From Bradyrhizobium semiaridum (GTDB taxonomy: Bacteria > Pseudomonadota > Alphaproteobacteria > Rhizobiales > Xanthobacteraceae): a stretch of 64,000 bases of DNA. The stretch's first letter is position 1. Each line of letters opens with the position of its first letter. The stretch covers positions 124,001 through 188,000 of the forward strand of contig NZ_JAGKJJ010000001.1 in the NCBI RefSeq assembly GCF_020329505.1, written 5' to 3'. The notes under the pieces are model-generated. The model worked only from the letters and a program-made list of their open reading frames with translations. It was not told where the DNA came from and did no database searches. The position numbers were made by a program, and so were the translations under genes. Shown one piece after another: positions 1-64,000 of this stretch.

Positions 1-506
1 CTGCTCCCAGACCCCCAACCAAAATTGCCGAACACGCCTTCGTCCAGGTAGCCGACCCAGATGCGGCCAAGGTCGTCGATCTGAACGGCGCTGATGCCGT
101 CCCCCAGCAGTATTCGGGCGACCTGTCCGGTGGCGGGTTGGACGACCGCGCCATTGAGATCGAAATCACTGTCGCTTCGCCATTCACATCGCGGTCCCGC
201 GACAAGAACTCGCCCGTCAGGAAAGACGTCAACCTCGGGAAAGGTCAAATCGAGCTCTGGAAGCTCGATCGTGTGCGATGCCGCCGGCGTCACCCTCACG
301 AGACAAAGTCGCGCCGCGGCTGCCGCACGCGTTCGTGGAAACACGCCGATGCCTTCCTCGTAAGTCTCAAAGAGAGACTTGGCAGCAGACATCTCGGCAA
401 ACAGGAACAGCAGCGAACCGTCGTGCGCTACGGCATTCCTGACGATGGAAAAGCCTGGCAGGGTCGGGATCGCGCAGATCTCCTGGAATTGGATCGGTGC
501 CGCCAA
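1..506 (-). CDS. partial beta-propeller-like hypothetical protein (runs off left edge)
   Basis: A reverse-strand frame stays open from the left edge and encodes about 168 residues without a stop. The visible part has segments such as FPDGRVLVAG and IDDLGRIWVGYLDEGVFG, which look like beta-propeller blades; similar 'IWVGYxDEGxFGNFGW' proteins are known to me mainly from actinobacteria. No signal peptide or catalytic motif is visible. The frame is also open upstream to an ATG at 707, but G+C at codon third positions falls sharply beyond about 506, so a TTG start at 506 is preferred. Function unknown; the C-terminus lies outside the window. Confidence 0.5.
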   Translation of the reverse strand, partial: MAAPIQFQEICAIPTLPGFSIVRNAVAHDGSLLFLFAEMSAAKSLFETYEEGIGVFPRTRAAAAARLCLVRVTPAASHTIELPELDLTFPEVDVFPDGRVLVAGPRCEWRSDSDFDLNGAVVQPATGQVARILLGDGISAVQIDDLGRIWVGYLDEGVFGNFGWGSGS

Positions 507-597
507 AGGCCCACTCCATGATGCTGTTTGTCCCGGAATACCGGATTGACCGTCACCTGCAAACCAGGGCGCATCTAATCCTGTCGAACACTCGTCC

Positions 598-627
598 TTG
601 ACACCACCGCCCGTTCGGCTGTATGGG
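598..627 (+). promoter_or_regulatory. sigma70-type promoter of the argD leader
   Basis: TTGACA at 598-603 is a perfect -35 and lies 18 bases before TATGGG at 622-627. The expected transcription start (6-8 bases beyond the -10) falls at about 634-636, on or next to the leader ATG at 636. The -10 is weak, so the call depends on the -35, the spacing and the cassette downstream. Confidence 0.5.
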
Positions 628-635
628 CACGCGCC

Positions 636-725
636 ATGAAGCTGAACCGGACCAACCGCCGCACCATCAACCGCCGTCGCATCCGCGACGATGATGGGCC
701 GCGCCATGTCCGACGCCAGCGCTGA
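636..725 (+). CDS. Arg-rich leader peptide (29 aa), predicted attenuator of argD
   Basis: ATG-initiated 29-residue frame beginning MKLNRTNRRTINRRRIR, with 11 arginines; Arg occurs at residues 5, 8, 9, 13-15, 17, 23, 26, 27 and 29. It lies between a promoter-like sequence and a strong terminator hairpin, and the next gene is an argD-type aminotransferase of arginine synthesis. No Shine-Dalgarno is visible and the ATG is 8 bases past the -10, so translation may be leaderless. Codons 21-23 contain a 9-base copy (697-705) of the 5' arm of the terminator, and a small inverted repeat (721-726 with 734-739) overlaps the stop codon. Arginine-sensing attenuation is inferred. Confidence 0.55.
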   Translation: MKLNRTNRRTINRRRIRDDDGPRHVRRQR

Positions 726-748
726 TTAACTAGATCAGCCCAGGTTTT

Positions 749-786
749 CGAGAAGGCCGCGCCCCAAGCGCGGCCTTCTCGCTTTT
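749..786 (+). terminator. attenuator/terminator hairpin before argD
   Basis: A perfect 14-bp inverted repeat, 749-762 with 768-781, has a 5-base loop and is followed by CTTTTC. It sits between the Arg-rich mini-ORF and argD, so it would stop transcription before the structural gene. The 3' arm (768-776) can alternatively pair with 696-704 inside the mini-ORF (9 pairs, one G-U), which would be an antitermination option. The T-run is short. Confidence 0.65.
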
Positions 787-828
787 CGGCCTGCCCTTAT
801 CCCCCACCTGACCCCAGAGGAGATCGAC

Positions 829-2025
829 ATGACCAACGCTACCCATCCGTTCGACGCGCTGATGGACATCACCGCCCGCCCCGAGGTCGTGTTCGTGCGC
901 GGCGCCGGCTCGTACCTGTGGGACGACAACCGCAACCGCTATCTCGATTTCGTGCAGGGCTGGGCCGTCAATCCGCTCGGCCATGCGCCGGTCGCGGTCG
1001 CCGAGGCGCTGGCCGCACAAGCGAAGCGGCTGCTGACGCCGAGCCCGGCGTTCTACAATGGACCGAGCCTGCAGCTCGCGAAAGCGCTGGTCGCGCAGAG
1101 CTGCTTCGACCAGGTGTTCTTTGCCAATTCGGGCGCGGAGGCCAACGAAGGCGCAATCAAGCTCGCGCGCAAATTCGGCGCCAAGTACAAGAACGGCGCG
1201 CATGAGATCATCACCTTCGAAGGCGGCTTCCACGGCCGCACGCTCGCGACCATGTCGGCCTCGGGCAAGAAGGCGTTCGAGCCGCTGTTCGAGCCGAAGG
1301 TCCCGGGCTTCCGCAAGGCGCGGCTCAACGACATCGAGTCGGTGCGGCGGCTGATCACGCCGGCGACCGTCGCGGTGATGCTTGAGCCGATCCAGGGTGA
1401 AGCCGGCGTATGGCCGGCGAGCGATGCGTTCCTGCAGGAGTTGCGGGCGCTGACCCAGCAGCGCGGCCTGCTCCTGATCGTCGACGAGATCCAGACCGGC
1501 ATCGGCCGGACCGGCAAACTGTTCGGCTATCAGCACGCCGGGATCGAACCCGACATCATGACGCTCGGCAAGGGCATCGGCGGCGGCGTGCCGCTCGCGG
1601 CCCTGCTGGCGACCGAGCATGCCTCCTGCTTCGATCACGGCGACCAGGGCGGCACCTTCAACGGCAATCCGTTGATGTGCGCCGCGGGCCTCGCCGTGCT
1701 CGACCAGGTCGGCCAGCCGGGCTTTCTGAAGTCGGTGGTCGATACCGGCCTGTTCCTGGAGAGCGAGTTGCAGCGGCTGTCGGCGCGGCACGGGCTCGGC
1801 ACCATCAGAGGCCGCGGCCTCCTGCTCGCGCTCGACCTCAAGATGCCGATCGGCGCCGCCGTCGTCGCCGAGGCCTTCGCCGCCGGGGTGCTGATCAACT
1901 CGCCGCAGCCGGATACGCTGCGCTTCATGCCGGCGCTCAACGTCACGCGCGAGGAGATCCTCGCGATGACCGACTGCCTGGATACGGTGCTGACGAAGGT
2001 CGGGGCTGCACGGCGGGTTGCGTAG
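829..2025 (+). CDS. argD: acetylornithine aminotransferase family (class III PLP aminotransferase)
   Basis: 398 residues, a normal length for ArgD/class III aminotransferases. It would transfer the amino group from glutamate to N-acetylglutamate semialdehyde (and possibly to the succinyl-diaminopimelate precursor). Visible family features are the cofactor segment [18 protein letters not shown], the aspartate in [15 protein letters not shown] and the PLP lysine in [23 protein letters not shown]-like Shine-Dalgarno (815-822) precedes ATG 829. It is not followed by argF as in many genomes; a palindromic repeat and a reverse-strand gene come next. The upstream Arg-rich leader supports a role in arginine synthesis over catabolic omega-aminotransferase roles. 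Confidence 0.85.
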
Positions 2026-2097
2026 CCGAAGCGACGAAGCAATCCATCTACTCGCAGATGCGGATGATGGATTGCTTCACTTCGCTCGCAATGACGG
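2026..2097. repeat. palindromic intergenic repeat, 'GCAATCCAT' family
   Basis: Imperfect palindrome between convergent argD and qor, with GAAGCAATCCAT on one arm and ATGGATTGCTTC on the other, ending in GCAATGACGG. Related copies occur at 14985-15104 and 21293-21380. It can fold into a long hairpin and may act as a bidirectional terminator. Confidence 0.8.
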
Positions 2098-2103
2098 CAA
2101 AAA

Positions 2104-3078
2104 CTACGGCCGCAGGATCGCCGCGCCCGTGGTCGCCCGGCTTTCCAGATCGCTATGCGCTTTCGCGGCGTCCTTCAGCGCGTAGGCGTGGTTGATCGGC
2201 ACGTGCAGCTTGCCGTTGATCACGGCCGCAAACAGCGTGTCGGCGCCTTCGAGCAGCTCCTTGCGGGTGCCGACATAGTCGTTAAGCTTCGGCCGGGTCG
2301 CGAACAGCGAGCCGTGGTTGTTGAGCTCAGCAAGCGGGAACGGTGGCACTGGGCCTGAGGCGTTGCCGAACGAGACGAACAGACCGCGCGGCTTCAGGCA
2401 GGACAGCGATCCCGGGAACGTTGTCTTGCCGACGCCGTCATAGACGACGTCGCAGAGCTCGCCGCGGCTGATCTGCTTGACGCGCTCGACGAAGTTTTCC
2501 TCGTTGTAGAGGATGACGTGGTCGCAGCCATTGGCGAGCGCGAGGTCGGCCTTGGCCTTCGAGCCGACCGTGCCGATGACATGCGCACCGAGCGCCCGCG
2601 CCCACTGGCAGGCGAGCAGCCCGATGCCGCCGGCCGCGGCGTGGATCAGCACGCGATGGCCGTGCTCGACCTTGAAGGTCTTGTGCAGCAGGTACCAGAC
2701 CGTCAGCCCCTTGAGCATCAGCACCGCGCCCTGCTCGTAGGTGATGTGGTCGGGCAGTTTCACGAGCTTGTCGGCCGGGATGACGCGTTCCGACGCATAG
2801 CCGCCGAGGTTGTAGTAATAGGCGACGCGGTCGCCGGGGTGGAAATTGGTCACGCCGGGACCGACCGCCAGCACCTCCCCCGCAGCCTCGTTGCCGGCGA
2901 TGAACGGCAGGGCGGGCGCCTTGTAGAGGCCGGTGCGGAAATAGACGTCGATGAAGTTGAGCCCGACCGCGTGCTGGCGAATCCGCACCTCGCCGGCGCC
3001 GGGGGCGCCGACCTCGACGTCCTCATAGGTCAGGACCTCCGGTCCGCCCACCTTGTGCACCCGCACAGCCTTGGTCAT
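2104..3078 (-). CDS. qor: NADPH:quinone oxidoreductase (zinc-independent MDR family)
   Basis: 324 residues, matching the Qor/zeta-crystallin family, which reduces quinones by one electron with NADPH. It has the N-terminal GroES-like fold (GLNFIDVYFRTGLY), the nucleotide-binding glycine motif AAAGGIGLLACQWARALG around residues 148-165, and lacks the catalytic zinc cysteine/histidine set of alcohol dehydrogenases. ATG 3078 is preceded by a GGGGAGC Shine-Dalgarno. Cytosolic. It is monocistronic, convergent with argD, and 78 bases upstream of terC's end on the same strand, so not an obvious operon member. Confidence 0.88.
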   Translation of the reverse strand: MTKAVRVHKVGGPEVLTYEDVEVGAPGAGEVRIRQHAVGLNFIDVYFRTGLYKAPALPFIAGNEAAGEVLAVGPGVTNFHPGDRVAYYYNLGGYASERVIPADKLVKLPDHITYEQGAVLMLKGLTVWYLLHKTFKVEHGHRVLIHAAAGGIGLLACQWARALGAHVIGTVGSKAKADLALANGCDHVILYNEENFVERVKQISRGELCDVVYDGVGKTTFPGSLSCLKPRGLFVSFGNASGPVPPFPLAELNNHGSLFATRPKLNDYVGTRKELLEGADTLFAAVINGKLHVPINHAYALKDAAKAHSDLESRATTGAAILRP

Positions 3079-3156
3079 GTCGTGCTCCCCTCAAAAATCG
3101 CGTGACGCGAGCGAATGCCATCGGCGCCGCCTTGTCAACCGAGCGGCCGGAACCGG

Positions 3157-3879
3157 CTAGCGCGCTTTTCGGCGGTTACGCCGGGCCATCACGTTGAACA
3201 TCTCGACCGCGGCCGAGAACGCGATGGCGAAATAGATGTAGCCGCGCGGAATGTGGAATTGGAATCCGTCGGCCACCAGCGCGACGCCGATCAGCACCAG
3301 GAACGCCAGCGCCAGCATCTTGGTGGTCGGATGCTCGGCGACGAACCGCGCCACCGGCCCCGACGAGATGTACATGATGATGCAGGCAATCACGACCGCC
3401 GCGATCATGATCTCGATGTCCTGCGCCATGCCGATCGCGGTGATGATCGAATCCAGCGAGAACACCAGGTCGATGACGATGATCTGCACGATCACCCAGA
3501 AGAACGCGTTGGGGCTCGGCTTGTCGCTCGCCCCACCCTCGCGCGCCTCGACCTCGCCGTGGATCTCGTGAGTCGCCTTGGCGATCAGGAACAGGCCGCC
3601 GCCGATCAGAATGATGTCGCGCCATGACAGTGCGATGGTCTTGATGGTGAACACGGGCTGAGTCAGGCCGATCAGCCAGACCAGGATCGAGAGCAGCAGG
3701 ATGCGGAACAGCAGCGCCAGCAGCAGGCCGATCTGCCGGGCGCGGTTGGCCTGCGCAGGAGGAATCCGCGACACCAGCACCGACAGGAAGATCACATTGT
3801 CGATGCCGAGCACGATCTCCAGCGCGGTCAGGGTCAATAGCGCAGCCCAAGCTTCCGGGCTGGTGATCAATTCCATCAT
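3157..3879 (-). CDS. TerC family integral membrane protein
   Basis: 240 residues starting MMELITSPEAW. TerC proteins are multi-pass inner-membrane proteins linked to tellurite resistance and, in other bacteria, to metal (Mn) export. Conserved membrane aspartates are seen in EIVLGIDNVIFLSVLVSRIP and IVIDLVFSLDSIITAIGM, with about seven hydrophobic segments. The start was chosen because its ATG overlaps the TGA of the upstream pcs gene (ATGA at 3876-3879), so the two are translationally coupled. The longer in-frame extension runs through pcs in another frame and is not real. The substrate cannot be read from the sequence. Confidence 0.87.
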   Translation of the reverse strand: MMELITSPEAWAALLTLTALEIVLGIDNVIFLSVLVSRIPPAQANRARQIGLLLALLFRILLLSILVWLIGLTQPVFTIKTIALSWRDIILIGGGLFLIAKATHEIHGEVEAREGGASDKPSPNAFFWVIVQIIVIDLVFSLDSIITAIGMAQDIEIMIAAVVIACIIMYISSGPVARFVAEHPTTKMLALAFLVLIGVALVADGFQFHIPRGYIYFAIAFSAAVEMFNVMARRNRRKAR

Positions 3880-4604
3880 GACTTGAGTGCCTTCATCCGG
3901 CGGATCACGGTATCGCTGCCGACGATGTAGGCGGCGATGGCGCAGAGTCCGAAGGTAATGGGCCCGCCGACCACGAAGTCGTTCGCCAGCGTGTACATGC
4001 CGAGCGCCGCCCAGGCCGCGAGCAGCCACAGTGTCAGCCAGCGCAGCCGCACCACGCGGAACGGGTGCAGCACATGGAACGGGGCAAAGGTCAGCGCGAT
4101 CAGCAGCGCCACGATCAGTGTTGAGAGCACCGGCGACAGGTGCAGCAGGAACAGGTAGAACGCCGCCGCGTTCCACAGCGCCGGGAAGCCGCGGAAGTGG
4201 TTGTCATCGGCCTTCATGCGGCGGTCGGCGAAATACAGCGCGCTGGAGACCACGATGCCGATGCCGAGGATCGGCGCCGCCAGCGGCAGCAGCATCCCGC
4301 TCGCGGTGATGGCATAGGCCGGCACGAACACATAGGTGACGAAATCGACCACGAGGTCGAGCACCTCGCCGGACCAGTTCGGCGCCCGCCGCACTACGTC
4401 GAGCCGGCGCGCCAGCGGGCCGTCGATGCCGTCGATGATGAGCGCGACGCCGAGCCAGCCGAACATGTTGGCCCAGTGCTCGCGCACCGCTTCTAGCATC
4501 GCCAGCAGCGCGACCCCCGCCCCGAGCGCCGTGAAGATATGCACGGAGAATGCGGCGGTCCGCATCCGTTCGGGCAACGCGTCCGGCGGGGTGGCATTCT
4601 CCAT
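3876..4604 (-). CDS. pcs: phosphatidylcholine synthase (CDP-alcohol phosphatidyltransferase)
   Basis: 242 residues, the usual size for Pcs, which condenses choline directly with CDP-diacylglycerol to give phosphatidylcholine in the inner membrane. The CDP-OH-P motif is complete: DGIDGPLARR, then GEVLDLVVD with the two further aspartates (residues about 58-87). Around seven or eight transmembrane segments follow. The pathway is typical of Rhizobiales and important for plant interaction. The stop codon overlaps the terC start by four bases, forming a two-gene operon. Divergent from the UbiH-like gene at 4738. Confidence 0.88.
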   Translation of the reverse strand: MENATPPDALPERMRTAAFSVHIFTALGAGVALLAMLEAVREHWANMFGWLGVALIIDGIDGPLARRLDVVRRAPNWSGEVLDLVVDFVTYVFVPAYAITASGMLLPLAAPILGIGIVVSSALYFADRRMKADDNHFRGFPALWNAAAFYLFLLHLSPVLSTLIVALLIALTFAPFHVLHPFRVVRLRWLTLWLLAAWAALGMYTLANDFVVGGPITFGLCAIAAYIVGSDTVIRRMKALKS

Positions 4605-4737
4605 TTGGCAGAGTGCTATCAGGAATCACCCCGGTTTGCATATGCACTCTTGCGGCGTTCCGCCGCGCAAGCTGCCGGAAACTTTCGAAGGTTACCGATG
4701 GCTTGAAAATGCCGCCAACAATGTCAAATGTCCTGAT

Positions 4738-5922
4738 ATGACCGACACCCAGCAGGTTTATGACGTTATCATTATCGGCGGCGGTCCGGCCGGGCTGACG
4801 GCCGCGATCGCGCTCACCGATGCCGGCGCGCGGACTGCGCTGGTGGCGCGCCGGCTGCCCTATGCCGACAACCGGACCACCGCGCTGCTCGGCGCCTCCA
4901 CCGATCTGCTGGAACGGTTGGACGCCTGGCGGCGCTGTAGCGCGCAGGCCGCACCGCTGAAAACCATGCGCCTCGTCGACGACACCGGCCGCCTGATCCG
5001 CGCGCCGGAGGTGCGCTTCTCGGCCGAGGAGATCGGCCGCGAGCAGTTCGGCTTCAACATCGACAACCGCTCGCTGGTTAATGCGCTCGAGGCGCGCGCC
5101 GCCGAACTGGCGATGTTGACCCGGTTCGACGACGAGGCCGCGGCGATCCAGCCGGATGGGGCCGCGGTCGCTGTCACCACACGGCAGGGCCAGTCGCTGA
5201 CAGGGCGGCTGGTGGTCGGCGCCGATGGCCGCAACTCACTGTGCCGCGAGGCCGCCGGCATCGAGGTCACGAGCCGCGAGCTCGGCCAGTCCGCCCTCAC
5301 CTTCAACATCACGCATTCACGGCCGCACCGGAATATCTCGACCGAGTTTCACACCGAGCACGGCCCCTGCGTGTTCGTGCCGCTCAGCGGCAACCGGAGC
5401 AGCGTGGTCTGGGTCTCCGCGCCCAAGCAGGCCGAGCGGCTGATGGCGCTCGACGACGCCGAATTGTCTGATGCGACGGAGAAGCAATCGCATTCGATCC
5501 TCGGCCGCGTCGAGGTTGTGCCGGGACGTCACGTGTTTCCGCTGGCGATCGAGCGGCCGCGGCAGTTTGCGAAAAACCGCATCGCCCTGGTCGGCGAGGC
5601 CGCGCATGTGCTGCCGCCGATCGGCGCCCAGGGCCTCAACATGGGGCTGCGCGATGCGGCCGATATCGCGAAGGTCGCCGGCCAGGCGCTCGCACGGGGC
5701 GAGGATCCAGGCGGCTCTTCTGTGCTGTCGCGTTATCAGGCGGCGCGGCGCCCCGATGTCACCAGCCGGACCTGGGCGATCGATCTCGCCAACCGGTCGC
5801 TGCTCAGCGACTTCGTCGGCATGCAAACCATGCGCGCCGCGGGGCTGCATTTGATCGGATCGATCGGCCCGCTGCGGCGGCTCGCAATGCGCGAGGGTCT
5901 CGCGCCGTCATGGCGGCGTTAG
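4738..5922 (+). CDS. UbiH/UbiF/VisC family FAD-dependent hydroxylase
   Basis: 394 residues. Flavoprotein monooxygenase fold with the N-terminal dinucleotide motif IIIGGGPAGLTAAIAL, the central DG motif VVGADGRNSLCREAAG, and the C-terminal ribityl-binding motif RIALVGEAAHVLPPIGAQGLN. Family members hydroxylate the ubiquinone ring; which ring position is modified here cannot be told. ATG 4738 immediately precedes TDTQQVYDVIIIGG, as expected for the first beta strand; upstream in-frame sequence belongs to the divergent promoter region. It is followed by a palindromic repeat and the convergent AEC transporter gene. Confidence 0.85.
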   Translation: MTDTQQVYDVIIIGGGPAGLTAAIALTDAGARTALVARRLPYADNRTTALLGASTDLLERLDAWRRCSAQAAPLKTMRLVDDTGRLIRAPEVRFSAEEIGREQFGFNIDNRSLVNALEARAAELAMLTRFDDEAAAIQPDGAAVAVTTRQGQSLTGRLVVGADGRNSLCREAAGIEVTSRELGQSALTFNITHSRPHRNISTEFHTEHGPCVFVPLSGNRSSVVWVSAPKQAERLMALDDAELSDATEKQSHSILGRVEVVPGRHVFPLAIERPRQFAKNRIALVGEAAHVLPPIGAQGLNMGLRDAADIAKVAGQALARGEDPGGSSVLSRYQAARRPDVTSRTWAIDLANRSLLSDFVGMQTMRAAGLHLIGSIGPLRRLAMREGLAPSWRR

Positions 5923-5923
5923 C

Positions 5924-5976
5924 AAAGCGTTTTTCGAGCGAAGTGGGCACCGGTTCGCGTGAAGAAAACGCGTCAA
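5924..5976. repeat. short palindromic repeat (GCGTTTTTCGAGCGAAGTGG type)
   Basis: A sequence beginning GCGTTTTTCGAGCG and ending GAAGAAAACGC lies between the convergent ends of the hydroxylase and AEC genes. The ends are complementary. I recognise this as a common dispersed Bradyrhizobium-type repeat; no second complete copy is present in the window. Confidence 0.6.
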
Positions 5977-5987
5977 TAAAAAGGGGC

Positions 5988-6941
5988 CTAAGGAAACACC
6001 AGCCGGCCGGACTGCAGCAGCCACATCACGCTGGTCAGCGTGACGACCGACGCGAACGTGCCGATCAGCACGGCGACCGACGCCGGCTCGATCCAGGTGT
6101 CGTTCTGCCGCGCGATCACGAACACGTTGAGCGCCGGCGGCAGCGAGGCCATCAGCACCGCGGTCGCCGCCCAGGGCTGCGCGAAGGGGCCGAACAGCAG
6201 CATCAGGCCGAACGCGATCAAGGGATGGATCAGCAGCTTGGCCGCGATCACGCCGGGCACTTCCCACGGCACCCGCTCGAACGGCCGCAGCGCCACCGTG
6301 ACGCCGAGCACGAACAGCGCGGTCGGCGCCGCCGCGTTCTGCAGGAACTGGATGGTGCGGTCGAGCGCGACCGGCAGCGGAATATGCAGCGCCGCCACCA
6401 GCGCGCCGAGCACGGCCGACATGATCAGCGGGTTCTGCACGATCTGCCGCGCCACCACGCCGAGCGCATGCAGCAGCGAGGGATGGTCGCGGTCGCTGAG
6501 CTCGATCAAGAGCGGCACGATCGAGAACAGGAAGATGCTGTCGCAGCAGAAGATCAGCGCGGTCGGCGCCGCCGCCTTGGTGCCGAGCACGGCGAGCGCC
6601 AGCCCCGGCCCCATATAGCCGATATTGCCGTAGGCGCCGGAGAGCCCCGCCAGCGTCGCCTCGCGCAGCGTGAGGCGGCCCATCAGCTTGCCGATCAGCA
6701 TCGCCAGGAAGAACGCGAGCACGGTTCCGAGCGTGGTGGCGATGAGGAATGGCGGGTTGTTCAGCTCCGAGAACGGCGTCTTCGACATGATCTCGAACAG
6801 CAGCGCCGGTAGCGAAACGTAGAGCAGGAAGAAATTCATCCAGGCGAGCCCGCTCTCGGGCAGGCCCTTGGCCTTGCCGCACGCATAGCCGACAAAGATC
6901 AGGCCAAAATACGGCAGCGCCAGATTGAGGATATCGAGCAT
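5988..6941 (-). CDS. AEC (auxin efflux carrier) family permease
   Basis: 317 residues with about ten hydrophobic segments, matching the AEC/membrane-transport family (e.g. MdcF-like malonate and auxin carriers). It starts MLDILNLALPYFGLIFVGYA, a typical family N-terminus, and contains GNIGYMGPGLAL, the conserved NxGxxGxP-like loop in helix 4. The substrate is unknown; an organic acid export or uptake role is the family expectation. Convergent with the hydroxylase and divergent from hspQ. Inner membrane. Confidence 0.83.
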   Translation of the reverse strand: MLDILNLALPYFGLIFVGYACGKAKGLPESGLAWMNFFLLYVSLPALLFEIMSKTPFSELNNPPFLIATTLGTVLAFFLAMLIGKLMGRLTLREATLAGLSGAYGNIGYMGPGLALAVLGTKAAAPTALIFCCDSIFLFSIVPLLIELSDRDHPSLLHALGVVARQIVQNPLIMSAVLGALVAALHIPLPVALDRTIQFLQNAAAPTALFVLGVTVALRPFERVPWEVPGVIAAKLLIHPLIAFGLMLLFGPFAQPWAATAVLMASLPPALNVFVIARQNDTWIEPASVAVLIGTFASVVTLTSVMWLLQSGRLVFP

Positions 6942-7061
6942 TCTGAAAGTGATTTCTCGGCCGGATTCGGGGGCCGGCAGGCCCGCTGGAATGGGTAAAC
7001 TGAGGGTTAATTCGCGTCCATGCCCCTAGCATCGGCCACGATGTTGGTCTATCGACGAAGC

Positions 7062-7394
7062 ATGATCAAATCGCGCACCGCCAAATTCCAGATCGGCCAG
7101 ATCGTCCGGCACCGGGTGTTCTCGTTCCGGGGCGTGATCTTTGACATCGATCCGGAGTTCAACAACACCGAGGAGTGGTGGCTCTCGATCCCCGAGAACG
7201 TCCGGCCGCACAAGGATCAGCCGTTCTATCACCTGCTCGCGGAGAACGCCGAGACCGAGTACGTCGCCTACGTCTCCGAGCAGAACCTGCTGCCGGACGA
7301 GTCCGGCGAGCCGATCCGGCATTCGCAGGTCGCCGAGATCTTCATCAAGGACAAGTCGGGCGGCTACCGCCCCCGCAATCCTTCGCTGAACTGA
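7062..7394 (+). CDS. hspQ: heat shock protein HspQ (YccV family)
   Basis: 110 residues from ATG 7062 (MIKSRTAKFQIGQIVRHR). HspQ/YccV proteins bind hemimethylated DNA and, in enterobacteria, modulate Lon and other stress functions. Hallmarks are FQIGQIVRHRVFSFRGVIFD at the start and NTEEWWLSIP with PFYHLLAE in the middle. An in-frame ATG at 7041 and an ATG at 7020 give longer versions, but 7062 matches the family's N-terminus. Convergent with the downstream MFS gene. Confidence 0.87.
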   Translation: MIKSRTAKFQIGQIVRHRVFSFRGVIFDIDPEFNNTEEWWLSIPENVRPHKDQPFYHLLAENAETEYVAYVSEQNLLPDESGEPIRHSQVAEIFIKDKSGGYRPRNPSLN

Positions 7395-7423
7395 CGACCC
7401 GCGCCTGACGAAGGCCCGGCTGC

Positions 7424-8698
7424 TCATACGCCCTCGCGCGCAGCCAGCGCCGCAGCGATCGCCCACACCGCAAAACCGGACAGCGCCAGTCCCGCGCCGA
7501 CCAGGCCGGTCGACGTCCAGCCATAGCCGGCCGCAACCGCCATGCCGCCGACCCACGGCCCCAGCGCGTTGGCGATGTTGAAGGCGGAATGGTTGAGCGC
7601 CGCAGCGAGGCTCTGCGCTTCGCCGGCCACGTCCATCAGGCGGGTCTGCAGCACGGTGGCGAGCGCACCGCCGAGCCCGATCAGGAACACGTCGGCGCTC
7701 AGCGTCCAGAAGTTAACAGCCGCCAGCGGGTACAGCGCCAGCGTCGCCGCCGACCACAGCAGGAGGCCTCCGGCGGTCGCCATCAGCGCGCGGTCGGCGA
7801 AGCGCGGCACGATGATGTTGCCCGCGGTCAGGCCCGCACCGAACACACAGAGCGCGACTGGTACCAGGGCCGGCGACGTATGCGTCACCGCCAGCATGGT
7901 CGAGGCCAAGTAGGTGTAGACCGAGAACAGCCCACCAAACCCCACGGCGCCGATCGCCAGCGTCAGCCAGACATGCTTGCGGCCGAGCGCCGAGAGCTCG
8001 CGCAACGGGCTCGCGCCGGTCGTCACGGTGTCGCGCGGCGCGAAGATCAGGACCAGCAGCGCGGTCAGCAGCGCGAGGCCGGCGACGATCGCGAATGCCC
8101 AGCGCCAGCCGATCGCCTGCCCCACCGAATTGGCCAAGGGCACGCCGATCGTGGTCGCCACGGTCAGGCCGAGCAGCACCCGCCCGACGGCGGCGGTGCG
8201 CTTGTCCGTCGGCACCAGCGATGCGGCGACCAGCATCGCGATTCCGAAATAGGCGCCGTGCGGCAGCCCGGCGAGGAAGCGCAGCACCAGCATGGTGTGA
8301 TAGTCGGGCGCAAGGCCCGAGAGCCCGTTCATCAGCGCGAAGAATCCCATCAGCGCGATCAGCAGGGTCCGCCGCGCCATCCGCGCCGACAGCACGGCGA
8401 TGACCGGCGCGCCTACGACGACGCCGAGCGCATAGGCGCTGATCGCATGGCCGGCCGCGGGCTCGCTGACATGCAGATCATGCGCGAAGAACGGCAGCAG
8501 GCTCATGGTGGCGAATTCGGCAATGCCGATCGCGAAACCGCCCATCGCCAGCGCGAGATGAACGATGCCGGGATGGATCGCCCCAGCCGCGTTGTCCTGC
8601 GTCACGCGGACATCGATCCCCGGCGACACCTCGCGGATCAGCGGTTTCGGCGACGGGGATGGCGGCTGCCGCCGCTGTGTGCTGAGACGCTGGGACAT
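7424..8698 (-). CDS. MFS transporter, DHA1 (AraJ/YdhP-like) family
   Basis: 424 residues from ATG 8698 (MSQRLSTQRR). Twelve hydrophobic segments begin near GIVHLALAMGGFAIGIAEF; the loop after helix 2 reads GVVVGAPVIAVLSARMARR, the usual DHA1 motif A position, and helix 4 has RFLAGLPHGAYFGIA, typical of the AraJ/YdhP sugar and drug exporters. The frame is open further upstream to 8968, but that part is Arg-rich low-similarity sequence without hydrophobic segments, so the shorter start is preferred. Substrate unknown. Confidence 0.83.
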   Translation of the reverse strand: MSQRLSTQRRQPPSPSPKPLIREVSPGIDVRVTQDNAAGAIHPGIVHLALAMGGFAIGIAEFATMSLLPFFAHDLHVSEPAAGHAISAYALGVVVGAPVIAVLSARMARRTLLIALMGFFALMNGLSGLAPDYHTMLVLRFLAGLPHGAYFGIAMLVAASLVPTDKRTAAVGRVLLGLTVATTIGVPLANSVGQAIGWRWAFAIVAGLALLTALLVLIFAPRDTVTTGASPLRELSALGRKHVWLTLAIGAVGFGGLFSVYTYLASTMLAVTHTSPALVPVALCVFGAGLTAGNIIVPRFADRALMATAGGLLLWSAATLALYPLAAVNFWTLSADVFLIGLGGALATVLQTRLMDVAGEAQSLAAALNHSAFNIANALGPWVGGMAVAAGYGWTSTGLVGAGLALSGFAVWAIAAALAAREGV

Positions 8699-9018
8699 CA
8701 ATCCAATTCCATGACTGCGACACGCTCCGTGCAGCCCCGGTCGCATAGCGCCATCACGTTCCTGCACGGCCGGCCAGGTTCGCAGCACGCATGCGCGTGC
8801 CTGCGTCGCGAAGGCGCGGATTCGCGCTTTCGTCTGGCCTCCCGTGCCGGTTCTTGATTGTGCTTTGATGCGCCGGAGTCGCCCGGACGGGATCACGACG
8901 ACGCGCGAGGTGGATGCGCTCGAGACGTGTCCCTGGTTCAGACCCTCGCATGCGAGGCGCGCCATCACCAGCCCGGCAAACCACTATCAGCCAGACCCAA
9001 TCGCATGGCCGAATCGAA
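8699..9018. other. intergenic region upstream of the MFS gene
   Basis: About 320 bases between the MFS gene start and the ialB terminator. Open frames on both strands here are Arg/Pro-rich and resemble shadows. No gene, tRNA or clear promoter was recognised. Confidence 0.4.
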
Positions 9019-9040
9019 AAGGCGCCCTTGCGGGCGCCTT
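9019..9040 (-). terminator. rho-independent terminator of the ialB-like gene
   Basis: A 9-bp perfect stem, 9019-9027 with 9032-9040, has a 4-base loop. Read on the reverse strand it ends GGGCGCCTTTTC, with a short T-run, 31 bases past the stop of the ialB-like gene. Confidence 0.75.
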
Positions 9041-9070
9041 GATTGCGATGTCTCGTGCTTGCCCGGAGGC

Positions 9071-9901
9071 TTACTTGGACGCCGGGTTGGCCGGAGCCGG
9101 CGCCTGGGCGGCGCCCTGGCCGGCGCCTTCGAGCTTCTTGCGCTGCTCTTCGGCGCGCTTCTGCAACTCTTCCTGGAGCTTCTTCGAGTTCTCCTCGAAC
9201 ACCTTCGGATCGGTCGGCGGACCGTCGAACGCCTTGGCGAATTCCTGGTTGAGCGGCAGCGGCAGCGTCAGCGGCGCGCCGTTGGCGTTGATCGCCTGGA
9301 CCACCAGGTTCTGGCCCTTCTTCATGTTGTTGATCAGCTCAGGCGTCGCCTCATAGTCCGACATGCAGCCGTTCTGGAAGCAGATCACGTAGGGCGACTG
9401 CTGCGGCGGGTTGTTGTCGACGATGATGCGGGTGCCGTGCACGAGCTGCATGCCGAGCGGCAGCGTCACGCGCAGGATCTTCTTCGGCTCGCCTTCCGGC
9501 TCGATGATGACGGCGGCGATCACGGGCTGGCCGGACTCGATGCGACCGTCCTTGCCGGTGAAGCAGACCTGCTTGGCGTTGGCGTCCTGGCCCTTCAGGC
9601 AGAACTTGGTCCAGGGCGCGTAGATCAGCTGGATCTGCTGATCCTGGGCCGGCGGCTGGCCGGCCGCCGCAGCGGGCGGCTGTCCAGCTGCCGGGGCCTG
9701 GGCCGCCGGGGCCGGTGCTTTCGGAGCAGCCTTGGGTGCCGCCTTGGGCGCAGCCTTAGGAGGGGCCGCGGGCGCCGGCGCTGCGGGCTGCTGGGCCTGT
9801 GCGGCAGGAACCAGGAACGCTGCAGACAGGGCCGTCGCCGTCATCAGGGCGACAATTCGCCCCCGCGACCGGACCGGGGCGGCCAAGATACGGAAATTCA
9901 T
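9071..9901 (-). CDS. invasion-associated locus B (IalB) family secreted protein
   Basis: 276 residues from ATG 9901 (MNFRILAAPVRSRGR). A signal peptide ends near VPAAQAQQ, followed by an Ala/Pro/Lys-rich tract with repeated KAAPKAAPK (about residues 45-85). The IalB core contains two conserved cysteine pairs (KFCLKG/QVCFTG and YVICFQNGCMSDYE) likely to form disulfides, then an Ala/Glu/Gln-rich tail. IalB was named from Bartonella invasion, but family members are widespread in Rhizobiales and the role here is unknown. An AAGGG ribosome site precedes 9901. Periplasmic or envelope location is inferred from the signal peptide. Confidence 0.85.
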   Translation of the reverse strand: MNFRILAAPVRSRGRIVALMTATALSAAFLVPAAQAQQPAAPAPAAPPKAAPKAAPKAAPKAPAPAAQAPAAGQPPAAAAGQPPAQDQQIQLIYAPWTKFCLKGQDANAKQVCFTGKDGRIESGQPVIAAVIIEPEGEPKKILRVTLPLGMQLVHGTRIIVDNNPPQQSPYVICFQNGCMSDYEATPELINNMKKGQNLVVQAINANGAPLTLPLPLNQEFAKAFDGPPTDPKVFEENSKKLQEELQKRAEEQRKKLEGAGQGAAQAPAPANPASK

Positions 9902-10127
9902 TGCGGAAAACCCTTTCTGAACGGGCAGCGCCCGAAACCGCTGCAGGCGCCGACACATAGCCGTTTGGGCGGCTGTCTCCTAGTGAATTGAGGCGGATAC
10001 GTGACAGGCGTCGCCGCCCGGTCAGTTGCACGCTTTCAATACAGCGGCGAGCGGAAAGATCAATGGTGACAAGCAGATTTGCACGCACGTTACGGCGAGT
10101 TCGGGCCGCCTGTGATAAAGCTCCAAC

Positions 10128-12014
10128 GTGACGTCTCGCGAATCAAATCCGGTGCCTCGCGCGTGCGTTCCCGGGCGCTCCGCGCTGGCCGGCGCATCGC
10201 TCTGTTTGTCGCTCGCATTCGCACTTCTGACGACGGCCCCCACCCCGGCCGAAGCGGCCGAGAGCTATGCCATCGCGATGCATGGCGCGCCGGCCCTGCC
10301 GCGGGATTTTTCCCACCTGCCCTACGCCAATCCCGACGCGCCGAAGGGCGGACGCCTGGTGCAGAGTCCCCGGGAAGGCACCTTCGACAGCCTCAATCCC
10401 CTGATCGTCAGGGGGCTCGCCGTGCAGCAGGTCCGCGGCTACTCCTACGAGCGCGGCTTTGTCTACGAAAGCCTGATGGTGCGGAACAACGACGAGCCGT
10501 TCACGCTCTACGGCCTGCTGGCCCGCAGCGTCGAGACCGACGACGCCAGGAGCTACGTCACGTTCCACATCGATCCGCGCGCCCGCTTCTCCGACGGTGA
10601 GCCGGTCACGGCCGACGACGTGCTGTTCTCGCTTGCGTTGCTGCGCGACCACGGCCGGCCTGCGCATCACCAGTATTATTCGAAAGTGGCAAAGGCGGAG
10701 GCGCTCGACCCGCTGACGGTACGGTTCGATTTCGGCGGCGTCGCCGACCGCGAACTGCCGCTGATCCTCGGCCTGATGCCGATCCTGCCACGCCACGCGA
10801 CCGATCCTGCGACCTTCGAGCAGACGACGCTGGCGCCGCCGATCGGCTCCGGCCCCTACCGCGTGACGGCGGTGCGCCCCGGCGCCAGCGTGACCTTCAC
10901 CCGCAACCCCGAATACTGGGGCCGCGATCTGCCGGTGAACCGCGGGCTGTGGAATTTCGACGAGATCAGGCTCGACTATTACCGCGACGCCAACGGCCAG
11001 TTCGAGGCTTTCAAGCGCGGCCTCTATGACTTCAGGACCGAGCCCGAGCCGCTGCGCTGGCACGACGGCTACGACTTCCCGGCGGTAAAGAGCGGCGAGG
11101 TGATCCGCGACAGCATCAAGATCGGCACGCCGCAGCCGTCGGAATTTCTGGTGTTCAACAGCCGGCGGCCGAAATTCGCCGATATCAGGGTGCGCCAGGC
11201 ACTGGCGATGCTGTTCGATTTCGAATGGATCAACCGCAATTATTATTTCGGACTCTACGCACGCTCCGGCGGCTATTTTGCGGGGTCGGAATTGTCGGCG
11301 TATGGCCGCCCTGCCGATCCGCGCGAGCGCGAGCTGCTCAAGCCCTGGCTGTCGCATATTCCACCCGACATTCTCGAGGGCCGTTACCGGCTTCCCGTCA
11401 CCGACGGTTCGGGGCGCGACCGCACCACGCTGCGCAACGCGCTGGCGCTGCTGTCCGAAGCCGGCTACGCGCTCGACGGTACGGTGCTGAAGCAGAAGTC
11501 GACCGGGACGCCGTTCCGGATCGAAATCCTGGTCACGACCCGCGAGCACGAGCGCATCGCCCTCGCCTACCAGCGCGACCTCAAGCGCGCCGGGATCGAC
11601 GCTGCCGTGCGGGTGGTCGACGCGGTGCAGTTCGAGCAGCGCCGGCTCGCCTACGACTTCGACATGATCCCGAACCGCTGGGACCAATCGCTGTCGCCGG
11701 GCAATGAGCAGTGGTTCTACTGGGGCAGCCAGGGCGCCGATGTCCAGGGCACCCGCAATTACATGGGCGCGAAGGATCCGGCGATCGATGCCATGATCAC
11801 CGCGCTGCTGGCGGCGCGGGAGCAGCCGGCCTTCGTCTCCGCGGTGCGGGCGCTGGACCGGGCGCTGATGTCCGGCTTCTACGCTATCCCCCTCTTTAAC
11901 ATGCGGGAGCAATGGATCGCGCGCTGGAATCGGATAGAACGGCCATCGACGATGGCGTTGACGGGCTACCTGCCGGAGACCTGGTGGCAGAAGGCCGGCG
12001 CGCAGCCGAAGTGA
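10128..12014 (+). CDS. extracellular solute-binding protein family 5 (YejA-type oligopeptide binding)
   Basis: 628 residues. A signal peptide ends near TPAEAAES; the mature protein has SBP family 5 features: VQSPREGTFDSLNPLIVRG, RFSDGEPVTADDVLFSL and IGSGPYRVTAVRPGASV. The length and ending LPETWW fit the YejA branch, which captures peptides in the periplasm for an ABC importer. No permease or ATPase genes (yejBEF) are nearby, so the partner must be encoded elsewhere. The next gene starts directly after its stop codon (TGA 12012-12014, ATG 12015). Confidence 0.85.
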   Translation: MTSRESNPVPRACVPGRSALAGASLCLSLAFALLTTAPTPAEAAESYAIAMHGAPALPRDFSHLPYANPDAPKGGRLVQSPREGTFDSLNPLIVRGLAVQQVRGYSYERGFVYESLMVRNNDEPFTLYGLLARSVETDDARSYVTFHIDPRARFSDGEPVTADDVLFSLALLRDHGRPAHHQYYSKVAKAEALDPLTVRFDFGGVADRELPLILGLMPILPRHATDPATFEQTTLAPPIGSGPYRVTAVRPGASVTFTRNPEYWGRDLPVNRGLWNFDEIRLDYYRDANGQFEAFKRGLYDFRTEPEPLRWHDGYDFPAVKSGEVIRDSIKIGTPQPSEFLVFNSRRPKFADIRVRQALAMLFDFEWINRNYYFGLYARSGGYFAGSELSAYGRPADPRERELLKPWLSHIPPDILEGRYRLPVTDGSGRDRTTLRNALALLSEAGYALDGTVLKQKSTGTPFRIEILVTTREHERIALAYQRDLKRAGIDAAVRVVDAVQFEQRRLAYDFDMIPNRWDQSLSPGNEQWFYWGSQGADVQGTRNYMGAKDPAIDAMITALLAAREQPAFVSAVRALDRALMSGFYAIPLFNMREQWIARWNRIERPSTMALTGYLPETWWQKAGAQPK

Positions 12015-13580
12015 ATGCGTCCTGAAGCGATACGATCCGATCCAAGCGATGCAACCGACGTTGACCCTGTGAACCAGCAGATCAGTTCGCCGACGCTCGA
12101 TACCCTGTTCAGGCGCACCTTGGCGCGGCAGCCCGACGCGCTGGCGCTGGTCGATCCGCTCAACAAGCAGCGCATCACCGGGCAGACGCGCAAGCGCCTG
12201 ACCTACGCCCAGGCCGACCGCGCGATCACCGCGATCGCGGCCCACTTCATCGAGAGCGGCCTGCCGGCCAACGCCGTCATCGCGGTGCAATTGCCCTCGA
12301 CGGTCGAATTCGCGCTGACCGTGCTGGCCGCGCATCGCGCCGGACTGGTCGTGGTGCCGCTGCCGCTCTTGTGGCGGCAGGCCGAACTGACGTCGGTGCT
12401 CAACCGCACCGCGGCGCGGGCAATCGTCACCTGTAGCAAGATCGACGGCATCTCCTATGCCGACATCGCGATGAACGCTGCCGCGGAGGCGTTCTCGATC
12501 CGCCATGTCTGCGGCTTCGGCAGCGATCTGCCGGAAGGTATGGCCTCGCTCGACGAGGCGATCCTGCAGGACCTGCGGCCGGCACGGGCCGTGCTGCAGG
12601 ACGGCCGCAAGGCGGCGCTGATCTCCTTCGACGTCACCAGCGAGGGATTTCGCCCGGTGCCGCGCGCGCATTACAGCCTGATCGCCGGCGGGCTTGCGAT
12701 GTCGCTGGAGAGCGATCTCGCGCAAGGCGCCACCATCATGTCGGCCTTCGCGCCGATGTCGTTTGCCGGGTTGTGCGCCTCGCTGGTCACCTGGCTGCTG
12801 TCCGGCGGAACGCTGGTGCTACATCATCCCTTCGACGAGGACGTGCTGCAGACCCAATGCAACGACCATGCCTGCGACACGCTGATCGCGCCTGCGCCGC
12901 TCGCTCTGCGGCTCGACGAACGGGGATTGACGGAACGGCTGCCGAGCCTGCGCAACGTCCTCGGCCTCTGGCGGATGCCGGAACAAGTCGCCTCCAGCGC
13001 GCACTGGGCCGCAAAGCGCGCCATCATGACCGACGTTTATCTGTTCGGCGAAGCCGGACTGTTCAGCGCCCGCCGCACTGCCGCTGACGGCGCGCCCGCC
13101 CCGATCAAGCCGGGCCCGCACAGCGCGCCGCGCGAAGCTCCGGGGGCCTCGATCGCCGGCGAGATCCTGTTGACGCCGAAGGGCACGCTGGCGCTGCGCG
13201 GCCCCATGGTGCCGGTCGCCGCCTACGCACCGCCGCCGCCCGCGGGCGACGGTCTGATCGCCCCGCCGCAGCGCGACTACGTCGACACCGAATACGCTGC
13301 GCGGATCGATCGCGTGAACGGCGCCATCAACATCACCGCGCCGCCGGCCGGCGTAATGACGGTTGGCGGCTACCGCTTCCTCGCCCAGGACTTGCAGGAA
13401 TGGTCGCGCCGCCTCGGCCAGGGCGCGCTGTTGACGGCGTTGCCCGACCGCCTCAGCGGCCATCGCCTGGCCGGGCGGGCGCAAGACAATGCCCGAGCCC
13501 GCGACGCGCTCACGGAACTTGGGCTCAACCCCTTGATGGTCGAGGCTTTTCGCGACCGCGGCGGCGTCGCGGCGGGTTGA
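12015..13580 (+). CDS. degenerate acyl-CoA synthetase / AMP-binding-like protein
   Basis: 521 residues with the fold order of adenylate-forming enzymes: an N-terminal RLTYAQADRAITAIAAHF region, AVQLPSTVEFALTVLAAHRAG, and a C-terminal TVGGYRFLAQDLQEW segment that parallels the A8-A10 region. Catalytic motifs look eroded: the usual (S/T)SGTTGxPKG loop is ISFDVTSEGFRPVPRAH, the YGxTE position reads LFGEAG, and the GD motif is missing. It may be a pseudoenzyme or use altered chemistry. It is packed against the SBP gene (zero-base gap), so the two are probably co-transcribed. GTG 12069 is an alternative start. Confidence 0.7.
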   Translation: MRPEAIRSDPSDATDVDPVNQQISSPTLDTLFRRTLARQPDALALVDPLNKQRITGQTRKRLTYAQADRAITAIAAHFIESGLPANAVIAVQLPSTVEFALTVLAAHRAGLVVVPLPLLWRQAELTSVLNRTAARAIVTCSKIDGISYADIAMNAAAEAFSIRHVCGFGSDLPEGMASLDEAILQDLRPARAVLQDGRKAALISFDVTSEGFRPVPRAHYSLIAGGLAMSLESDLAQGATIMSAFAPMSFAGLCASLVTWLLSGGTLVLHHPFDEDVLQTQCNDHACDTLIAPAPLALRLDERGLTERLPSLRNVLGLWRMPEQVASSAHWAAKRAIMTDVYLFGEAGLFSARRTAADGAPAPIKPGPHSAPREAPGASIAGEILLTPKGTLALRGPMVPVAAYAPPPPAGDGLIAPPQRDYVDTEYAARIDRVNGAINITAPPAGVMTVGGYRFLAQDLQEWSRRLGQGALLTALPDRLSGHRLAGRAQDNARARDALTELGLNPLMVEAFRDRGGVAAG

Positions 13581-13683
13581 ATCTTATCAATGCATTAGTC
13601 TTAGCATTGCGTTGACGCTGCATTAAGCGATGCCAACTAGCATCGCGGCCATTGCTTCCAGCGCATTGGTTCCGAGCTTTCGC

Positions 13684-14910
13684 ATGTCTCAACAGGGTCC
13701 GGTCCTCATCGTCTCGGCGGCGGCAAGGCCGTCCTTTGCCGATGTTCTCGATGAGACGAAACTGTTTCCGGTGCTGGTCACCGACTGGAACGAAGCCGGG
13801 CGGGCCATCGAGCAGGTGAAACCGGCGGCGATCATCGCCGCAGCCGAGAGCATCGATTTTCCGGCGCTTGCAACGCTCGCCAAGCGCGCCGCCGCCCGCG
13901 CGCCCTATCTGCCGCTGATCGCGGTCGATCCCGTGACCACGTTGCCGGATACCGCGATCGCGTTCTTCCAGAAGCGCGGCATGCCCGACCGGCTGATCGC
14001 GCGGCTCAACGCGTCCTTGCGCGTGCGCGCCCTGCACGCGACCGTGATGCGGCGCCTGGTGCCGCCGGCCCCGATCGCACTCTCGGATGTCGATCCGGTG
14101 GGCGAAGCGACCACGCTGCTGATCGGCCGCGGCGGTGCCTATCCGGCGCTGTCGGTCGCACTCGGCGAGCGCGCCGGCGTGGTCGGCGCGCTCAGCATTG
14201 AGGCGGCGGCCAAGCATCTCTCCAGCCGCGACATCGACGGCATCATGCTGGCCGAAGGCTTCACGCCGCGGGTGATGGACGCGTTCCTGACGGTGCTGAC
14301 CGAGGACGTCCGCTTCCGGCCGCTGCCGGTGATCGTCGTCTCGAACGAGCTCGCGCCGCGCTACGACCTGCCCAATCTCGAGATTATCGCCGCCGGGCCG
14401 GCGCGGATCGCCGACATCGCGCTGCCCTTCATCCGGCAGCACGCCTTCGAGGCGCGGCTCAGCCGCATGCTGCGCGCGATCGACGCCAAGGGGCTGATCG
14501 ATGCCCGCACCGGCCTGCTCACCAAGGCCGCATTCGACCGCGACTTCGCCACCGCCGTTTACCAGACCGCGGAGCGCGGCGGCAGCCTCTCGGTGGCGCG
14601 GTTCACCTTCGACACCACCACGCCGCGCGCACAGTTCGACGGCGCGCGGATCATCAGCCGCCTGATGCGCCAGGCCGATTTCGGCGCCGTGCATGACGAC
14701 AAATCGATCGTCGTGGTGCTCACCGGCACCGACCAGCGCAATGCCCAAGCGATCACCCGACGGCTGGCGAGCGTGATGCGCCACACCAGCCACGGCCGCC
14801 GCGACACCCGCAGCGAGCCCGCGGTCAGCGTGACGTCATTGCTGCCCGGCGATTCCGCGACGTCGCTGCTGGCGCGTCTGTTCGAGATGCCGGAGCGCGC
14901 GGCGTCGTAA
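13684..14910 (+). CDS. receiver-like protein with degenerate GGDEF domain
   Basis: 408 residues from ATG 13684 (MSQQGPVLIVSAAARPS); ATG 13630 is an in-frame alternative. The first ~260 residues resemble two receiver-like alpha/beta units without a clear phospho-acceptor set. The C-terminal ~140 residues read as a GGDEF domain: DARTGLLTKAAFDRDF is the standard entry motif, but the active-site loop is AVHDDKSIVVVL where R-GGDEF-xxLL is expected, so cyclase activity is unlikely. It could bind GTP or c-di-GMP as a regulator, or serve in protein contacts. It follows the degenerate ligase gene by about 100 bases on the same strand. Confidence 0.65.
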   Translation: MSQQGPVLIVSAAARPSFADVLDETKLFPVLVTDWNEAGRAIEQVKPAAIIAAAESIDFPALATLAKRAAARAPYLPLIAVDPVTTLPDTAIAFFQKRGMPDRLIARLNASLRVRALHATVMRRLVPPAPIALSDVDPVGEATTLLIGRGGAYPALSVALGERAGVVGALSIEAAAKHLSSRDIDGIMLAEGFTPRVMDAFLTVLTEDVRFRPLPVIVVSNELAPRYDLPNLEIIAAGPARIADIALPFIRQHAFEARLSRMLRAIDAKGLIDARTGLLTKAAFDRDFATAVYQTAERGGSLSVARFTFDTTTPRAQFDGARIISRLMRQADFGAVHDDKSIVVVLTGTDQRNAQAITRRLASVMRHTSHGRRDTRSEPAVSVTSLLPGDSATSLLARLFEMPERAAS

Positions 14911-14984
14911 CCGAGATCATGCAGATCGCGTAGGATGAGAGGGCACGCAGAGACATGCTCGCCATCCTTGCTCTCCCCTCTCCC

Positions 14985-15104
14985 CGTCATTGCGAGGTGC
15001 GGAGCGACGAGCAATCCATCGCTCCGCATATGCGGTGCAATGGATTGCTTCGCGGAGCCTGTCATCGGGCGCGGATTCGCGCGACCCGTTGGCTCGCAAT
15101 GACG
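14985..15104. repeat. palindromic intergenic repeat, 'GCAATCCAT' family
   Basis: Begins CGTCATTGCGAGG and ends CTCGCAATGACG, with inner arms GAGCAATCCATCG and GCAATGGATTGCTTCG. It lies between the convergent ends of the GGDEF-like gene and mfd. Same family as 2026-2097 and 21293-21380. Confidence 0.85.
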
Positions 15105-15123
15105 TGGATGGCTCAATGCATGC

Positions 15124-18100
15124 TCACGCCGCCTTCTTGCTCTCCGCAAGGTTCGCGAGCTGCCGCAAGATCTCCGTCGTGCCGGCGAGCCGCTCTTCCG
15201 GCGTGTCCCACTCCTGGAAGAACACCACCTTCATGTCCGGCCGCACCTTGGCGGCCTGGCCGTGCTGACGGATGAAGGTCACCAGCCGTTCCGGATGGGC
15301 AAAACTGTTGTCGCGGAATGCGATCACCGCGCCCTTCGGGCCGGCGTCGACCTTCTCGACATTGGCTCTGCGGCAATAGGCCTTGATCGCCGCAACCTTG
15401 AACAGATAGCGGACCTCGTCCGGCAGCACGCCGAAGCGGTCGCGCATCTCGGCAGCAAAACTGTCGATCTCCTCGTCGGTGTCGAGATCGGCGAGCCGCC
15501 GATACAGCGACAGCCGCACGCTGAGGTCGTTGACGTAATCCTCGGGGATCAAGACCGGCATGCCGATGGTGATCTGCGGCGACCAGCGGTCGGCGGCGGG
15601 CTCGGCAACGCCAGCCTTGAGGTTGACGATCGCCTCCTCCAGCATCGACTGGTACAGCTCGAAGCCGACTTCCTTGATGTGGCCGGACTGCTCCTCGCCC
15701 AAGAGATTGCCGGCGCCGCGGATGTCGAGGTCGTGCGAGGCGAGCTGGAAGCCGGCCCCCAGTGTCTCCAGCGATTGCAGCACTTTCAGCCGCCGCTCCG
15801 CCTGCGCGGTGATCTTCTGCTGCGCCGGCAATGTGAACAGCGCATAGGCGCGCAGCTTGGAGCGGCCGACGCGGCCGCGCAGCTGGTAGAGCTGCGCGAG
15901 GCCGAACATGTCGGCGCGGTGCACGATCAGCGTGTTGGCGTTCGGGATGTCGAGGCCGGATTCGACGATCGTGGTCGACAGCAGGATGTCGTATTTGCCG
16001 TCGTAGAACGCGGACATGATGTCCTCGATCACGGTCGGCGGCATCTGGCCGTGGGCGACCGCGACCTTCATCTCCGGCACGTTCTTGTCGAGGAAATCCT
16101 TGACGCTGGCGAGGTCCTCGATCCGCGGCACGACGTAGAACGCCTGCCCGCCGCGATAGCGCTCGCGCAGCAGCGCCTCGCGGATCATCAGCGGATCATG
16201 CGGCGCGACGAAGGTACGAACCGCGAGGCGATCGACCGGTGGCGAGGCGATGATCGAGAGCTCGCGGACGCCGGTCAATGCCAATTGCAGCGTGCGCGGG
16301 ATCGGGGTTGCCGACAATGTCAGCACGTGGACCTGGGCGCGGAGCTGCTTCAGCCGCTCCTTGTGGCTGACGCCGAAATGCTGCTCTTCGTCGACGATCA
16401 GAAGGCCGAGGTCCTTGAACTTGATCGCCTTGCCGAGCAGCGCATGGGTGCCGACCACGATGTCGACGCTGCCGTCGGCGAGCCCCTTCTTGACCTGGTT
16501 CAATTCCTTGGTCGAGACCAGCCGCGAGGCCTGCGCGACATTGACCGGGAAGCCTTTGAACCGTTCGGTGAACGTCCTGGAATGCTGCCGCGCCAACAGC
16601 GTGGTCGGCACCACGACCGCAACCTGCCGGCCCTCCAGTGCCACGGCAAACGCCGCGCGCAGCGCCACCTCGGTCTTGCCGAAGCCGACGTCGCCGCAGA
16701 TCAGGCGGTCCATCGGGCGGCCGATTTCGAGGTCCTTCAGGGTCGAGGTGATGGCGCCGAGCTGGTCCTCGGTCTCCTCATACGGGAAGCGCGCGCAGAA
16801 TTCGTCGTAGACATGCGGCTGCAGCGGGAATTTCGGCGCCTCGTGCAGCTGCCGTTCGGCGGCGATCTTGATCAGCTCGCCCGCGATCTCGCGGATGCGG
16901 TTCTTGAGCTTGGCCTTGCGCGCCTGCCACCCGCCGCCACCGAGCCGGTCGAGCTCGACATTGGCGCTGTCGGAGCCGTAGCGCGACAGCAGCTCGATGT
17001 TTTCGACCGGCAGGAACAGCTTGGTCTCGGCGGCGTAATGCAGCTCGAGACAGTCATGCGGCGCGCCCGACACTTCCAGCGTCTGCAGGCCGACGAAGCG
17101 GCCGATGCCGTGCTCGACATGGACCACGAGATCGCCGGTCGCAAGGCTCGTCACCTCCGAGATGAAGTTGTCGAGCTTGCGGCTCGCCTTGCGCGGCCGC
17201 ACCAGGCGGTCGCCGAGAATGTCCTGCTCGCTGATGACGGCGAATTCGTCGGTCTCGAAGCCGGACTCCATGCCGAGCACGGCCAGCATGGTTTCGTTGC
17301 GCGGCGTCGCCTGCACCATCCGCCAGGTGTTGACGCTGGTGGTGTTGAGCAGCTTGTGGTCGCGCAGCATCGCGCCCATGCGGTCGCGCGAGCCCTCGCT
17401 CCACAGCGCGATCACCACCTTCTTGCGCTGGCTCTGCAATGCGCCGACATGGCCGACCACGGCCTCGAACACGTTGACATTGCTGTCGGCGCGCTCGGGC
17501 GCGAAATTGCGGCCGGCCCGCGCGCCGGCATCGAACACCTCGGTCGAGCCTTCCGGCACCGCGAACGGCGTCAGCCGCGCCACCGCCGCCTCGCCGAGCA
17601 GCTTGGTCCATTCGGCCTCGGTCAGGTACAGCCTGTCCGGCGGCAACGGCTTGTAGATCGCGCCGCTGCCCGGATGCTCCAGCGCCTCGCGCCGCGCCTC
17701 GTAGTAGTCAGCGATCTGCGTGAAGCGCTCGCGCGCGGCGTCCTCGGCCTGCGGCTCGATCGCGACGGTGGCGCCGTCGAGATAATCGAACAGGGTGTCC
17801 ATTCGCTCCTGGAATAGCGGCAGCCAGTGCTCCATGCCGGGATGGCGGCGGCCCTCGGAAACCGCTTCATACAATTGGTCGTCGCGCTCCGGCGCGCCGA
17901 ACGCTGCGACATAGCCCATCCTGAAGCGGCGGATGGTTTCGGTGGTGAGCTGGAATTCCGACACCGGCACCAGATCGAGCCCGCGCATGTCGAGCAGCGT
18001 GCGCTGCGTCTCGGCGTCGAAGGTGCGGATCGACTCCAGGCTATCGCCGAAGAAGTCGAACCGCACCGGCTGCTCGAGCCCGGCCGGAAACAGATCGAGG

Positions 18101-18642
18101 ATGCCGCCGCGCACCGCGTATTCGCCCGCCTCGCGCACCGTCGACGAGCGCGTATAGCCGTTGTGCTCGAGCCAAGCCACGACCGAATCCATCGGCACCA
18201 CGTTGCCCGGCGCGACCGACAGCGCCTGCGCCGCCACCAGCTCGCGCGCCGGCACCCGCTGCACGGCCGCGTTCACGGTGGTCAGCACGATCAGCGGCTT
18301 GTCGCTGCCGGCGAGGCGCGACAGTTTTGCCAATGTGGTCAGGCGCTGCGCCAGAATGCCGGCATGCGGCGAGACGCGGTCATAGGGCTGGCAGTCCCAG
18401 GCCGGGATCTGCATCACCGCGATATCGGGCGCGAAGAACTCCAGCGCGCGGGCGAGCTGCTGCATGCGTGCGCCGTCGCGGCAGACCACGGCGAGGCTCA
18501 CCGCGGCGCGCTTCGGCCTGGCTGCGATCGCCCGCGCGAGGTCTGATACGACGAGCCCTTCGGCGCCCTCGGCGACATTGGCGATGGTCAGTACGCGGCC
18601 GGGCGCGAGCATCGCGGCGGGCGATTTGGCAGGCTGTTTCAT
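15124..18642 (-). CDS. mfd: transcription-repair coupling factor Mfd
   Basis: 1172 residues, full length. Mfd displaces RNA polymerase stalled at DNA lesions and recruits UvrA. Domain order is visible: a UvrB-like N-terminal module, the RNA-polymerase-interaction (CarD-like) domain around GDLVVHVEHGIGRFVG (about residue 495), then the RecG-like translocase with Walker A GDVGFGKTEVALRAAF, the DEEQH box VDEEQHFGVSHKERLK, the SATPIPRTL motif and GRVGRSKLRAYA. The C-terminal TRCF domain follows. ATG 18642 overlaps the TGA of sdhE by four bases, so both genes form one transcript. Confidence 0.97.
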   Translation of the reverse strand: MKQPAKSPAAMLAPGRVLTIANVAEGAEGLVVSDLARAIAARPKRAAVSLAVVCRDGARMQQLARALEFFAPDIAVMQIPAWDCQPYDRVSPHAGILAQRLTTLAKLSRLAGSDKPLIVLTTVNAAVQRVPARELVAAQALSVAPGNVVPMDSVVAWLEHNGYTRSSTVREAGEYAVRGGILDLFPAGLEQPVRFDFFGDSLESIRTFDAETQRTLLDMRGLDLVPVSEFQLTTETIRRFRMGYVAAFGAPERDDQLYEAVSEGRRHPGMEHWLPLFQERMDTLFDYLDGATVAIEPQAEDAARERFTQIADYYEARREALEHPGSGAIYKPLPPDRLYLTEAEWTKLLGEAAVARLTPFAVPEGSTEVFDAGARAGRNFAPERADSNVNVFEAVVGHVGALQSQRKKVVIALWSEGSRDRMGAMLRDHKLLNTTSVNTWRMVQATPRNETMLAVLGMESGFETDEFAVISEQDILGDRLVRPRKASRKLDNFISEVTSLATGDLVVHVEHGIGRFVGLQTLEVSGAPHDCLELHYAAETKLFLPVENIELLSRYGSDSANVELDRLGGGGWQARKAKLKNRIREIAGELIKIAAERQLHEAPKFPLQPHVYDEFCARFPYEETEDQLGAITSTLKDLEIGRPMDRLICGDVGFGKTEVALRAAFAVALEGRQVAVVVPTTLLARQHSRTFTERFKGFPVNVAQASRLVSTKELNQVKKGLADGSVDIVVGTHALLGKAIKFKDLGLLIVDEEQHFGVSHKERLKQLRAQVHVLTLSATPIPRTLQLALTGVRELSIIASPPVDRLAVRTFVAPHDPLMIREALLRERYRGGQAFYVVPRIEDLASVKDFLDKNVPEMKVAVAHGQMPPTVIEDIMSAFYDGKYDILLSTTIVESGLDIPNANTLIVHRADMFGLAQLYQLRGRVGRSKLRAYALFTLPAQQKITAQAERRLKVLQSLETLGAGFQLASHDLDIRGAGNLLGEEQSGHIKEVGFELYQSMLEEAIVNLKAGVAEPAADRWSPQITIGMPVLIPEDYVNDLSVRLSLYRRLADLDTDEEIDSFAAEMRDRFGVLPDEVRYLFKVAAIKAYCRRANVEKVDAGPKGAVIAFRDNSFAHPERLVTFIRQHGQAAKVRPDMKVVFFQEWDTPEERLAGTTEILRQLANLAESKKAA

Positions 18643-18929
18643 GCGCCGTGATCCGCGACCCGGAACGCCTTGATGCGGGCATAGAGTGCGGTGGCATATT
18701 CGGCCGGCAGCACCTTGTCGCCGGTCAGCGCGGCATAAAGGTCCGGGTCCGGCACCTCGATCAGGTGCTCGAGTTCGCCGAGTTCCTGCTCGCTGAGATC
18801 GGCGATGGTCGCGTCTGCAAATCGGCCGAGGATCAGATCCATCTCCCGGGTGCCCCGATGCCAGCAGCGAAACAAAAGCCGCTTGCGGCGGTCATCGAGC
18901 CCGCTGCTCGACCGTGTCGATCCCGTCAT
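18639..18929 (-). CDS. sdhE: FAD assembly factor SdhE (succinate dehydrogenase flavinylation)
   Basis: 96 residues from ATG 18929 (MTGSTRSSSGLDDRRKRLLF). SdhE/Sdh5 promotes covalent attachment of FAD to the flavoprotein subunit of succinate dehydrogenase. The signature RGxxE motif is HRGTREMDLILGRFA at about residues 34-48. A 4-base overlap with mfd couples their translation, and recG is divergent upstream; this sdhE-mfd/recG grouping is common in Rhizobiales. A longer upstream reading to 18995 lacks family similarity. Confidence 0.9.
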   Translation of the reverse strand: MTGSTRSSSGLDDRRKRLLFRCWHRGTREMDLILGRFADATIADLSEQELGELEHLIEVPDPDLYAALTGDKVLPAEYATALYARIKAFRVADHGA

Positions 18930-19034
18930 GTCGCAAAATCCATACAACGCCAAAAGCCCGGACGTGCCGGGCGGGGCTTGATATAGCGACGGCAATGGCC
19001 GATGTCAGCCCTCATCTGCCGACTGCGAGCCATG

Positions 19035-19145
19035 CCGTCGTTGCCGGGCTTGCCCGCCCGCCGACGCTTTGGCGAGGCGGGACCCGGCGCTGCACGCTCG
19101 CTCTAAAAAAGACGTGGATGCTCGGCACAAGGCCGGGCACGACGG
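19035..19145. repeat. palindromic intergenic repeat, 'CGTCGTTGCCGGGCTTG' family
   Basis: Starts CCGTCGTTGCCGGGC and ends GGCCGGGCACGACGG, giving complementary ends in the sdhE-recG intergenic space. The more symmetrical element at 61111-61201 appears to belong to the same family. Its outward end is close to the recG start at 19172. Confidence 0.65.
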
Positions 19146-19171
19146 AGTGGAACGGACTTAAGATTCTCCCC

Positions 19172-21280
19172 ATGCGCCCCAGCCTGCTCAATCCGCTGTT
19201 TGCCCCGGTCACGACGCTCTCCGGCGTCGGCCCGAAGCAGGACAAGCTGCTGCGCTATCTGCTCGACCGCAGCGAGACGCCGCGGCTGGTCGATCTGCTG
19301 CTGCATCTGCCGGCCAGCGTGATCGACCGCCGGGCGCGGCCGAAGATCCGCGACGCCGCGGTCGGAACCATGGTGACGCTGGAGGTCACCGTCGATCGCC
19401 ACCGTCCCCCGCCGCCGCGCAATTCGCGCGCGCCGTACCTCGTCTATGCCAGCGACGACACCGGCAACGTCGTGCTGACCTACTTCCGCAGCCCGCCCGG
19501 CTTTGTCGAAAAACTGCTGCCGGTCGGCGAGAAGCGCTACGTCTCCGGCACGCTTGCGATGTATGACGGCATCCCGCAGATCGTGCATCCCGACCGCGTC
19601 GTCGACGAGGCCGGCTTTGCAAAGCTCTCCGGCATCGATCCGGTCTATCCGCTGACGGAGGGCCTTGCCATCGGCTCGCTCCGCCGCGCCATCGCGCAGG
19701 CGCTGACCAAATTGCCTGACTTGCCGGAATGGATCAGCCCCGAGGTGCTGCGGCGCTGCAAATTTCCGCCGATCCGGGAGGCGCTGACGCGGGTGCATGT
19801 GCCGGTCGAGCTGACCGACATCCTGCCCGACGGCCCGTTCTGGTCGCGGCTGGCGTTCGACGAGCTGCTCGCCGGCCAACTCGCGCTGGCGCTGATCCGC
19901 GCCACGTTGCGGCGGCCCGCCGGCGTCCGCAATGCCGGCGACGGCCATCTGCGCGGCAGGATCATCGACGCCCTTCCTTACGCGCTCACAAAGTCGCAGC
20001 GCGACGCGGTTGCCGCCATCACCGAGGATCTGCGCCAGCCGGTGCGGATGCTGCGGCTGGTGCAGGGCGACGTCGGCTCCGGCAAGACGGTGGTCGCGCT
20101 GCTCGCCGCCGCGGCGGTCGCGGAAGCCGGCAAGCAGGCCGCGCTGATGGCGCCGACCGAGATCCTGGCGCGCCAGCACATCAAGACCATCGCTCCGCTC
20201 GCCGAGCGCGCCGGGATGCAGGTTGCGATCCTCACCGGCCGCGAGAAAGGCAAGGAGCGCCGCGAATTGCTGGCGCGGCTCGAGGCCGGCGAGATCGATC
20301 TGTTGGTCGGCACCCACGCGCTGATCCAGGACGACGTGATCTACAAGGACCTCGCGCTCGCCGTGGTCGACGAGCAGCACCGTTTCGGCGTGCGCGAGCG
20401 CCTCGCACTGACCACCAAGGGCGCGGCCGTCGACGTGCTGGTGCTGAGCGCGACCCCGATCCCGCGCACGCTGGTGCTGACCTATTTCGGCGACATGGAC
20501 GTCTCGGAGCTGCGCGAAAAGCCTGCCGGCCGCCAGCCGATCGACACCCGCGCGGTGCCGATGAGCCGGATCGAGGACGTGATCGACGGCGTCGGCCGCG
20601 CGCTCGGCGCCGGCAAGCTGGTCTACTGGATCTGCCCGCTGGTCGACGAGTCCGAGGCCGAGGGAACCGAGCATCTCACCAATGCGACCGAGCGCTTCGA
20701 GTCCTTGCAAAAGCGGTTCGGCGATCAGGTCGGCCTGGTCCACGGCCAGATGAAGGGCGCCGAGAAGGATCGCGTGATGGCGCAGTTCGCCGCGCACGAG
20801 ATCCAGCTCCTGGTCGCGACCACGGTGGTCGAGGTCGGCGTCGACGTGCCGGCCGCGACCATCATGGTGATCGAGAACGCGGAACGCTTCGGCCTCGCAC
20901 AGCTGCATCAGCTGCGTGGCCGCATCGGCCGCGGCTCGGAAGCCTCGACGTGTCTCCTGCTCTACAAGGAGCCGCTCGGCGAGATGTCGAAGGCGCGGCT
21001 GAAAGTGATCCGCGAGAGCACGGACGGTTTTCGCATCGCCGAGGAAGATTTGAAACTGCGCGGCGAAGGCGACGTGCTCGGCATCCGCCAGAGCGGCCTG
21101 CCCGGCTACCGCATCGCCCGCTCCGACGTCCACGCCCAACTGATCACGCAGGCCCGCGACGAGGCGCTGCGCATCATGAAGGACAACCCCAAGCTGAATG
21201 GCGAGCGCGGCGACGCGCTGCGTTGCCTGCTCTATCTCTACGAGCGCGACGAAGCCGTGCCGCTGATCGGGGCGGGGTAG
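19172..21280 (+). CDS. recG: ATP-dependent DNA helicase RecG
   Basis: 702 residues from ATG 19172 (MRPSLLNPLFAPVTTLSGVG), the standard family start; an upstream in-frame extension covers a repeat and is rejected. RecG remodels stalled replication forks and Holliday junctions. The N-terminal wedge/OB domain includes YLVYASDDTGNVVLTYF, and the helicase core has GDVGSGKTVVALLA (Walker A), VDEQHRFGVRERLAL, SATPIPRTLVLTYFGDMD and LHQLRGRIGRG. It is divergent from the sdhE-mfd operon. Confidence 0.96.
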   Translation: MRPSLLNPLFAPVTTLSGVGPKQDKLLRYLLDRSETPRLVDLLLHLPASVIDRRARPKIRDAAVGTMVTLEVTVDRHRPPPPRNSRAPYLVYASDDTGNVVLTYFRSPPGFVEKLLPVGEKRYVSGTLAMYDGIPQIVHPDRVVDEAGFAKLSGIDPVYPLTEGLAIGSLRRAIAQALTKLPDLPEWISPEVLRRCKFPPIREALTRVHVPVELTDILPDGPFWSRLAFDELLAGQLALALIRATLRRPAGVRNAGDGHLRGRIIDALPYALTKSQRDAVAAITEDLRQPVRMLRLVQGDVGSGKTVVALLAAAAVAEAGKQAALMAPTEILARQHIKTIAPLAERAGMQVAILTGREKGKERRELLARLEAGEIDLLVGTHALIQDDVIYKDLALAVVDEQHRFGVRERLALTTKGAAVDVLVLSATPIPRTLVLTYFGDMDVSELREKPAGRQPIDTRAVPMSRIEDVIDGVGRALGAGKLVYWICPLVDESEAEGTEHLTNATERFESLQKRFGDQVGLVHGQMKGAEKDRVMAQFAAHEIQLLVATTVVEVGVDVPAATIMVIENAERFGLAQLHQLRGRIGRGSEASTCLLLYKEPLGEMSKARLKVIRESTDGFRIAEEDLKLRGEGDVLGIRQSGLPGYRIARSDVHAQLITQARDEALRIMKDNPKLNGERGDALRCLLYLYERDEAVPLIGAG

Positions 21281-21292
21281 CGCTGGAGCCGC

Positions 21293-21380
21293 CGTCATTG
21301 CAAGCGAAGCGAAGCAATCCATAGCACCGCATATGTGGAACGATGGATTACTTCGTCGCTATCGCTCCTCGCAATGACGG
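21293..21380. repeat. palindromic intergenic repeat, 'GCAATCCAT' family
   Basis: Begins CGTCATTGCAAGCGAAGC and ends CTCCTCGCAATGACGG, with inner arms GAAGCAATCCAT and ATGGATTACTTC. Located between convergent recG and the DUF502 gene. Confidence 0.85.
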
Positions 21381-21397
21381 GGATAGAGCGCCGTGCC

Positions 21398-22174
21398 CTA
21401 CTCCACCTTCGCCGGGGCGGCCGGCTGCAGCGAGGCGGCCTGGTTGGCGATGCGGGCGGCGTTGGCCATGCCGGCGAGCGCTGCGGCGCGCTTCTGGTCG
21501 GAGCCGCCGGGCTGCACCACGCCGCACGACATGATCAGCGTCGCGGCGTCCTCGGTGCTCATCTCGATCTCAATGACCTTGCTCTTCGGCACGTAGAAGA
21601 AGAAGCCGGTGGTCGGGTTCGGCGCGCACGGCAGGAATACCGAGATGTGCTCCTCGGCGCCGGGCAGGCTGGTGGCGAGTTCGGCGTTCGGGGCTTGCGA
21701 GATCAGCACGATCGACCACATCCCCGGCGAGGGAAATTCGACGAGGCCGACGCGGCGGAAGCTCGAGCCGTTGCCGGAGAACAGCGTCTCGAACACCTGC
21801 TTGAGGCCGCGATAGATCGCGCGCACCGCCGGAATCCGGCCGAGCAGCCGTTCGCCCAGATCGACCAGGGTTCGCCCGATCAGGTTGGCGGTGAGGAAAC
21901 CGAGCAGCGTCAGCGCGATCACGGCGACGATCAGGCCGGAACCGGGCAGTCCGAACGGCAGGTACGTCTCCGGCCGATAGGCGGTCGGCACGAACGGCCG
22001 GACCAGATTGTCGACCCAGTTCACGAACCACCAGGTCAGATACAGCGTGATCGCGACCGGTCCGGCCACCACGAGGCCGGTCAGGAAATAATTGCGAAAG
22101 CGCGCCATCAGCCCGCGGGGGGCATCCGGGGGCAGATCACCTGGCGTCACGGGAGGCACTTGAGTGGACGTCAT
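21398..22174 (-). CDS. DUF502 family membrane protein
   Basis: 258 residues from ATG 22174 (MTSTQVPPVTPGD). Two transmembrane segments lie at about residues 29-55 (NYFLTGLVVAGPVAITLYL) and 80-105 (GLIVAVIALTLLGFLTANLI), followed by a soluble domain with GLVEFPSPGMWSIVLIS and SVFLPCAPNPTTGFFFYVP, the signature of DUF502. The family has no assigned biochemical role. The frame can be extended to 22264 but the family N-terminus fits 22174. Confidence 0.85.
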   Translation of the reverse strand: MTSTQVPPVTPGDLPPDAPRGLMARFRNYFLTGLVVAGPVAITLYLTWWFVNWVDNLVRPFVPTAYRPETYLPFGLPGSGLIVAVIALTLLGFLTANLIGRTLVDLGERLLGRIPAVRAIYRGLKQVFETLFSGNGSSFRRVGLVEFPSPGMWSIVLISQAPNAELATSLPGAEEHISVFLPCAPNPTTGFFFYVPKSKVIEIEMSTEDAATLIMSCGVVQPGGSDQKRAAALAGMANAARIANQAASLQPAAPAKVE

Positions 22175-22352
22175 TGCGGTTCCAGGTCGTCCCAGCGGGC
22201 GTAATTCCTGCGCATGCCCCGGTAAAGTATTCAGCGGCTTCCGGAAAAGATCATGCGCAAACAACAGACTAAAGCGCGCTTCTGATCGCGCCCCAGACAG
22301 CTATGCCATCCTAGCAGCTTTTTGAAGAGCTGCGTGATGTCGTCACTTGCGA

Positions 22353-24179
<1,827 letters not shown>

Positions 24180-24354
24180 GCGGTTCAATGTCCCCAAATC
24201 GCCGAAAATTTGCCAAGGCGGCGACACGGTCCCTTAACGGGAATCGCCGGCCGCACGATACTCAATAATTATTGCGGATTGCGACAGTCTTAAGCGGCGA
24301 GATCGATGCGAAAGGCTGGTTAATTCGGGCTAACCATGGTCGCGTAGGCGCTCC

Positions 24355-27300
24355 TCACCACGCGTAGCGCACGACGCCCTTGCCGGCATAGGAGCGCGTC
24401 ACGTTGGAGAACTCACCCTCGAAAGTCGCTGCCGCCGCCCAGCCGTTCAGCCATTTCATCTCGGCCGCGCCGGTGACGAGCGCGGAGTCCGATGCCTGTG
24501 CCGCACCGTTCACCACGAAACTGGCGCCCGGCAGCGCCTGGAACGTCGCGGCGATATTGCGATCGGGATTGAAGTCGTGCGCCCAGGCGGCGCGGCCGCG
24601 CAGCGTCAGAATGGCGTCCGGCATCGCGAACGACTTGTCGGTGCGCAGGCCGAGCTCGCTGCGGCTGTCGGTCACGCTCCTGGCGGCGTAGCCGAGCGCA
24701 AACGCGCCGCCCCCGGAGATGACCGTCTCGGCGTAGCTCGGCAGATCGAACGTCGTGAATTGAGCGGCGGCGTAAGGCGTCAGGCCGATCCACGGCGCAG
24801 CGAACCGGTAGCCCCCCTCGAGCCGGCCGGACCACGCATTGGCCTTGAACTCGGCGCGCAGCCGGTCGGGGCCGGCGACCGTCACGGTGCGGTCGGTGGT
24901 GATGTCCTGCCAACCATAGGCCAGCGCGCCTGAGAGGTAGGTCGCGCCGACATTGTGCCGGATGAAGGCGCCGGCCTGGAACAGGTCGGAGCGGCCACCG
25001 CCGAGATTGTTGACACTGAAATTGGTGCCGCCACCGGCGATGGCAAAGCCGGCCAGCGTGCGTGGCGACAAGCGGTAGTCGGCGCCGACGGCGGTGCCAT
25101 AGATGCTGCTCGTCGTGTTGGTCGATCCGGCCACGGTATTGCCGCCGGTCTGCTGCGAGCCGCCGTAGCCGGCCGCCCACACGCTCCAGCGCTGGTCGAA
25201 GGACGGCGCGAGCGACGGTGCCTTGCGGTACATCGCGGCACGGGCATCGCGCTCGCTCCGCGAACCGCCGCGCGCGGCATAGGCCAGCACATCCTCGTCG
25301 GTGAACGCACTCGGGTTGCTGCCCGCCCCGACCGGATCGCCGCGCCCCGCCACGAACGGATCGGTGATCAAGCCCAGGAACAGGTCCATCGCCTTGAACG
25401 TGGTCTGCTGCGCGGCGGTCGCGCCCTCGCCCGACGCCTCGGTGAGGCCGGCCGGCGTCAGGGTGCCGTAGACCATCGGGATGCCGCCGGTGCTGTTGAA
25501 GAAATTGACCAGCGTATTGGCGACCGCCTGCTGGTTGAGGTTGAGACCGCTGCCGAAACACGGCGGCGTGAAGCTCAGCGTCAGATTGAGATAGGCGTTG
25601 CTCGCATCGTAGCTCAGGCTCGGCGTGAAGCCCGACGGCAGGTTGGTATTGACCAGCGAGGAGAACGTGCCGATCACACTGCCGGCGCTGACGATGGTGT
25701 ATCGCTTCTCCACATAGCTGCCCGGCGCGAACGCCGCAGTCACCGCTGCGCCGCCGAGCGTCGCCGTACCGGTGACATTGGTGAGCGATGAGGCCACTGG
25801 ATTGAGCATCACCAGATACTGCGCCGCCGACTGGAAGACGAGATTGCCCGTCACCGTCGTCGACGCGCCCGGCGTGCCGTTGCCAGGTGCGAAGGTGCCG
25901 CCATTGACGGCAAGGCCGGCGATCGAACCGGTACCGGTCAGCACGCCGCCGTTGATGACAGCGCCGCCGTTGAACGCGCCGTCGTTGACCACCGTGCCGC
26001 CGCTGGACGTGATCAGTCCGGACACCGTCGCGCCGGCATCGTTGGCGAACGCGCCTGCGTTCGTGATCGAACCGGTCCAGGTTCCTGCGTTGCGGATCGT
26101 CGCGCCGTTGTCGAGCACATTGCCCGTCCAGGTGGCGCCAGCCGCATTGAAGATGACGCCGGCGCCGTGGTTGCTGGAGACGTCGGCATTGTAGATCAGA
26201 TTGTTGGTGACGTTGCCCGCATTGTCGAGCGCATCATCGATGCGGCCGTTATTGACGATGACTGCGCCGGCGCGATTGAGAAGGCCGCCGCCGGCATTCA
26301 GAAAGCCGCCGGCATCGACGACGATGCCGCCGCCCCCCGCCCGGGTGCCGGAGTTCGCAAGCTGACCCGTCACGGTGTAGATGGCACCATTCAACACGTG
26401 CAGGAGCGACGTCGCCGCGGAATTGGTGAATGTGTTGTCGCTGGTTACGGCACCACCGACGACGAAGGCGCCGCCGTTGTTATTCACGGCACCGTTGAAC
26501 GCTCCGCCGTTCGCATTGATCGTTCCGCTGTTCGTCGTTCCGCCGCTGGTCGAACCGGCCGTCTGGGTGTACGTGCCGGAGTCATTAATCAGGCCGCCGG
26601 CAACGGTTCCGCTCGTGGTCATGATGGCGCGCAGACCATTGAACACGGCGCCGTTGAGCACACCATTGTTCGTTGCACTGCCTGAATTCTGCAGGATTCC
26701 GGATACGATTCCGCCCGACGAATTCCTGAACGTCCCGCTGTTGGCGACGTTACCTGCCGCCAGCGTGCCAGCGCTGCCCGCTATGCTGCCGGAATTATCC
26801 AGTTCTGCCCCGGGCGAAACCAGAATGTTGGATGTAATCCCGCCACCTGCGGCGATGATCAATGTGCCAGCCGTGACCGACGAAACACCCGTGTAGGTGT
26901 TTGCACCCGAGAGGGTCATGGTGCCGGTGCCGCCCTTGGCAAAACCGCCGGTGCCGAACATGACGCCGGAATAGGTGGTCGAAGTGTTGTTGCCTCCAAC
27001 CGTCAGGATGGCGTTGCCGAGGCCGATGTTGCCGCTGCCGGCCAGCGAACCTATCGCCTGATTGAATCCACCGAGATCAAGCATGCCGCCGCCATTGACG
27101 GTCGTCGCGCTGGCGGCGCTGAACGCGTTGGCGTTGGCGGCCCGCAGGGTTGCGCCATTGTTGACCGTGGTCGCGCCGGTATAGCCGTTCGTGCCGGACA
27201 GCAAGGTCGTGCCGCCGTTGGCGCTCAAGCTCATGCTGCCGCTGACGTCGACGATGAACCCGCCGCCTGACGTGACCGCACCTGCCAGCGTGCCGTTGCC

Positions 27301-29172
27301 CAGCGTGCCACCAGTGAGCGCCACATTGTTGATAGTCTGCGCGAAGCCACCGAGATTGAGCGTGCCGCCGGCATCGACCGCGGTCGCGCTGAACCTGCTG
27401 AACGTGCCGGCCGCGCCGGCCATCAGCGTGCCGGCCACAACATGCGTGGCACCGGTGTAGTTGTTGGCCCCCGCCAGGGTGAGGGTACCAGCGCCGACCT
27501 TGGTCAGCGCCAGCTCGGCAATGGGAGACTGCGTGATCTGGCCGGAGAATGTAGTCGACGAACCATCCTGCCCCGTCGTGAGCGTTGCGTTCCGGCTTGC
27601 GGTGACCGTTCCACCCGAACCCGGCATGGCATCCGCCAACGAGCCTATCGTGGCTGCCGAGGTATCGAGGTTGAGCGTCGCGCCGCTTGCGACACGAAAG
27701 GCCGAGTTCGCTGACAAGCCAGTGTTCGAAATTGCGTAGAGCGTACCGCTGGTAACCTGCGTTGCCCCGAAATAATCATTGTTGCCGCCAAGTGAGACAA
27801 ACTGTGTTGCCGCGACCGTAAGCCCGCCGGCGCCGGTGATGTTTCCAGTCAAGATGAAACCGGTCCCACCGTCCTTCACGGTGCCGCCTGGCGCGTTGAG
27901 TTGTACCGAATTAGTCAAAACCGAATTGAAGCCCGTGGCGTTGACCAGCGTCCCTCCGTTGAAGCTGACCGCCCCGCTGCCCAGCGCGTCGACATTCTGG
28001 GCGGTGGCGTGTGCGACTTCCAGCGTGCCCGCATTGATGCTGGTTCCACCGGAATAGGTGTTGACGCCTGACAGCGTGACGGTGCCCGCGCCACTCTTGG
28101 AAACCGACCCGTTCCCGGTGATGGTGTTTCCAACGCTTGTATTCGCAACCGTGGTGCTGAGGTCCAGCACGCCGGTCACCGCGACATTGCCGATCAGGCC
28201 GGAGGTCGCGCCACCAAACCGCAGCGAGTTGACACCGCCGGTGAAGGTGACCGCGTCGGCACGGGTGACGCCATCGCCGCTGATGCCGCCGAAGATTGAA
28301 CCGCTGTTGACGATATTGAGGTTGGCGCCGATGACGCCGGCGCCACCTGCACCAGCATTGCCGTCCGCGCCATTGGAGCCGGCCGCACCCTTGGCCCCAC
28401 CCGAGCCGCCTTCGATGACGCCGGTGTTGGTGAGGTTGCCACCAGCCGCAAAGCTGACACCGACGCCGCCAGTGCCGCCATCACCGCCCGCGCCGCCGAA
28501 GAGCGGACCACCACCGCCTGCGCCACCCGCACCACCGACGCCACCAATGACGTTGCCGTTATTGACGAGAGTGGCGCCTCCAGTGAAGTCGATGCCGTCG
28601 CCGCCGCCGCCACCGCCCCCGCCATCACCGCCGGTCGAGCCCACGGGAAATGCGCCGCCGCCACCACCACCATTGCTGCCAGATCCGGCCAGCACGGTTG
28701 TTCCAGAGTTGACGGTGAAGCTGCCGCCAGCAGAGAGCACGCCTCCGCCACCCGCACCACCTCCACCGCCACCGCCACCAAACGAGATCGGGCCGCTCGT
28801 CCCGTCCTGGCCGCCTGTACCACCACCGCCCGTAGCGTTTCCGATCACGCCGCCGACCGGATTGACCAAGCCGTAGCTGCCGCCGTTGCCGCCATTGCCA
28901 CCGGTTCCTCCGGTGCCTCCCGGCCCACCGAGGCCCCCCGCGCCGCCTGCGCCGGTTATCACGCTGGCTGCACCGCCTCCGCCGCCGCTGCTGCCGGTTC
29001 CGTTCGCAGCCGGGCTGGTACCTGTGCCGCCCGCACCGCCGGTCGATGCCGCGGCGGCGCCCCCGGTGCCGCCGACCGCCTCCGCCGAAGCTGGGGTGCT
29101 GAGGAAGAGCGACGTACCGGCGAGCAGCGCCGCGATGGTCACGGAATCGCGCGCGCGGTTCGGCCTAGGCAT
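24355..29172 (-). CDS. giant Gly-rich autotransporter adhesin with PATR repeats
   Basis: 1605 residues from ATG 29172 (MPRPNRARDSVTIAALLAG); a TTG at 29190 is an alternative. A signal peptide ends at STPASAEAV. Residues about 30-300 are extremely Gly-rich (GGTGGAAAAS, GGGGGGAGGGG). Residues about 330-800 hold several autotransporter-associated beta-strand (PATR) repeats of the form GAGTLTLAGANNYTGATHV with NAGTL-type ends (near residues 357, 554, 654 and 742). A long run of NNGxFNGxVxN-type beta-helix follows. The last ~280 residues form an autotransporter beta-barrel (RWSVWAAGYGGS... to VVRYAW, ending in an aromatic residue). The passenger would be displayed at the cell surface, probably in adhesion. 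No protease triad is seen. Confidence 0.85.
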   Translation of the reverse strand: MPRPNRARDSVTIAALLAGTSLFLSTPASAEAVGGTGGAAAASTGGAGGTGTSPAANGTGSSGGGGGAASVITGAGGAGGLGGPGGTGGTGGNGGNGGSYGLVNPVGGVIGNATGGGGTGGQDGTSGPISFGGGGGGGGAGGGGVLSAGGSFTVNSGTTVLAGSGSNGGGGGGAFPVGSTGGDGGGGGGGGDGIDFTGGATLVNNGNVIGGVGGAGGAGGGGPLFGGAGGDGGTGGVGVSFAAGGNLTNTGVIEGGSGGAKGAAGSNGADGNAGAGGAGVIGANLNIVNSGSIFGGISGDGVTRADAVTFTGGVNSLRFGGATSGLIGNVAVTGVLDLSTTVANTSVGNTITGNGSVSKSGAGTVTLSGVNTYSGGTSINAGTLEVAHATAQNVDALGSGAVSFNGGTLVNATGFNSVLTNSVQLNAPGGTVKDGGTGFILTGNITGAGGLTVAATQFVSLGGNNDYFGATQVTSGTLYAISNTGLSANSAFRVASGATLNLDTSAATIGSLADAMPGSGGTVTASRNATLTTGQDGSSTTFSGQITQSPIAELALTKVGAGTLTLAGANNYTGATHVVAGTLMAGAAGTFSRFSATAVDAGGTLNLGGFAQTINNVALTGGTLGNGTLAGAVTSGGGFIVDVSGSMSLSANGGTTLLSGTNGYTGATTVNNGATLRAANANAFSAASATTVNGGGMLDLGGFNQAIGSLAGSGNIGLGNAILTVGGNNTSTTYSGVMFGTGGFAKGGTGTMTLSGANTYTGVSSVTAGTLIIAAGGGITSNILVSPGAELDNSGSIAGSAGTLAAGNVANSGTFRNSSGGIVSGILQNSGSATNNGVLNGAVFNGLRAIMTTSGTVAGGLINDSGTYTQTAGSTSGGTTNSGTINANGGAFNGAVNNNGGAFVVGGAVTSDNTFTNSAATSLLHVLNGAIYTVTGQLANSGTRAGGGGIVVDAGGFLNAGGGLLNRAGAVIVNNGRIDDALDNAGNVTNNLIYNADVSSNHGAGVIFNAAGATWTGNVLDNGATIRNAGTWTGSITNAGAFANDAGATVSGLITSSGGTVVNDGAFNGGAVINGGVLTGTGSIAGLAVNGGTFAPGNGTPGASTTVTGNLVFQSAAQYLVMLNPVASSLTNVTGTATLGGAAVTAAFAPGSYVEKRYTIVSAGSVIGTFSSLVNTNLPSGFTPSLSYDASNAYLNLTLSFTPPCFGSGLNLNQQAVANTLVNFFNSTGGIPMVYGTLTPAGLTEASGEGATAAQQTTFKAMDLFLGLITDPFVAGRGDPVGAGSNPSAFTDEDVLAYAARGGSRSERDARAAMYRKAPSLAPSFDQRWSVWAAGYGGSQQTGGNTVAGSTNTTSSIYGTAVGADYRLSPRTLAGFAIAGGGTNFSVNNLGGGRSDLFQAGAFIRHNVGATYLSGALAYGWQDITTDRTVTVAGPDRLRAEFKANAWSGRLEGGYRFAAPWIGLTPYAAAQFTTFDLPSYAETVISGGGAFALGYAARSVTDSRSELGLRTDKSFAMPDAILTLRGRAAWAHDFNPDRNIAATFQALPGASFVVNGAAQASDSALVTGAAEMKWLNGWAAAATFEGEFSNVTRSYAGKGVVRYAW

Positions 29173-29289
29173 TGCAAAATCCAATTTCAAACAATTCCAA
29201 TCTGGCGATAACTATACGCCCGAAAACATGGAGACCATCGCTAGGCATGCTCGTCGCCCGTCGATTTGGGCAGTGGTGTGATCGCCAGG

Positions 29290-29820
29290 CAACAACCGGA
29301 CGTCAACCCACCCATAACCCGTTTCGGCGAGCCTTCCCGCGCTCGGCGATGGCCGATGCAAGCTGCGCAACTCGACGTCCTCGACACGCCGCGCGAGCTG
29401 GCCTTTGATCGTCTGACCTCGCTCTGCCGCAAGACCTTCCGCGTGCCGATGTCGACGCTGACCTTCATCGACGGGCACCGGCAATGGGTCTCGCCCGGCC
29501 AATGCTTCGACAACATGCTGCGCAACGCGGATTGGCGATGTACGGCGCCAAGCAGGCCTCCCGCAATCAGGCGCTGGCCTGGGTCGACCCGGCGCCGTCG
29601 ATTGCGCCAACCGCACGGCGTGTTCAAGGCCGGCGCGATCAGCTTCAGCGCCGGCCACTCAACGCTCAGCTGCACCGTGCGCGGCCTGTCGCGCGACAGC
29701 GCGACGCTCGAGGTGACGTCGACAGCAGGCATTCCCGAACAGTTCAAGCTGGCAATATCAGCCGATGCGCTGTCACGCGCCTGCCCGAATCACGGCGAAG
29801 GCCGACGACCGGATCGAGGT
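29290..29820 (+). pseudogene. fused relic of a GAF-GGDEF protein and a PilZ protein
   Basis: The first part reads LDVLDTPRELAFDRLTSLCR and TLTFIDGHRQWVS, an N-terminal GAF domain of the diguanylate-cyclase type. It passes abruptly into FDNMLRNAD, which with a one-base shift continues as MYGAKQASRNQ, the normal C-terminal end of a GGDEF domain (NADLAMYxAKxxGRN). So most of the GGDEF domain has been deleted and one base lost near 29530. Next comes FKAGAISF and CTVRGLSRDSATLEVTS, a PilZ c-di-GMP receptor pattern, itself broken after about 29765. Apparently a decayed c-di-GMP synthesis and receptor pair. Confidence 0.65.
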
Positions 29821-29838
29821 TGCTTCGCACGAGTCCGA

Positions 29839-30012
29839 TCAGGCTGCACGGCGCTCGCGCTCGGCCAGTGCGGCCTCTATCCTCTGCACGATTGCCGCCG
29901 TCGGCTGCCCTTCGCGCTGCAGACGGCGAAGCTGGTTCCAGAGACGGATGATGCTTCGATCTATCTCGGCGTTGTCGGTATCCATCTCGCCACCCGCGGT
30001 CATATCAGTCAT
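29839..30012 (-). CDS. small hypothetical protein (57 aa)
   Basis: From ATG 30012 (MTDMTAGGEMDTDNAEIDRS). Predicted all-helical: IIRLWNQLRRLQREGQPTAA with a second amphipathic helix ending in AERERRAA. No family recognised. It lies convergent to the PilZ relic and 104 bases downstream of the next small gene on the same strand. Coding status is plausible, not certain. Confidence 0.45.
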   Translation of the reverse strand: MTDMTAGGEMDTDNAEIDRSIIRLWNQLRRLQREGQPTAAIVQRIEAALAERERRAA

Positions 30013-30116
30013 GACCGAATGTGAACGAAGCAGGAACAGTTCGCAAGCCCCAGATGTCAGTCCCCGGGCGACCAGCGAAGCCTTGCGTTCGGAGCAACTG
30101 CGGTACGGCCCGAACC

Positions 30117-30383
30117 TCACGCGTTCTCGTACCCACAGATCCCTTGACCGTTCAGGGTCTCGCATTCGCTGATGTATCGCTCATACTCCCCGATGGCGCG
30201 GTTCGCCATGCGGATCTTGTTGGTCTGGCCCTGCTCGACCATCGCGGCCAGATGCTGCGCGAGAAACACGCAGATCTCGAATTCATCGCGGATCGCACCC
30301 GTACGCAAGAGATAATCGTACGCGATCTCGTAGGCTTCGCTGGCCGCCGGTTCACGGAAGTCGCTGAAGATGATGTGCGTCAT
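30117..30383 (-). CDS. small hypothetical protein (88 aa)
   Basis: From ATG 30383 (MTHIIFSDFREPAASEAYEI). Soluble, rich in acidic residues and alanine, with a helical centre (YLLRTGAIRDEFEICVFLAQHLAA) and a conserved-looking ISECETLNGQGIC tail. I recall similar short proteins as lineage-specific hypotheticals in Bradyrhizobium, but cannot assign a function. Divergent from the DUF2267 gene. The frame extends far upstream without stops, but that portion is compositionally unlike a protein. Confidence 0.55.
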   Translation of the reverse strand: MTHIIFSDFREPAASEAYEIAYDYLLRTGAIRDEFEICVFLAQHLAAMVEQGQTNKIRMANRAIGEYERYISECETLNGQGICGYENA

Positions 30384-30530
30384 GATTGGCAAGGCTGGAT
30401 CCGCGCACAGCGTTCCTATGCGAGAAGTTGGTCGTCGCAATTGTGGTTTCAGCGACAGATCACTCTGTGTCGGCGTTAGGAACGGCGACGCGCGGCTTCT
30501 GTTGTGGGTCGATATGAGACGCGCAGGAGA

Positions 30531-30978
30531 ATGCTCATGAGTTCCAGCGCCGTTCCGGTCTTCGACCGGACTCACGCACGTCTGGCTGAACGAGGTCGGC
30601 GAAGAGCTCGGAACGGACGACCAGCTATCGTGGCGTGTGCTGTCCGCAGCACTGCATGCCATCCGTGATCGGCTCCCGGTCGGCCTCGCCGCGCATCTCG
30701 GCTCGCAGCTGCCGCTGCTGGTCCGCGGCGCCTACTATGATCAGTTCCGTCCCTCCGAATTGCCGAAGCGGACGCGTTCCCGGGACGAGTTTCTCGAGAC
30801 GATCGAGCAGGAGCTACACTTCTCGCGGCCGGTAAATGTGGAGGACGCGCTGCGCACCGTGTTCCACGTACTGTCACGGCACCTAACGGCTGGCGAGGTC
30901 GGCAATGTCAGGGACGCACTGCCTGAGGAGGTCCGGGCCTCGTGGGATCAGAAACCTCCTCCTGTTGGGCGCGCCTGA
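30531..30978 (+). pseudogene. DUF2267 family protein, frameshifted near its N-terminus
   Basis: Translation from ATG 30531 or 30537 (ribosome site GCAGGAGA) gives SSSAVPVFDRT, then leaves the family. In the +1 frame the protein resumes as LTHVWLNEVGEELGTDDQL and runs to 30978 with VLSAALHAIRDRLPVGLAAH, LGAQLPLLVRGxYYDQF-type and LSRHLTAGEVGNVRDALP, all DUF2267 hallmarks. The shift lies near 30565-30572. The +1 frame has no good start downstream of its own stop at 30538. DUF2267 proteins are small, soluble and of unknown function. Either a pseudogene or a frameshift site. It precedes five mini-protein genes on the same strand. Confidence 0.7.
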
Positions 30979-31023
30979 CCGAACTAGAGGCCTGCCTAAA
31001 CGAGGAAAACGAGGAGAAGCCTC

Positions 31024-31206
31024 ATGACCAAGATGCCGCCAGTTCCGCCGGCCAACCAGAGCCACAAGGGAACGGGAGACGACAAGCAGCCGAAGCCTGG
31101 CGTGGGTACGCCAGGCGGGCCCCACGCTGAAAATCCCGATCAGCAGGGACAGCAAGCCAACATCAAGCAGAACACCACCAACCAAGGCTATCAGCAGGAT
31201 CGTTGA
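31024..31206 (+). CDS. disordered-type mini-protein 1 (60 aa)
   Basis: MTKMPPVPPANQSHKGTGDD..., rich in Gln, Gly, Asn, Pro and Lys, with no Cys, Trp, Phe or Leu. No hydrophobic core is possible, so it is likely intrinsically disordered (hydrophilin-like). First of five same-strand genes with short gaps. A GGAGAAG ribosome site stands just before the ATG. Function unknown; a desiccation or stress role is only an analogy with hydrophilins. Confidence 0.65.
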   Translation: MTKMPPVPPANQSHKGTGDDKQPKPGVGTPGGPHAENPDQQGQQANIKQNTTNQGYQQDR

Positions 31207-31215
31207 GGGACCGTC

Positions 31216-31410
31216 ATGTCGACATCCACCAAGACGCCGAAAACCATTCGCCAGGGAGGTCCGGGTGCCTCGCACGAGAACGCCCAGGCTCCTCTGGAGA
31301 TCAAGAAGCCGCCGGCCGATGACCCGCACCGCAAGCACAGCCGCGTTTCCGGCGGCGGCGGAGAGCGCGATCGCCATCACACGCACGATCCCGACCAGAA
31401 AGGCAACTAG
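31216..31410 (+). CDS. disordered-type mini-protein 2 (64 aa)
   Basis: MSTSTKTPKTIRQGGPGASH..., ending RDRHHTHDPDQKGN. Rich in His, Pro, Gly, Asp and Lys, with no Cys, Trp, Phe or Tyr. It begins 9 bases after the stop of mini-protein 1 and has a GAGGG-type ribosome site, so the two are probably co-transcribed. The His-rich end could bind metal; this is a guess. Confidence 0.65.
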   Translation: MSTSTKTPKTIRQGGPGASHENAQAPLEIKKPPADDPHRKHSRVSGGGGERDRHHTHDPDQKGN

Positions 31411-31414
31411 CGCC

Positions 31415-31642
31415 ATGAGCAACAAGCAGCCCAAGCCGAAGCGCCCGAGCGCCAAGGATTTTCGCGACAATCCGCTGATCGGCGCGTCGAAAGGCGCGAC
31501 CATGGCCGGCGCATCGAACGAGGACATCGACGAATTGCGCGGCGCGAACACACTCGAGGGCGATCTCGATAACGACGTGAACGCAGCCGGCGGCATCGAT
31601 AAGGCGGTCGCAAGGAGCGGCACGCATCGGCCGCACCGCTGA
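31415..31642 (+). CDS. small hydrophilic protein 3 (75 aa)
   Basis: From ATG 31415 (MSNKQPKPKRPSAKDFRDNP). Basic N-terminus followed by an acidic helix-prone middle (NEDIDELRGANTLEGDLDND) and a basic His/Arg end. No Cys, Trp or Tyr. It starts 4 bases after the preceding stop. Product unrecognised. The most folded-looking member of the five. Confidence 0.65.
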   Translation: MSNKQPKPKRPSAKDFRDNPLIGASKGATMAGASNEDIDELRGANTLEGDLDNDVNAAGGIDKAVARSGTHRPHR

Positions 31643-31659
31643 CGAAATGGAGAAGCGTC

Positions 31660-31923
31660 ATGCCAGGCAGGAAGACACATGAACAGCAGCAACGCAGGTT
31701 CGAGCGCAAGGCCGACGTCCCGGATGCGCGCGAGGTCGAACAAGCCTCGGGCCGCAATCCAGAGGACCATGCGGTCCACGTGCCGCGGCGAGAGGCGCGA
31801 CAGAGCGAATTTCCGGTAAGCCGGCGCGGCCTCAACCAGGAAAGCGACCACAACAAGCACAACGACGCCGGGCAGCGCGGCCATGCGCCGATCAAGCCTT
31901 CGGCGGCACAGCAGAAGCATTGA
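31660..31923 (+). CDS. small hydrophilic protein 4 (87 aa)
   Basis: MPGRKTHEQQQRRFERKADV..., highly charged (many Arg, Glu, His and Gln), without Cys, Trp or Tyr and with only two Phe. Starts 17 bases after gene 3 with GGAGAAG as ribosome site. No domain recognised. Confidence 0.65.
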   Translation: MPGRKTHEQQQRRFERKADVPDAREVEQASGRNPEDHAVHVPRREARQSEFPVSRRGLNQESDHNKHNDAGQRGHAPIKPSAAQQKH

Positions 31924-31957
31924 GCGGGCAAGGCTCGCGAGCGAGGGAGGTTACATC

Positions 31958-32188
31958 ATGCCAGGCGGACATGGCAGCAAGACGCAATTTCGATCCGGGA
32001 TGCACGCCAAGGGCGACGGTAGCGGCGCTCGCACCGATATTCCGAAGGACAAGATCGGCGACAACATGGTGCTGTCGAACCGCGACAAGGGCCAGCATTC
32101 GGACAGCCGCGGCAAGGACGGCAAGTCCATCCAGACCGACCAGTACCAGGATCACGCGGCGAACCGGCTCGTGGAGGATGACGAATAA
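31958..32188 (+). CDS. small hydrophilic protein 5 (76 aa)
   Basis: From ATG 31958 (MPGGHGSKTQFRSGMHAKGD), with a strong GGGAGG ribosome site 7 bases upstream. Rich in Gly, Asp, Lys and Ser, no Cys or Trp; ends NRLVEDDE. Its GKDGKSIQTDQYQDHAANR stretch resembles conditioned-medium or stress hydrophilins in composition only. Last of the five-gene run. Confidence 0.65.
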   Translation: MPGGHGSKTQFRSGMHAKGDGSGARTDIPKDKIGDNMVLSNRDKGQHSDSRGKDGKSIQTDQYQDHAANRLVEDDE

Positions 32189-32414
32189 CAGGACGGCGTG
32201 ACACGGGAGACAGTCCTTGTCCGGCGCTCCGTTTGGGGCCGCTGGCCTCGGTCGCGAGCCTGTAGCCTTCATCCCTTGAAGCAGATCAATAACACCCGGC
32301 ATTCTGGGGAGCGCGCCCCTTGTGCGCGCCTCCAAGGAATCGGTTCGGCTTTCGGCTGTTGGGCCTCGATCCGCTGCGCGGGCACCTCGGGACGAGGAGA
32401 ACGCGAACGCGTCT
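32189..32414. other. intergenic between mini-protein cassette and glmU end
   Basis: 226 bases without a convincing gene. The sequence CTGGGGAGCGCGCCCCTTGTGCGCGC can form a short hairpin at about 32306-32330 and may serve as a terminator for glmU or for the cassette. Confidence 0.35.
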
Positions 32415-33773
32415 TCACTTCGCCTTGGCGGCCTTCGCCTTCAGCTTCACCTCGCGGTAGCGCGCGGCGCCGCCTTCGCGGATCATCTGCTGAGCGCGCT
32501 CCACCGACAGCGCGTCGTCGGGCACGTCCTTGGTGATGACAGAGCCCGAACCGATATAGGCGCCCTTGCCGATCTTGACCGGTGCCACCAGCGACGAGTT
32601 GGTGCCGACGAAGGCGCCCTCGCCGATCAGGGTCTTGTGTTTCAGGAAGCCGTCATAGTTGCAGGTGATGGTGCCGGCGCCGAGATTGGAATTGGCGCCG
32701 ACATGGGCGTCGCCGACATACGACAGGTGGTTCACCTTGACGCCGGCCTCGAGCGTCGCCGCCTTGGTCTCGACGAAATTGCCGATCCGCGCGCCGTCGC
32801 CGAGCGATGTGCCGGGCCGCAGCCGCGCATAGGGACCGACCGAGACCTTCTTGCCGATGCTGGCCTCGACGATGTGCGAGAAGGAATGGATCACGGCGCC
32901 GTCGTCGATCGAGACACCGGGGCCGATCACCACGAACGGCTCAATGGTGACGTCCTTGCCGAACCTGGTGTCGGCCGCGAGATAGACGGTGTCGGGCGCA
33001 ATCAGCGTCACGCCGGCCTCGAGCGCGGCCTTGCGCAGGCGCGCCTGCATCACGGCCTCGGCCTCCGCGAGCTGCGCTTTGGTGTTGATGCCGCGCACTT
33101 CGTCTTCGCTGGTTTCGATCACGACAGCCTCCAGTCCGAGATCCCTGACGATGCCGACGGCGTCGGTCAGATAATATTCACCCTTGGCATTGGCGTTGCC
33201 GATCTTCTCGATGATCGATAGCGCCGTCTTGCCGTCGAACGCCATCACGCCGGCATTGCACAGCGTGATCCTGCGCTCTTCCGCGCTGGCGTCGACCTGC
33301 TCGCGGATCGCAATCAATCTGCCATTCTCAACCACCAGCCGGCCATAGCCGGTCGGGTCGGCGGCATGGAAGCCGAGCACCGCAAGCGCCGCGCCCTGCC
33401 GGAGTGGCGCGCGCATCCGCGCAAAGGTCTCGGCCGAGATCAGCGGCGTGTCGCCGAATGCGACCAGGAGATCGTCGGCGCCGCGGGCGATCGCCTCGCG
33501 CGCGGCAAGCACCGCATGGGCGGTGCCGAGCCGCTCGCGCTGCACGAAGATCTGCGCATCGGAACGCACCCGGCGCGCCTCGTTGGCGACGGCCTCATGA
33601 TCCGGACCGATCACCACCGCGAGCTGCGATCCCTCGCCGGCCGCCGCGGCGCCCAGCACGTGCGCGAGCAGCGACTGTCCCGCGACCTGGTGCAGCACCT
33701 TCGGCAGCGCCGAGCGCATGCGCGTGCCCTCGCCGGCCGCAAGCACCACCGTCAGGCTCGATCGTGCAGTCAT
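32415..33773 (-). CDS. glmU: bifunctional GlmU: glucosamine-1-phosphate acetyltransferase / GlcNAc-1-P uridyltransferase
   Basis: 452 residues from ATG 33773 ([20 protein letters not shown]). The N-terminal uridylyltransferase has the [18 protein letters not shown] nucleotide loop and [11 protein letters not shown]; the C-terminal left-handed beta-helix acetyltransferase has hexapeptide repeats and [19 protein letters not shown], containing the acetyl-CoA site. Product UDP-GlcNAc feeds peptidoglycan and lipid A, in the pathway begun by glmS about 8 kb away on the same strand. An in-frame TTG at 33779 would add two residues. Confidence 0.96.
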
Positions 33774-33907
33774 TCGCAATCCTCAAAATCTCGCGCAGCA
33801 TTCTGCGCCGGGCCGTCTTAATTGTTTTCCCCGGGAGAAGAAACCGATTCGCCTCGGTGACGGCCCGGATTCAAGTTCCCGGTCGATTTCCTGTTAATCT
33901 TTACCCT

Positions 33908-35200
33908 GTGATTCGGCGGGCCTTGAGGAGGGCCAAGCGCGCGTTGGCCAAGGATACCGACAAGCTTGCGGCGGATATCGACGCTGAAGGCGGCGGCCTG
34001 CTGGCCGAGGAGGAGGCGTTCGACCGCCGCCTGCTGTGGCGGCTCGGCTCGTGGGGCCTCGGCGCGGTCGGCGCCGTGACGATCGCCGTGATGGCAAACC
34101 AGTCGGCATTGACGTTGAAGCGCGACCAGGTCGCGGCCGCCGACATCGCGCGCCAGGCCCAGCAGTTGCAGACGCTGGCGAAAGAAAGCCACAATGAGAC
34201 GCGCCGGCTCGCCGCGGCGATCGATACGCTGAACGGCGACCGCGACCGGCTCTACTCGCGCGTCACCACGCTGGAGCAAGGCCTCGATTTCGTGACCGGC
34301 ACGATCGCCAAGCAGGACCGGGCGCCTCTGCCGGCAGCAACGACCATGGCCGCGGCACCTGCCTTGTCGGCGGCCCCCGCCAGCGCGCCGCCCGTCGTCC
34401 AGGCGCCCGCCCCCGTCCCGGTAGCGGCCACGGCGCCGCCCGGGGCACCGGACAAGCCTGCGCCGCCCGATAAAGCATCCGCCGACAGCAAGCCATCCGG
34501 ACCAGCTGAGACGGCCGCCGAAAAGAAATCCGCCGCGCCAAGTGCGAGCCCGGCCGCCGACGAGGCCAAGGCTGCCGCGCCGGCGCCGCCGGCTGTGCCG
34601 GTCGCCGACAGACCGATGATCGCGATGGCTGAGCCCGCGGCCAGCAAGCCGCTTGAGCCGGTCAAGCCGCCGACCGCGCGCGATGTATCCGCCGCACCCA
34701 TCGCACCGCTGGTGGTCGCCCCCGACCCGGATTCCGAACTCGAGGACGATGCCGTCCCGCCGAAAGCGATCCAGCGTACCGAGTTCGGCATCGATCTCGG
34801 TACCGCGAACTCGGTCAATGGGCTGCGGGCGCTGTGGCGCGGGCTGCTCAAGTCGAAGGCCAACGCGCCGCTGGCGGCGCTGCGCCCGATCATCGTGATC
34901 AAGGAAAACACCAACGGGCTCGGCATGCAGCTCCGCCTGGTGGCCGGGCCGCTGAACGATGCCGGGACCGCGGCCAAGATCTGCGCCGGCCTCAGCCTCA
35001 ACCAGCGGACCTGCGAGACCGCGATCTACGACGGCCAGCGGCTCTCCTTGAAGGCCGACGATCCGCCTGCTCCGAGCCGGCCGGCGCACCGGCGGGCCGC
35101 GCCGCGGCGTGCCGTCGCGCCGCCGCCACCGCCGGTCGCCGAGGAGAAGAAGCCGGAGCCCGCGACATTCTCCTCGATGTTCCGGCGGAACAGCCAATGA
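33908..35200 (+). CDS. membrane-anchored coiled-coil protein with Pro/Ala linker (hypothetical)
   Basis: 430 residues from GTG 33908. A basic, cytoplasmic N-terminus precedes one transmembrane segment (WGLGAVGAVTIAVMANQSAL, about residues 45-65), a coiled-coil-like stretch with RDRLYSRVTTLEQGLDF, a 150-residue Ala/Pro/Lys-rich linker, and a C-terminal globular domain (about 300-395; TEFGIDLGTANSVNGLRAL, LVAGPLNDAGTAAKICAGL) that resembles a SPOR-type peptidoglycan-binding fold. Its last part is Pro/Arg-rich. It may be an envelope protein. Divergent from glmU. The start is uncertain; no good ribosome site is seen. Confidence 0.65.
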   Translation: MIRRALRRAKRALAKDTDKLAADIDAEGGGLLAEEEAFDRRLLWRLGSWGLGAVGAVTIAVMANQSALTLKRDQVAAADIARQAQQLQTLAKESHNETRRLAAAIDTLNGDRDRLYSRVTTLEQGLDFVTGTIAKQDRAPLPAATTMAAAPALSAAPASAPPVVQAPAPVPVAATAPPGAPDKPAPPDKASADSKPSGPAETAAEKKSAAPSASPAADEAKAAAPAPPAVPVADRPMIAMAEPAASKPLEPVKPPTARDVSAAPIAPLVVAPDPDSELEDDAVPPKAIQRTEFGIDLGTANSVNGLRALWRGLLKSKANAPLAALRPIIVIKENTNGLGMQLRLVAGPLNDAGTAAKICAGLSLNQRTCETAIYDGQRLSLKADDPPAPSRPAHRRAAPRRAVAPPPPPVAEEKKPEPATFSSMFRRNSQ

Positions 35201-35296
35201 TCAGGCGCAGCAAAGCGTTGCGGCCACACTTTCAACCGGTTTCGCTGCTTAAGGCGTGAGCTTGTCCTGCGTCGCTTTCCCGACCATAGTGCCGCG

Positions 35297-35677
35297 ATGA
35301 AGAAACCTCCGTTCCGCATCTCCCCATATCAGGTCCAGTTCCTGCTGGTCGTCGGCTTCCTCACCGTCGGCTACGCGCTTTACCTGCGCTATCTGGGCAT
35401 CGAATTCTCCACCGTGGCGCTGGCCTGCGACGCCGGCGCGCAGAGCATGATCTGCAAGGCGCGCGCGCTCTCGACCGTGCTGTTCAAGAACTCGGTGTTC
35501 GGGATCACCGCGCTGGTGATTGCGGTGCTGAATCTGATGCGGCCGTCGATCGTGCTGCTGACCGGCGGCCTGATCGCCGCGGGGCTCGGGATCGTGCTCT
35601 ACAACATCGTGCTGTCGGGGCTGGCGATCGGCCTGTTCATCCTGGGTTTTGCGCGGCCCGCGCCCGCCACAGCGTAG
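35297..35677 (+). CDS. small integral membrane protein (126 aa), unknown
   Basis: Four predicted hydrophobic segments (VQFLLVVGFLTVGYALYL; NSVFGITALVIAVLNLM; IVLLTGGLIAAGLGIVLYN; LSGLAIGLFILGFA). Two cysteines (LACDAG and MICKAR) lie in the first periplasmic or cytoplasmic loop. No family recognised. Its last 41 bases overlap the convergent ndvC end. Confidence 0.7.
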   Translation: MKKPPFRISPYQVQFLLVVGFLTVGYALYLRYLGIEFSTVALACDAGAQSMICKARALSTVLFKNSVFGITALVIAVLNLMRPSIVLLTGGLIAAGLGIVLYNIVLSGLAIGLFILGFARPAPATA

Positions 35678-37262
35678 CGGCGAGCAGAAGGTACATCGCG
35701 CAGGTCCAGTCGGACTGCCAGTTGATCGTGCCCTCGTTGTACAGGATGTAGAGCGTGCCGATCGCGAGCAGGCCGGCGAACACGGACTCGGCGATCGGCC
35801 GGACGCCCTCCTTCGGGCGGTTGAGCATGGTCAGCAGCGCGAACGGCACCACCGCCATGGTCAGCGAGGCATAGGGGAAATCGCGGTAGCGCGGATCGAA
35901 GGTGAAGCCGAGCGCGGTCTCGGCCGCGATCACCGTGGTCACGGCAAGCACGATCGCCAGCAGCGCCATCAGCGCGCCCTTGCTGCGATAATCGCGCGGC
36001 CCGACCAGCTCGAGGAAGGTCGGCAGCGAGCGCCCGGCGATCAGCGCATGCGCCGACAAGAGCGGTGCGGCGATCGCCGCCGCCAGCAGCGCGCCCCAGT
36101 GCAGCCAGCCGCCGACGCCGTAGCTCTCATAAGTCATCTTGTCGGCGGCGATCCCGACCAGCGTCCCCGCCGTCGTGGCGGAGATCGCGACCGCGAGCCA
36201 GGCCGACGGCCGCGGCGTCCAGGGCCGGCGCCGCAACGTCAGCCACGCCACCAGGAAGGTCGCGGCGCTGAGCGCCATGCCGCAGCCCATGTACAGCTTC
36301 CAGGCCGGGAAATTGCTGATCGCCACGCCCGGCGGATACTTCACCTGCCGGTGCACCGAATCGAACAGGCCCCAATAGCCGCCAACCGTGCCCTCCAGCA
36401 TGCGCTTCCAGGGCTGGTCATAGGCCTCGATCAGGTTGACGCGAAATCCCTCGCGCCTGGCGAGATCGAGGATTTCGGAAACGACGCGCGCCTGGTTGGT
36501 GCGCGAGGGCAGCGCGCCCTCCCGCATCCGCCCGGCGCTCGGCCAGCCAGTCTCGCCGATCAGGATCTCCTTGCCGGGAAACGCCCCCGCCATCCGCTTG
36601 CGGATGTCATCGACATGCGCGGCGGCGAACTTGGCCTTGATCGGGATGTCCTCCCAATACGGCAGGATGTGAATGGTGACGAAATCGACCGCGTCGTAGA
36701 TCTCGCGGTTCTTCAGCCAGTATTCCCAGACATCGGCATAGGTCACGGGCACGTTGGCCTGCGCCTTCACCGCGCGGATATTGGCGGCGAGGTCGGCGGT
36801 CGTCATCTCGCCGCGCAGCAGCACCTCGTTGCCGACGATCAGCGAGGTGATGACGGTGGGATATTCCTTGGACAGCCGCACCGCGATCGCGATCTGCTGC
36901 AGGTTCTTGAAGCGGTTGCTGCCGAGCCAGATGCCCTGCATCACCTTCAGCCCGACCTTGGCCGCGACGGCGGGGACCTGGTCGAGGCCGTTCTCGATCG
37001 AATAGGTGCGCACGCAATCGGTGACCTTGACGAGGCCGGCGAGGTCCTCCTCGATCTGCTCGACCGGGATCTGCGTGGTCGGATCGAGCGGCGTCTGCGC
37101 GCCGCGGAACGGCGTGTAGGAGACGCATTGCAGCTTTGCGTTGGGATCGATCGGCGCGCGCGCAAGCGTAATCGGTGTGGCGAGCCACCACCACACGGAT
37201 GCGATCACGGCGAGTGAGATCAGGAGAAGCGCCAGCGGCGTACGAAGCGAAATCGGTTCCAT
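35637..37262 (-). CDS. ndvC: NdvC-type beta-glucan synthesis protein (GH17 domain, multi-pass membrane)
   Basis: 541 residues. An N-terminal membrane anchor is followed by a GH17-like ectodomain (about residues 45-315) with both family glutamates in IVGNEVLLRGEM and EILIGETGWPSAGR; then eight or so transmembrane helices. In Bradyrhizobium, NdvC works with NdvB to make periplasmic cyclic beta-(1,3),(1,6)-glucans, with NdvC needed for the 1,6 linkages. No GT2 domain is present. Divergent from the ndvD-like gene and about 1 kb from ndvB. GH17 glucanosyl-transfer chemistry is inferred from the family. Confidence 0.83.
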   Translation of the reverse strand: MEPISLRTPLALLLISLAVIASVWWWLATPITLARAPIDPNAKLQCVSYTPFRGAQTPLDPTTQIPVEQIEEDLAGLVKVTDCVRTYSIENGLDQVPAVAAKVGLKVMQGIWLGSNRFKNLQQIAIAVRLSKEYPTVITSLIVGNEVLLRGEMTTADLAANIRAVKAQANVPVTYADVWEYWLKNREIYDAVDFVTIHILPYWEDIPIKAKFAAAHVDDIRKRMAGAFPGKEILIGETGWPSAGRMREGALPSRTNQARVVSEILDLARREGFRVNLIEAYDQPWKRMLEGTVGGYWGLFDSVHRQVKYPPGVAISNFPAWKLYMGCGMALSAATFLVAWLTLRRRPWTPRPSAWLAVAISATTAGTLVGIAADKMTYESYGVGGWLHWGALLAAAIAAPLLSAHALIAGRSLPTFLELVGPRDYRSKGALMALLAIVLAVTTVIAAETALGFTFDPRYRDFPYASLTMAVVPFALLTMLNRPKEGVRPIAESVFAGLLAIGTLYILYNEGTINWQSDWTCAMYLLLAATLWRARAAQNPG

Positions 37263-37510
37263 CCTCCGGGGGACCGTCGACTTAACCGGTCACGGCCCGT
37301 CTGCCAATAGCGGGATTCGGTCAATACCATGGTTGTCCTGCGACAGTTTTGCGCTGCTGCGATAAAGTTGTGAGTTTGCTGGACAAAATTTGAAATTCCA
37401 GTCATGGGATTCCGCGGGAGTCTCCGCCGCACTGGAGACCTATTTGGACGGCATCACGCGAGCCGTTAGGATGATGATCCCGCGGGGGCAGGAACATATT
37501 CGGGGAATAC

Positions 37511-38131
37511 ATGCGTCGACGGCTGCTTGAGTTGAAGAACACTGGTTTGCGCCACCTTGCCGCAGCGGGCCTCGTCACGGCCGTTGCGCTGTTCATTGGA
37601 GCCGGCGGTGCCCTCGCCCAGAGCGGCTCGCCCAATCCGCAGGATCAGGCCAAGCAGCAGCCTGGCAATCCGGCCGACGCCAATGCCAATGCCGCGCGGG
37701 AAGCCAACCAGCGCAAGGTCGAGGAATTCACCGAGGCCCAACAGGCCATCAACGGCCCGGGCGGCAACCCGGAATGCGTCTGGCTCGGCCGCCGCGTGGT
37801 GCGGCTGATGTGGAACGACGACCTCGACACCGCATTCCGCCATCTCGACCTCTATGATCGGTTCGGCTGCCCCGGCGGCCACGTCCAGGCGGCGTTCCGC
37901 TGCCTGACCCGGTTCGGGGCCCAGATCGACGACAAGGTGCGGGGCAGCCTCGACGGCCGCATCCACGCCTGCTGGATCAATCCCGGTGCCCAGCCGCAGG
38001 CCGCGGCGGCAGCTTCTGCGCCGTCCCCTTCGCCCACGCCGGCGACCGCGGGCAACGCCACGCCGGCTCCGGCCGCCGCACCGACACCTGCGCCGACGCC
38101 ATCGGCCTCACCGGCCCCGCCGGCGAAATAA
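37511..38131 (+). CDS. ndvD: NdvD-like secreted protein, third gene of the cyclic glucan locus
   Basis: 206 residues. N-terminal signal sequence (AAAGLVTAVALFIGAGGALAQ) then a Gln/Asn/Ala-rich stretch, a conserved-looking centre with cysteines (ECVWLGRRVVRLMWNDDLD, HLDLYDRFGCPGGHVQAAFR), and a Pro/Ala-rich tail. In B. japonicum a gene called ndvD is described between ndvB and ndvC and is required for cyclic beta-glucan synthesis; this gene occupies the same place. The symbol rests on position, so treat it as provisional. Periplasmic or envelope location inferred. Confidence 0.6.
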   Translation: MRRRLLELKNTGLRHLAAAGLVTAVALFIGAGGALAQSGSPNPQDQAKQQPGNPADANANAAREANQRKVEEFTEAQQAINGPGGNPECVWLGRRVVRLMWNDDLDTAFRHLDLYDRFGCPGGHVQAAFRCLTRFGAQIDDKVRGSLDGRIHACWINPGAQPQAAAAASAPSPSPTPATAGNATPAPAAAPTPAPTPSASPAPPAK

Positions 38132-38317
38132 CAAAGGCCGCGCCGGCGATGGATTTTTTCGCCGGCGGAGCGGCTTGCGCCCTACAAACGCCACCGCGGC
38201 ATACCAGTTGTTAAATCGTCTGGCGGAGATATCCTTGCATCCGCCGTTGGTCCGGCCGAACCCAGGGGACGGGTTCGCTTAGTCCTCAATATCAGGCCCC
38301 GTATGGTTTAACCCACG

Positions 38318-41209
38318 ATGCGCGCCGTCGTCGCCGTCCTGTTGCTTGTCACCGCCGCTCACGCCGCTCTGTGGGGCCTGTTCCAGGAGAAGCAGTCGGC
38401 GCCCGATTACCGTGGCACGCTGCCGAGCCTGTCCTACGCCCCGTTCGAGCCCGGCCACATCACCGTCGACAGCGACGCCGAGAAGGTGCGCGCCGACCTG
38501 CGGAAACTGTCCACACTCACCAAGGCGGTCCGTCTCTATTCGTCGACCGAGGGCAACGAGCTGGTGCCGCCGATCGCCGCCGAGTTCGGCATGAAGGTCA
38601 CGGTCGGCGCATGGATCGACAAGAACGGCGACCGCAACAGCCGCGAGCTCCTGGCTGCCATCAATCTCGCCAAGCGCAACAGCAACGTCATCGGCATCAT
38701 CGTCGGCAACGAAACCGTGTATCGCGGCGAGCAGGTGCCGATCGAGAATCTCGGACCGTTGCCCCGGACCGACCCGAAGGCCGATCCCAAGGCCGAACCC
38801 AGCCCGGAAGAGGTCGAGCGCTTCCGCGAGGAATTCGCCCGCTTCATGCGCGACGACGCCCCGCGCATCCTGCGTGAGGAGGACGCGCGGCTGCACGATG
38901 CCGAACTGCAGCCCGAGGACAAGCGGTCCGAGGCGATGAAATGGGCGATCGCCGAAAACAACGTGCACCGCCTGATCAAGGTGGTGCAAAGCGTCAAGAA
39001 GTCGGTCAACGTTCCCGTGACCACAGGCGAAATCTGGAACATCTGGCGCGACCATCCGCAGCTCGCCAATTCGACTGACTTCATCGCCGCCCACGTGCTG
39101 CCCTATTGGGAAAACTTCACCGACAAGCAGGCGGTGGACCAGGCGGTCGACCGTTACAACCTGCTGCGCGACTCCTTCCCCGGCAAGCGCATCCAGATCG
39201 CCGAGTTCGGCTGGCCGAGCCAGGGCTACAATCTGCGCAATGCCGACCCCGGCCCGTTCCAGCAGGCCACCGTGCTGCGCAACTTCGTCTCCCGTGCCGA
39301 GGCGATCGGCATGGATTACAACATCGTCGAGGCGATCGATCAGCCCTGGAAGTTCTTCGAAGGCGGCGTCGGTCCGTATTGGGGCATCCTCAACGCCGAC
39401 CGCGAGGCGAAGTTCGCCTGGACCGGACCGGTCACCGACCTGAACTACTGGAAGCTCGCGCTGGTCGCCGTGCTGGTCGGCCTGTTCATGTCGCTGCCGA
39501 TCCTGCGGCTGGATTCGCCGACGGTGATGCAGGCGCTGGTGCTCTCGGCCGCGGCCAACGGCGTCGGCGCCTGGGTCGCCACCGTGTTCGCCTACTGGAC
39601 CACGCATTACTTCGTCTGGGGCTCGGCCTTCGCGCTCACCCTCGGCCTGATCCTGCTTGTGCCATTGGTCCTGATCGCGATGGCGCGGATCGAGGAGATC
39701 GCGGCGGTCGCGTTCGGCCGCGGCCCGCACCGCCTGATCGCAAAGACCGCCCCGCTCGCCCCCGCCACGATCGGCGAGAACGTCGCATTCCCGAAGGTCT
39801 CGATCCACATCCCCGCTTATTTCGAGCCGGTCGAGATGCTGAAGGCGACGCTCGATGCGGTGTCGCGCCTCGACTATCCCAACTTCGAATGCGTCTGCAT
39901 CATCAACAACACGCCCGATCCTGATTTCTGGCGGCCGATCCAGGATCACTGCCGTCAGCTCGGCGAGCGCTTCAAGTTCATCAACGCCGAGAAGGTGCAG
40001 GGTTTTAAAGCCGGCGCGCTGCGCATCGCGATGGAGCGCACCGCGGCGGACGCCGAGATCATCGGCATCATCGACGCCGATTATGTCGTGCATCCGGACT
40101 GGCTGAAGGACCTCGTGCCGGCGTTCGCCGATCCGCGCGTCGGCCTCGTGCAGGCGCCGCAGGAGCATCGCGACGGCGACCGCTCGCTGATGCACTACAT
40201 CATGAATGGCGAATATGCCGGGTTCTTCGACATCGGCATGGTCCAGCGCAACGAGTTCAACGCCATCATCGTGCACGGCACGATGTGCCTGATCCGCCGC
40301 GCCGCGATGGACAAGGCCGGCGGCTGGTCAAGCGACACCATCTGCGAGGACACCGATCTCGGCCTCACCATCCAGCAGCAGGGCTGGCTGACGCACTACA
40401 CCAATGTGCGCTACGGCGAGGGCCTGCTGCCCGACACCTATGAAGCCTTCAAGAAGCAGCGCCACCGCTGGGCCTATGGCGGCTTCCAGATCGTCAAGAA
40501 GCACTGGCGGCGTTTCCTGCCGGGCGCCAGCCGCCTGACGCCGGATCAGCGCCGCGAGTTCTCGCTCGGCTGGCTCAACTGGCTGGGCGCCGAAAGCCTC
40601 GGCGTCGTGGTCGCCATCCTCAACCTGATCTGGGTGCCGATCGTCGCCTTCGCCGACATCGCGATCCCCGACAAGATCCTCACGCTGCCGATCATCGCCT
40701 CCTTCATCGTCTCGCTGGTGCACTTCGTGGCGCTGTACCGGCTCAGGGTGAACATCAAGGCCGGCCAGATGCTGGGCGCGATGATCGCCGCGATGAGCGT
40801 GCAGTGGACGGTGTCGCGCGCGGTCGCGCAAGGCCTGATCACCGAGCACCTCGCCTTCGCCCGCACCTCCAAGGGCGGGCTGTCGCGGATGTCGATCGAA
40901 TTCCAGGCGTTCTGGGAGGCCGTGATCGGCGTGCTGCTTTTGGTCGGCGCCGCCGTGCTGGTCGCCACCAACGGCTTCAAGCAGGTCCGCGAGATCTACA
41001 TCTTCGCCGGCGTGCTGGTGCTGCAGAGCCTGCCGTTCCTCGCCGCGGTGTCGATCGCGATCCTGGAGAATTCGCGGATCAACGAGTTCGCCTTCTGGCG
41101 CAACAGCGCGATCCGCACCGCGGAACTGATTGGCCTGCGCCCGGTCAGCCTGCCCTCGGTCGCCGCCCCCAGCCAGCCCGCCGGCTCCGAAATGCGCCGC
41201 GACGGCTGA
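38318..41209 (+). CDS. ndvB: NdvB cyclic beta-(1,3),(1,6)-glucan synthase: GH17 + GT2, multi-pass membrane
   Basis: 963 residues. N-terminal anchor, then GH17-like ectodomain (about residues 40-370) with NETVYRGEQ and IQIAEFGWPSQG; transmembrane cluster about 385-460; GT2 domain about 480-740 with IIDADYVVHPDW (DxD), ICEDTDLGLTIQQQGW and the QRHRW processing-type motif at KKQRHRWAYGG; and a C-terminal run of membrane helices. It would polymerise glucose from UDP-glucose, while the GH17 part may form or rearrange beta-linkages. These glucans act in osmoadaptation and legume symbiosis. It is much larger than, and shares its GH17 module with, NdvC. Confidence 0.88.
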   Translation: MRAVVAVLLLVTAAHAALWGLFQEKQSAPDYRGTLPSLSYAPFEPGHITVDSDAEKVRADLRKLSTLTKAVRLYSSTEGNELVPPIAAEFGMKVTVGAWIDKNGDRNSRELLAAINLAKRNSNVIGIIVGNETVYRGEQVPIENLGPLPRTDPKADPKAEPSPEEVERFREEFARFMRDDAPRILREEDARLHDAELQPEDKRSEAMKWAIAENNVHRLIKVVQSVKKSVNVPVTTGEIWNIWRDHPQLANSTDFIAAHVLPYWENFTDKQAVDQAVDRYNLLRDSFPGKRIQIAEFGWPSQGYNLRNADPGPFQQATVLRNFVSRAEAIGMDYNIVEAIDQPWKFFEGGVGPYWGILNADREAKFAWTGPVTDLNYWKLALVAVLVGLFMSLPILRLDSPTVMQALVLSAAANGVGAWVATVFAYWTTHYFVWGSAFALTLGLILLVPLVLIAMARIEEIAAVAFGRGPHRLIAKTAPLAPATIGENVAFPKVSIHIPAYFEPVEMLKATLDAVSRLDYPNFECVCIINNTPDPDFWRPIQDHCRQLGERFKFINAEKVQGFKAGALRIAMERTAADAEIIGIIDADYVVHPDWLKDLVPAFADPRVGLVQAPQEHRDGDRSLMHYIMNGEYAGFFDIGMVQRNEFNAIIVHGTMCLIRRAAMDKAGGWSSDTICEDTDLGLTIQQQGWLTHYTNVRYGEGLLPDTYEAFKKQRHRWAYGGFQIVKKHWRRFLPGASRLTPDQRREFSLGWLNWLGAESLGVVVAILNLIWVPIVAFADIAIPDKILTLPIIASFIVSLVHFVALYRLRVNIKAGQMLGAMIAAMSVQWTVSRAVAQGLITEHLAFARTSKGGLSRMSIEFQAFWEAVIGVLLLVGAAVLVATNGFKQVREIYIFAGVLVLQSLPFLAAVSIAILENSRINEFAFWRNSAIRTAELIGLRPVSLPSVAAPSQPAGSEMRRDG

Positions 41210-41327
41210 GCGGCGGCCTGAAGCCCGTGGATGGCGGGGTCGGCCAACTTCAAGAAGCAGCCCTAACCGCCAGTCCCCTCAAGGCAAATCCGGCCGGTAT
41301 CGACATGCGATTGCGGCGCGTCGGCTA

Positions 41328-41356
41328 TTGACCCGATGGGCCCCGCCCCCTACACA
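41328..41356 (+). promoter_or_regulatory. sigma70-type promoter of tRNA-Lys
   Basis: TTGACC (41328-41333), exactly 17 bases, then TACACA (41351-41356). The tRNA begins about 70 bases later, leaving a short 5' leader. A truncated repeat half-site (GCATGATCCGGA) lies between. Confidence 0.6.
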
Positions 41357-41425
41357 GCGCGGGCTGGAGCATGATCCGGACGATGCCCCCACCTCCGGCA
41401 TCCCGGACGCATAGTTCAGGTGAGT

Positions 41426-41501
41426 GAGCGCGTAGCTCAGGCGGTAGAGCACGTGACTTTTAATCATGGGGTCGAGGGTTCGAGTCCCTCCGCGCTCACC
41501 A
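41426..41501 (+). tRNA. tRNA-Lys (anticodon TTT)
   Basis: 76 nucleotides including an encoded CCA. The acceptor stem pairs GAGCGCG (41426-41432) with CGCGCTC (41491-41497); D arm GCTC/GAGC, anticodon loop CTTTTAA with anticodon TTT, and T arm GAGGG TTCGAGT CCCTC are all present. Its 3' end borders an accessory segment, a common arrangement when elements integrate at tRNA genes. Confidence 0.97.
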
Positions 41502-41934
41502 AAATTCCGGCAGACCTCCAGGCTGATCAAAGTCTCGTAACCTGTCTTGCAGGATAGCGAACTCTTCGTCCTCCTGAGACTTTCGGGACACGCTGCCCCA
41601 CCGCATACGCCTCTACGAGTGCTCGTAGACGGCTATCATCTATCGCGATGAAGCGTTACTTATAGTCTCGCCTCAAAACGCTTCCCTTGCCCCGCAGCGA
41701 CTTCTCCGTAAACGACGACGAACTGTGAAGGTGATTTTTTAGTCGCTGGCGCAGCCCGTGCTTGCCTCTGATTGTCCTACCGACGTGGGCTACTCGTCCC
41801 TTCGGAGAATAAATCACGTAAACGCCGTGAAGGTCCGGTACATCCAACCTATCCCTGGCTTCGGGAAAGCTCGCCAGCGGCACCTTCAGGAGCTGCGCGT
41901 ACTTCACCTTGACGGCCTTGGGCTCACCCTTCAT
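41496..41934 (-). pseudogene. GIY-YIG nuclease-like gene, disrupted by a stop and a frameshift
   Basis: From ATG 41934 the frame runs through DLHGVYVIYSPKGRVAHVGR, a GIY-YIG entry motif, and KHGLRQRLKNHLHSSSSF, then meets TAA at 41658-41656 after RRDYK. Reading through in the same frame gives RFIAIDDSRLRALVEAYAVG, the usual family continuation. A frameshift then leads to QEDEEFAILQDRLRDFD, whose stop lies inside the tRNA-Lys 3' end. So the gene carries a nonsense codon and a shift. The first 92 codons could still be translated. GIY-YIG proteins cut DNA in repair or mobile elements. Confidence 0.65.
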
Positions 41935-41940
41935 GGTGCC

Positions 41941-42063
41941 TCAATGCAGAAATCGCGGCACGACCATGAGCCCCACGATAACGATGGCGGCAATGATCGC
42001 CATCCATCCCTTGGCGTTGAAATCGAAGAACGGCCCTTTGAAGCGAAGTTCGTGGTCGGACAT
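41941..42063 (-). CDS. single-pass small membrane protein (40 aa)
   Basis: From ATG 42063: MSDHELRFKGPFFDFNAKGW then a hydrophobic helix AIIAAIVIVGLMVVPRFLH. It ends 7 bases before the GIY-YIG-like gene on the same strand. Aromatic-flanked single helix suggests inner-membrane insertion. No family recognised; longer in-frame starts exist but are unlike a protein. Confidence 0.5.
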   Translation of the reverse strand: MSDHELRFKGPFFDFNAKGWMAIIAAIVIVGLMVVPRFLH

Positions 42064-42627
42064 GACACAGCTCTCCATTAAAACCCTAAGAGCTGCCCTT
42101 CGGAGGAATTGAGATATGTGACCTACGGCGTGACTCCTGCGCAAGAGTCCAAATGCGTTTCCTACTCGAAACGTATTTTCAGTTAACGACGAGGCCAGAG
42201 TTCTCAATGGGTTAAGTGTCTCACAGTCCTGAGTTATCAACAGGCAGTCCAACCCGCGCCTGGTACTTCTAGGCCTTCAGATCGCCTCACTCACCGATTC
42301 GGATACGTGCCAAGATCGGCCAGCATGCAGGGTCATGCACATTCCACGACGCACATCGCTCGGGGTAACAACACGATCAACCAACAGAACGGCCCCGGTG
42401 CGGTCGGCACACCGAGGCCGTCATTCCCGCTCCCGGCGGGGTTGGGGGGCTGATTGCCGGGAGCGAAACAGAATACGCCCGATATCGGCCGCGCGTTCCT
42501 CGGAGCTTCCGTGCGCAAGGGGCGCAGAGGGATTACTCCCTGGCGGCAGACATCGCAGCGCTCGGGATTTCAACGTCCCGGTTCAGGAAGGACATGCCGC
42601 CGGGCGTGTCGTCTGGCGCCGGCTCTC
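42064..42627. other. gene-poor stretch in the tRNA-Lys segment
   Basis: About 560 bases. Contains a 42-codon ATG frame at 42325-42453 (MQGHAHSTTHIARGNNTINQ) with Gly/Pro/Asn-rich content similar in style to the mini-proteins at 31 kb, but no ribosome site or other support was found. Other frames are Arg/Pro-rich shadows. No clear promoter or repeat seen. Confidence 0.35.
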
Positions 42628-42969
42628 CTAATGCCTGTTCTGCGACTTGGTCCGGCGCGTGGCCTTCGGCTTCGGCCGCGCAGGCGTTGCCCGCCGACGG
42701 GGAGATGCGGCTTGTGTCTTGCGCCGGGGCGAACGCGGCGAGGTCGGCGACTTCGAACCGCTCGGCGTGCCCGAGAACGCTTGGCCCGAAAACATCTGGG
42801 ACAGATCCTTGATGGCCTTGAATTTGAGAACCGACGGTTCATCCAGCCGGACGATCGTCGCCTTGCTGCGTTCGCTCGGAAGCATCACCATCGCGCGAGC
42901 CACTGCGGACCGCAGTTTCATCAGACCATGGTTCGAAAGCTCGACAAACTCGTCCGGGTTTACGCGCAT
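42628..42969 (-). CDS. hypothetical protein with basic Arg/Lys-rich tail (113 aa)
   Basis: From ATG 42969 (MRVNPDEFVELSNHGLMKLR). An alpha/beta N-terminal part (RSAVARAMVMLPSERSKATI, VLKFKAIKDLSQMF) is followed by a highly basic tail rich in Ser/Pro/Arg/Lys that could contact nucleic acid. No family recognised. The tail is the weaker part of the prediction because it is low complexity. Confidence 0.5.
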   Translation of the reverse strand: MRVNPDEFVELSNHGLMKLRSAVARAMVMLPSERSKATIVRLDEPSVLKFKAIKDLSQMFSGQAFSGTPSGSKSPTSPRSPRRKTQAASPRRRATPARPKPKATRRTKSQNRH

Positions 42970-43071
42970 CCGCCGGTTCCTCAGCTCACAAGGACCCCCT
43001 TGCCGTGAAGAACGCCGATGGCCGGTCAAGGTTTCATCGCGATCGACACCGCCGACCAGCGATGTTCGGGC

Positions 43072-43281
43072 TTACGTCAGCATCGAGATGATCGTCTGTA
43101 CCTGATCCGACGCCGACGCCACGAGCCCGTCGAATGACGTCTGTCCGTGCGCGGCCGCTTGCAGGATGTATTCGGCAAGCGCGGCCTTGAGGCCGAACAC
43201 GACCTGATCGCGTGGCACGGTGGTCATCACCGCTTCCAGTGCGTCGCGCATCGTCTGGATCAGTTCGGAGCTGTATTTCAT
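43072..43281 (-). CDS. small hypothetical protein (69 aa)
   Basis: From ATG 43281 (MKYSSELIQTMRDALEAVMT). Predicted helical and acidic, with a helix ending ALAEYILQAAAHGQTSFDGL. A GGAGGGC-like ribosome site precedes the ATG, which decides against the longer upstream start. The length and sequence style match recurring hypotheticals in Bradyrhizobium; function unknown. Confidence 0.6.
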   Translation of the reverse strand: MKYSSELIQTMRDALEAVMTTVPRDQVVFGLKAALAEYILQAAAHGQTSFDGLVASASDQVQTIISMLT

Positions 43282-43437
43282 CGCTGCCCTCCGCATCAGC
43301 AGAATAGCCGGGCGGACTCCGCCTGCCACTCACAAGCGTGCGACGCAACGTTGCCATTTCTTAATGAGCTGATCGGCTCGGGGGCCGCCCTTGCAGACAG
43401 AAAATCAATCGCCTAGTCCTGAGATCAAGATGATGCG

Positions 43438-43740
43438 TTGGAATCGCGAGACGTAGATTTGGTGCCCTTCGAGCGCCTCGCCCGAAGGGTTGCGGACAGG
43501 ACGGCAGCTTTGGCTTTGTTCAACCAGATGCGAAAGCGGGATTGGGCCTTCGTGGCGCTTTGCGTCGCGGGCTCACTCGTGTTCGGCGTCTGGAGCGTCC
43601 GGATGGGGATCGCGTTTCACCGAACGCACAGCGCGACCGACCTCAGCAGTTCGCATCGGCGTAGCGAGCCGGCCCCGGCGCCGGATGCGCCCGCCGCCGT
43701 CAACACGGATGTCGATCGGCAGTCGGGCCGTCCGCAATAG
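43438..43740 (+). CDS. single-pass membrane protein (hypothetical)
   Basis: The open frame from TTG 43438 contains LVPFERLARRVADRTAALAL, then a transmembrane helix DWAFVALCVAGSLVFGVWSV (near residues 35-55) and a polar Ser/Pro/Ala tail. The start is unclear: TTG 43438, GTG 43459 and ATG 43528 are all in frame. No family recognised. Confidence 0.4.
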   Translation: MESRDVDLVPFERLARRVADRTAALALFNQMRKRDWAFVALCVAGSLVFGVWSVRMGIAFHRTHSATDLSSSHRRSEPAPAPDAPAAVNTDVDRQSGRPQ

Positions 43741-43779
43741 GCGTTGGCACGGGAAAGCCGGCAACACCTTTCCGGCGGA

Positions 43780-44229
43780 CTATGCGAAGGCCAAGCCAGG
43801 CGCGACGGCAGCATCATCCGCGTCATCTGTCGCGCGCGTCGCCCGCTTGCGGCGAGTGCTGTCGCTGGCGCGGCGGTGACGGAGATCGAGCCTGCGCAAC
43901 GCCGCCGGCAGGATCCTGCGCGCGCGATCGGCGGCCTGCCTGACCACCACCACGATGGTCGACAGCCGCGTGAACAAGCCGACCAGGAAGATCACCGAGA
44001 AGATATCGATATAGGCGAGGAGATCGCCGACCAGCATCAGCTCGGGCGGGATCGGAATGCGGTGGGCATAGGCAGCAACCACGAGGACCAGCGGGATCAG
44101 CGCGATGATCCGCCGCAAGGTCAGCCGGTCGAGGAACGCCGCGAAGTCCACGACGAAGACCTGCCACAACAGGTCACCGAACGCCGCCGGCTTGTCGATC
44201 GTCCATCTCAGCCAAAGCCGTTTCCACAT
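43780..44229 (-). CDS. hypothetical membrane protein (149 aa)
   Basis: Two or three hydrophobic segments (IIALIPLVLVVAAYAHRI; LVGDLLAYIDIFSVIFLVGL) within an otherwise Arg-rich protein; the last 45 residues are charged and Arg/Asp/Ala-rich. Begins MWKRLWLRWTIDKPAAFGDL. Precedes nothing recognisable in function; probably inner-membrane. Confidence 0.55.
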   Translation of the reverse strand: MWKRLWLRWTIDKPAAFGDLLWQVFVVDFAAFLDRLTLRRIIALIPLVLVVAAYAHRIPIPPELMLVGDLLAYIDIFSVIFLVGLFTRLSTIVVVVRQAADRARRILPAALRRLDLRHRRASDSTRRKRATRATDDADDAAVAPGLAFA

Positions 44230-44310
44230 CGCCCGCCCTCACCGCGCGTGCGCAGGCAGCAGCCAACCAGATGGGGCGGCGCGCGACCGGTTCAATGCCG
44301 GCGGGCGGCT

Positions 44311-44475
44311 CTACGGCTCGGACGACACCTGCGCGCCGTCACGGTCCGGGTGGCCGTCCTGCTGGTCGCCGGAATCCGCCGATGGAAAGACGCGCTCGTA
44401 ATTGGCGCGGGCCTCGCGGATCAGGCGCGCGCGCTCGAGTTCGGACTTCGAGATGAACCTGATGACCTGGCCCAT
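44311..44475 (-). CDS. small hypothetical protein (54 aa)
   Basis: From ATG 44475: MGQVIRFISKSELERARLIR, then EARANYERVFPSADSGDQQD and a polar end with SSEP. A GGAG ribosome site is placed 8 bases upstream. It resembles short helical proteins that recur in rhizobial genomes; no function known. Same strand as, and upstream of, the gene at 43780. Confidence 0.6.
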   Translation of the reverse strand: MGQVIRFISKSELERARLIREARANYERVFPSADSGDQQDGHPDRDGAQVSSEP

Positions 44476-44773
44476 GTGTTGCTCCAATCGAGACGATCAA
44501 TGCGGCAGGCGGTGCAATGATTGTGCCGGATGGCAGGTGGAACCCCGCTTGCCGCGTCGGTATCCGGCTCTCGATCTAGGATGCGGAGCGCGTGCCCGCG
44601 AGGTTTCGGGCGGCCCGCCTCACCTAGCCGTGAGGCTGCGGGCCGGATGGCGCGGCTGCGCAAATGGGGCTTGTTTTTGTCCCGGCGAGAGAGGTGACGG
44701 GGTGCGGCTGAATCCGCGCGTTTCGGTCATTCGGCAATGCGACGCCGGTCGGCGCAAGGCCGCAATTGAAAAA

Positions 44774-44810
44774 CACGAGGCCCGGTGTGCCTAGGAGACC
44801 GGGCCTCGTG
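44774..44810. terminator. bidirectional terminator-like hairpin
   Basis: Perfect 13-bp stem, 44774-44786 with 44798-44810, loop 11 bases. AAAA precedes it on one side. It lies about 117 bases past the stop of the dehydrogenase gene (44928, reverse strand) and separates that gene from the tRNA-linked segment. The T-run is weak on the + side. Confidence 0.6.
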
Positions 44811-44927
44811 TCTAGCGTCCCCCGCCTCACGTGGCGGATCGCGGGCTGCGTGTTACGTCACTCCGCCGTCGCGATCCATTCCGGACGACTACGGATGACG
44901 AACTGCCACGCCCGCGCGCGAGCTGTT

Positions 44928-45779
<852 letters not shown>

Positions 45780-45905
45780 GCGTTCGTCCTTCCGTCGCGT
45801 TGTGCCGCCCCGCGGCCGCTCTCGCCAAGCCATGCGGGCCTGTCGCCCGCCGATGGGCCATGCATAGCAGCCCGGTCAACCCTGAGCGTCGGTATTTTAG
45901 TAATG

Positions 45906-46097
45906 CTATTCGGGACGCGGCGGCGATGGCCGCCTTGGCGGCGTGAGGGTGCGCGGCGGAGCATGGGTCCGCGGCGGCTCGGCGGCGCGGGACGGCTCGA
46001 GCACCCGGTTGAGGCGGACGATCCACCAGGCCAGCCGCCCATAGCTGCGGCGCAGCGCCGGCACAATCCCCTCGTCGTGGTCGTTGTTCCCGTCCAT
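45906..46097 (-). CDS. small Pro/Arg-rich hypothetical protein (63 aa)
   Basis: MDGNNDHDEGIVPALRRSYG, then AWWIVRLNRVLEPSRAAEPP and a Pro/Arg tail. The start lies in a plausible position 318 bases upstream of the dehydrogenase start on the same strand. No family recognised; composition is biased, so coding is not certain. Confidence 0.4.
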   Translation of the reverse strand: MDGNNDHDEGIVPALRRSYGRLAWWIVRLNRVLEPSRAAEPPRTHAPPRTLTPPRRPSPPRPE

Positions 46098-46346
46098 GGC
46101 GCCTTGCCTAGCGCCGATCCTTGAAGGAACAGTGTGACGTGATCACGCGCTGGGCGGCTCCTGCTTAGCGGTTCGCTAACCAATCTTGGGCCGGACCGGC
46201 CGCCCGGCTCCTTTGCATGGGGTTGTTTTTCGACATTTTGGCCACGCCCACACTTCTTCCGTGGCGATGCGGCTTTCTGCTGCTTCCACGCGAGCCGCCA
46301 CATTGCTAATTGTTGAGAATTGTTGCCGCTCTGAAGCGGGGTTGCG

Positions 46347-46601
46347 ATGTTTCAATTGGTCAACTGGTGGAAAACCAGCAAATTGCCTCTGGCTTGCCCG
46401 AATTGCCGGGAAATGGCCTCGCCTCAGGTGGTGCGGCGTGGGCGATACCTGGTCGGCGGCGCGCCATTGCGTTGCGAATCATGCGGCGTGACTTCAGCGG
46501 TGACGCTGTGGCGCTTTGAGGGAATGTCGCGAAGCGCGGCATCCGCACCCCCCGCCGCCACGTCACGGCACCCGGTCTCTTCGACACCGCACGCCAGCTG
46601 A
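46347..46601 (+). CDS. small zinc-ribbon-like protein (84 aa)
   Basis: MFQLVNWWKTSKLPLACPNC, followed by CESCGVTSAVTLWRFEGMS. Two CxxC pairs 27 residues apart could bind one zinc. Starts just downstream of a low-G+C stretch (46290-46340). Polar Ser/Ala-rich C-terminus. Function unknown. Confidence 0.55.
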   Translation: MFQLVNWWKTSKLPLACPNCREMASPQVVRRGRYLVGGAPLRCESCGVTSAVTLWRFEGMSRSAASAPPAATSRHPVSSTPHAS

Positions 46602-46768
46602 GGCGGCAAGGCGCCATCGGCCGCGGCGGCACGAGCAGTAATCCAACGGATTGAACTGGAATGCGCTCGCGCTGCAGCATCGAGATGCCGGCGCGACTCG
46701 CATTTAGTTGATTGAATTTTGCGCGTGAGCGCAGCGACGAAAGGAAACAGATCACGAGGGCTACGCCC

Positions 46769-46900
46769 ATGCTTGCCGAAAAATTCTTTCTGTATCTCGA
46801 GACTTTGCTCAAGAGCCAAAACTATCCCGACGGTGGCCAGCGCGTGGTCAGCACGTCGCCCCACATCCCGGTCAGCCTGCCGCGCAAGGCCAAGTCCTGA
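46769..46900 (+). CDS. small hypothetical protein (43 aa), MLAE-type
   Basis: From ATG 46769: MLAEKFFLYLETLLKSQNYP, then RVVSTSPHIPVSLPRKAKS. The CGAGGG ribosome site is 9 bases upstream. I associate short proteins that begin MLAE(K/M)F with the Bradyrhizobium lineage, but no function is known. Confidence 0.55.
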   Translation: MLAEKFFLYLETLLKSQNYPDGGQRVVSTSPHIPVSLPRKAKS

Positions 46901-46985
46901 GCACAAGTCCTGAGCGCAATTGACCGGCTGCAGGAATGCTGGCAGCCTTCTCGGACTGCCCCGACCAGTCCGGTGAGGTGAGGAG

Positions 46986-47273
46986 ATGAAACCCGCTTTG
47001 GCGGTTGCCGCCGCCCTCACCGTTTCGGCCGTCATGGCGCTGCAGGCGCAAGCCGGCGAACTCCGGCCGACCATTCCGCCGGAACTGGTCACGCTCTGGC
47101 CGCTGCCGCCGCCCGCGATCCCCTATCGCTGCAGCACCGGTCCGGTGACCAACGCCTATCACGGCGCGCTCTACGACGCGCCGCCGGCGATCTACCACGG
47201 CTTCGCCTATCGTCCCTACTACCGCTACACGGCCAATCGCGTCGTCCCGCCGACCTATGTCTGCGCGGAATAG
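46986..47273 (+). CDS. secreted hypothetical protein (95 aa)
   Basis: Signal peptide MKPALAVAAALTVSAVMALQ with cleavage near QAQAGEL, then a Pro/Tyr-rich mature part (PPAIPYRCSTGPVTNAYHGA, AYRPYYRYTANRVVPPTYVC). Two cysteines may form a disulfide. GAGGAG ribosome site directly upstream. Periplasmic or envelope protein of unknown role. Confidence 0.65.
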   Translation: MKPALAVAAALTVSAVMALQAQAGELRPTIPPELVTLWPLPPPAIPYRCSTGPVTNAYHGALYDAPPAIYHGFAYRPYYRYTANRVVPPTYVCAE

Positions 47274-47421
47274 ATCCGCGACGTGGGCAACACGGCGCTG
47301 GAGAGCCAGCTCATAAGCTTCTCATAAGCTTCGCCGCGCATTCTGTCGCGCAACATCGCGCTAGGTGAAACCGCGCGAATCGGCGTTACTGCGTCACAGA
47401 TCACAACTTGAGATTTTCGGC

Positions 47422-47670
47422 ATGACCCAGTCCGAAGTCTTGGATCGGAATATCCGCGAGCTGCAGGAGTGGATGCGCAACGCGTGGATCCAGCTCGCTG
47501 ATCCCGCCCTGACCGCCTTCTCCCGCCGCGAACTGCGCAACCAGATGAAGCAGCACGGCGCCGACCTGCGCGCGTATCTCCAGGCGGCATCCGAGCGTCC
47601 GCCGGAGCCGTCGGCCGCGCCCTCAAAGCAGTTCGCCAAGCCCGAACTGCGCCTGCTGGCCTGGAGCTAG
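47422..47670 (+). CDS. small hypothetical protein (82 aa)
   Basis: From ATG 47422: MTQSEVLDRNIRELQEWMRN, a helical protein continuing with LADPALTAFSRRELRNQMKQ. Acidic and without membrane segments. Similar short proteins recur in Bradyrhizobium. The upstream in-frame extension to 47365 has no ribosome site. Confidence 0.6.
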   Translation: MTQSEVLDRNIRELQEWMRNAWIQLADPALTAFSRRELRNQMKQHGADLRAYLQAASERPPEPSAAPSKQFAKPELRLLAWS

Positions 47671-47834
47671 CCGCGCCGGCGATCCGCGCGTCAGAATGCC
47701 GCGATGACCTGCGGGCGCGCATCATGCGTAGCGCCGCCGCCGCAGCGGCCCACAATGCACAGCAAAACCACGCCGGTCCGTCTATATAGGGGCATCGTGC
47801 GCGGCGAACGCCGTCGAAGGCTTAAGGGACCCTC

Positions 47835-49124
47835 GTGTTATATCTGGAACTTGCGATCGTGGCGGTGTTGATCGTCGTCAACGGTCTCTTGTCGATGTCG
47901 GAGCTCGCCATCGTCTCCTCACGCCCGGCGCGGCTGGCCGGGCTGGTCGAGAAAGGCGTCAGCGGCTCGCGCCGCGCGCTGGTGCTGGCCTCCGATCCCG
48001 GAAAATTCCTCTCTACCGTGCAGATCGGCATCACGCTGATCGGCGTGCTGTCCGGCGCGTTCTCGGGCGCAACGCTGGGCGGGCGCCTGTCGCAATGGCT
48101 GTTCGAGCTCGGGCTGTCGCCGAGCGTTGCGGACGCGGTCGGCGTCGGCCTCGTCGTCGGCCTGATCACCTATGCCTCGCTGATCGTCGGCGAACTGGTG
48201 CCGAAGCAGATCGCGCTGCGCGATCCCGAGTCGATCGCGGTGAAGGTCGCGCCGGCGATGACGCTGATGGCGAAACTGTCGCTGCCGCTGGTCTGGCTGC
48301 TCGACCGTTCCGGCAAGCTGCTGCTGTGGCTGCTCGGCCATCGCGAGGACGCCCAGGACCGCGTCAGCGAGGACGAGATCAAGACGCTGGTGGTGGAGGC
48401 CGAAAATGCCGGCGTGCTGGAGCCCGGCGAGAAGGAGATGATCGCCGGGGTGATGCGGCTCGGCGACCTTCCCGTCGGCGCCGTGATGACGCCGCGCCAC
48501 GAGGTCAGCCTGATCGACCTCGCCGCCCCTGCAGCCGAGATCCTGTCGACGCTGCAGAAGAGCAGCCACTCGCGCTGCGTAGTGTTCGAGGGCAACCGCG
48601 ACCACGCGCTCGGCATCGTACAGGCCAAGGACGTGCTCGACGTCTACCTCGCCGGACAGAGCCCCGACATCCGCGCGCTGACGCGCGATGCGCCGATCAT
48701 CCCGGAGACCGTGGATGCCCGCGATGTGGTCGCGATCCTGCGCGACTCCGCGGTCCATATCGGCCTCGTCCATGACGAATACGGCACCTTCCAAGGCGTC
48801 GTCACCAGCGCCGACATCCTCGAGGCCATCGTCGGCGCGTTCCACACCGAACAAGGGCCGGCCGAGCCCGCCTATGTCCGACGCGACGACGGCTCCTATC
48901 TCATCTCGGGCTGGATGCCGGCGCTCGAGTTCAGCGAACTGCTCGGCATCGCACTGCCCTCGCCGCGCCCCTACCAGACCGCGGCGGGCTTCCTGCTGCA
49001 CGAGTTCGGCGCGATCCCCGATGTCGGCGCCAAGACCTCGGCGCAAGGCTGGGAGTTCGAGATCGTCGACCTCGACGGACGGCGCATCGACAAGGTGCTG
49101 GTGAGCCGCCTTGTGGCGGACTGA
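47835..49124 (+). CDS. hemolysin family protein (CNNM + CBS + CorC/HlyC domains)
   Basis: 429 residues from GTG 47835. An N-terminal CNNM membrane domain (about 1-200) with ELAIVSSRPARLAGL and VGELVPKQIALRDPESIAV, two CBS modules (about 215-330; VMTPRHEVSLIDL, LGIVQAKDVLDVYLAG, YGTFQGVVTSADILEAIVG) and the C-terminal CorC/HlyC domain. Related CorC/CNNM proteins take part in Mg/Co transport or export; 'hemolysin' is a historical name. Inner membrane. A GGGACC motif precedes the GTG, and ATG-like alternatives are weaker. Confidence 0.88.
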   Translation: MLYLELAIVAVLIVVNGLLSMSELAIVSSRPARLAGLVEKGVSGSRRALVLASDPGKFLSTVQIGITLIGVLSGAFSGATLGGRLSQWLFELGLSPSVADAVGVGLVVGLITYASLIVGELVPKQIALRDPESIAVKVAPAMTLMAKLSLPLVWLLDRSGKLLLWLLGHREDAQDRVSEDEIKTLVVEAENAGVLEPGEKEMIAGVMRLGDLPVGAVMTPRHEVSLIDLAAPAAEILSTLQKSSHSRCVVFEGNRDHALGIVQAKDVLDVYLAGQSPDIRALTRDAPIIPETVDARDVVAILRDSAVHIGLVHDEYGTFQGVVTSADILEAIVGAFHTEQGPAEPAYVRRDDGSYLISGWMPALEFSELLGIALPSPRPYQTAAGFLLHEFGAIPDVGAKTSAQGWEFEIVDLDGRRIDKVLVSRLVAD

Positions 49125-49242
49125 CATTGCCAGCCGGCCGCCTTGTTGATAACCGGCACCGCGACGAAACAGTCCGTCGCACTGTGCTATCGGCATAGCA
49201 GTCCCTCGAGCCGTCCTGGCGAACCCTCACGGAATGAATCCC

Positions 49243-49842
49243 ATGCGCATTACCCTCGTCGGTTCCCGTCATTTCGGCGTGACGACCCTGAACATGCTGC
49301 GCGACCATGGCATCGAGATCGCCAGGGTCGTGGTCCATGACGGCGAGGACCGGCTGGCCGCGGCCGCCAGAGCGGCCGGCCTCGATGTCGTGGTGCAGGC
49401 CGATCCAAAGATCGTGGCGGCGTCCGAGATCGCGCCAGGCACCGAACTGATCGTGACCGCCCACAGCCATGCCCGTGTCAGCAGGGAAGCCCTGGCGGCG
49501 AGCCGGCTCGGCGGCATCGGCTACCATCCGTCGCTGCTGCCGCGGCACCGCGGCATCGCCGCCGTGGAATGGACCATCAAGGAGCGCGATCCGATCGCCG
49601 GTGGCACCATCTACCATCTCGCCGACCGTATGGACGCCGGTGCCATCGCCGCCCAGGACTGGGTGTTCGTCAAGAAGGGCGAGACCGCTCGTGAATTGTG
49701 GGAGCGGGCGCTGGCGCCGCTCGGGCTGCGCCTGCTCGCCCAAGTCATCGACCATGCCAAGACCCACAAGACCCTGCCCGCCGAGCCGCAGGACGAGGAA
49801 TTCGCCACCAAGGCACCCAGTTTGACGGACGGCAAGCACTAG
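49243..49842 (+). CDS. stand-alone formyltransferase-like protein (MTFase/GART fold)
   Basis: 199 residues from ATG 49243; ATG 49234 would add three residues. The formyltransferase catalytic loop is seen as LGGIGYHPSLLPRHRGIAAV (His, with the expected later AGxT-like motif GGTIYHLADRMDAGAI). Full methionyl-tRNA formyltransferase has about 310 residues with a C-terminal domain; this protein has only the catalytic domain. Substrate could be a sugar amine, an amino acid or tRNA-like; not determinable. Confidence 0.75.
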   Translation: MRITLVGSRHFGVTTLNMLRDHGIEIARVVVHDGEDRLAAAARAAGLDVVVQADPKIVAASEIAPGTELIVTAHSHARVSREALAASRLGGIGYHPSLLPRHRGIAAVEWTIKERDPIAGGTIYHLADRMDAGAIAAQDWVFVKKGETARELWERALAPLGLRLLAQVIDHAKTHKTLPAEPQDEEFATKAPSLTDGKH

Positions 49843-50038
49843 TCACGGCAGAACCGGTCTCTAATTACCGGCTCGCAATGTATAGCAACGTGATTTACCG
49901 TTCCGGACCCGGGCCCGGATTCACGTTGATGTGTTTAAGTCCACAGGAACTTTCGCCGGTTCCTGCGCCGCACAAATTTTGAACACAATGTGACACGATA
50001 AGCCCTCCCATCACACGAAATGACAGGGATTTGATTCA

Positions 50039-50395
50039 ATGCGTTTGATCCGCATCCGCGACCTGCTTTTGGCCTCGTTGGCCGCCTCCGCCACCCTCGC
50101 CGCCGCTCCCGCATCCGCCCAGCAGCCCTATGACGGCCTTTGGCAGGTGACTGTCGTGACCAAGACCGGCAGCTGCGAGCCGTCGACCAGCTCGACCGTG
50201 ACCGTCAGCGAAGGAAAGATCTCGGCCCAGGGCGCGGCGATCTCCGGAACCGTCGGCAGCGGGGGACTTGTGCGAGTCTCGATCAATGGTGCATATGCGA
50301 ACGGACAACTCAGTGGCAAATCCGGATCGGGGAAGTGGAATGGGGCATCAGCTGGCGTACCGTGCAGCGGTCGATGGGAAGCGTCCCGTCAGTAA
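50039..50395 (+). CDS. secreted hypothetical protein (118 aa)
   Basis: Signal peptide with LLLASLAASATLAAAPASAQ; mature part has a beta-rich pattern (LWQVTVVTKTGSCEPSTSST, ISGTVGSGGLVRVSINGAYA) with two Cys pairs. Its end overlaps the next, similar gene by about 56 bases. Periplasmic role unknown. Confidence 0.7.
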   Translation: MRLIRIRDLLLASLAASATLAAAPASAQQPYDGLWQVTVVTKTGSCEPSTSSTVTVSEGKISAQGAAISGTVGSGGLVRVSINGAYANGQLSGKSGSGKWNGASAGVPCSGRWEASRQ

Positions 50396-50885
50396 GATCG
50401 GCAGCGCATTTTTCTCGGCGCGATGGCCTGCACTCGCAGCCGTCGCGTTTTTCGTGACTGCACTCGCAACTACCGCCGGCCACGCTCAGTCCGGTCCGTT
50501 CGCCGGCATGGCCGGCACCTGGTCCGGCGGCGGCTCGGTCATGCTCGATGACGGCTCCAGCGAGCGCATCCGCTGCCGCGCGACCTACCATGTCGCCGGC
50601 CCGCGGATGACCATGAGCCTCACCTGCGCCAGCGACTCCTACAAGTTCAACCTGGCGGCTGACGTGCAGGCCGAAGGCAACGCGGTCAGCGGCTCCTGGA
50701 GCGAGTCCAGCCGCAATGTCAGCGGCTCGATCGAAGGCCGCGGCGGCGGCGGCAACTTCCAGGTCCTCGCCAGCGGGCCCGGCTTCAACGCCAACATCTC
50801 GCTGCAGACCCGCGGCAACAAGCAGTCGGTGACGATCCGGGCCGACAGCCAGTTCCGCGGCGCCAACATCTCGCTGACGAAGTAA
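50340..50885 (+). CDS. secreted hypothetical protein (181 aa)
   Basis: From ATG 50340. A signal peptide (AALAAVAFFVTALATTAGHA, about residues 30-50) precedes a beta-rich domain (GPFAGMAGTWSGGGSVMLDD, YKFNLAADVQAEGNAVSGSW). Overlaps the upstream gene's 3' end in another frame; if a later start is used, the overlap shortens. The two proteins resemble each other in style and may share a role. Confidence 0.65.
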   Translation: MGHQLAYRAAVDGKRPVSKIGSAFFSARWPALAAVAFFVTALATTAGHAQSGPFAGMAGTWSGGGSVMLDDGSSERIRCRATYHVAGPRMTMSLTCASDSYKFNLAADVQAEGNAVSGSWSESSRNVSGSIEGRGGGGNFQVLASGPGFNANISLQTRGNKQSVTIRADSQFRGANISLTK

Positions 50886-50901
50886 TCGATTGCACCGACG
50901 A

Positions 50902-50935
50902 AAAAAGCCCTCGGGGTCCGTCCCGAGGGCTTTTT
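50902..50935. terminator. bidirectional rho-independent terminator
   Basis: 14-bp stem, 50902-50915 with 50922-50935, loop 6 bases, poly-A on one side and TTTTT on the other. It sits between the secreted-protein gene (+) and the ridA-type gene (-). Confidence 0.9.
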
Positions 50936-50961
50936 GCTGTCCGTTGCTTCGACCGCGAGCG

Positions 50962-51360
50962 CTATGCCGCGGGCACGAACGCAGTGACCTCGATCTCGAC
51001 CTTCGCGCGCTGATCGACCAGCCCGTCGATATAGAGCAGCGTCGAGGGCGGGAAATTGCGACCGAGCGTCTCCTTCCACGCCGCCCCGATGCCGGGCCCT
51101 GCGGCCTCGTATTCGCTGCGGCTGGTCAGATACCAGGTCAGGCGGACGATGTGCTCGGGCCCCGCCCCAGCTTCGCCCAGCAGCCTGACGATCCGCTTCA
51201 GCGCGGTGCCGATCTGCGCGGCCATGTCGGGCGCATACTCGCCCTTCTCGTCGCCGCCGGTCTGGCCGGCCAGCACGATCCAGCGGCCCGGGGCGTCGAA
51301 GGCGACGCCGTGCGAGAAGCCACGGGGTTTCGACCATTCGGCCGGTTGCAAGACACGCAT
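50962..51360 (-). CDS. RidA (YjgF/YER057c) family protein
   Basis: 132 residues. The start MRVLQPAEWSKPRGFSHGVA, IVLAGQTGGDEKGEY and the DGLVDQRAKVEIEVTAFVP end are typical. RidA-type enzymes deaminate reactive enamine/imine intermediates produced by PLP enzymes; this branch may have a different substrate. The position of the catalytic Arg of RidA could not be verified by eye. Cytosolic. Confidence 0.8.
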   Translation of the reverse strand: MRVLQPAEWSKPRGFSHGVAFDAPGRWIVLAGQTGGDEKGEYAPDMAAQIGTALKRIVRLLGEAGAGPEHIVRLTWYLTSRSEYEAAGPGIGAAWKETLGRNFPPSTLLYIDGLVDQRAKVEIEVTAFVPAA

Positions 51361-51454
51361 GGGCAGCTCCTCTTGCTGACATCGTCATTCCGGGCGACTC
51401 GAACGGCCAGCCTCGAACGAACCCGTTGGTTGCGTGCTGCTTAGCATCGATCGC

Positions 51455-52423
51455 ATGGACGGCGCATCCGCGCCGGCAGAATTGCGCGTTGCAAATTCAT
51501 CACAACTCGCCGATACCGGCGATCCCTTCCACCTCGTTCCCGTCATGGATCGCACGCCTTCAAAGACCCGCGCCGCGCTGTGGATGTCCGGCTGGCTCGC
51601 GCTGATGCTGATCGTGACCGTGGCCGGCCGCGAGGCGACGGAAGCGGTGAACGTATTCCAGCTGATGCTGGTTCGCGGCGTGCTCGGCTTCGCGATGCTC
51701 TATCCGATGATCCGCATCAACGGCGGCTTCGCGATCTTGAAGACGGCGCGGGTGCACGTGCACATTGTGCGCAACCTGATCCATTTCTGCGCGCAGTTCG
51801 GCTGGTTCTACGCGCTGACCTTGATCCCGATCGGCCAAGTGGTTGCGATCGAGTTTACCATGCCGATCTGGACCGCGATCCTCGCGGCAGGTTTCCTCGG
51901 CGAGCGGATGACGTCCTGGAAGGTCATCGCGATCGTGCTTGGGGTCGTCGGCGTGGTCGTGATCGTGCGGCCGGCTGCCGGCGAGATCAATCCGGGACAG
52001 CTGATCGCGCTCGCTGCGGCGGTCGGCTTCGGCGTCTCGATCGTGATCGTGAAGTCGCTGACACGCACCGAGCAGGCAGTAGCGATCATCTTCTGGCTGC
52101 TGATGGTGCAATCGGTCGTAAGCCTGCTTCCCGCGCTCTACGTCTGGACCTGGCCGCCGCTGCAGACCTGGGGCTGGCTGGCGGTGATCGCGTTCTGCGG
52201 CACGTACTCGCATTACTGCATGGCGCGCGCCATGCTGCATGCCGACGCGACCGTGGTGATCCCGATGGATTTCCTGCGCGTGCCGCTGACCGCGATCATG
52301 GGCTGGCTGATCTATTCGGAGCGGCTCGATGCGCTCACGCTGCTCGGCGCGGCACTGATCCTGGCCGGCAATTTTCTGAACCTGAGGCCGAGCAGCTCAG
52401 TCCCGGTCCGCACCGGGACGTGA
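51455..52423 (+). CDS. EamA/DMT family permease
   Basis: 322 residues from ATG 51455. Ten hydrophobic helices in two EamA repeats; the first repeat ends GFLGERMTSWKVIAIVLGVV and the second SERLDALTLLGAALILAGNF, the characteristic motif pair. Export of amino acids or other metabolites is a family function; substrate unknown. GTG 51434 and ATG 51545 are alternative starts. Confidence 0.83.
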   Translation: MDGASAPAELRVANSSQLADTGDPFHLVPVMDRTPSKTRAALWMSGWLALMLIVTVAGREATEAVNVFQLMLVRGVLGFAMLYPMIRINGGFAILKTARVHVHIVRNLIHFCAQFGWFYALTLIPIGQVVAIEFTMPIWTAILAAGFLGERMTSWKVIAIVLGVVGVVVIVRPAAGEINPGQLIALAAAVGFGVSIVIVKSLTRTEQAVAIIFWLLMVQSVVSLLPALYVWTWPPLQTWGWLAVIAFCGTYSHYCMARAMLHADATVVIPMDFLRVPLTAIMGWLIYSERLDALTLLGAALILAGNFLNLRPSSSVPVRTGT

Positions 52424-52441
52424 GCCTGGCCTCCGCCGAGC

Positions 52442-52681
52442 CTACTTCCCGGCCGCCTTGCGCAGCGCTTCGTTGATGCGATCCTGCCAGCCGGGACCGC
52501 CCTCCTGGAAGTATTCCAGCACGTCCTGATCGATCCGCAGCGTGACCTGCTCGCGGACGCCGGGGACAGCGACCGTCTTCGGCGGCGCGGCCGCGACCTT
52601 GGTGGTGGCGCGCTTGAACGCCGCCTCCGCTTCGCTGCGGGCGTCGTTCAGGGTTCGCGGTCGCCTGGGCTGATCGGCCAT
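52442..52681 (-). CDS. BrnA-family antitoxin-like DNA-binding protein, without BrnT
   Basis: 79 residues; the conserved end REQVTLRIDQDVLEYFQEGG then PGWQDRINEALRKA is the BrnA/CopG-like ribbon-helix-helix pattern. BrnA normally neutralises the RNase BrnT encoded just upstream; no BrnT-like frame adjoins it here, and it lies 3 bases downstream of cysK on the same strand. It may be an orphan regulator. Confidence 0.75.
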   Translation of the reverse strand: MADQPRRPRTLNDARSEAEAAFKRATTKVAAAPPKTVAVPGVREQVTLRIDQDVLEYFQEGGPGWQDRINEALRKAAGK

Positions 52682-52684
52682 CTG

Positions 52685-53659
<975 letters not shown>

Positions 53660-53887
53660 CAAGCGGCTCCTCTGGCCAGAATGTGCAGGGGTGATGCGGA
53701 TTTTCTTCATTAGACGCAGTGCGGCAACGACGCGCAAGCGAGAAACCAGCGGATCGGGAATTCGTTGCAATGCAAAATCAGAATCTACGCAAATAACGTA
53801 AAACCTACGCATTTGTGTTGCGACAAGGTCAAACAAATTGGGCTATATACTCGGACCAGTGCAGCTCAGAACGCAGAGGAGGTCACG

Positions 53888-54103
53888 ATGCCAGCGCTTG
53901 CTGAAATCTTGTCGACCGTCGCGTCTAAGCCCGATCCACGTGGCAGTGACCTGCCGACCTGCCCGGTGTGCGCGGATTCCATGGTCGCGGCAGAAGCGTC
54001 CGCGTACCTCTACGAGAATTTGATCAGCTATCTCTGGACCTGCGACACCTGCGGATACGGCTTCGTCACCAAGCATTCGGTGAAACCGATCGTCTGCAAC
54101 TGA
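53888..54103 (+). CDS. small protein with CPVC and CDTC motifs (71 aa)
   Basis: From ATG 53888 (MPALAEILSTVASKPDPRGS). Two CxxC motifs (TCPVCADSMVAAE and WTCDTCGYGFVTK) are spaced about 28 residues apart, consistent with a zinc ribbon. A strong AGAGGAGG ribosome site is 4 bases upstream. Divergent from cysK, convergent with tgt. Function unknown. Confidence 0.7.
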   Translation: MPALAEILSTVASKPDPRGSDLPTCPVCADSMVAAEASAYLYENLISYLWTCDTCGYGFVTKHSVKPIVCN

Positions 54104-54114
54104 TCACACAGAGC

Positions 54115-55248
<1,134 letters not shown>

Positions 55249-55366
55249 GCGGCTGCTTATTGCGTGCCGGCCGTGTCCGATCAACCCGGGGACGCGAAGG
55301 TCACGCGGCTTCGTGAACGCCGGCCGCCCGACGCAGGCTTGCACTGGGCTGGCTACTCCATTAAAC

Positions 55367-55388
55367 AAAACGAAACAGTATCGTTTTA
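55367..55388. promoter_or_regulatory. operator-like inverted repeat, copy 1
   Basis: A 22-base site with the core AAAACGA-N7-TCGTTTT. It is 19/22 identical to the site at 57536-57557; both are preceded by AAACAAAACGA-type sequence. It lies between tgt (reverse) and the patatin gene (forward) and is a candidate binding site for the TetR-family regulator at 56736. Confidence 0.6.
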
Positions 55389-55502
55389 TGTCGGGATTGA
55401 GGCGGCGAAACATCGCGCCGCACTGCCACGCTCGCAAAGGACAGCCAACCTCCGATGTTCTCCTCCTTGCGGGTCATGGCGCCCGCCCGCCCCGGCCATC
55501 GG

Positions 55503-56639
55503 ATGACGGTAGCCCGCGCGATCCGCCGAGCCGTCCTTCTGTGCGGCCTCGTCTTCGCCTTGGCCGCCTGCAGTTCGCTGCCACGCACGCCGTATACGGC
55601 GGCCGATGCGGCCAATTCCCGCGTGCTCGATCTCGATGGGCTGCGGCGCTTTGCGGACGAGCCGGCGGCGAAATTCCGCATCGAGAAGGAAATCCCGACG
55701 CGGGAGATCAAGACCTATCTGGCGCTCTCCGGCGGGGGCGCCGACGGCGCCTACGGCGTCGGCGTCCTCAACGGCTGGACGGCAGCCGGCACGCGCCCGA
55801 CCTTCTCCGTCGTGTCGGGCGTCAGCACCGGCGGCCTGATCGCGCCGTTCGCCTTCCTTGGACCGGCCTATGACGAGACGCTGAAGGAGGTCTACACGTC
55901 AGGCATCGCGGAAAGCCTGCTGCAGGATCCCAGCATCATGCGGGTGCTGTTCGGTTCCGGCCTGTTCGGCAACAAGCGGCTGCGCGAACTGGTCGCCCGC
56001 TATGTCGGGCCGGACATCCTCAGCGCCGTGGCGCGCGAGCACGCCAAGGGCCGCAAGCTGCTGATCGTCACCACCGATCTGGACACCCAGCGCACGGTGA
56101 TCTGGGACATGGGACGCATTGCCGCCGTCGGCACGCCCGAGGCATTGCAGCTGTTTCGCGACGTGATGGCTGCCTCCGCCAGCATTCCGCTGGTGTTTCC
56201 GCCGATCATGATCGACGCCGAGGGCCAGGGCCGCCGCTTCCAGGAAATGCATGTCGACGGCGGCGTGACCGCCCCGGTGCTGACGCTGCCGGATGCGCTG
56301 CTGTTCCGAGAGCGCGGCTGGCCCGCCAACGGGCGGCTCAACATCTACATCCTGGTCAACAAGAAGCTCGAAGGAAACTTCGAGCTGGTGTCGAACTCGA
56401 CCATCGATGTCGCCTCCCGCAGCATTTCCGCGATCACGCAGGCGCAAACCCGCTCGGTCATCCTCTCGACCTACGATTTCGCCAGGCGCAACCGGCTCGG
56501 CTTCCATCTGTCCTATATCGAGCGCGACTATCCCGCGCCGGAAACGCCGGGATTTGACACCGCCTATATGCGCGCGCTCTACCAATATGGATACGAGAAG
56601 GCCGCGTCCGGCCGCGCCTGGGCCTCGACACCGCCGTGA
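55503..56639 (+). CDS. patatin-like phospholipase, lipoprotein
   Basis: 378 residues from ATG 55503 (MTVARAIRRAVLLCGLVFAL); ATG 55455 is an in-frame alternative. A lipoprotein signal ends at LAACSS, so the protein is probably lipid-anchored. The patatin pattern comprises the oxyanion-hole glycines in LALSGGGADGAYGVG, the nucleophile GVSTGGL (GxSxG) and the aspartate VDGGV. A serine-aspartate dyad hydrolase acting on phospholipids or lipids is inferred. Followed by a TetR gene about 100 bases later. Confidence 0.85.
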   Translation: MTVARAIRRAVLLCGLVFALAACSSLPRTPYTAADAANSRVLDLDGLRRFADEPAAKFRIEKEIPTREIKTYLALSGGGADGAYGVGVLNGWTAAGTRPTFSVVSGVSTGGLIAPFAFLGPAYDETLKEVYTSGIAESLLQDPSIMRVLFGSGLFGNKRLRELVARYVGPDILSAVAREHAKGRKLLIVTTDLDTQRTVIWDMGRIAAVGTPEALQLFRDVMAASASIPLVFPPIMIDAEGQGRRFQEMHVDGGVTAPVLTLPDALLFRERGWPANGRLNIYILVNKKLEGNFELVSNSTIDVASRSISAITQAQTRSVILSTYDFARRNRLGFHLSYIERDYPAPETPGFDTAYMRALYQYGYEKAASGRAWASTPP

Positions 56640-56735
56640 GCGGCGGGGCCATGCACCGCCCGAATTGGACGAATCCGCGCGCCGCGGGTTATAGACCGGC
56701 CAGACCCGTCCGGCGTGCAACCAAGTGAATGGGCA

Positions 56736-57473
56736 ATGGGATTGACGGCAACCAAGGCCAAGGCCGCCAGGCGCGGCGTTGCGAAATCGCGCGGCGGGCG
56801 GCCCACCCGCGACGCCGCGATCGAGCGCGACCAGCGGCTGATCGAGGTCGCGACGCGCCTTTTCCTTGAGCGCGGCTTCGATGCAACCTCGATCGATGCG
56901 GTGGCCGAGACCGCGCGCGTCAGCAAGCCCACCGTCTACGCGCAGTACGGCGACAAGCGCGGCCTGTTCACCGCGGTGCTGAGGCGCGAGATCGCGCGCT
57001 GGCTGGCGCCGCTCGCCGCCGCGGCGACCGAGATGCATCTCGACCATCCCGCGGACTGTTCGGTCGAGGAGCGGCTGATCGATCTCGGACGCCAGTTGCT
57101 GACGCTGAATTGCAGCGCGGATTCCATTGCCTTCAGCCGCATCCTGACCGCGCAGGCGATCAATTTCCCCGACGTGGCCAAGCTTGCCGTCGACGAAGGC
57201 TGGTCGAAAGCCGTCTCGACGACGGCCGATTTTTTCGACCATCTGGCTGCATGCGGCGCCCTCGACCTCGAGGACACCACGATCGCGGCCGAAACGTTCC
57301 TCAACATGGTGGTCGGCCATACCCATCGAATGGCGACGTTCGGCATCCCGATCGACATGGCGAGCGCCGAAAAGCGAATGGAGGTCTCGATCCGGCTGTT
57401 CCTCGCCGGTGCCGTCGGGCCGCCGGACCGGCTCCGCGGCACAGCCAAGACCCGGCGCCGGCCGGCCCGCTGA
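56736..57473 (+). CDS. TetR/AcrR family transcriptional regulator
   Basis: 245 residues from ATG 56736; GTG 56715 is possible. The N-terminal helix-turn-helix is plain: TSIDAVAETARVSKPTVYAQ YGDKRGLF, preceded by RLIEVATRLFLERGFDA. The C-terminal ligand-binding part has no assigned ligand. It lies downstream of the patatin gene and upstream of a PepSY gene, with two near-identical operator-like sites (55367, 57536) bracketing the pair. Confidence 0.88.
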   Translation: MGLTATKAKAARRGVAKSRGGRPTRDAAIERDQRLIEVATRLFLERGFDATSIDAVAETARVSKPTVYAQYGDKRGLFTAVLRREIARWLAPLAAAATEMHLDHPADCSVEERLIDLGRQLLTLNCSADSIAFSRILTAQAINFPDVAKLAVDEGWSKAVSTTADFFDHLAACGALDLEDTTIAAETFLNMVVGHTHRMATFGIPIDMASAEKRMEVSIRLFLAGAVGPPDRLRGTAKTRRRPAR

Positions 57474-57524
57474 GGGTTCCCTCGCGCGTTCTGGTTCCAA
57501 CTGAGGATTGCGACAATTCGGTTC

Positions 57525-57557
57525 TTGACCGAAACAAAACGACACCGTATGGTTTTA
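57525..57557 (+). promoter_or_regulatory. promoter with overlapping operator-like site, copy 2
   Basis: TTGACC (57525-57530), exactly 17 bases, then TATGGT (57548-57553), a plausible sigma70 promoter. The second copy of the 22-base site occupies 57536-57557, filling the spacer and -10. A bound TetR dimer would block polymerase. It likely drives the PepSY gene at 57779, leaving a ~220-base 5' leader. Confidence 0.6.
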
Positions 57558-57670
57558 TTTATAAAGAGACGCGGGATCCGCTGCAACAAGCCCCCCAAAG
57601 GATTCCGCGTCGCCTGACAAACTTCGATCGCCGCAGCGGAGCTAAAACCGTCGCTCTGTCTGGACGTTCG

Positions 57671-57702
57671 GCGGCCGACCTCCCACCTAAAAGGTCGGCC
57701 GC
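57671..57702. other. structured leader hairpin upstream of the PepSY gene
   Basis: Perfect 11-bp stem, 57671-57681 with 57692-57702, loop 10 bases, followed by GCTTTCTC. Located between the promoter at 57525 and the gene at 57779. Could be an attenuator or a read-through terminator; no leader ORF was found. The rest of 57474-57778 holds no recognised gene. Confidence 0.5.
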
Positions 57703-57778
57703 GCTTTCTCGGGTTCGAGACGGCTCTTCGACGCGCGAGGGCGGCGACGCGAGACGCGTAGAGTTCGAAACGCAAGAG

Positions 57779-58414
57779 ATGCGCATGAGTTCGACGATGA
57801 CGACTGGAATGCGCAAGCAAAGGCGTTGGACATTCGGTGCCCCCTTGCTGGCAATTGCCTTGGCGGCCCTGCCCTTCACTTCGTCGGTCCATGCGCTCGC
57901 GACCACGGATGCTGCGACGACTGCGCCGCAGAACGACGATAGCGAGCAGTTCGATGCGCGGGCGGTTCGCCGCGAGCTCGACAACTTCCAGGCAGCACAG
58001 ATCTCGCTGCGTCAGGCCATGACGATCGCCGAGCGGCTGCATGCCGGCTCGACCACCGCGGATATCAGCTTCGACGGCGGATCGGAGCCGGCGGTGTTCC
58101 GGGTCAAGACAGTGCAGCGCGATCGCGTTTGGCGGCAAACCATCAATGCCGCGACAGGCCGGGTCATCGATGCCGAGGCCGCCTTGCCGCTCACGGAGCT
58201 CGATACCGAGGACCGCGGCAACCTCGTCGTGCTGAGGGCGCTCCGGCATCGCCTCGCGGATGCGGTCAGCGTCGCCGAGCGCGCAACCTCGGGCAAGGCG
58301 ATCAGCGGCGGCCTGATGCGCGAGCGCGGCAGGCTCAACTTCGTGATTGTCGTGGTCGCCGGCAGTGACCTGAAACAGGTGATCCTAGAGCCGCCGGGCG
58401 CCCGCTTGCGCTGA
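57779..58414 (+). CDS. secreted PepSY-domain protein (211 aa)
   Basis: From ATG 57779 (MRMSSTMTTGMRKQRRWTFG). A signal peptide with LLAIALAALPFTSSVHALA is followed by a PepSY-like core: AAQISLRQAMTIAERLHAGS, FRVKTVQRDRVWRQTINAAT and GRVIDAE. PepSY domains inhibit or bind peptidases or act as sensor modules. Its expression is probably set by the TetR-type operator in its promoter. A downstream ATG at 57785 is also possible. Confidence 0.7.
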   Translation: MRMSSTMTTGMRKQRRWTFGAPLLAIALAALPFTSSVHALATTDAATTAPQNDDSEQFDARAVRRELDNFQAAQISLRQAMTIAERLHAGSTTADISFDGGSEPAVFRVKTVQRDRVWRQTINAATGRVIDAEAALPLTELDTEDRGNLVVLRALRHRLADAVSVAERATSGKAISGGLMRERGRLNFVIVVVAGSDLKQVILEPPGARLR

Positions 58415-58441
58415 TCGGCCAGGATTTTTGCCCAAAAGCCG

Positions 58442-58470
58442 TTGACGGGCGCCGATACCTCCCGCATAAG
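58442..58470 (+). promoter_or_regulatory. sigma70-type promoter of the asd leader
   Basis: TTGACG (58442-58447), a 17-base spacer, then CATAAG (58465-58470). The predicted transcript start (about 58477) coincides with the leader ATG at 58478, just as in the argD leader. Confidence 0.6.
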
Positions 58471-58477
58471 TCGCACC

Positions 58478-58549
58478 ATGATTAACGCGACCAAACGCAC
58501 GACCAAAACCACCAAGCCCTCCGGGGCCTCGGGAGGCGTGCGCGCGTAG
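58478..58549 (+). CDS. Thr/Lys-rich leader peptide (23 aa), predicted attenuator of asd
   Basis: MINATKRTTKTTKPSGASGG then VRA. Residues 5-13 are TKRTTKTTK: eight of nine are Thr or Lys, products of the aspartate pathway that Asd serves. The ATG is 7 bases past the -10 with no Shine-Dalgarno, so it may be leaderless. The codon cluster (58490-58516) is followed by CGGGGC (58522-58527), complementary to GCCCCG in the 5' arm of the terminator. That is classical attenuator geometry: a stalled ribosome frees an antiterminator. Thr/Lys-controlled attenuation is inferred. Confidence 0.7.
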   Translation: MINATKRTTKTTKPSGASGGVRA

Positions 58550-58576
58550 TCGGTCGTATCGCATCATCTTCACCCG

Positions 58577-58609
58577 AAGCCCCGCCTGATGAAGGTCCGG
58601 GGCTTTTTT
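58577..58609 (+). terminator. attenuator terminator before asd
   Basis: 8-bp stem, AAGCCCCG 58577-58584 with CGGGGCTT 58598-58605, loop 13 bases, then a T-run to 58609. It is a canonical rho-independent terminator positioned between the Thr/Lys leader and asd. Confidence 0.8.
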
Positions 58610-58624
58610 GTTGCCTGCAGCACA

Positions 58625-58669
58625 CAGCATGATCCGGAAAAGTGGGAACCGGTTTTCCGATCAGATCAT
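58625..58669. repeat. palindromic repeat (GCATGATCCGGAAAAGTGGG type)
   Basis: Begins GCATGATCCGGAAAAG and ends GATCATGC, with complementary ends. Recognised as an abundant dispersed repeat of Bradyrhizobium-type genomes. It lies between the attenuator terminator and the asd start. Half copies are seen near 22241-22256 and 41374-41385. Confidence 0.75.
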
Positions 58670-58698
58670 GCTCAACCGAGACTCAAATGGAGGACACA

Positions 58699-59724
58699 GT
58701 GAGTAACGATCCCGTCGTCGCGATTGTCGGCGTCACTGGCGCCGTCGGTGCCGAGTTCATCGCCACCATGGACAAGCGCGGCTTGCGCGTCGGCAAGCTG
58801 AAGGCGCTGGCGAGCGCCCGCTCGGCCGGCAAGACCGTTGCCTTCCGTGGCGAGCCAGTCGTGATCGAGGAGCTCACCGAGCGCGCCTTCGAGGGCGTCG
58901 ATATCGCGCTGTTCTCGGCCGGCAGCAGCATCTCGAAGAAGTACGCGCCGATCGCCGTGAAGTCGGGCGCCGTGGTGGTCGACAATTCCTCGGCGTTCCG
59001 GATGGATCCGAACGTGCCGCTGGTGATCCCGGAGATCAATGCTCATCGCATCCGCGACCACAAGGGCATCATCGCCAATCCGAACTGCGCCGCGATCACC
59101 GCGCTGGTGCCGCTGTGGCCGATCCATCAGAAGAACCGCATCAAGCGCGTGATCATTTCGACCTACCAGGCCGCCAGCGGCGCCGGCGCCGCCGCGATGG
59201 ACGAATTGGTGGAATCCACCCGCGCCCATCTCAACGGCCAGGTGTTCACGCCGAAGGTGATGCCGCATCCCTACGCGTTCAATTTGTTCAATCACAATAC
59301 CGCTGTCGATCCCGAGACCGGCTACAACGACGAGGAGACCAAGGTCATCAAGGAGACCCGCAAGATCTTCGAGGACGAGAAGATCGCCGTCGGCGTCACC
59401 TGCGTACGCGTGCCGGTGCTGCGCGCCCACTGCGAGGCGATCACCTTCGAATGCGAGAGGCCGATCACCGAGGACCAGGTGCGCGCGATCCTCGCGGCGG
59501 CGCCCGGCGTCAAGCTGGTCGACGACCGCGCGAAGAACTATTTCCCGATGCCGATCGACGCCTCCGGCCAGGACGACGTGCTGGCCGGCCGCATCCGCAA
59601 GGATCTCAGCGATCCCTCGGGACATTCGATCTCGATGTTCGTCGCCGCCGATCAGTTGCTCAAGGGCGCCGCACTCAACGCGGTGCAGATCGCCGAGCTG
59701 CTGCCCGAGCGCGCGATGGCGTGA
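58699..59724 (+). CDS. asd: aspartate-semialdehyde dehydrogenase
   Basis: 341 residues from GTG 58699 (VSNDPVVAIVGVTGAVGAEF). Asd reduces aspartyl phosphate to aspartate semialdehyde, the branch point to lysine (and diaminopimelate), threonine and methionine. Evidence: nucleotide motif GVTGAVGAEF, catalytic cysteine in IIANPNCAAITALV, and the conserved STYQAASGAGAAAMDEL. GTG was chosen over in-frame ATG 58687 because GGAGG (58689-58693) is 5 bases before GTG, inside the would-be ATG reading. A leader, terminator and repeat precede it. Confidence 0.95.
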   Translation: MSNDPVVAIVGVTGAVGAEFIATMDKRGLRVGKLKALASARSAGKTVAFRGEPVVIEELTERAFEGVDIALFSAGSSISKKYAPIAVKSGAVVVDNSSAFRMDPNVPLVIPEINAHRIRDHKGIIANPNCAAITALVPLWPIHQKNRIKRVIISTYQAASGAGAAAMDELVESTRAHLNGQVFTPKVMPHPYAFNLFNHNTAVDPETGYNDEETKVIKETRKIFEDEKIAVGVTCVRVPVLRAHCEAITFECERPITEDQVRAILAAAPGVKLVDDRAKNYFPMPIDASGQDDVLAGRIRKDLSDPSGHSISMFVAADQLLKGAALNAVQIAELLPERAMA

Positions 59725-59780
59725 GGCAGTTTTGTGCGATCGAGTGTCAGATCGTGAGAGGGTGTGAAGCTTGTCCTCAC

Positions 59781-59906
59781 CGCTGTCATCGCCCGGCCTG
59801 TGCGCAATTGCGCACATCGACCGGGCGATCCGGTATTCCAGAGGCAGCCGTTATCGAACCGATAGGCCGCGGCGTACTGGATCGCCCGGTCCGGGCGATG
59901 ACAGCG
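59781..59906. repeat. long palindromic intergenic repeat, CGCTGTCATCGCCCGG ends
   Basis: 16-base perfectly complementary ends (CGCTGTCATCGCCCGG and CCGGGCGATGACAGCG), with a nested CCGGGCGATC/GATCGCCCGG pair and an inner TGTGCGCAATTGCGCACA palindrome. It lies between asd and the convergent queA. Its symmetry suggests a mobile or bidirectional-terminator element. Confidence 0.85.
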
Positions 59907-60008
59907 AGCATGTTGAGCAAATCCAACCCGTCATCCTCTCAGCGTGACGGTTCCGGAGTGGTCGCGATCGTAGGCTGGGCAAAGCGCGAGCGTGCCCACC
60001 TTGCGGCT

Positions 60009-61100
60009 CTACAAATCGTGGTGCGGTTCGTGCGCCCGGAACAGCAGGCACGCATCGCCGTACGAATAGAACCGGTAGCCGTCCTTGATCGCGTGCGCGT
60101 AGGCGCGCTGCATCGTCTCGAGGCCCGAGAAGGCCGAGACCAGCATGAACAGCGTCGAGCGCGGCAGATGGAAATTTGTCAGCAGGATATCGACCGCGCG
60201 GAAGCGATAGCCCGGCGTGATGAAGATCGAGGTCTCCGCCGAGAACGGCTGCACGGTGCCGTCTGATGTCGTCGCACTTTCCAGCAGCCGCAGCGAGGTG
60301 GTGCCGATCGCGACGATGCGGCCGCCCTTCGCGCGGGCGGCATTGAGAGCGGACGCGGTCGCGGCGGTGATGCAACCCCATTCGGCGTGCATCCTGTGCT
60401 CGGTGGTCTCCTCGGTCTTTACCGGCAGGAACGTCCCTGCGCCGACATGCAGCGTCAGCCGGTGCAAGCCGACGCCGCGGCTCTGCAGGGCGGCCTCCAG
60501 CGCCGGCGTGAAATGCAGCCCCGCGGTCGGCGCGGCGACCGCGCCTTCATTGGCCGCGAACATGGTCTGGTAATCGCTGGCGTCCTGCTCGTCCGGCGTG
60601 CGCTTCGAGGCAATATAGGGCGGCAGCGGCGTGACGCCGACATCCGCGATCGCCTGGTCGAGCGTCGGGCCGTGGAACGAGAACGACAGCGTCACCTCGC
60701 CCTCCTCCCCCTTGGCCTCGACCTGCGCGTCGAGATGGCCGAGCAGGCAGACCCTGCCCTCATTGCCGAAGCGGATGGTGTCGCCTTCGGCAAGCTTCTT
60801 GGCCGGCTTGACCAGCGCCTGCCAGCGCGAGCCGTCGAGCCGCTTGATGAGCGTCGCCTCGATCTTCGGCTCGGTCTCGCGTCCGATGCGGCGGCCCTTG
60901 AGCTGCGCCGCGATCACCTTGGTGTCGTTGACGACGATCTGGTCGCCAGCCTCGAGCCAATGCGGCAGGTCGGCGATGGTGGCATCGCGCAACACGCCGT
61001 CGGGATGCACGACCAGCATCCGCGCGGAATCGCGCGGGCTCGCAGGGCGAAGTGCGATGCTGTCGGGCGGAAGTTCGAAATCGAAGAGGTCGGTGCGCAT
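60009..61100 (-). CDS. queA: S-adenosylmethionine:tRNA ribosyltransferase-isomerase
   Basis: 363 residues from ATG 61100 ([20 protein letters not shown]). QueA adds the epoxycyclopentane ring from SAM to preQ1 in tRNA, after Tgt. Family features are [46 protein letters not shown] and [10 protein letters not shown]. It shares a chromosomal neighbourhood with tgt but is separated from it by about 4.8 kb of other genes. Cytosolic. Confidence 0.94.
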
Positions 61101-61110
61101 GGTGCAAGGT

Positions 61111-61201
61111 GTCATTGCCGGGCTTGACCCGGCAATCCATCATCCAGGAACGGAGTTCTTCAAAGCTCGATGGATGCCCGGGTCAAGCCCGGGCATGACG
61201 A
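61111..61201. repeat. palindromic intergenic repeat, GTCATTGCCGGGCTTGACCC type
   Basis: Begins GTCATTGCCGGGCTTGACCC and ends GGGTCAAGCCCGGGCATGAC; the arms are largely complementary, with GGCAATCCATC and GATGGATGCCC near the inner ends. Lies between queA and the cyclophilin gene. Same family as 19035-19145. Confidence 0.85.
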
Positions 61202-61210
61202 TTTCAATGT

Positions 61211-61675
61211 TTAGGCCGCGTCAGCAGCCATCCGCGCCTTGACGATCTTGTCGGGGTTCTGCACCGGCTCGCCGCGCTTGATCTTGTCGACGTTCTCCAT
61301 CCCCTCGGTGACCTTGCCCCAAACCGTGTACTGGCCGTCGAGGAACGAGGCATCGTCGAAGCAGATGAAGAACTGGCTGTCGCCGGAATCCGGATTGGCG
61401 GCGCGGGCCATCGAGGCGGTGCCGCGGACATGCGGCTCCTTGTTGAACTCGGCCTTCAGCTTCTTGCCGGAGCCGCCCATGCCGGTGCCCTGCGGACAGC
61501 CGGTCTGCGCCATGAAGCCGTCGATCACGCGGTGAAACACGATGCCGTCGTAGAAGCCTTCGCGCACCAGCTCCTTGATCCGCGCGACGTGGCCGGGCGC
61601 GAGATCGGGACGCATCTCGATAGTGACCGGGCCCTGCGTGGTTTCGAGGATCAGAGTATTTTCGGTAGCAGCCAT
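61211..61675 (-). CDS. cyclophilin-type peptidyl-prolyl isomerase (cytosolic)
   Basis: 154 residues. IVFHRVIDGFMAQTG and FFICFDDASFLDGQYTVWGK carry the conserved Arg, Phe and Trp/His positions of the cyclophilin active site. No signal peptide, so it is the cytosolic (PpiB-like) form, catalysing cis-trans proline isomerisation. Overlaps the upstream gene by 25 bases. Confidence 0.93.
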   Translation of the reverse strand: MAATENTLILETTQGPVTIEMRPDLAPGHVARIKELVREGFYDGIVFHRVIDGFMAQTGCPQGTGMGGSGKKLKAEFNKEPHVRGTASMARAANPDSGDSQFFICFDDASFLDGQYTVWGKVTEGMENVDKIKRGEPVQNPDKIVKARMAADAA

Positions 61676-62091
61676 GCTCGTCTCTCCTGGCTTCGGGGTG
61701 GATATTTCTTGTTCCTGAACGGGATCGCAAACGGGCGGCCGGCGACCGCACCTCCCAGGCTCTCGGTAAATGGCAACGGCGTGCAGCGTTGCAACGTCTC
61801 CATCACGGCGAGGCGGTATTGCAGTCGGTCGTTGTCGGTCGCGCCCTGCGTCTCATAGCTGATCCTGGGATGGCCGAGGATCGCGCCGGCGCGGTTGAAG
61901 CTGACGATCACGGTGATGTCGATCGGGCCGGCCTTGTCGGCCGGCGGCGGCCGCCAGCAGCGGTGGATCGCCAGCACGATATCCTTGATGCTGTCGAGCC
62001 GCTCGGACTCGGCCGCCGCATTCGCGGTCAGCGCGAGCCACACGAGCGGCGCGGCAGCAAGGGACAGTCGCCTGCTGCGCGCCGCCGCCAT
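61651..62091 (-). CDS. secreted protein with TonB-like C-terminal domain (146 aa)
   Basis: A signal peptide ends near LTANAAAE. The mature sequence contains an ITVIVSFNRAGAILGHPRIS strand pattern and ends with PFTESLGGAVAGRPFAIPF, characteristic of TonB_C/energy-transducer-type domains, but no TonB transmembrane anchor is seen. It lies between two cyclophilins with a 25-base overlap at one side and a 3-base gap at the other, so the operon coaD-ppi-this-ppi is likely. Confidence 0.7.
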   Translation of the reverse strand: MAAARSRRLSLAAAPLVWLALTANAAAESERLDSIKDIVLAIHRCWRPPPADKAGPIDITVIVSFNRAGAILGHPRISYETQGATDNDRLQYRLAVMETLQRCTPLPFTESLGGAVAGRPFAIPFRNKKYPPRSQERRAWLLPKIL

Positions 62092-62094
62092 GGA

Positions 62095-62658
62095 TCACTT
62101 GATGTCGGATGCGACTTGCACCTTCACCATCTTGTCGGGATCGGTGACGGCGCCGCCGGGCGAGCCTGCAGACGCCTTCTTCAGCTTGTCGACCACGTCC
62201 ATGCCGGACACCACCTCGCCGACCACCGTGTACTGACCATTGAGGCTCGAGCCGTCGGCGAACATGATGAAGAACTGCGAGTTGGCGCTGTCGACGCTGT
62301 CGCCGCGGCGGGCCATGCCGACTATGCCGCGCTTGAACGGCACGTTGGAGAACTCCTGCTTCAGGTTCGGATATTTCGATCCGCCGGTGCCGTTGAAGTT
62401 CTGGCCGTCGCCGGTCTGCGCCATGAAGCCGTCCATCACGCGGTGGAACGGCACATTGTTGTAGAAGCCCTCGCGCGCGAGCTGCTTGATGCGCTCGGCG
62501 TGCTGCGGGGCAATGTCGGTGCGCAGCTTGATGACGATGCGGCCCTTGGTGGTGTCGATCACGATCGCATTGGCCTTGTCGAGATTGGCGGGCAGCGGCT
62601 GCGCCACCGCGGGCACGACGCAGAACAGCGCGGCAACGAATGCGAGAATGCGGATCAT
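62095..62658 (-). CDS. cyclophilin-type peptidyl-prolyl isomerase (periplasmic)
   Basis: 187 residues with a signal peptide (FVAALFCVVPAVAQPLPA). The core has PFHRVMDGFMAQTGDGQNF and NSQFFIMFADGSSLNGQYT, the usual catalytic residues. A periplasmic folding factor (PpiA-like) is inferred. It is followed immediately by the TonB-like gene and preceded by coaD. Confidence 0.92.
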   Translation of the reverse strand: MIRILAFVAALFCVVPAVAQPLPANLDKANAIVIDTTKGRIVIKLRTDIAPQHAERIKQLAREGFYNNVPFHRVMDGFMAQTGDGQNFNGTGGSKYPNLKQEFSNVPFKRGIVGMARRGDSVDSANSQFFIMFADGSSLNGQYTVVGEVVSGMDVVDKLKKASAGSPGGAVTDPDKMVKVQVASDIK

Positions 62659-62704
62659 GGAAACTCCGGATCTGTGACGTTCTGGATATGGCGGGCCGCC
62701 GGCG

Positions 62705-63202
62705 TCAGCCGGCGAACTTGGCCTTCAGACTAGCGGCGACCGATGACGGCACGAATGCAGAGAAGTCGCCGCCCATCTGGGCGATTTGGCGCACCAGTGT
62801 GGCGGTGATCGGGCGGACAGCCGGCGAGGCCGGGACGAACACGGTATGCACCTCGGGCGCCATTGCCTCGTTCATGCCGGCAAGCTGCATTTCGTAGTCA
62901 AGGTCGGTGCCGTCGCGCAGACCGCGAATCATGATGGTCGCGCCCAGCTTGCGGGCGGCCGTGACCGTCAGATTATCATAGGTGGCGCATTCCAGCACGC
63001 ATCCGGCCTGCTGAACCACCGGGCCGCAGACCTGGCGCAGCATCTCCAGCCGCTCCTCGGTCGTGAACAGCGATTTCTTGCCGGGATGCACGGCGACCGC
63101 CACGACCAGGCGGTCGCACAGGGCCGCGGCCTGCCGGACCACGTCGAGATGGCCATTGGTGACGGGATCGAAGGAGCCGGGATAGAGCGCAATACGGGGC
63201 AT
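62705..63202 (-). CDS. coaD: phosphopantetheine adenylyltransferase
   Basis: 165 residues. Adds AMP to 4'-phosphopantetheine, the penultimate step of CoA synthesis. Starts [20 protein letters not shown], with the (T/N)GH nucleotide-binding motif at residues 16-18, and ends with a [20 protein letters not shown]-type ISSTxIR region. Cytosolic. First gene of the likely coaD-ppi-tonB-like-ppi operon. Confidence 0.95.
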
Positions 63203-63463
63203 GTCCCCTCCTAACCCGCCCCGCGCGCTCCGGCAAGCGCCCCTGGTTCCATGAGAGGCCGGCGACGATTTTCACTTGGTCCAATGAACGAGCCCTGGGA
63301 TGCCAGCGGGGGCGAAGTGTTTCGTCGCCCGGGGGCGGACGAAACAAAACCGGCCCGGGACGAAACCATTTTCGGCGGTGGCGAAGACACCAGGAAACTT
63401 GCGGCCGGTACAGCTTGGACAACGAAGCGACGGGCCCGGGGGCCCGAGCATAGGGGGCCGTCA

Positions 63464-63721
63464 ATGATCAAGGCACTTTCCGCCATCGCTGTTGCCGCCT
63501 TCATCGCCGCCGCGCTGACCGTTCTTCCCGGTTTCGCTCCGACGGTCGAAGCCTCGACTCCGCAGCCGCTGGCCAAGGCCGACCGCCTCGACATCCATTC
63601 GGTCGGCAAGGGCTGCTCGCAGCAGGCCTGGCCGAATTTCGAAGCGTCCTGCTTGCGCAACGCTGGCAACAAGTCGGTGGTTCGCGAGGCCCGCCTCGTC
63701 ACCGCCGACCGGACCCCGTAG
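63464..63721 (+). CDS. secreted hypothetical protein (85 aa)
   Basis: From ATG 63464 (MIKALSAIAVAAFIAAALTV). Signal peptide to about residue 30 (TVEASTPQ), then a short mature part DRLDIHSVGKGCSQQAWPNF with ASCLRNAGN; two cysteines. Rhizobial secreted small proteins with 'CSQQAWPN' are familiar to me but functionally undefined. Confidence 0.65.
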   Translation: MIKALSAIAVAAFIAAALTVLPGFAPTVEASTPQPLAKADRLDIHSVGKGCSQQAWPNFEASCLRNAGNKSVVREARLVTADRTP

Positions 63722-63861
63722 TCAGCCAGGGCCTGGCAGAGGCCTTCGCTCAAAATCGTCACGCAAATCCCAATGGTATTTCGCGACGTCTCGTCGCAGA
63801 CTATCGCCTGAGGCGCCCGCCCGGAATGAAGCCGGCGGGCGCGATCCATCGGGGGATTGCC

Positions 63862-64000
63862 GTGACCAGTACGCCTGCCATCGTCTCCTCCGGCCACCCT
63901 CCCAGCAGCCCGCTCCCGGTTGCGGTCACGCTCGGCGCGCTTGGCGTCGTCTATGGCGATATCGGCACCAGTCCGCTCTATGCCCTGAAGGAAGCCGCCA
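63862..64000 (+). CDS. kup: potassium uptake protein Kup, N-terminus only
   Basis: Forty-six codons are visible before the right edge: VTSTPAIVSSGHPPSS, then VTLGALGVVYGDIGTSPLYA, the invariant start of the KUP/HAK potassium-proton symporter. GTG 63862 follows a GGGGG ribosome site; ATG 63826 in the same frame is an alternative. The transporter is a ~12-helix inner-membrane protein continuing past the window. Confidence 0.9.
   Translation, partial: MTSTPAIVSSGHPPSSPLPVAVTLGALGVVYGDIGTSPLYALKEAA

Follow-up and report, generated by a model that had tools for sequence, protein, structure and literature searches.

The leader region upstream of asd

The window (the whole 64,000-nt stretch of DNA analyzed here, which sits in contig 1 of a 6.7-Mb genome) contains an aspartate-semialdehyde dehydrogenase gene, asd, that begins with GTG, occupies positions 58699 to 59724 of the forward strand and was assigned by NCBIfam (asd_B, PRK14874) and Pfam. 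The gene upstream encodes a PepSY-domain protein and ends at 58414. A preliminary description of this DNA had claimed a promoter, a 23-codon frame rich in Thr and Lys, a hairpin with a T run, and asd, and direct reading of the window's letters confirmed all four at the claimed positions. The promoter (58442 to 58470) consists of TTGACG (58442 to 58447), a 17-nt spacer and CATAAG (58465 to 58470). The leader open reading frame (ORF), MINATKRTTKTTKPSGASGGVRA, extends on the same strand from the ATG at 58478 to the TAG ending at 58549. Its putative control codons, codons 5 to 13 (58490 to 58516), read TKRTTKTTK, with AAA as the Lys codon at positions 6 and 10. Further along the forward strand are a candidate antiterminator arm, arm 2 (58522 to 58533), made up of CGGGGC (58522 to 58527) and UCGGG (58529 to 58533), and arm 3 (58573 to 58584), made up of CCCGA (58573 to 58577) and GCCCCG (58579 to 58584), which would be common to the antiterminator and the terminator. 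The intrinsic terminator itself (58577 to 58609) is a AAGCCCCG/CGGGGCUU stem whose 3' arm includes CGGGGC (58598 to 58603) and is followed by TTTTTT (58604 to 58609); in the folding model, RNA of the terminator region from 58560 on has an energy of -18.5 kcal/mol.

Automated promoter and terminator scans of the window reported neither the leader promoter nor the leader terminator, because their rules require T in sixth place in the -10 box and a terminator loop of 3 to 8, neither of which these two elements have. The minimum free energy of 58472 to 58620 taken as a whole was not unusual for its composition (z of -1.23; 24 of 200 shuffles were as good). In contrast to what shuffling yields, the amino acid content of the leader stands out: among the 486 ATG-initiated ORFs of 15 to 45 amino acids on both strands of the window, no other packs 8, or even 7, Thr/Lys into a run of nine residues, and 5,000 dinucleotide shuffles of 58415 to 58698 yielded no ORF with 8.

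Between the terminator and asd lies a palindromic repeat, GCATGATCCGG...GATCATGC(TCAA), at 58627 to 58675. It is present only in some strains and is therefore probably no part of the switch. The distance from leader to asd across relatives is mostly near 165 or near 222. A copy of the repeat (GCATGATCCGGAAAAGTG..GATCATGCTCAA) also lies 3' of the canonical asd of the same genome (locus L002, 2525 to 2573), and Rfam gave a weak, subthreshold match of the window's repeat to a Brucella small RNA family.

Conservation, codon choice and transcription start

Conservation of the Thr/Lys codons, which the preliminary description had named as a check, was found throughout the Bradyrhizobium group. The anatomy seen in the window precedes the same type of asd at 176 of the 177 loci examined, which hold 132 distinct leader DNAs; at each of the 176, a terminator of the GGGGC-T-run type follows the leader at a distance of 85 to 140 nt. 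Only L090 departs from this: its Thr/Lys codons and its terminator are present, and by eye the end of its leader is disrupted by a frameshift of 1 nt. These loci were drawn from 91 genomes of the genus, 80 named records, two further loci, four second copies and the window; the collections overlap, many loci being one strain present in two of them. The 91 upstream regions comprised 30 returned loci, 56 from genomes chosen towards divergent asd and 5 from the family search, and the named records were the best 80 of 572 (78 titled Bradyrhizobium, one Bradyrhizobiaceae metagenome-assembled genome and one under the title Frankia sp. RB7, which is probably misnamed). A search of plasmids for named relatives returned three distant records. 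The window's asd type was present in 138 of 146 genus genomes searched, in two of these only in part; six of the other eight had the canonical asd alone and two had no match. All four second asd copies (L167 to L170) also carry a Thr/Lys leader. Among 126 distinct 23-codon leaders, Thr occupies codon 11 in every one and codon 5 in 121, while Lys occupies codon 6 in 124 and codon 10 in 122.

The leader's Lys codons are also unusual in kind. In the 80 named loci, AAA accounts for 160 of 178 leader Lys codons, whereas the asd genes of those loci, read over their first 336 codons, use it for 13 of 1,520 Lys codons, although kinship among these loci means that the AAA choices are not independent. 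The preference is weaker outside Bradyrhizobium (54 AAA to 40 AAG in 39 other leaders).

The conserved spacing of promoter and ORF bears on where transcription begins. Of 146 distinct upstream 60-mers from the Bradyrhizobium group, 143 have a TTGAC box, a 17-nt spacer and a -10 box ending 7 to 10 nt before the leader ATG; the other three belong to second copies, in which a CATAA-like -10 box is retained. The distance from -10 box to ATG is exactly 8 nt in 135 of the 146; in the window, which lies outside this count, it is 7 nt. By eye, the 39 non-Bradyrhizobium leaders mostly have TTTACA- or TTGAC-like boxes about 7 to 12 nt from the ATG. From the 7-nt distance and the conserved spacing, we infer a start at or next to the AUG (58477 to 58478, that is, at the first base or about 1 nt before it). 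Such a short distance leaves little or no room for a Shine-Dalgarno sequence, and the leader mRNA is probably leaderless, judging from the sequence. Excerpts of a report on B. japonicum give 320 mapped gene starts 0 to 10 nt before start codons, 192 of them exactly at the codons (PMC4842269), and the trpL leader of S. meliloti is described in excerpts of two others as leaderless (PMC7298713, PMC10117765).

We also considered whether the leader transcript, whose last encoded residues (GGVRA or similar) are well conserved in Bradyrhizobium, acts in trans, either as a small RNA (the terminated RNA of ~130 nt) or through a functional peptide, with control of asd in cis being secondary. The rnTrpL RNA and peTrpL peptide of S. 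meliloti are reported to be trans-acting (PMC7298713, PMC10117765). Against this reading, the strongest matches to a model of the asd leader in 149 genomes of the family (E of 1e-27 or better) fall at 8 places, exactly the 8 places of asd, and by eye the C-terminal residues differ outside Bradyrhizobium while Thr and Lys stay. We consider a primarily trans-acting role unlikely.

Weaker matches to the leader model (2.5e-9 and worse) occurred in 46 of the 149 family genomes in all, and those inspected lie away from asd. At five such loci in family relatives (L356, L358, L360, L362 and L363), short ORFs and a terminator precede genes that resemble dapA by eye. The short ORFs of L360, L362 and L363 contain Lys-Lys (e.g., MITSSCASLSSKKGPLPGTRDRRA), those of L356 and L358 a single Lys, and a lysine attenuator of dapA is possible at these five places. 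Short ORFs of a similar kind, for instance MIKSSRTFNRNHMTRFGWAVGGVAR, occur at four Bradyrhizobium loci (L357, L359, L365 and L367), with GGCCCCGCCGGCATCGGACGGGGCC and a run of four or five T after them; at L365 and L367, what comes next is an ORF that resembles, by eye, a DUF1127 protein.

A location upstream of asd together with a terminator would also suit a metabolite-binding riboswitch (for lysine, for example) that an ORF overlaps by chance. Yet no known Rfam leader or riboswitch family matched at its gathering score in the whole window or in 58400 to 58720; the sole window match at gathering scores was a tRNA, and 58400 to 58720 gave just four Rfam matches, far below those scores. By eye, moreover, the aligned conservation sits in the ORF, the CCGAAGCCCCG stretch and the terminator. 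We give a riboswitch almost no credence.

A proposed ribosome-mediated switch and its tests

The locus has two of the elements expected of ribosome-mediated transcription attenuators of amino acid biosynthesis genes: a small leader ORF in which codons for pathway end products cluster, seen in the sequence and its conservation and predicted to be translated, and an intrinsic terminator (the stem with its T6 run, the arms nearly invariant) between that ORF and the structural gene. The best explanation, to which we assign a probability of about 0.84, is a ribosome-mediated transcription attenuator that responds to Thr and Lys and controls an accessory asd. The preliminary description had gone further in supposing that the leader would gate the common step of the aspartate family, which is too strong, since the genome has a second, canonical asd that is 45% identical to the window's and carries no Thr/Lys leader.

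The proposal takes in the transcription start, the translation of the leader and the response to starvation. Transcription would begin at or beside the AUG of the 23-codon leader, whose mRNA would be translated in leaderless form. With charged Thr-tRNA and Lys-tRNA available, the ribosome would get to the stop codon, arm 3 (58577 to 58584) would pair with arm 4 (58598 to 58605), and transcription would terminate at the T run. Under a shortage of Thr or Lys, the ribosome would stall within codons 5 to 11, arm 2 (58522 to 58533) would pair with arm 3 (58573 to 58584), the terminator would not form, and asd, the proposed regulated gene, would be transcribed.

We examined these alternatives in a folding model that places a ribosome at a given codon and omits the RNA up to 13 nt from the first base of the A-site codon. 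The two folds are mutually exclusive in this model. For the window, the probability of the terminator was 0.01 with the ribosome at codons 5 to 8, 0.08 at codon 9, 0.71 at codon 10, 0.80 at codon 11 and at least 0.99 from codon 12 through the stop. Only stalls at codons 5 to 9, and in part at codons 10 and 11, thus block the window's terminator, so that T12 and K13 are predicted to be without effect; both Thr and Lys positions fall within the effective stretch, which makes two inputs plausible. A ribosome at the stop codon should leave arm 2 uncovered, and local folding of 58517 to 58536 or kinetics would then have to prevent pairing of arms 2 and 3. Across the 126 distinct leaders, the mean probability of the terminator was lowest at codons 10 and 11 (0.37 and 0.40), 0.57 to 0.71 at codons 5 to 9, 0.82 at codon 12 and 0.95 to 0.97 from codon 13 on. 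Counting against the proposed attenuator, the probability stayed at or above 0.5 for stalls at codons 5 to 9 in 60 to 69% of these leaders.

The pairing of 58522 to 58527 with 58579 to 58584, proposed as the antiterminator in the preliminary description, is part of the lowest-energy antiterminator, found as the minimum free energy fold of the RNA that a ribosome stalled at codon 5 or at codon 9 leaves uncovered, in which it is extended by UCGGG/CCCGA (58529 to 58533 with 58573 to 58577). It gained no backing from covariation, with 0 pairs changed on both sides in 39 aligned sequences and a score that did not exceed those of shuffles (473 of 500 reached it) and that was surpassed when the pairing was displaced by 2 columns. 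This alignment, A2, holds 36 sequences kept of the 132 distinct ones, plus L009, L184 and L186; a second alignment, A1, of 25 translational-type sequences lies outside the covariation count. Pairing is nevertheless maintained in 78.6% of aligned cells, against 21.6 to 60.9% in versions slid by 1 to 3 columns; the three-G core (columns 53 to 55) pairs in 115 of 117 cells and the UCGGG/CCCGA extension in 68.2%. The terminator is paired in 98.4% of cells of the 39 sequences, and its arms are nearly invariant and hence unable to show covariation; none was counted in A2. Complementarity of arms 2 and 3 was mostly not beyond that expected from synonymous recoding (p of 0.055 for the window, and p of at most 0.05 in 14% of the 132 leaders and in 9 of the 39 others); this test was judged by p values, the Bradyrhizobium mean energies being spoiled by failed duplexes (positive means).

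The absence of antiterminator covariation and the weak recoding test would both be compatible with a constitutive terminator behind a nonregulatory short ORF, in which the Thr/Lys stretch merely slows ribosomes and the terminator fixes a low level of asd. Against this explanation stand the AAA preference of the leader Lys codons and the conservation of Thr together with Lys, two end products beyond the asd step, in the leaders of two distantly related asd types (described below), and we regard it as very unlikely.

Thr/Lys leaders elsewhere and comparison with known systems

The canonical asd (P0002 type) is present in 138 of 140 genomes sampled from the order. Upstream of 65 canonical copies from outside Bradyrhizobium (25 returned loci and 40 chosen regions), an ORF in which a stretch of 13 residues includes 6 or more Thr/Lys occurs in 44, compared with 1 to 4 in each of five shuffled sets of 65; this is a crude test, and some of these hits may be spurious. 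At the stricter level of 8 Thr/Lys, 36 of 65 remain versus 0 in the shuffled sets. By eye, many of these leaders have their Thr/Lys codons at the leader's end, then CTCTCCC..GGGGAG and later a GGGAGAG-like stretch. All five Bradyrhizobium canonical copies examined (L256 to L260) lack a Thr/Lys leader, versus its presence in about two thirds of the others (L261 to L325). The window leader, with Thr/Lys at codons 5 to 13 of 23 and the other asd type downstream, does not have this canonical layout, which resembles that of the SEP5 ORF of S. meliloti (see below).

We rejected the idea that the Bradyrhizobium leader was simply relocated from the canonical copy, as the layouts differ. A moved leader is also countered by family f50, in which four canonical copies (L266, L270, L273 and L278) have no leader; three of those four genomes have a single asd match.

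Outside Bradyrhizobium, the window's asd type is uncommon: at an E value of 1e-110, it was found in 10 of 299 genomes sampled from the phylum, of which seven belong to the same genus as the window and three to other members of the class. Among the matches listed in other alphaproteobacterial genomes, a Thr/Lys leader was found at 39 of 77 loci and not at 38, a count in which L199 was scored as a leader by eye with only two Thr and two Lys, L203 (among the 38) has a partial asd match and cannot be judged, and 20 further matches listed are not included (one more listed row is L123, which was already among the loci). Within a single genus of family f62, and likewise within one of f158, there are copies both with and without the leader, which would fit gene transfer. 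A single stop codon interrupts the matched frame in the listed asd matches of L186, L196, L198, L204 and L211 to L219.

The hairpin of 32 of these 39 leaders is not followed by five T, and ten of the 32, all of family f62, have TTTGTCTTT or TTTGTCATT; a T5 run is present in L009, L122, L184, L186, L197, L200 and L236. At many of the non-Bradyrhizobium loci, a stretch before asd can, by eye, pair with the asd Shine-Dalgarno sequence (e.g., GTCTCC..GGAGAC, GACCCTGT..ACAGGGTC or GGAACCC..GGGTTCC), and arm 4 is complementary to the 5' side of that hairpin. Shuffle tests used one representative for each of 11 of the 15 leader-bearing non-Bradyrhizobium families, with f1, f60, f118 and f127, judged to be of the transcription type, left out; hairpin arms were located by arm pattern, and an automatic picker chose wrong hairpins in many sequences. 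Combined p values were 0.029 for the 5:6 pairing and 0.0002 for 4:5, with single values from 0.04 to 0.91 and from 0.02 to 0.55, respectively. In a partition-function test, the free fraction of the Shine-Dalgarno sequence rose by at least 0.2 between the two states in 5 of 39 leaders (L188, L194, L200, L202 and L204), changed little in most others and fell in a few, most in L009 and L184. We hold with moderate confidence that many non-Bradyrhizobium leaders may hide the asd ribosome-binding site instead of terminating transcription; this translational branch is put forward as a proposal.

A broader history, which we hold tentatively and at a little less than even odds, would have control of asd by Thr/Lys leaders arise at least twice in the class, once at the window's type and once at the canonical asd of Rhizobiales. 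The leaderless leaders of the window's type would have swapped output between termination, the mode presumed for Bradyrhizobium and some others, and masking of the asd Shine-Dalgarno sequence by successive alternative pairings (2:3 and 4:5 on; 3:4 and 5:6 off), and those of the canonical type would carry their codons at the leader's end.

The thrABC attenuator of enterobacteria encodes a Thr/Ile leader peptide. The window leader resembles it in being rich in codons for pathway end products and in having alternative hairpins and an intrinsic terminator, and differs in its use of Thr and Lys instead of Thr and Ile, in preceding a stand-alone asd and in its predicted leaderless start. Vitreschak et al. 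2004 is reportedly a source for the ilv attenuators of Alphaproteobacteria. Those attenuators, as excerpts describe them, share with the window leader an amino acid leader peptide and the bacterial class but use branched-chain amino acid codons (PMC1273637, PMC4117421). The trpL/rnTrpL leader of S. meliloti is likewise an alphaproteobacterial transcription attenuator with a leaderless leader ORF at the transcript 5' end, as predicted here; unlike the window leader, it uses Trp codons ahead of trpE and yields a trans-acting RNA and peptide, according to the same excerpts as above (PMC7298713, PMC10117765).

A further parallel is SEP5 of S. meliloti, a small ORF with six Thr and three Lys codons in the 5' untranslated region of a gene called aspartate dehydrogenase. 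According to excerpts of the report, SEP5 is translated (Ribo-seq and Western blotting), was proposed as a possible leader peptide and was called conserved only in Sinorhizobium (PMC10117765). Like the window leader, it is a Thr/Lys small ORF ahead of its gene; its Thr/Lys codons, however, lie near the 3' end of the ORF, a layout that resembles many canonical asd leaders and not the window's, and the excerpts give no RNA mechanism. Beyond SEP5, no Thr/Lys attenuator of asd was seen among the matches listed in the open-licence literature, supplements excluded, and an earlier description elsewhere is possible. The idea of such a leader is therefore not wholly new, SEP5 being a published hint for a relative of different layout.

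Sensing of Lys and Thr at the aspartate-family branch point of Alphaproteobacteria is little described in the literature examined. If the proposal is true, asd would have a simple two-input sensor in the form of a leader peptide that responds to both end products, and the use of one kind of leader for two outputs, termination and translation, would show cleanly how an attenuator can switch mode during evolution. Compared with known attenuators, what the sequences suggest to be new here is the pairing of Thr with Lys codons, the probable leaderless start and, perhaps, the two outputs.
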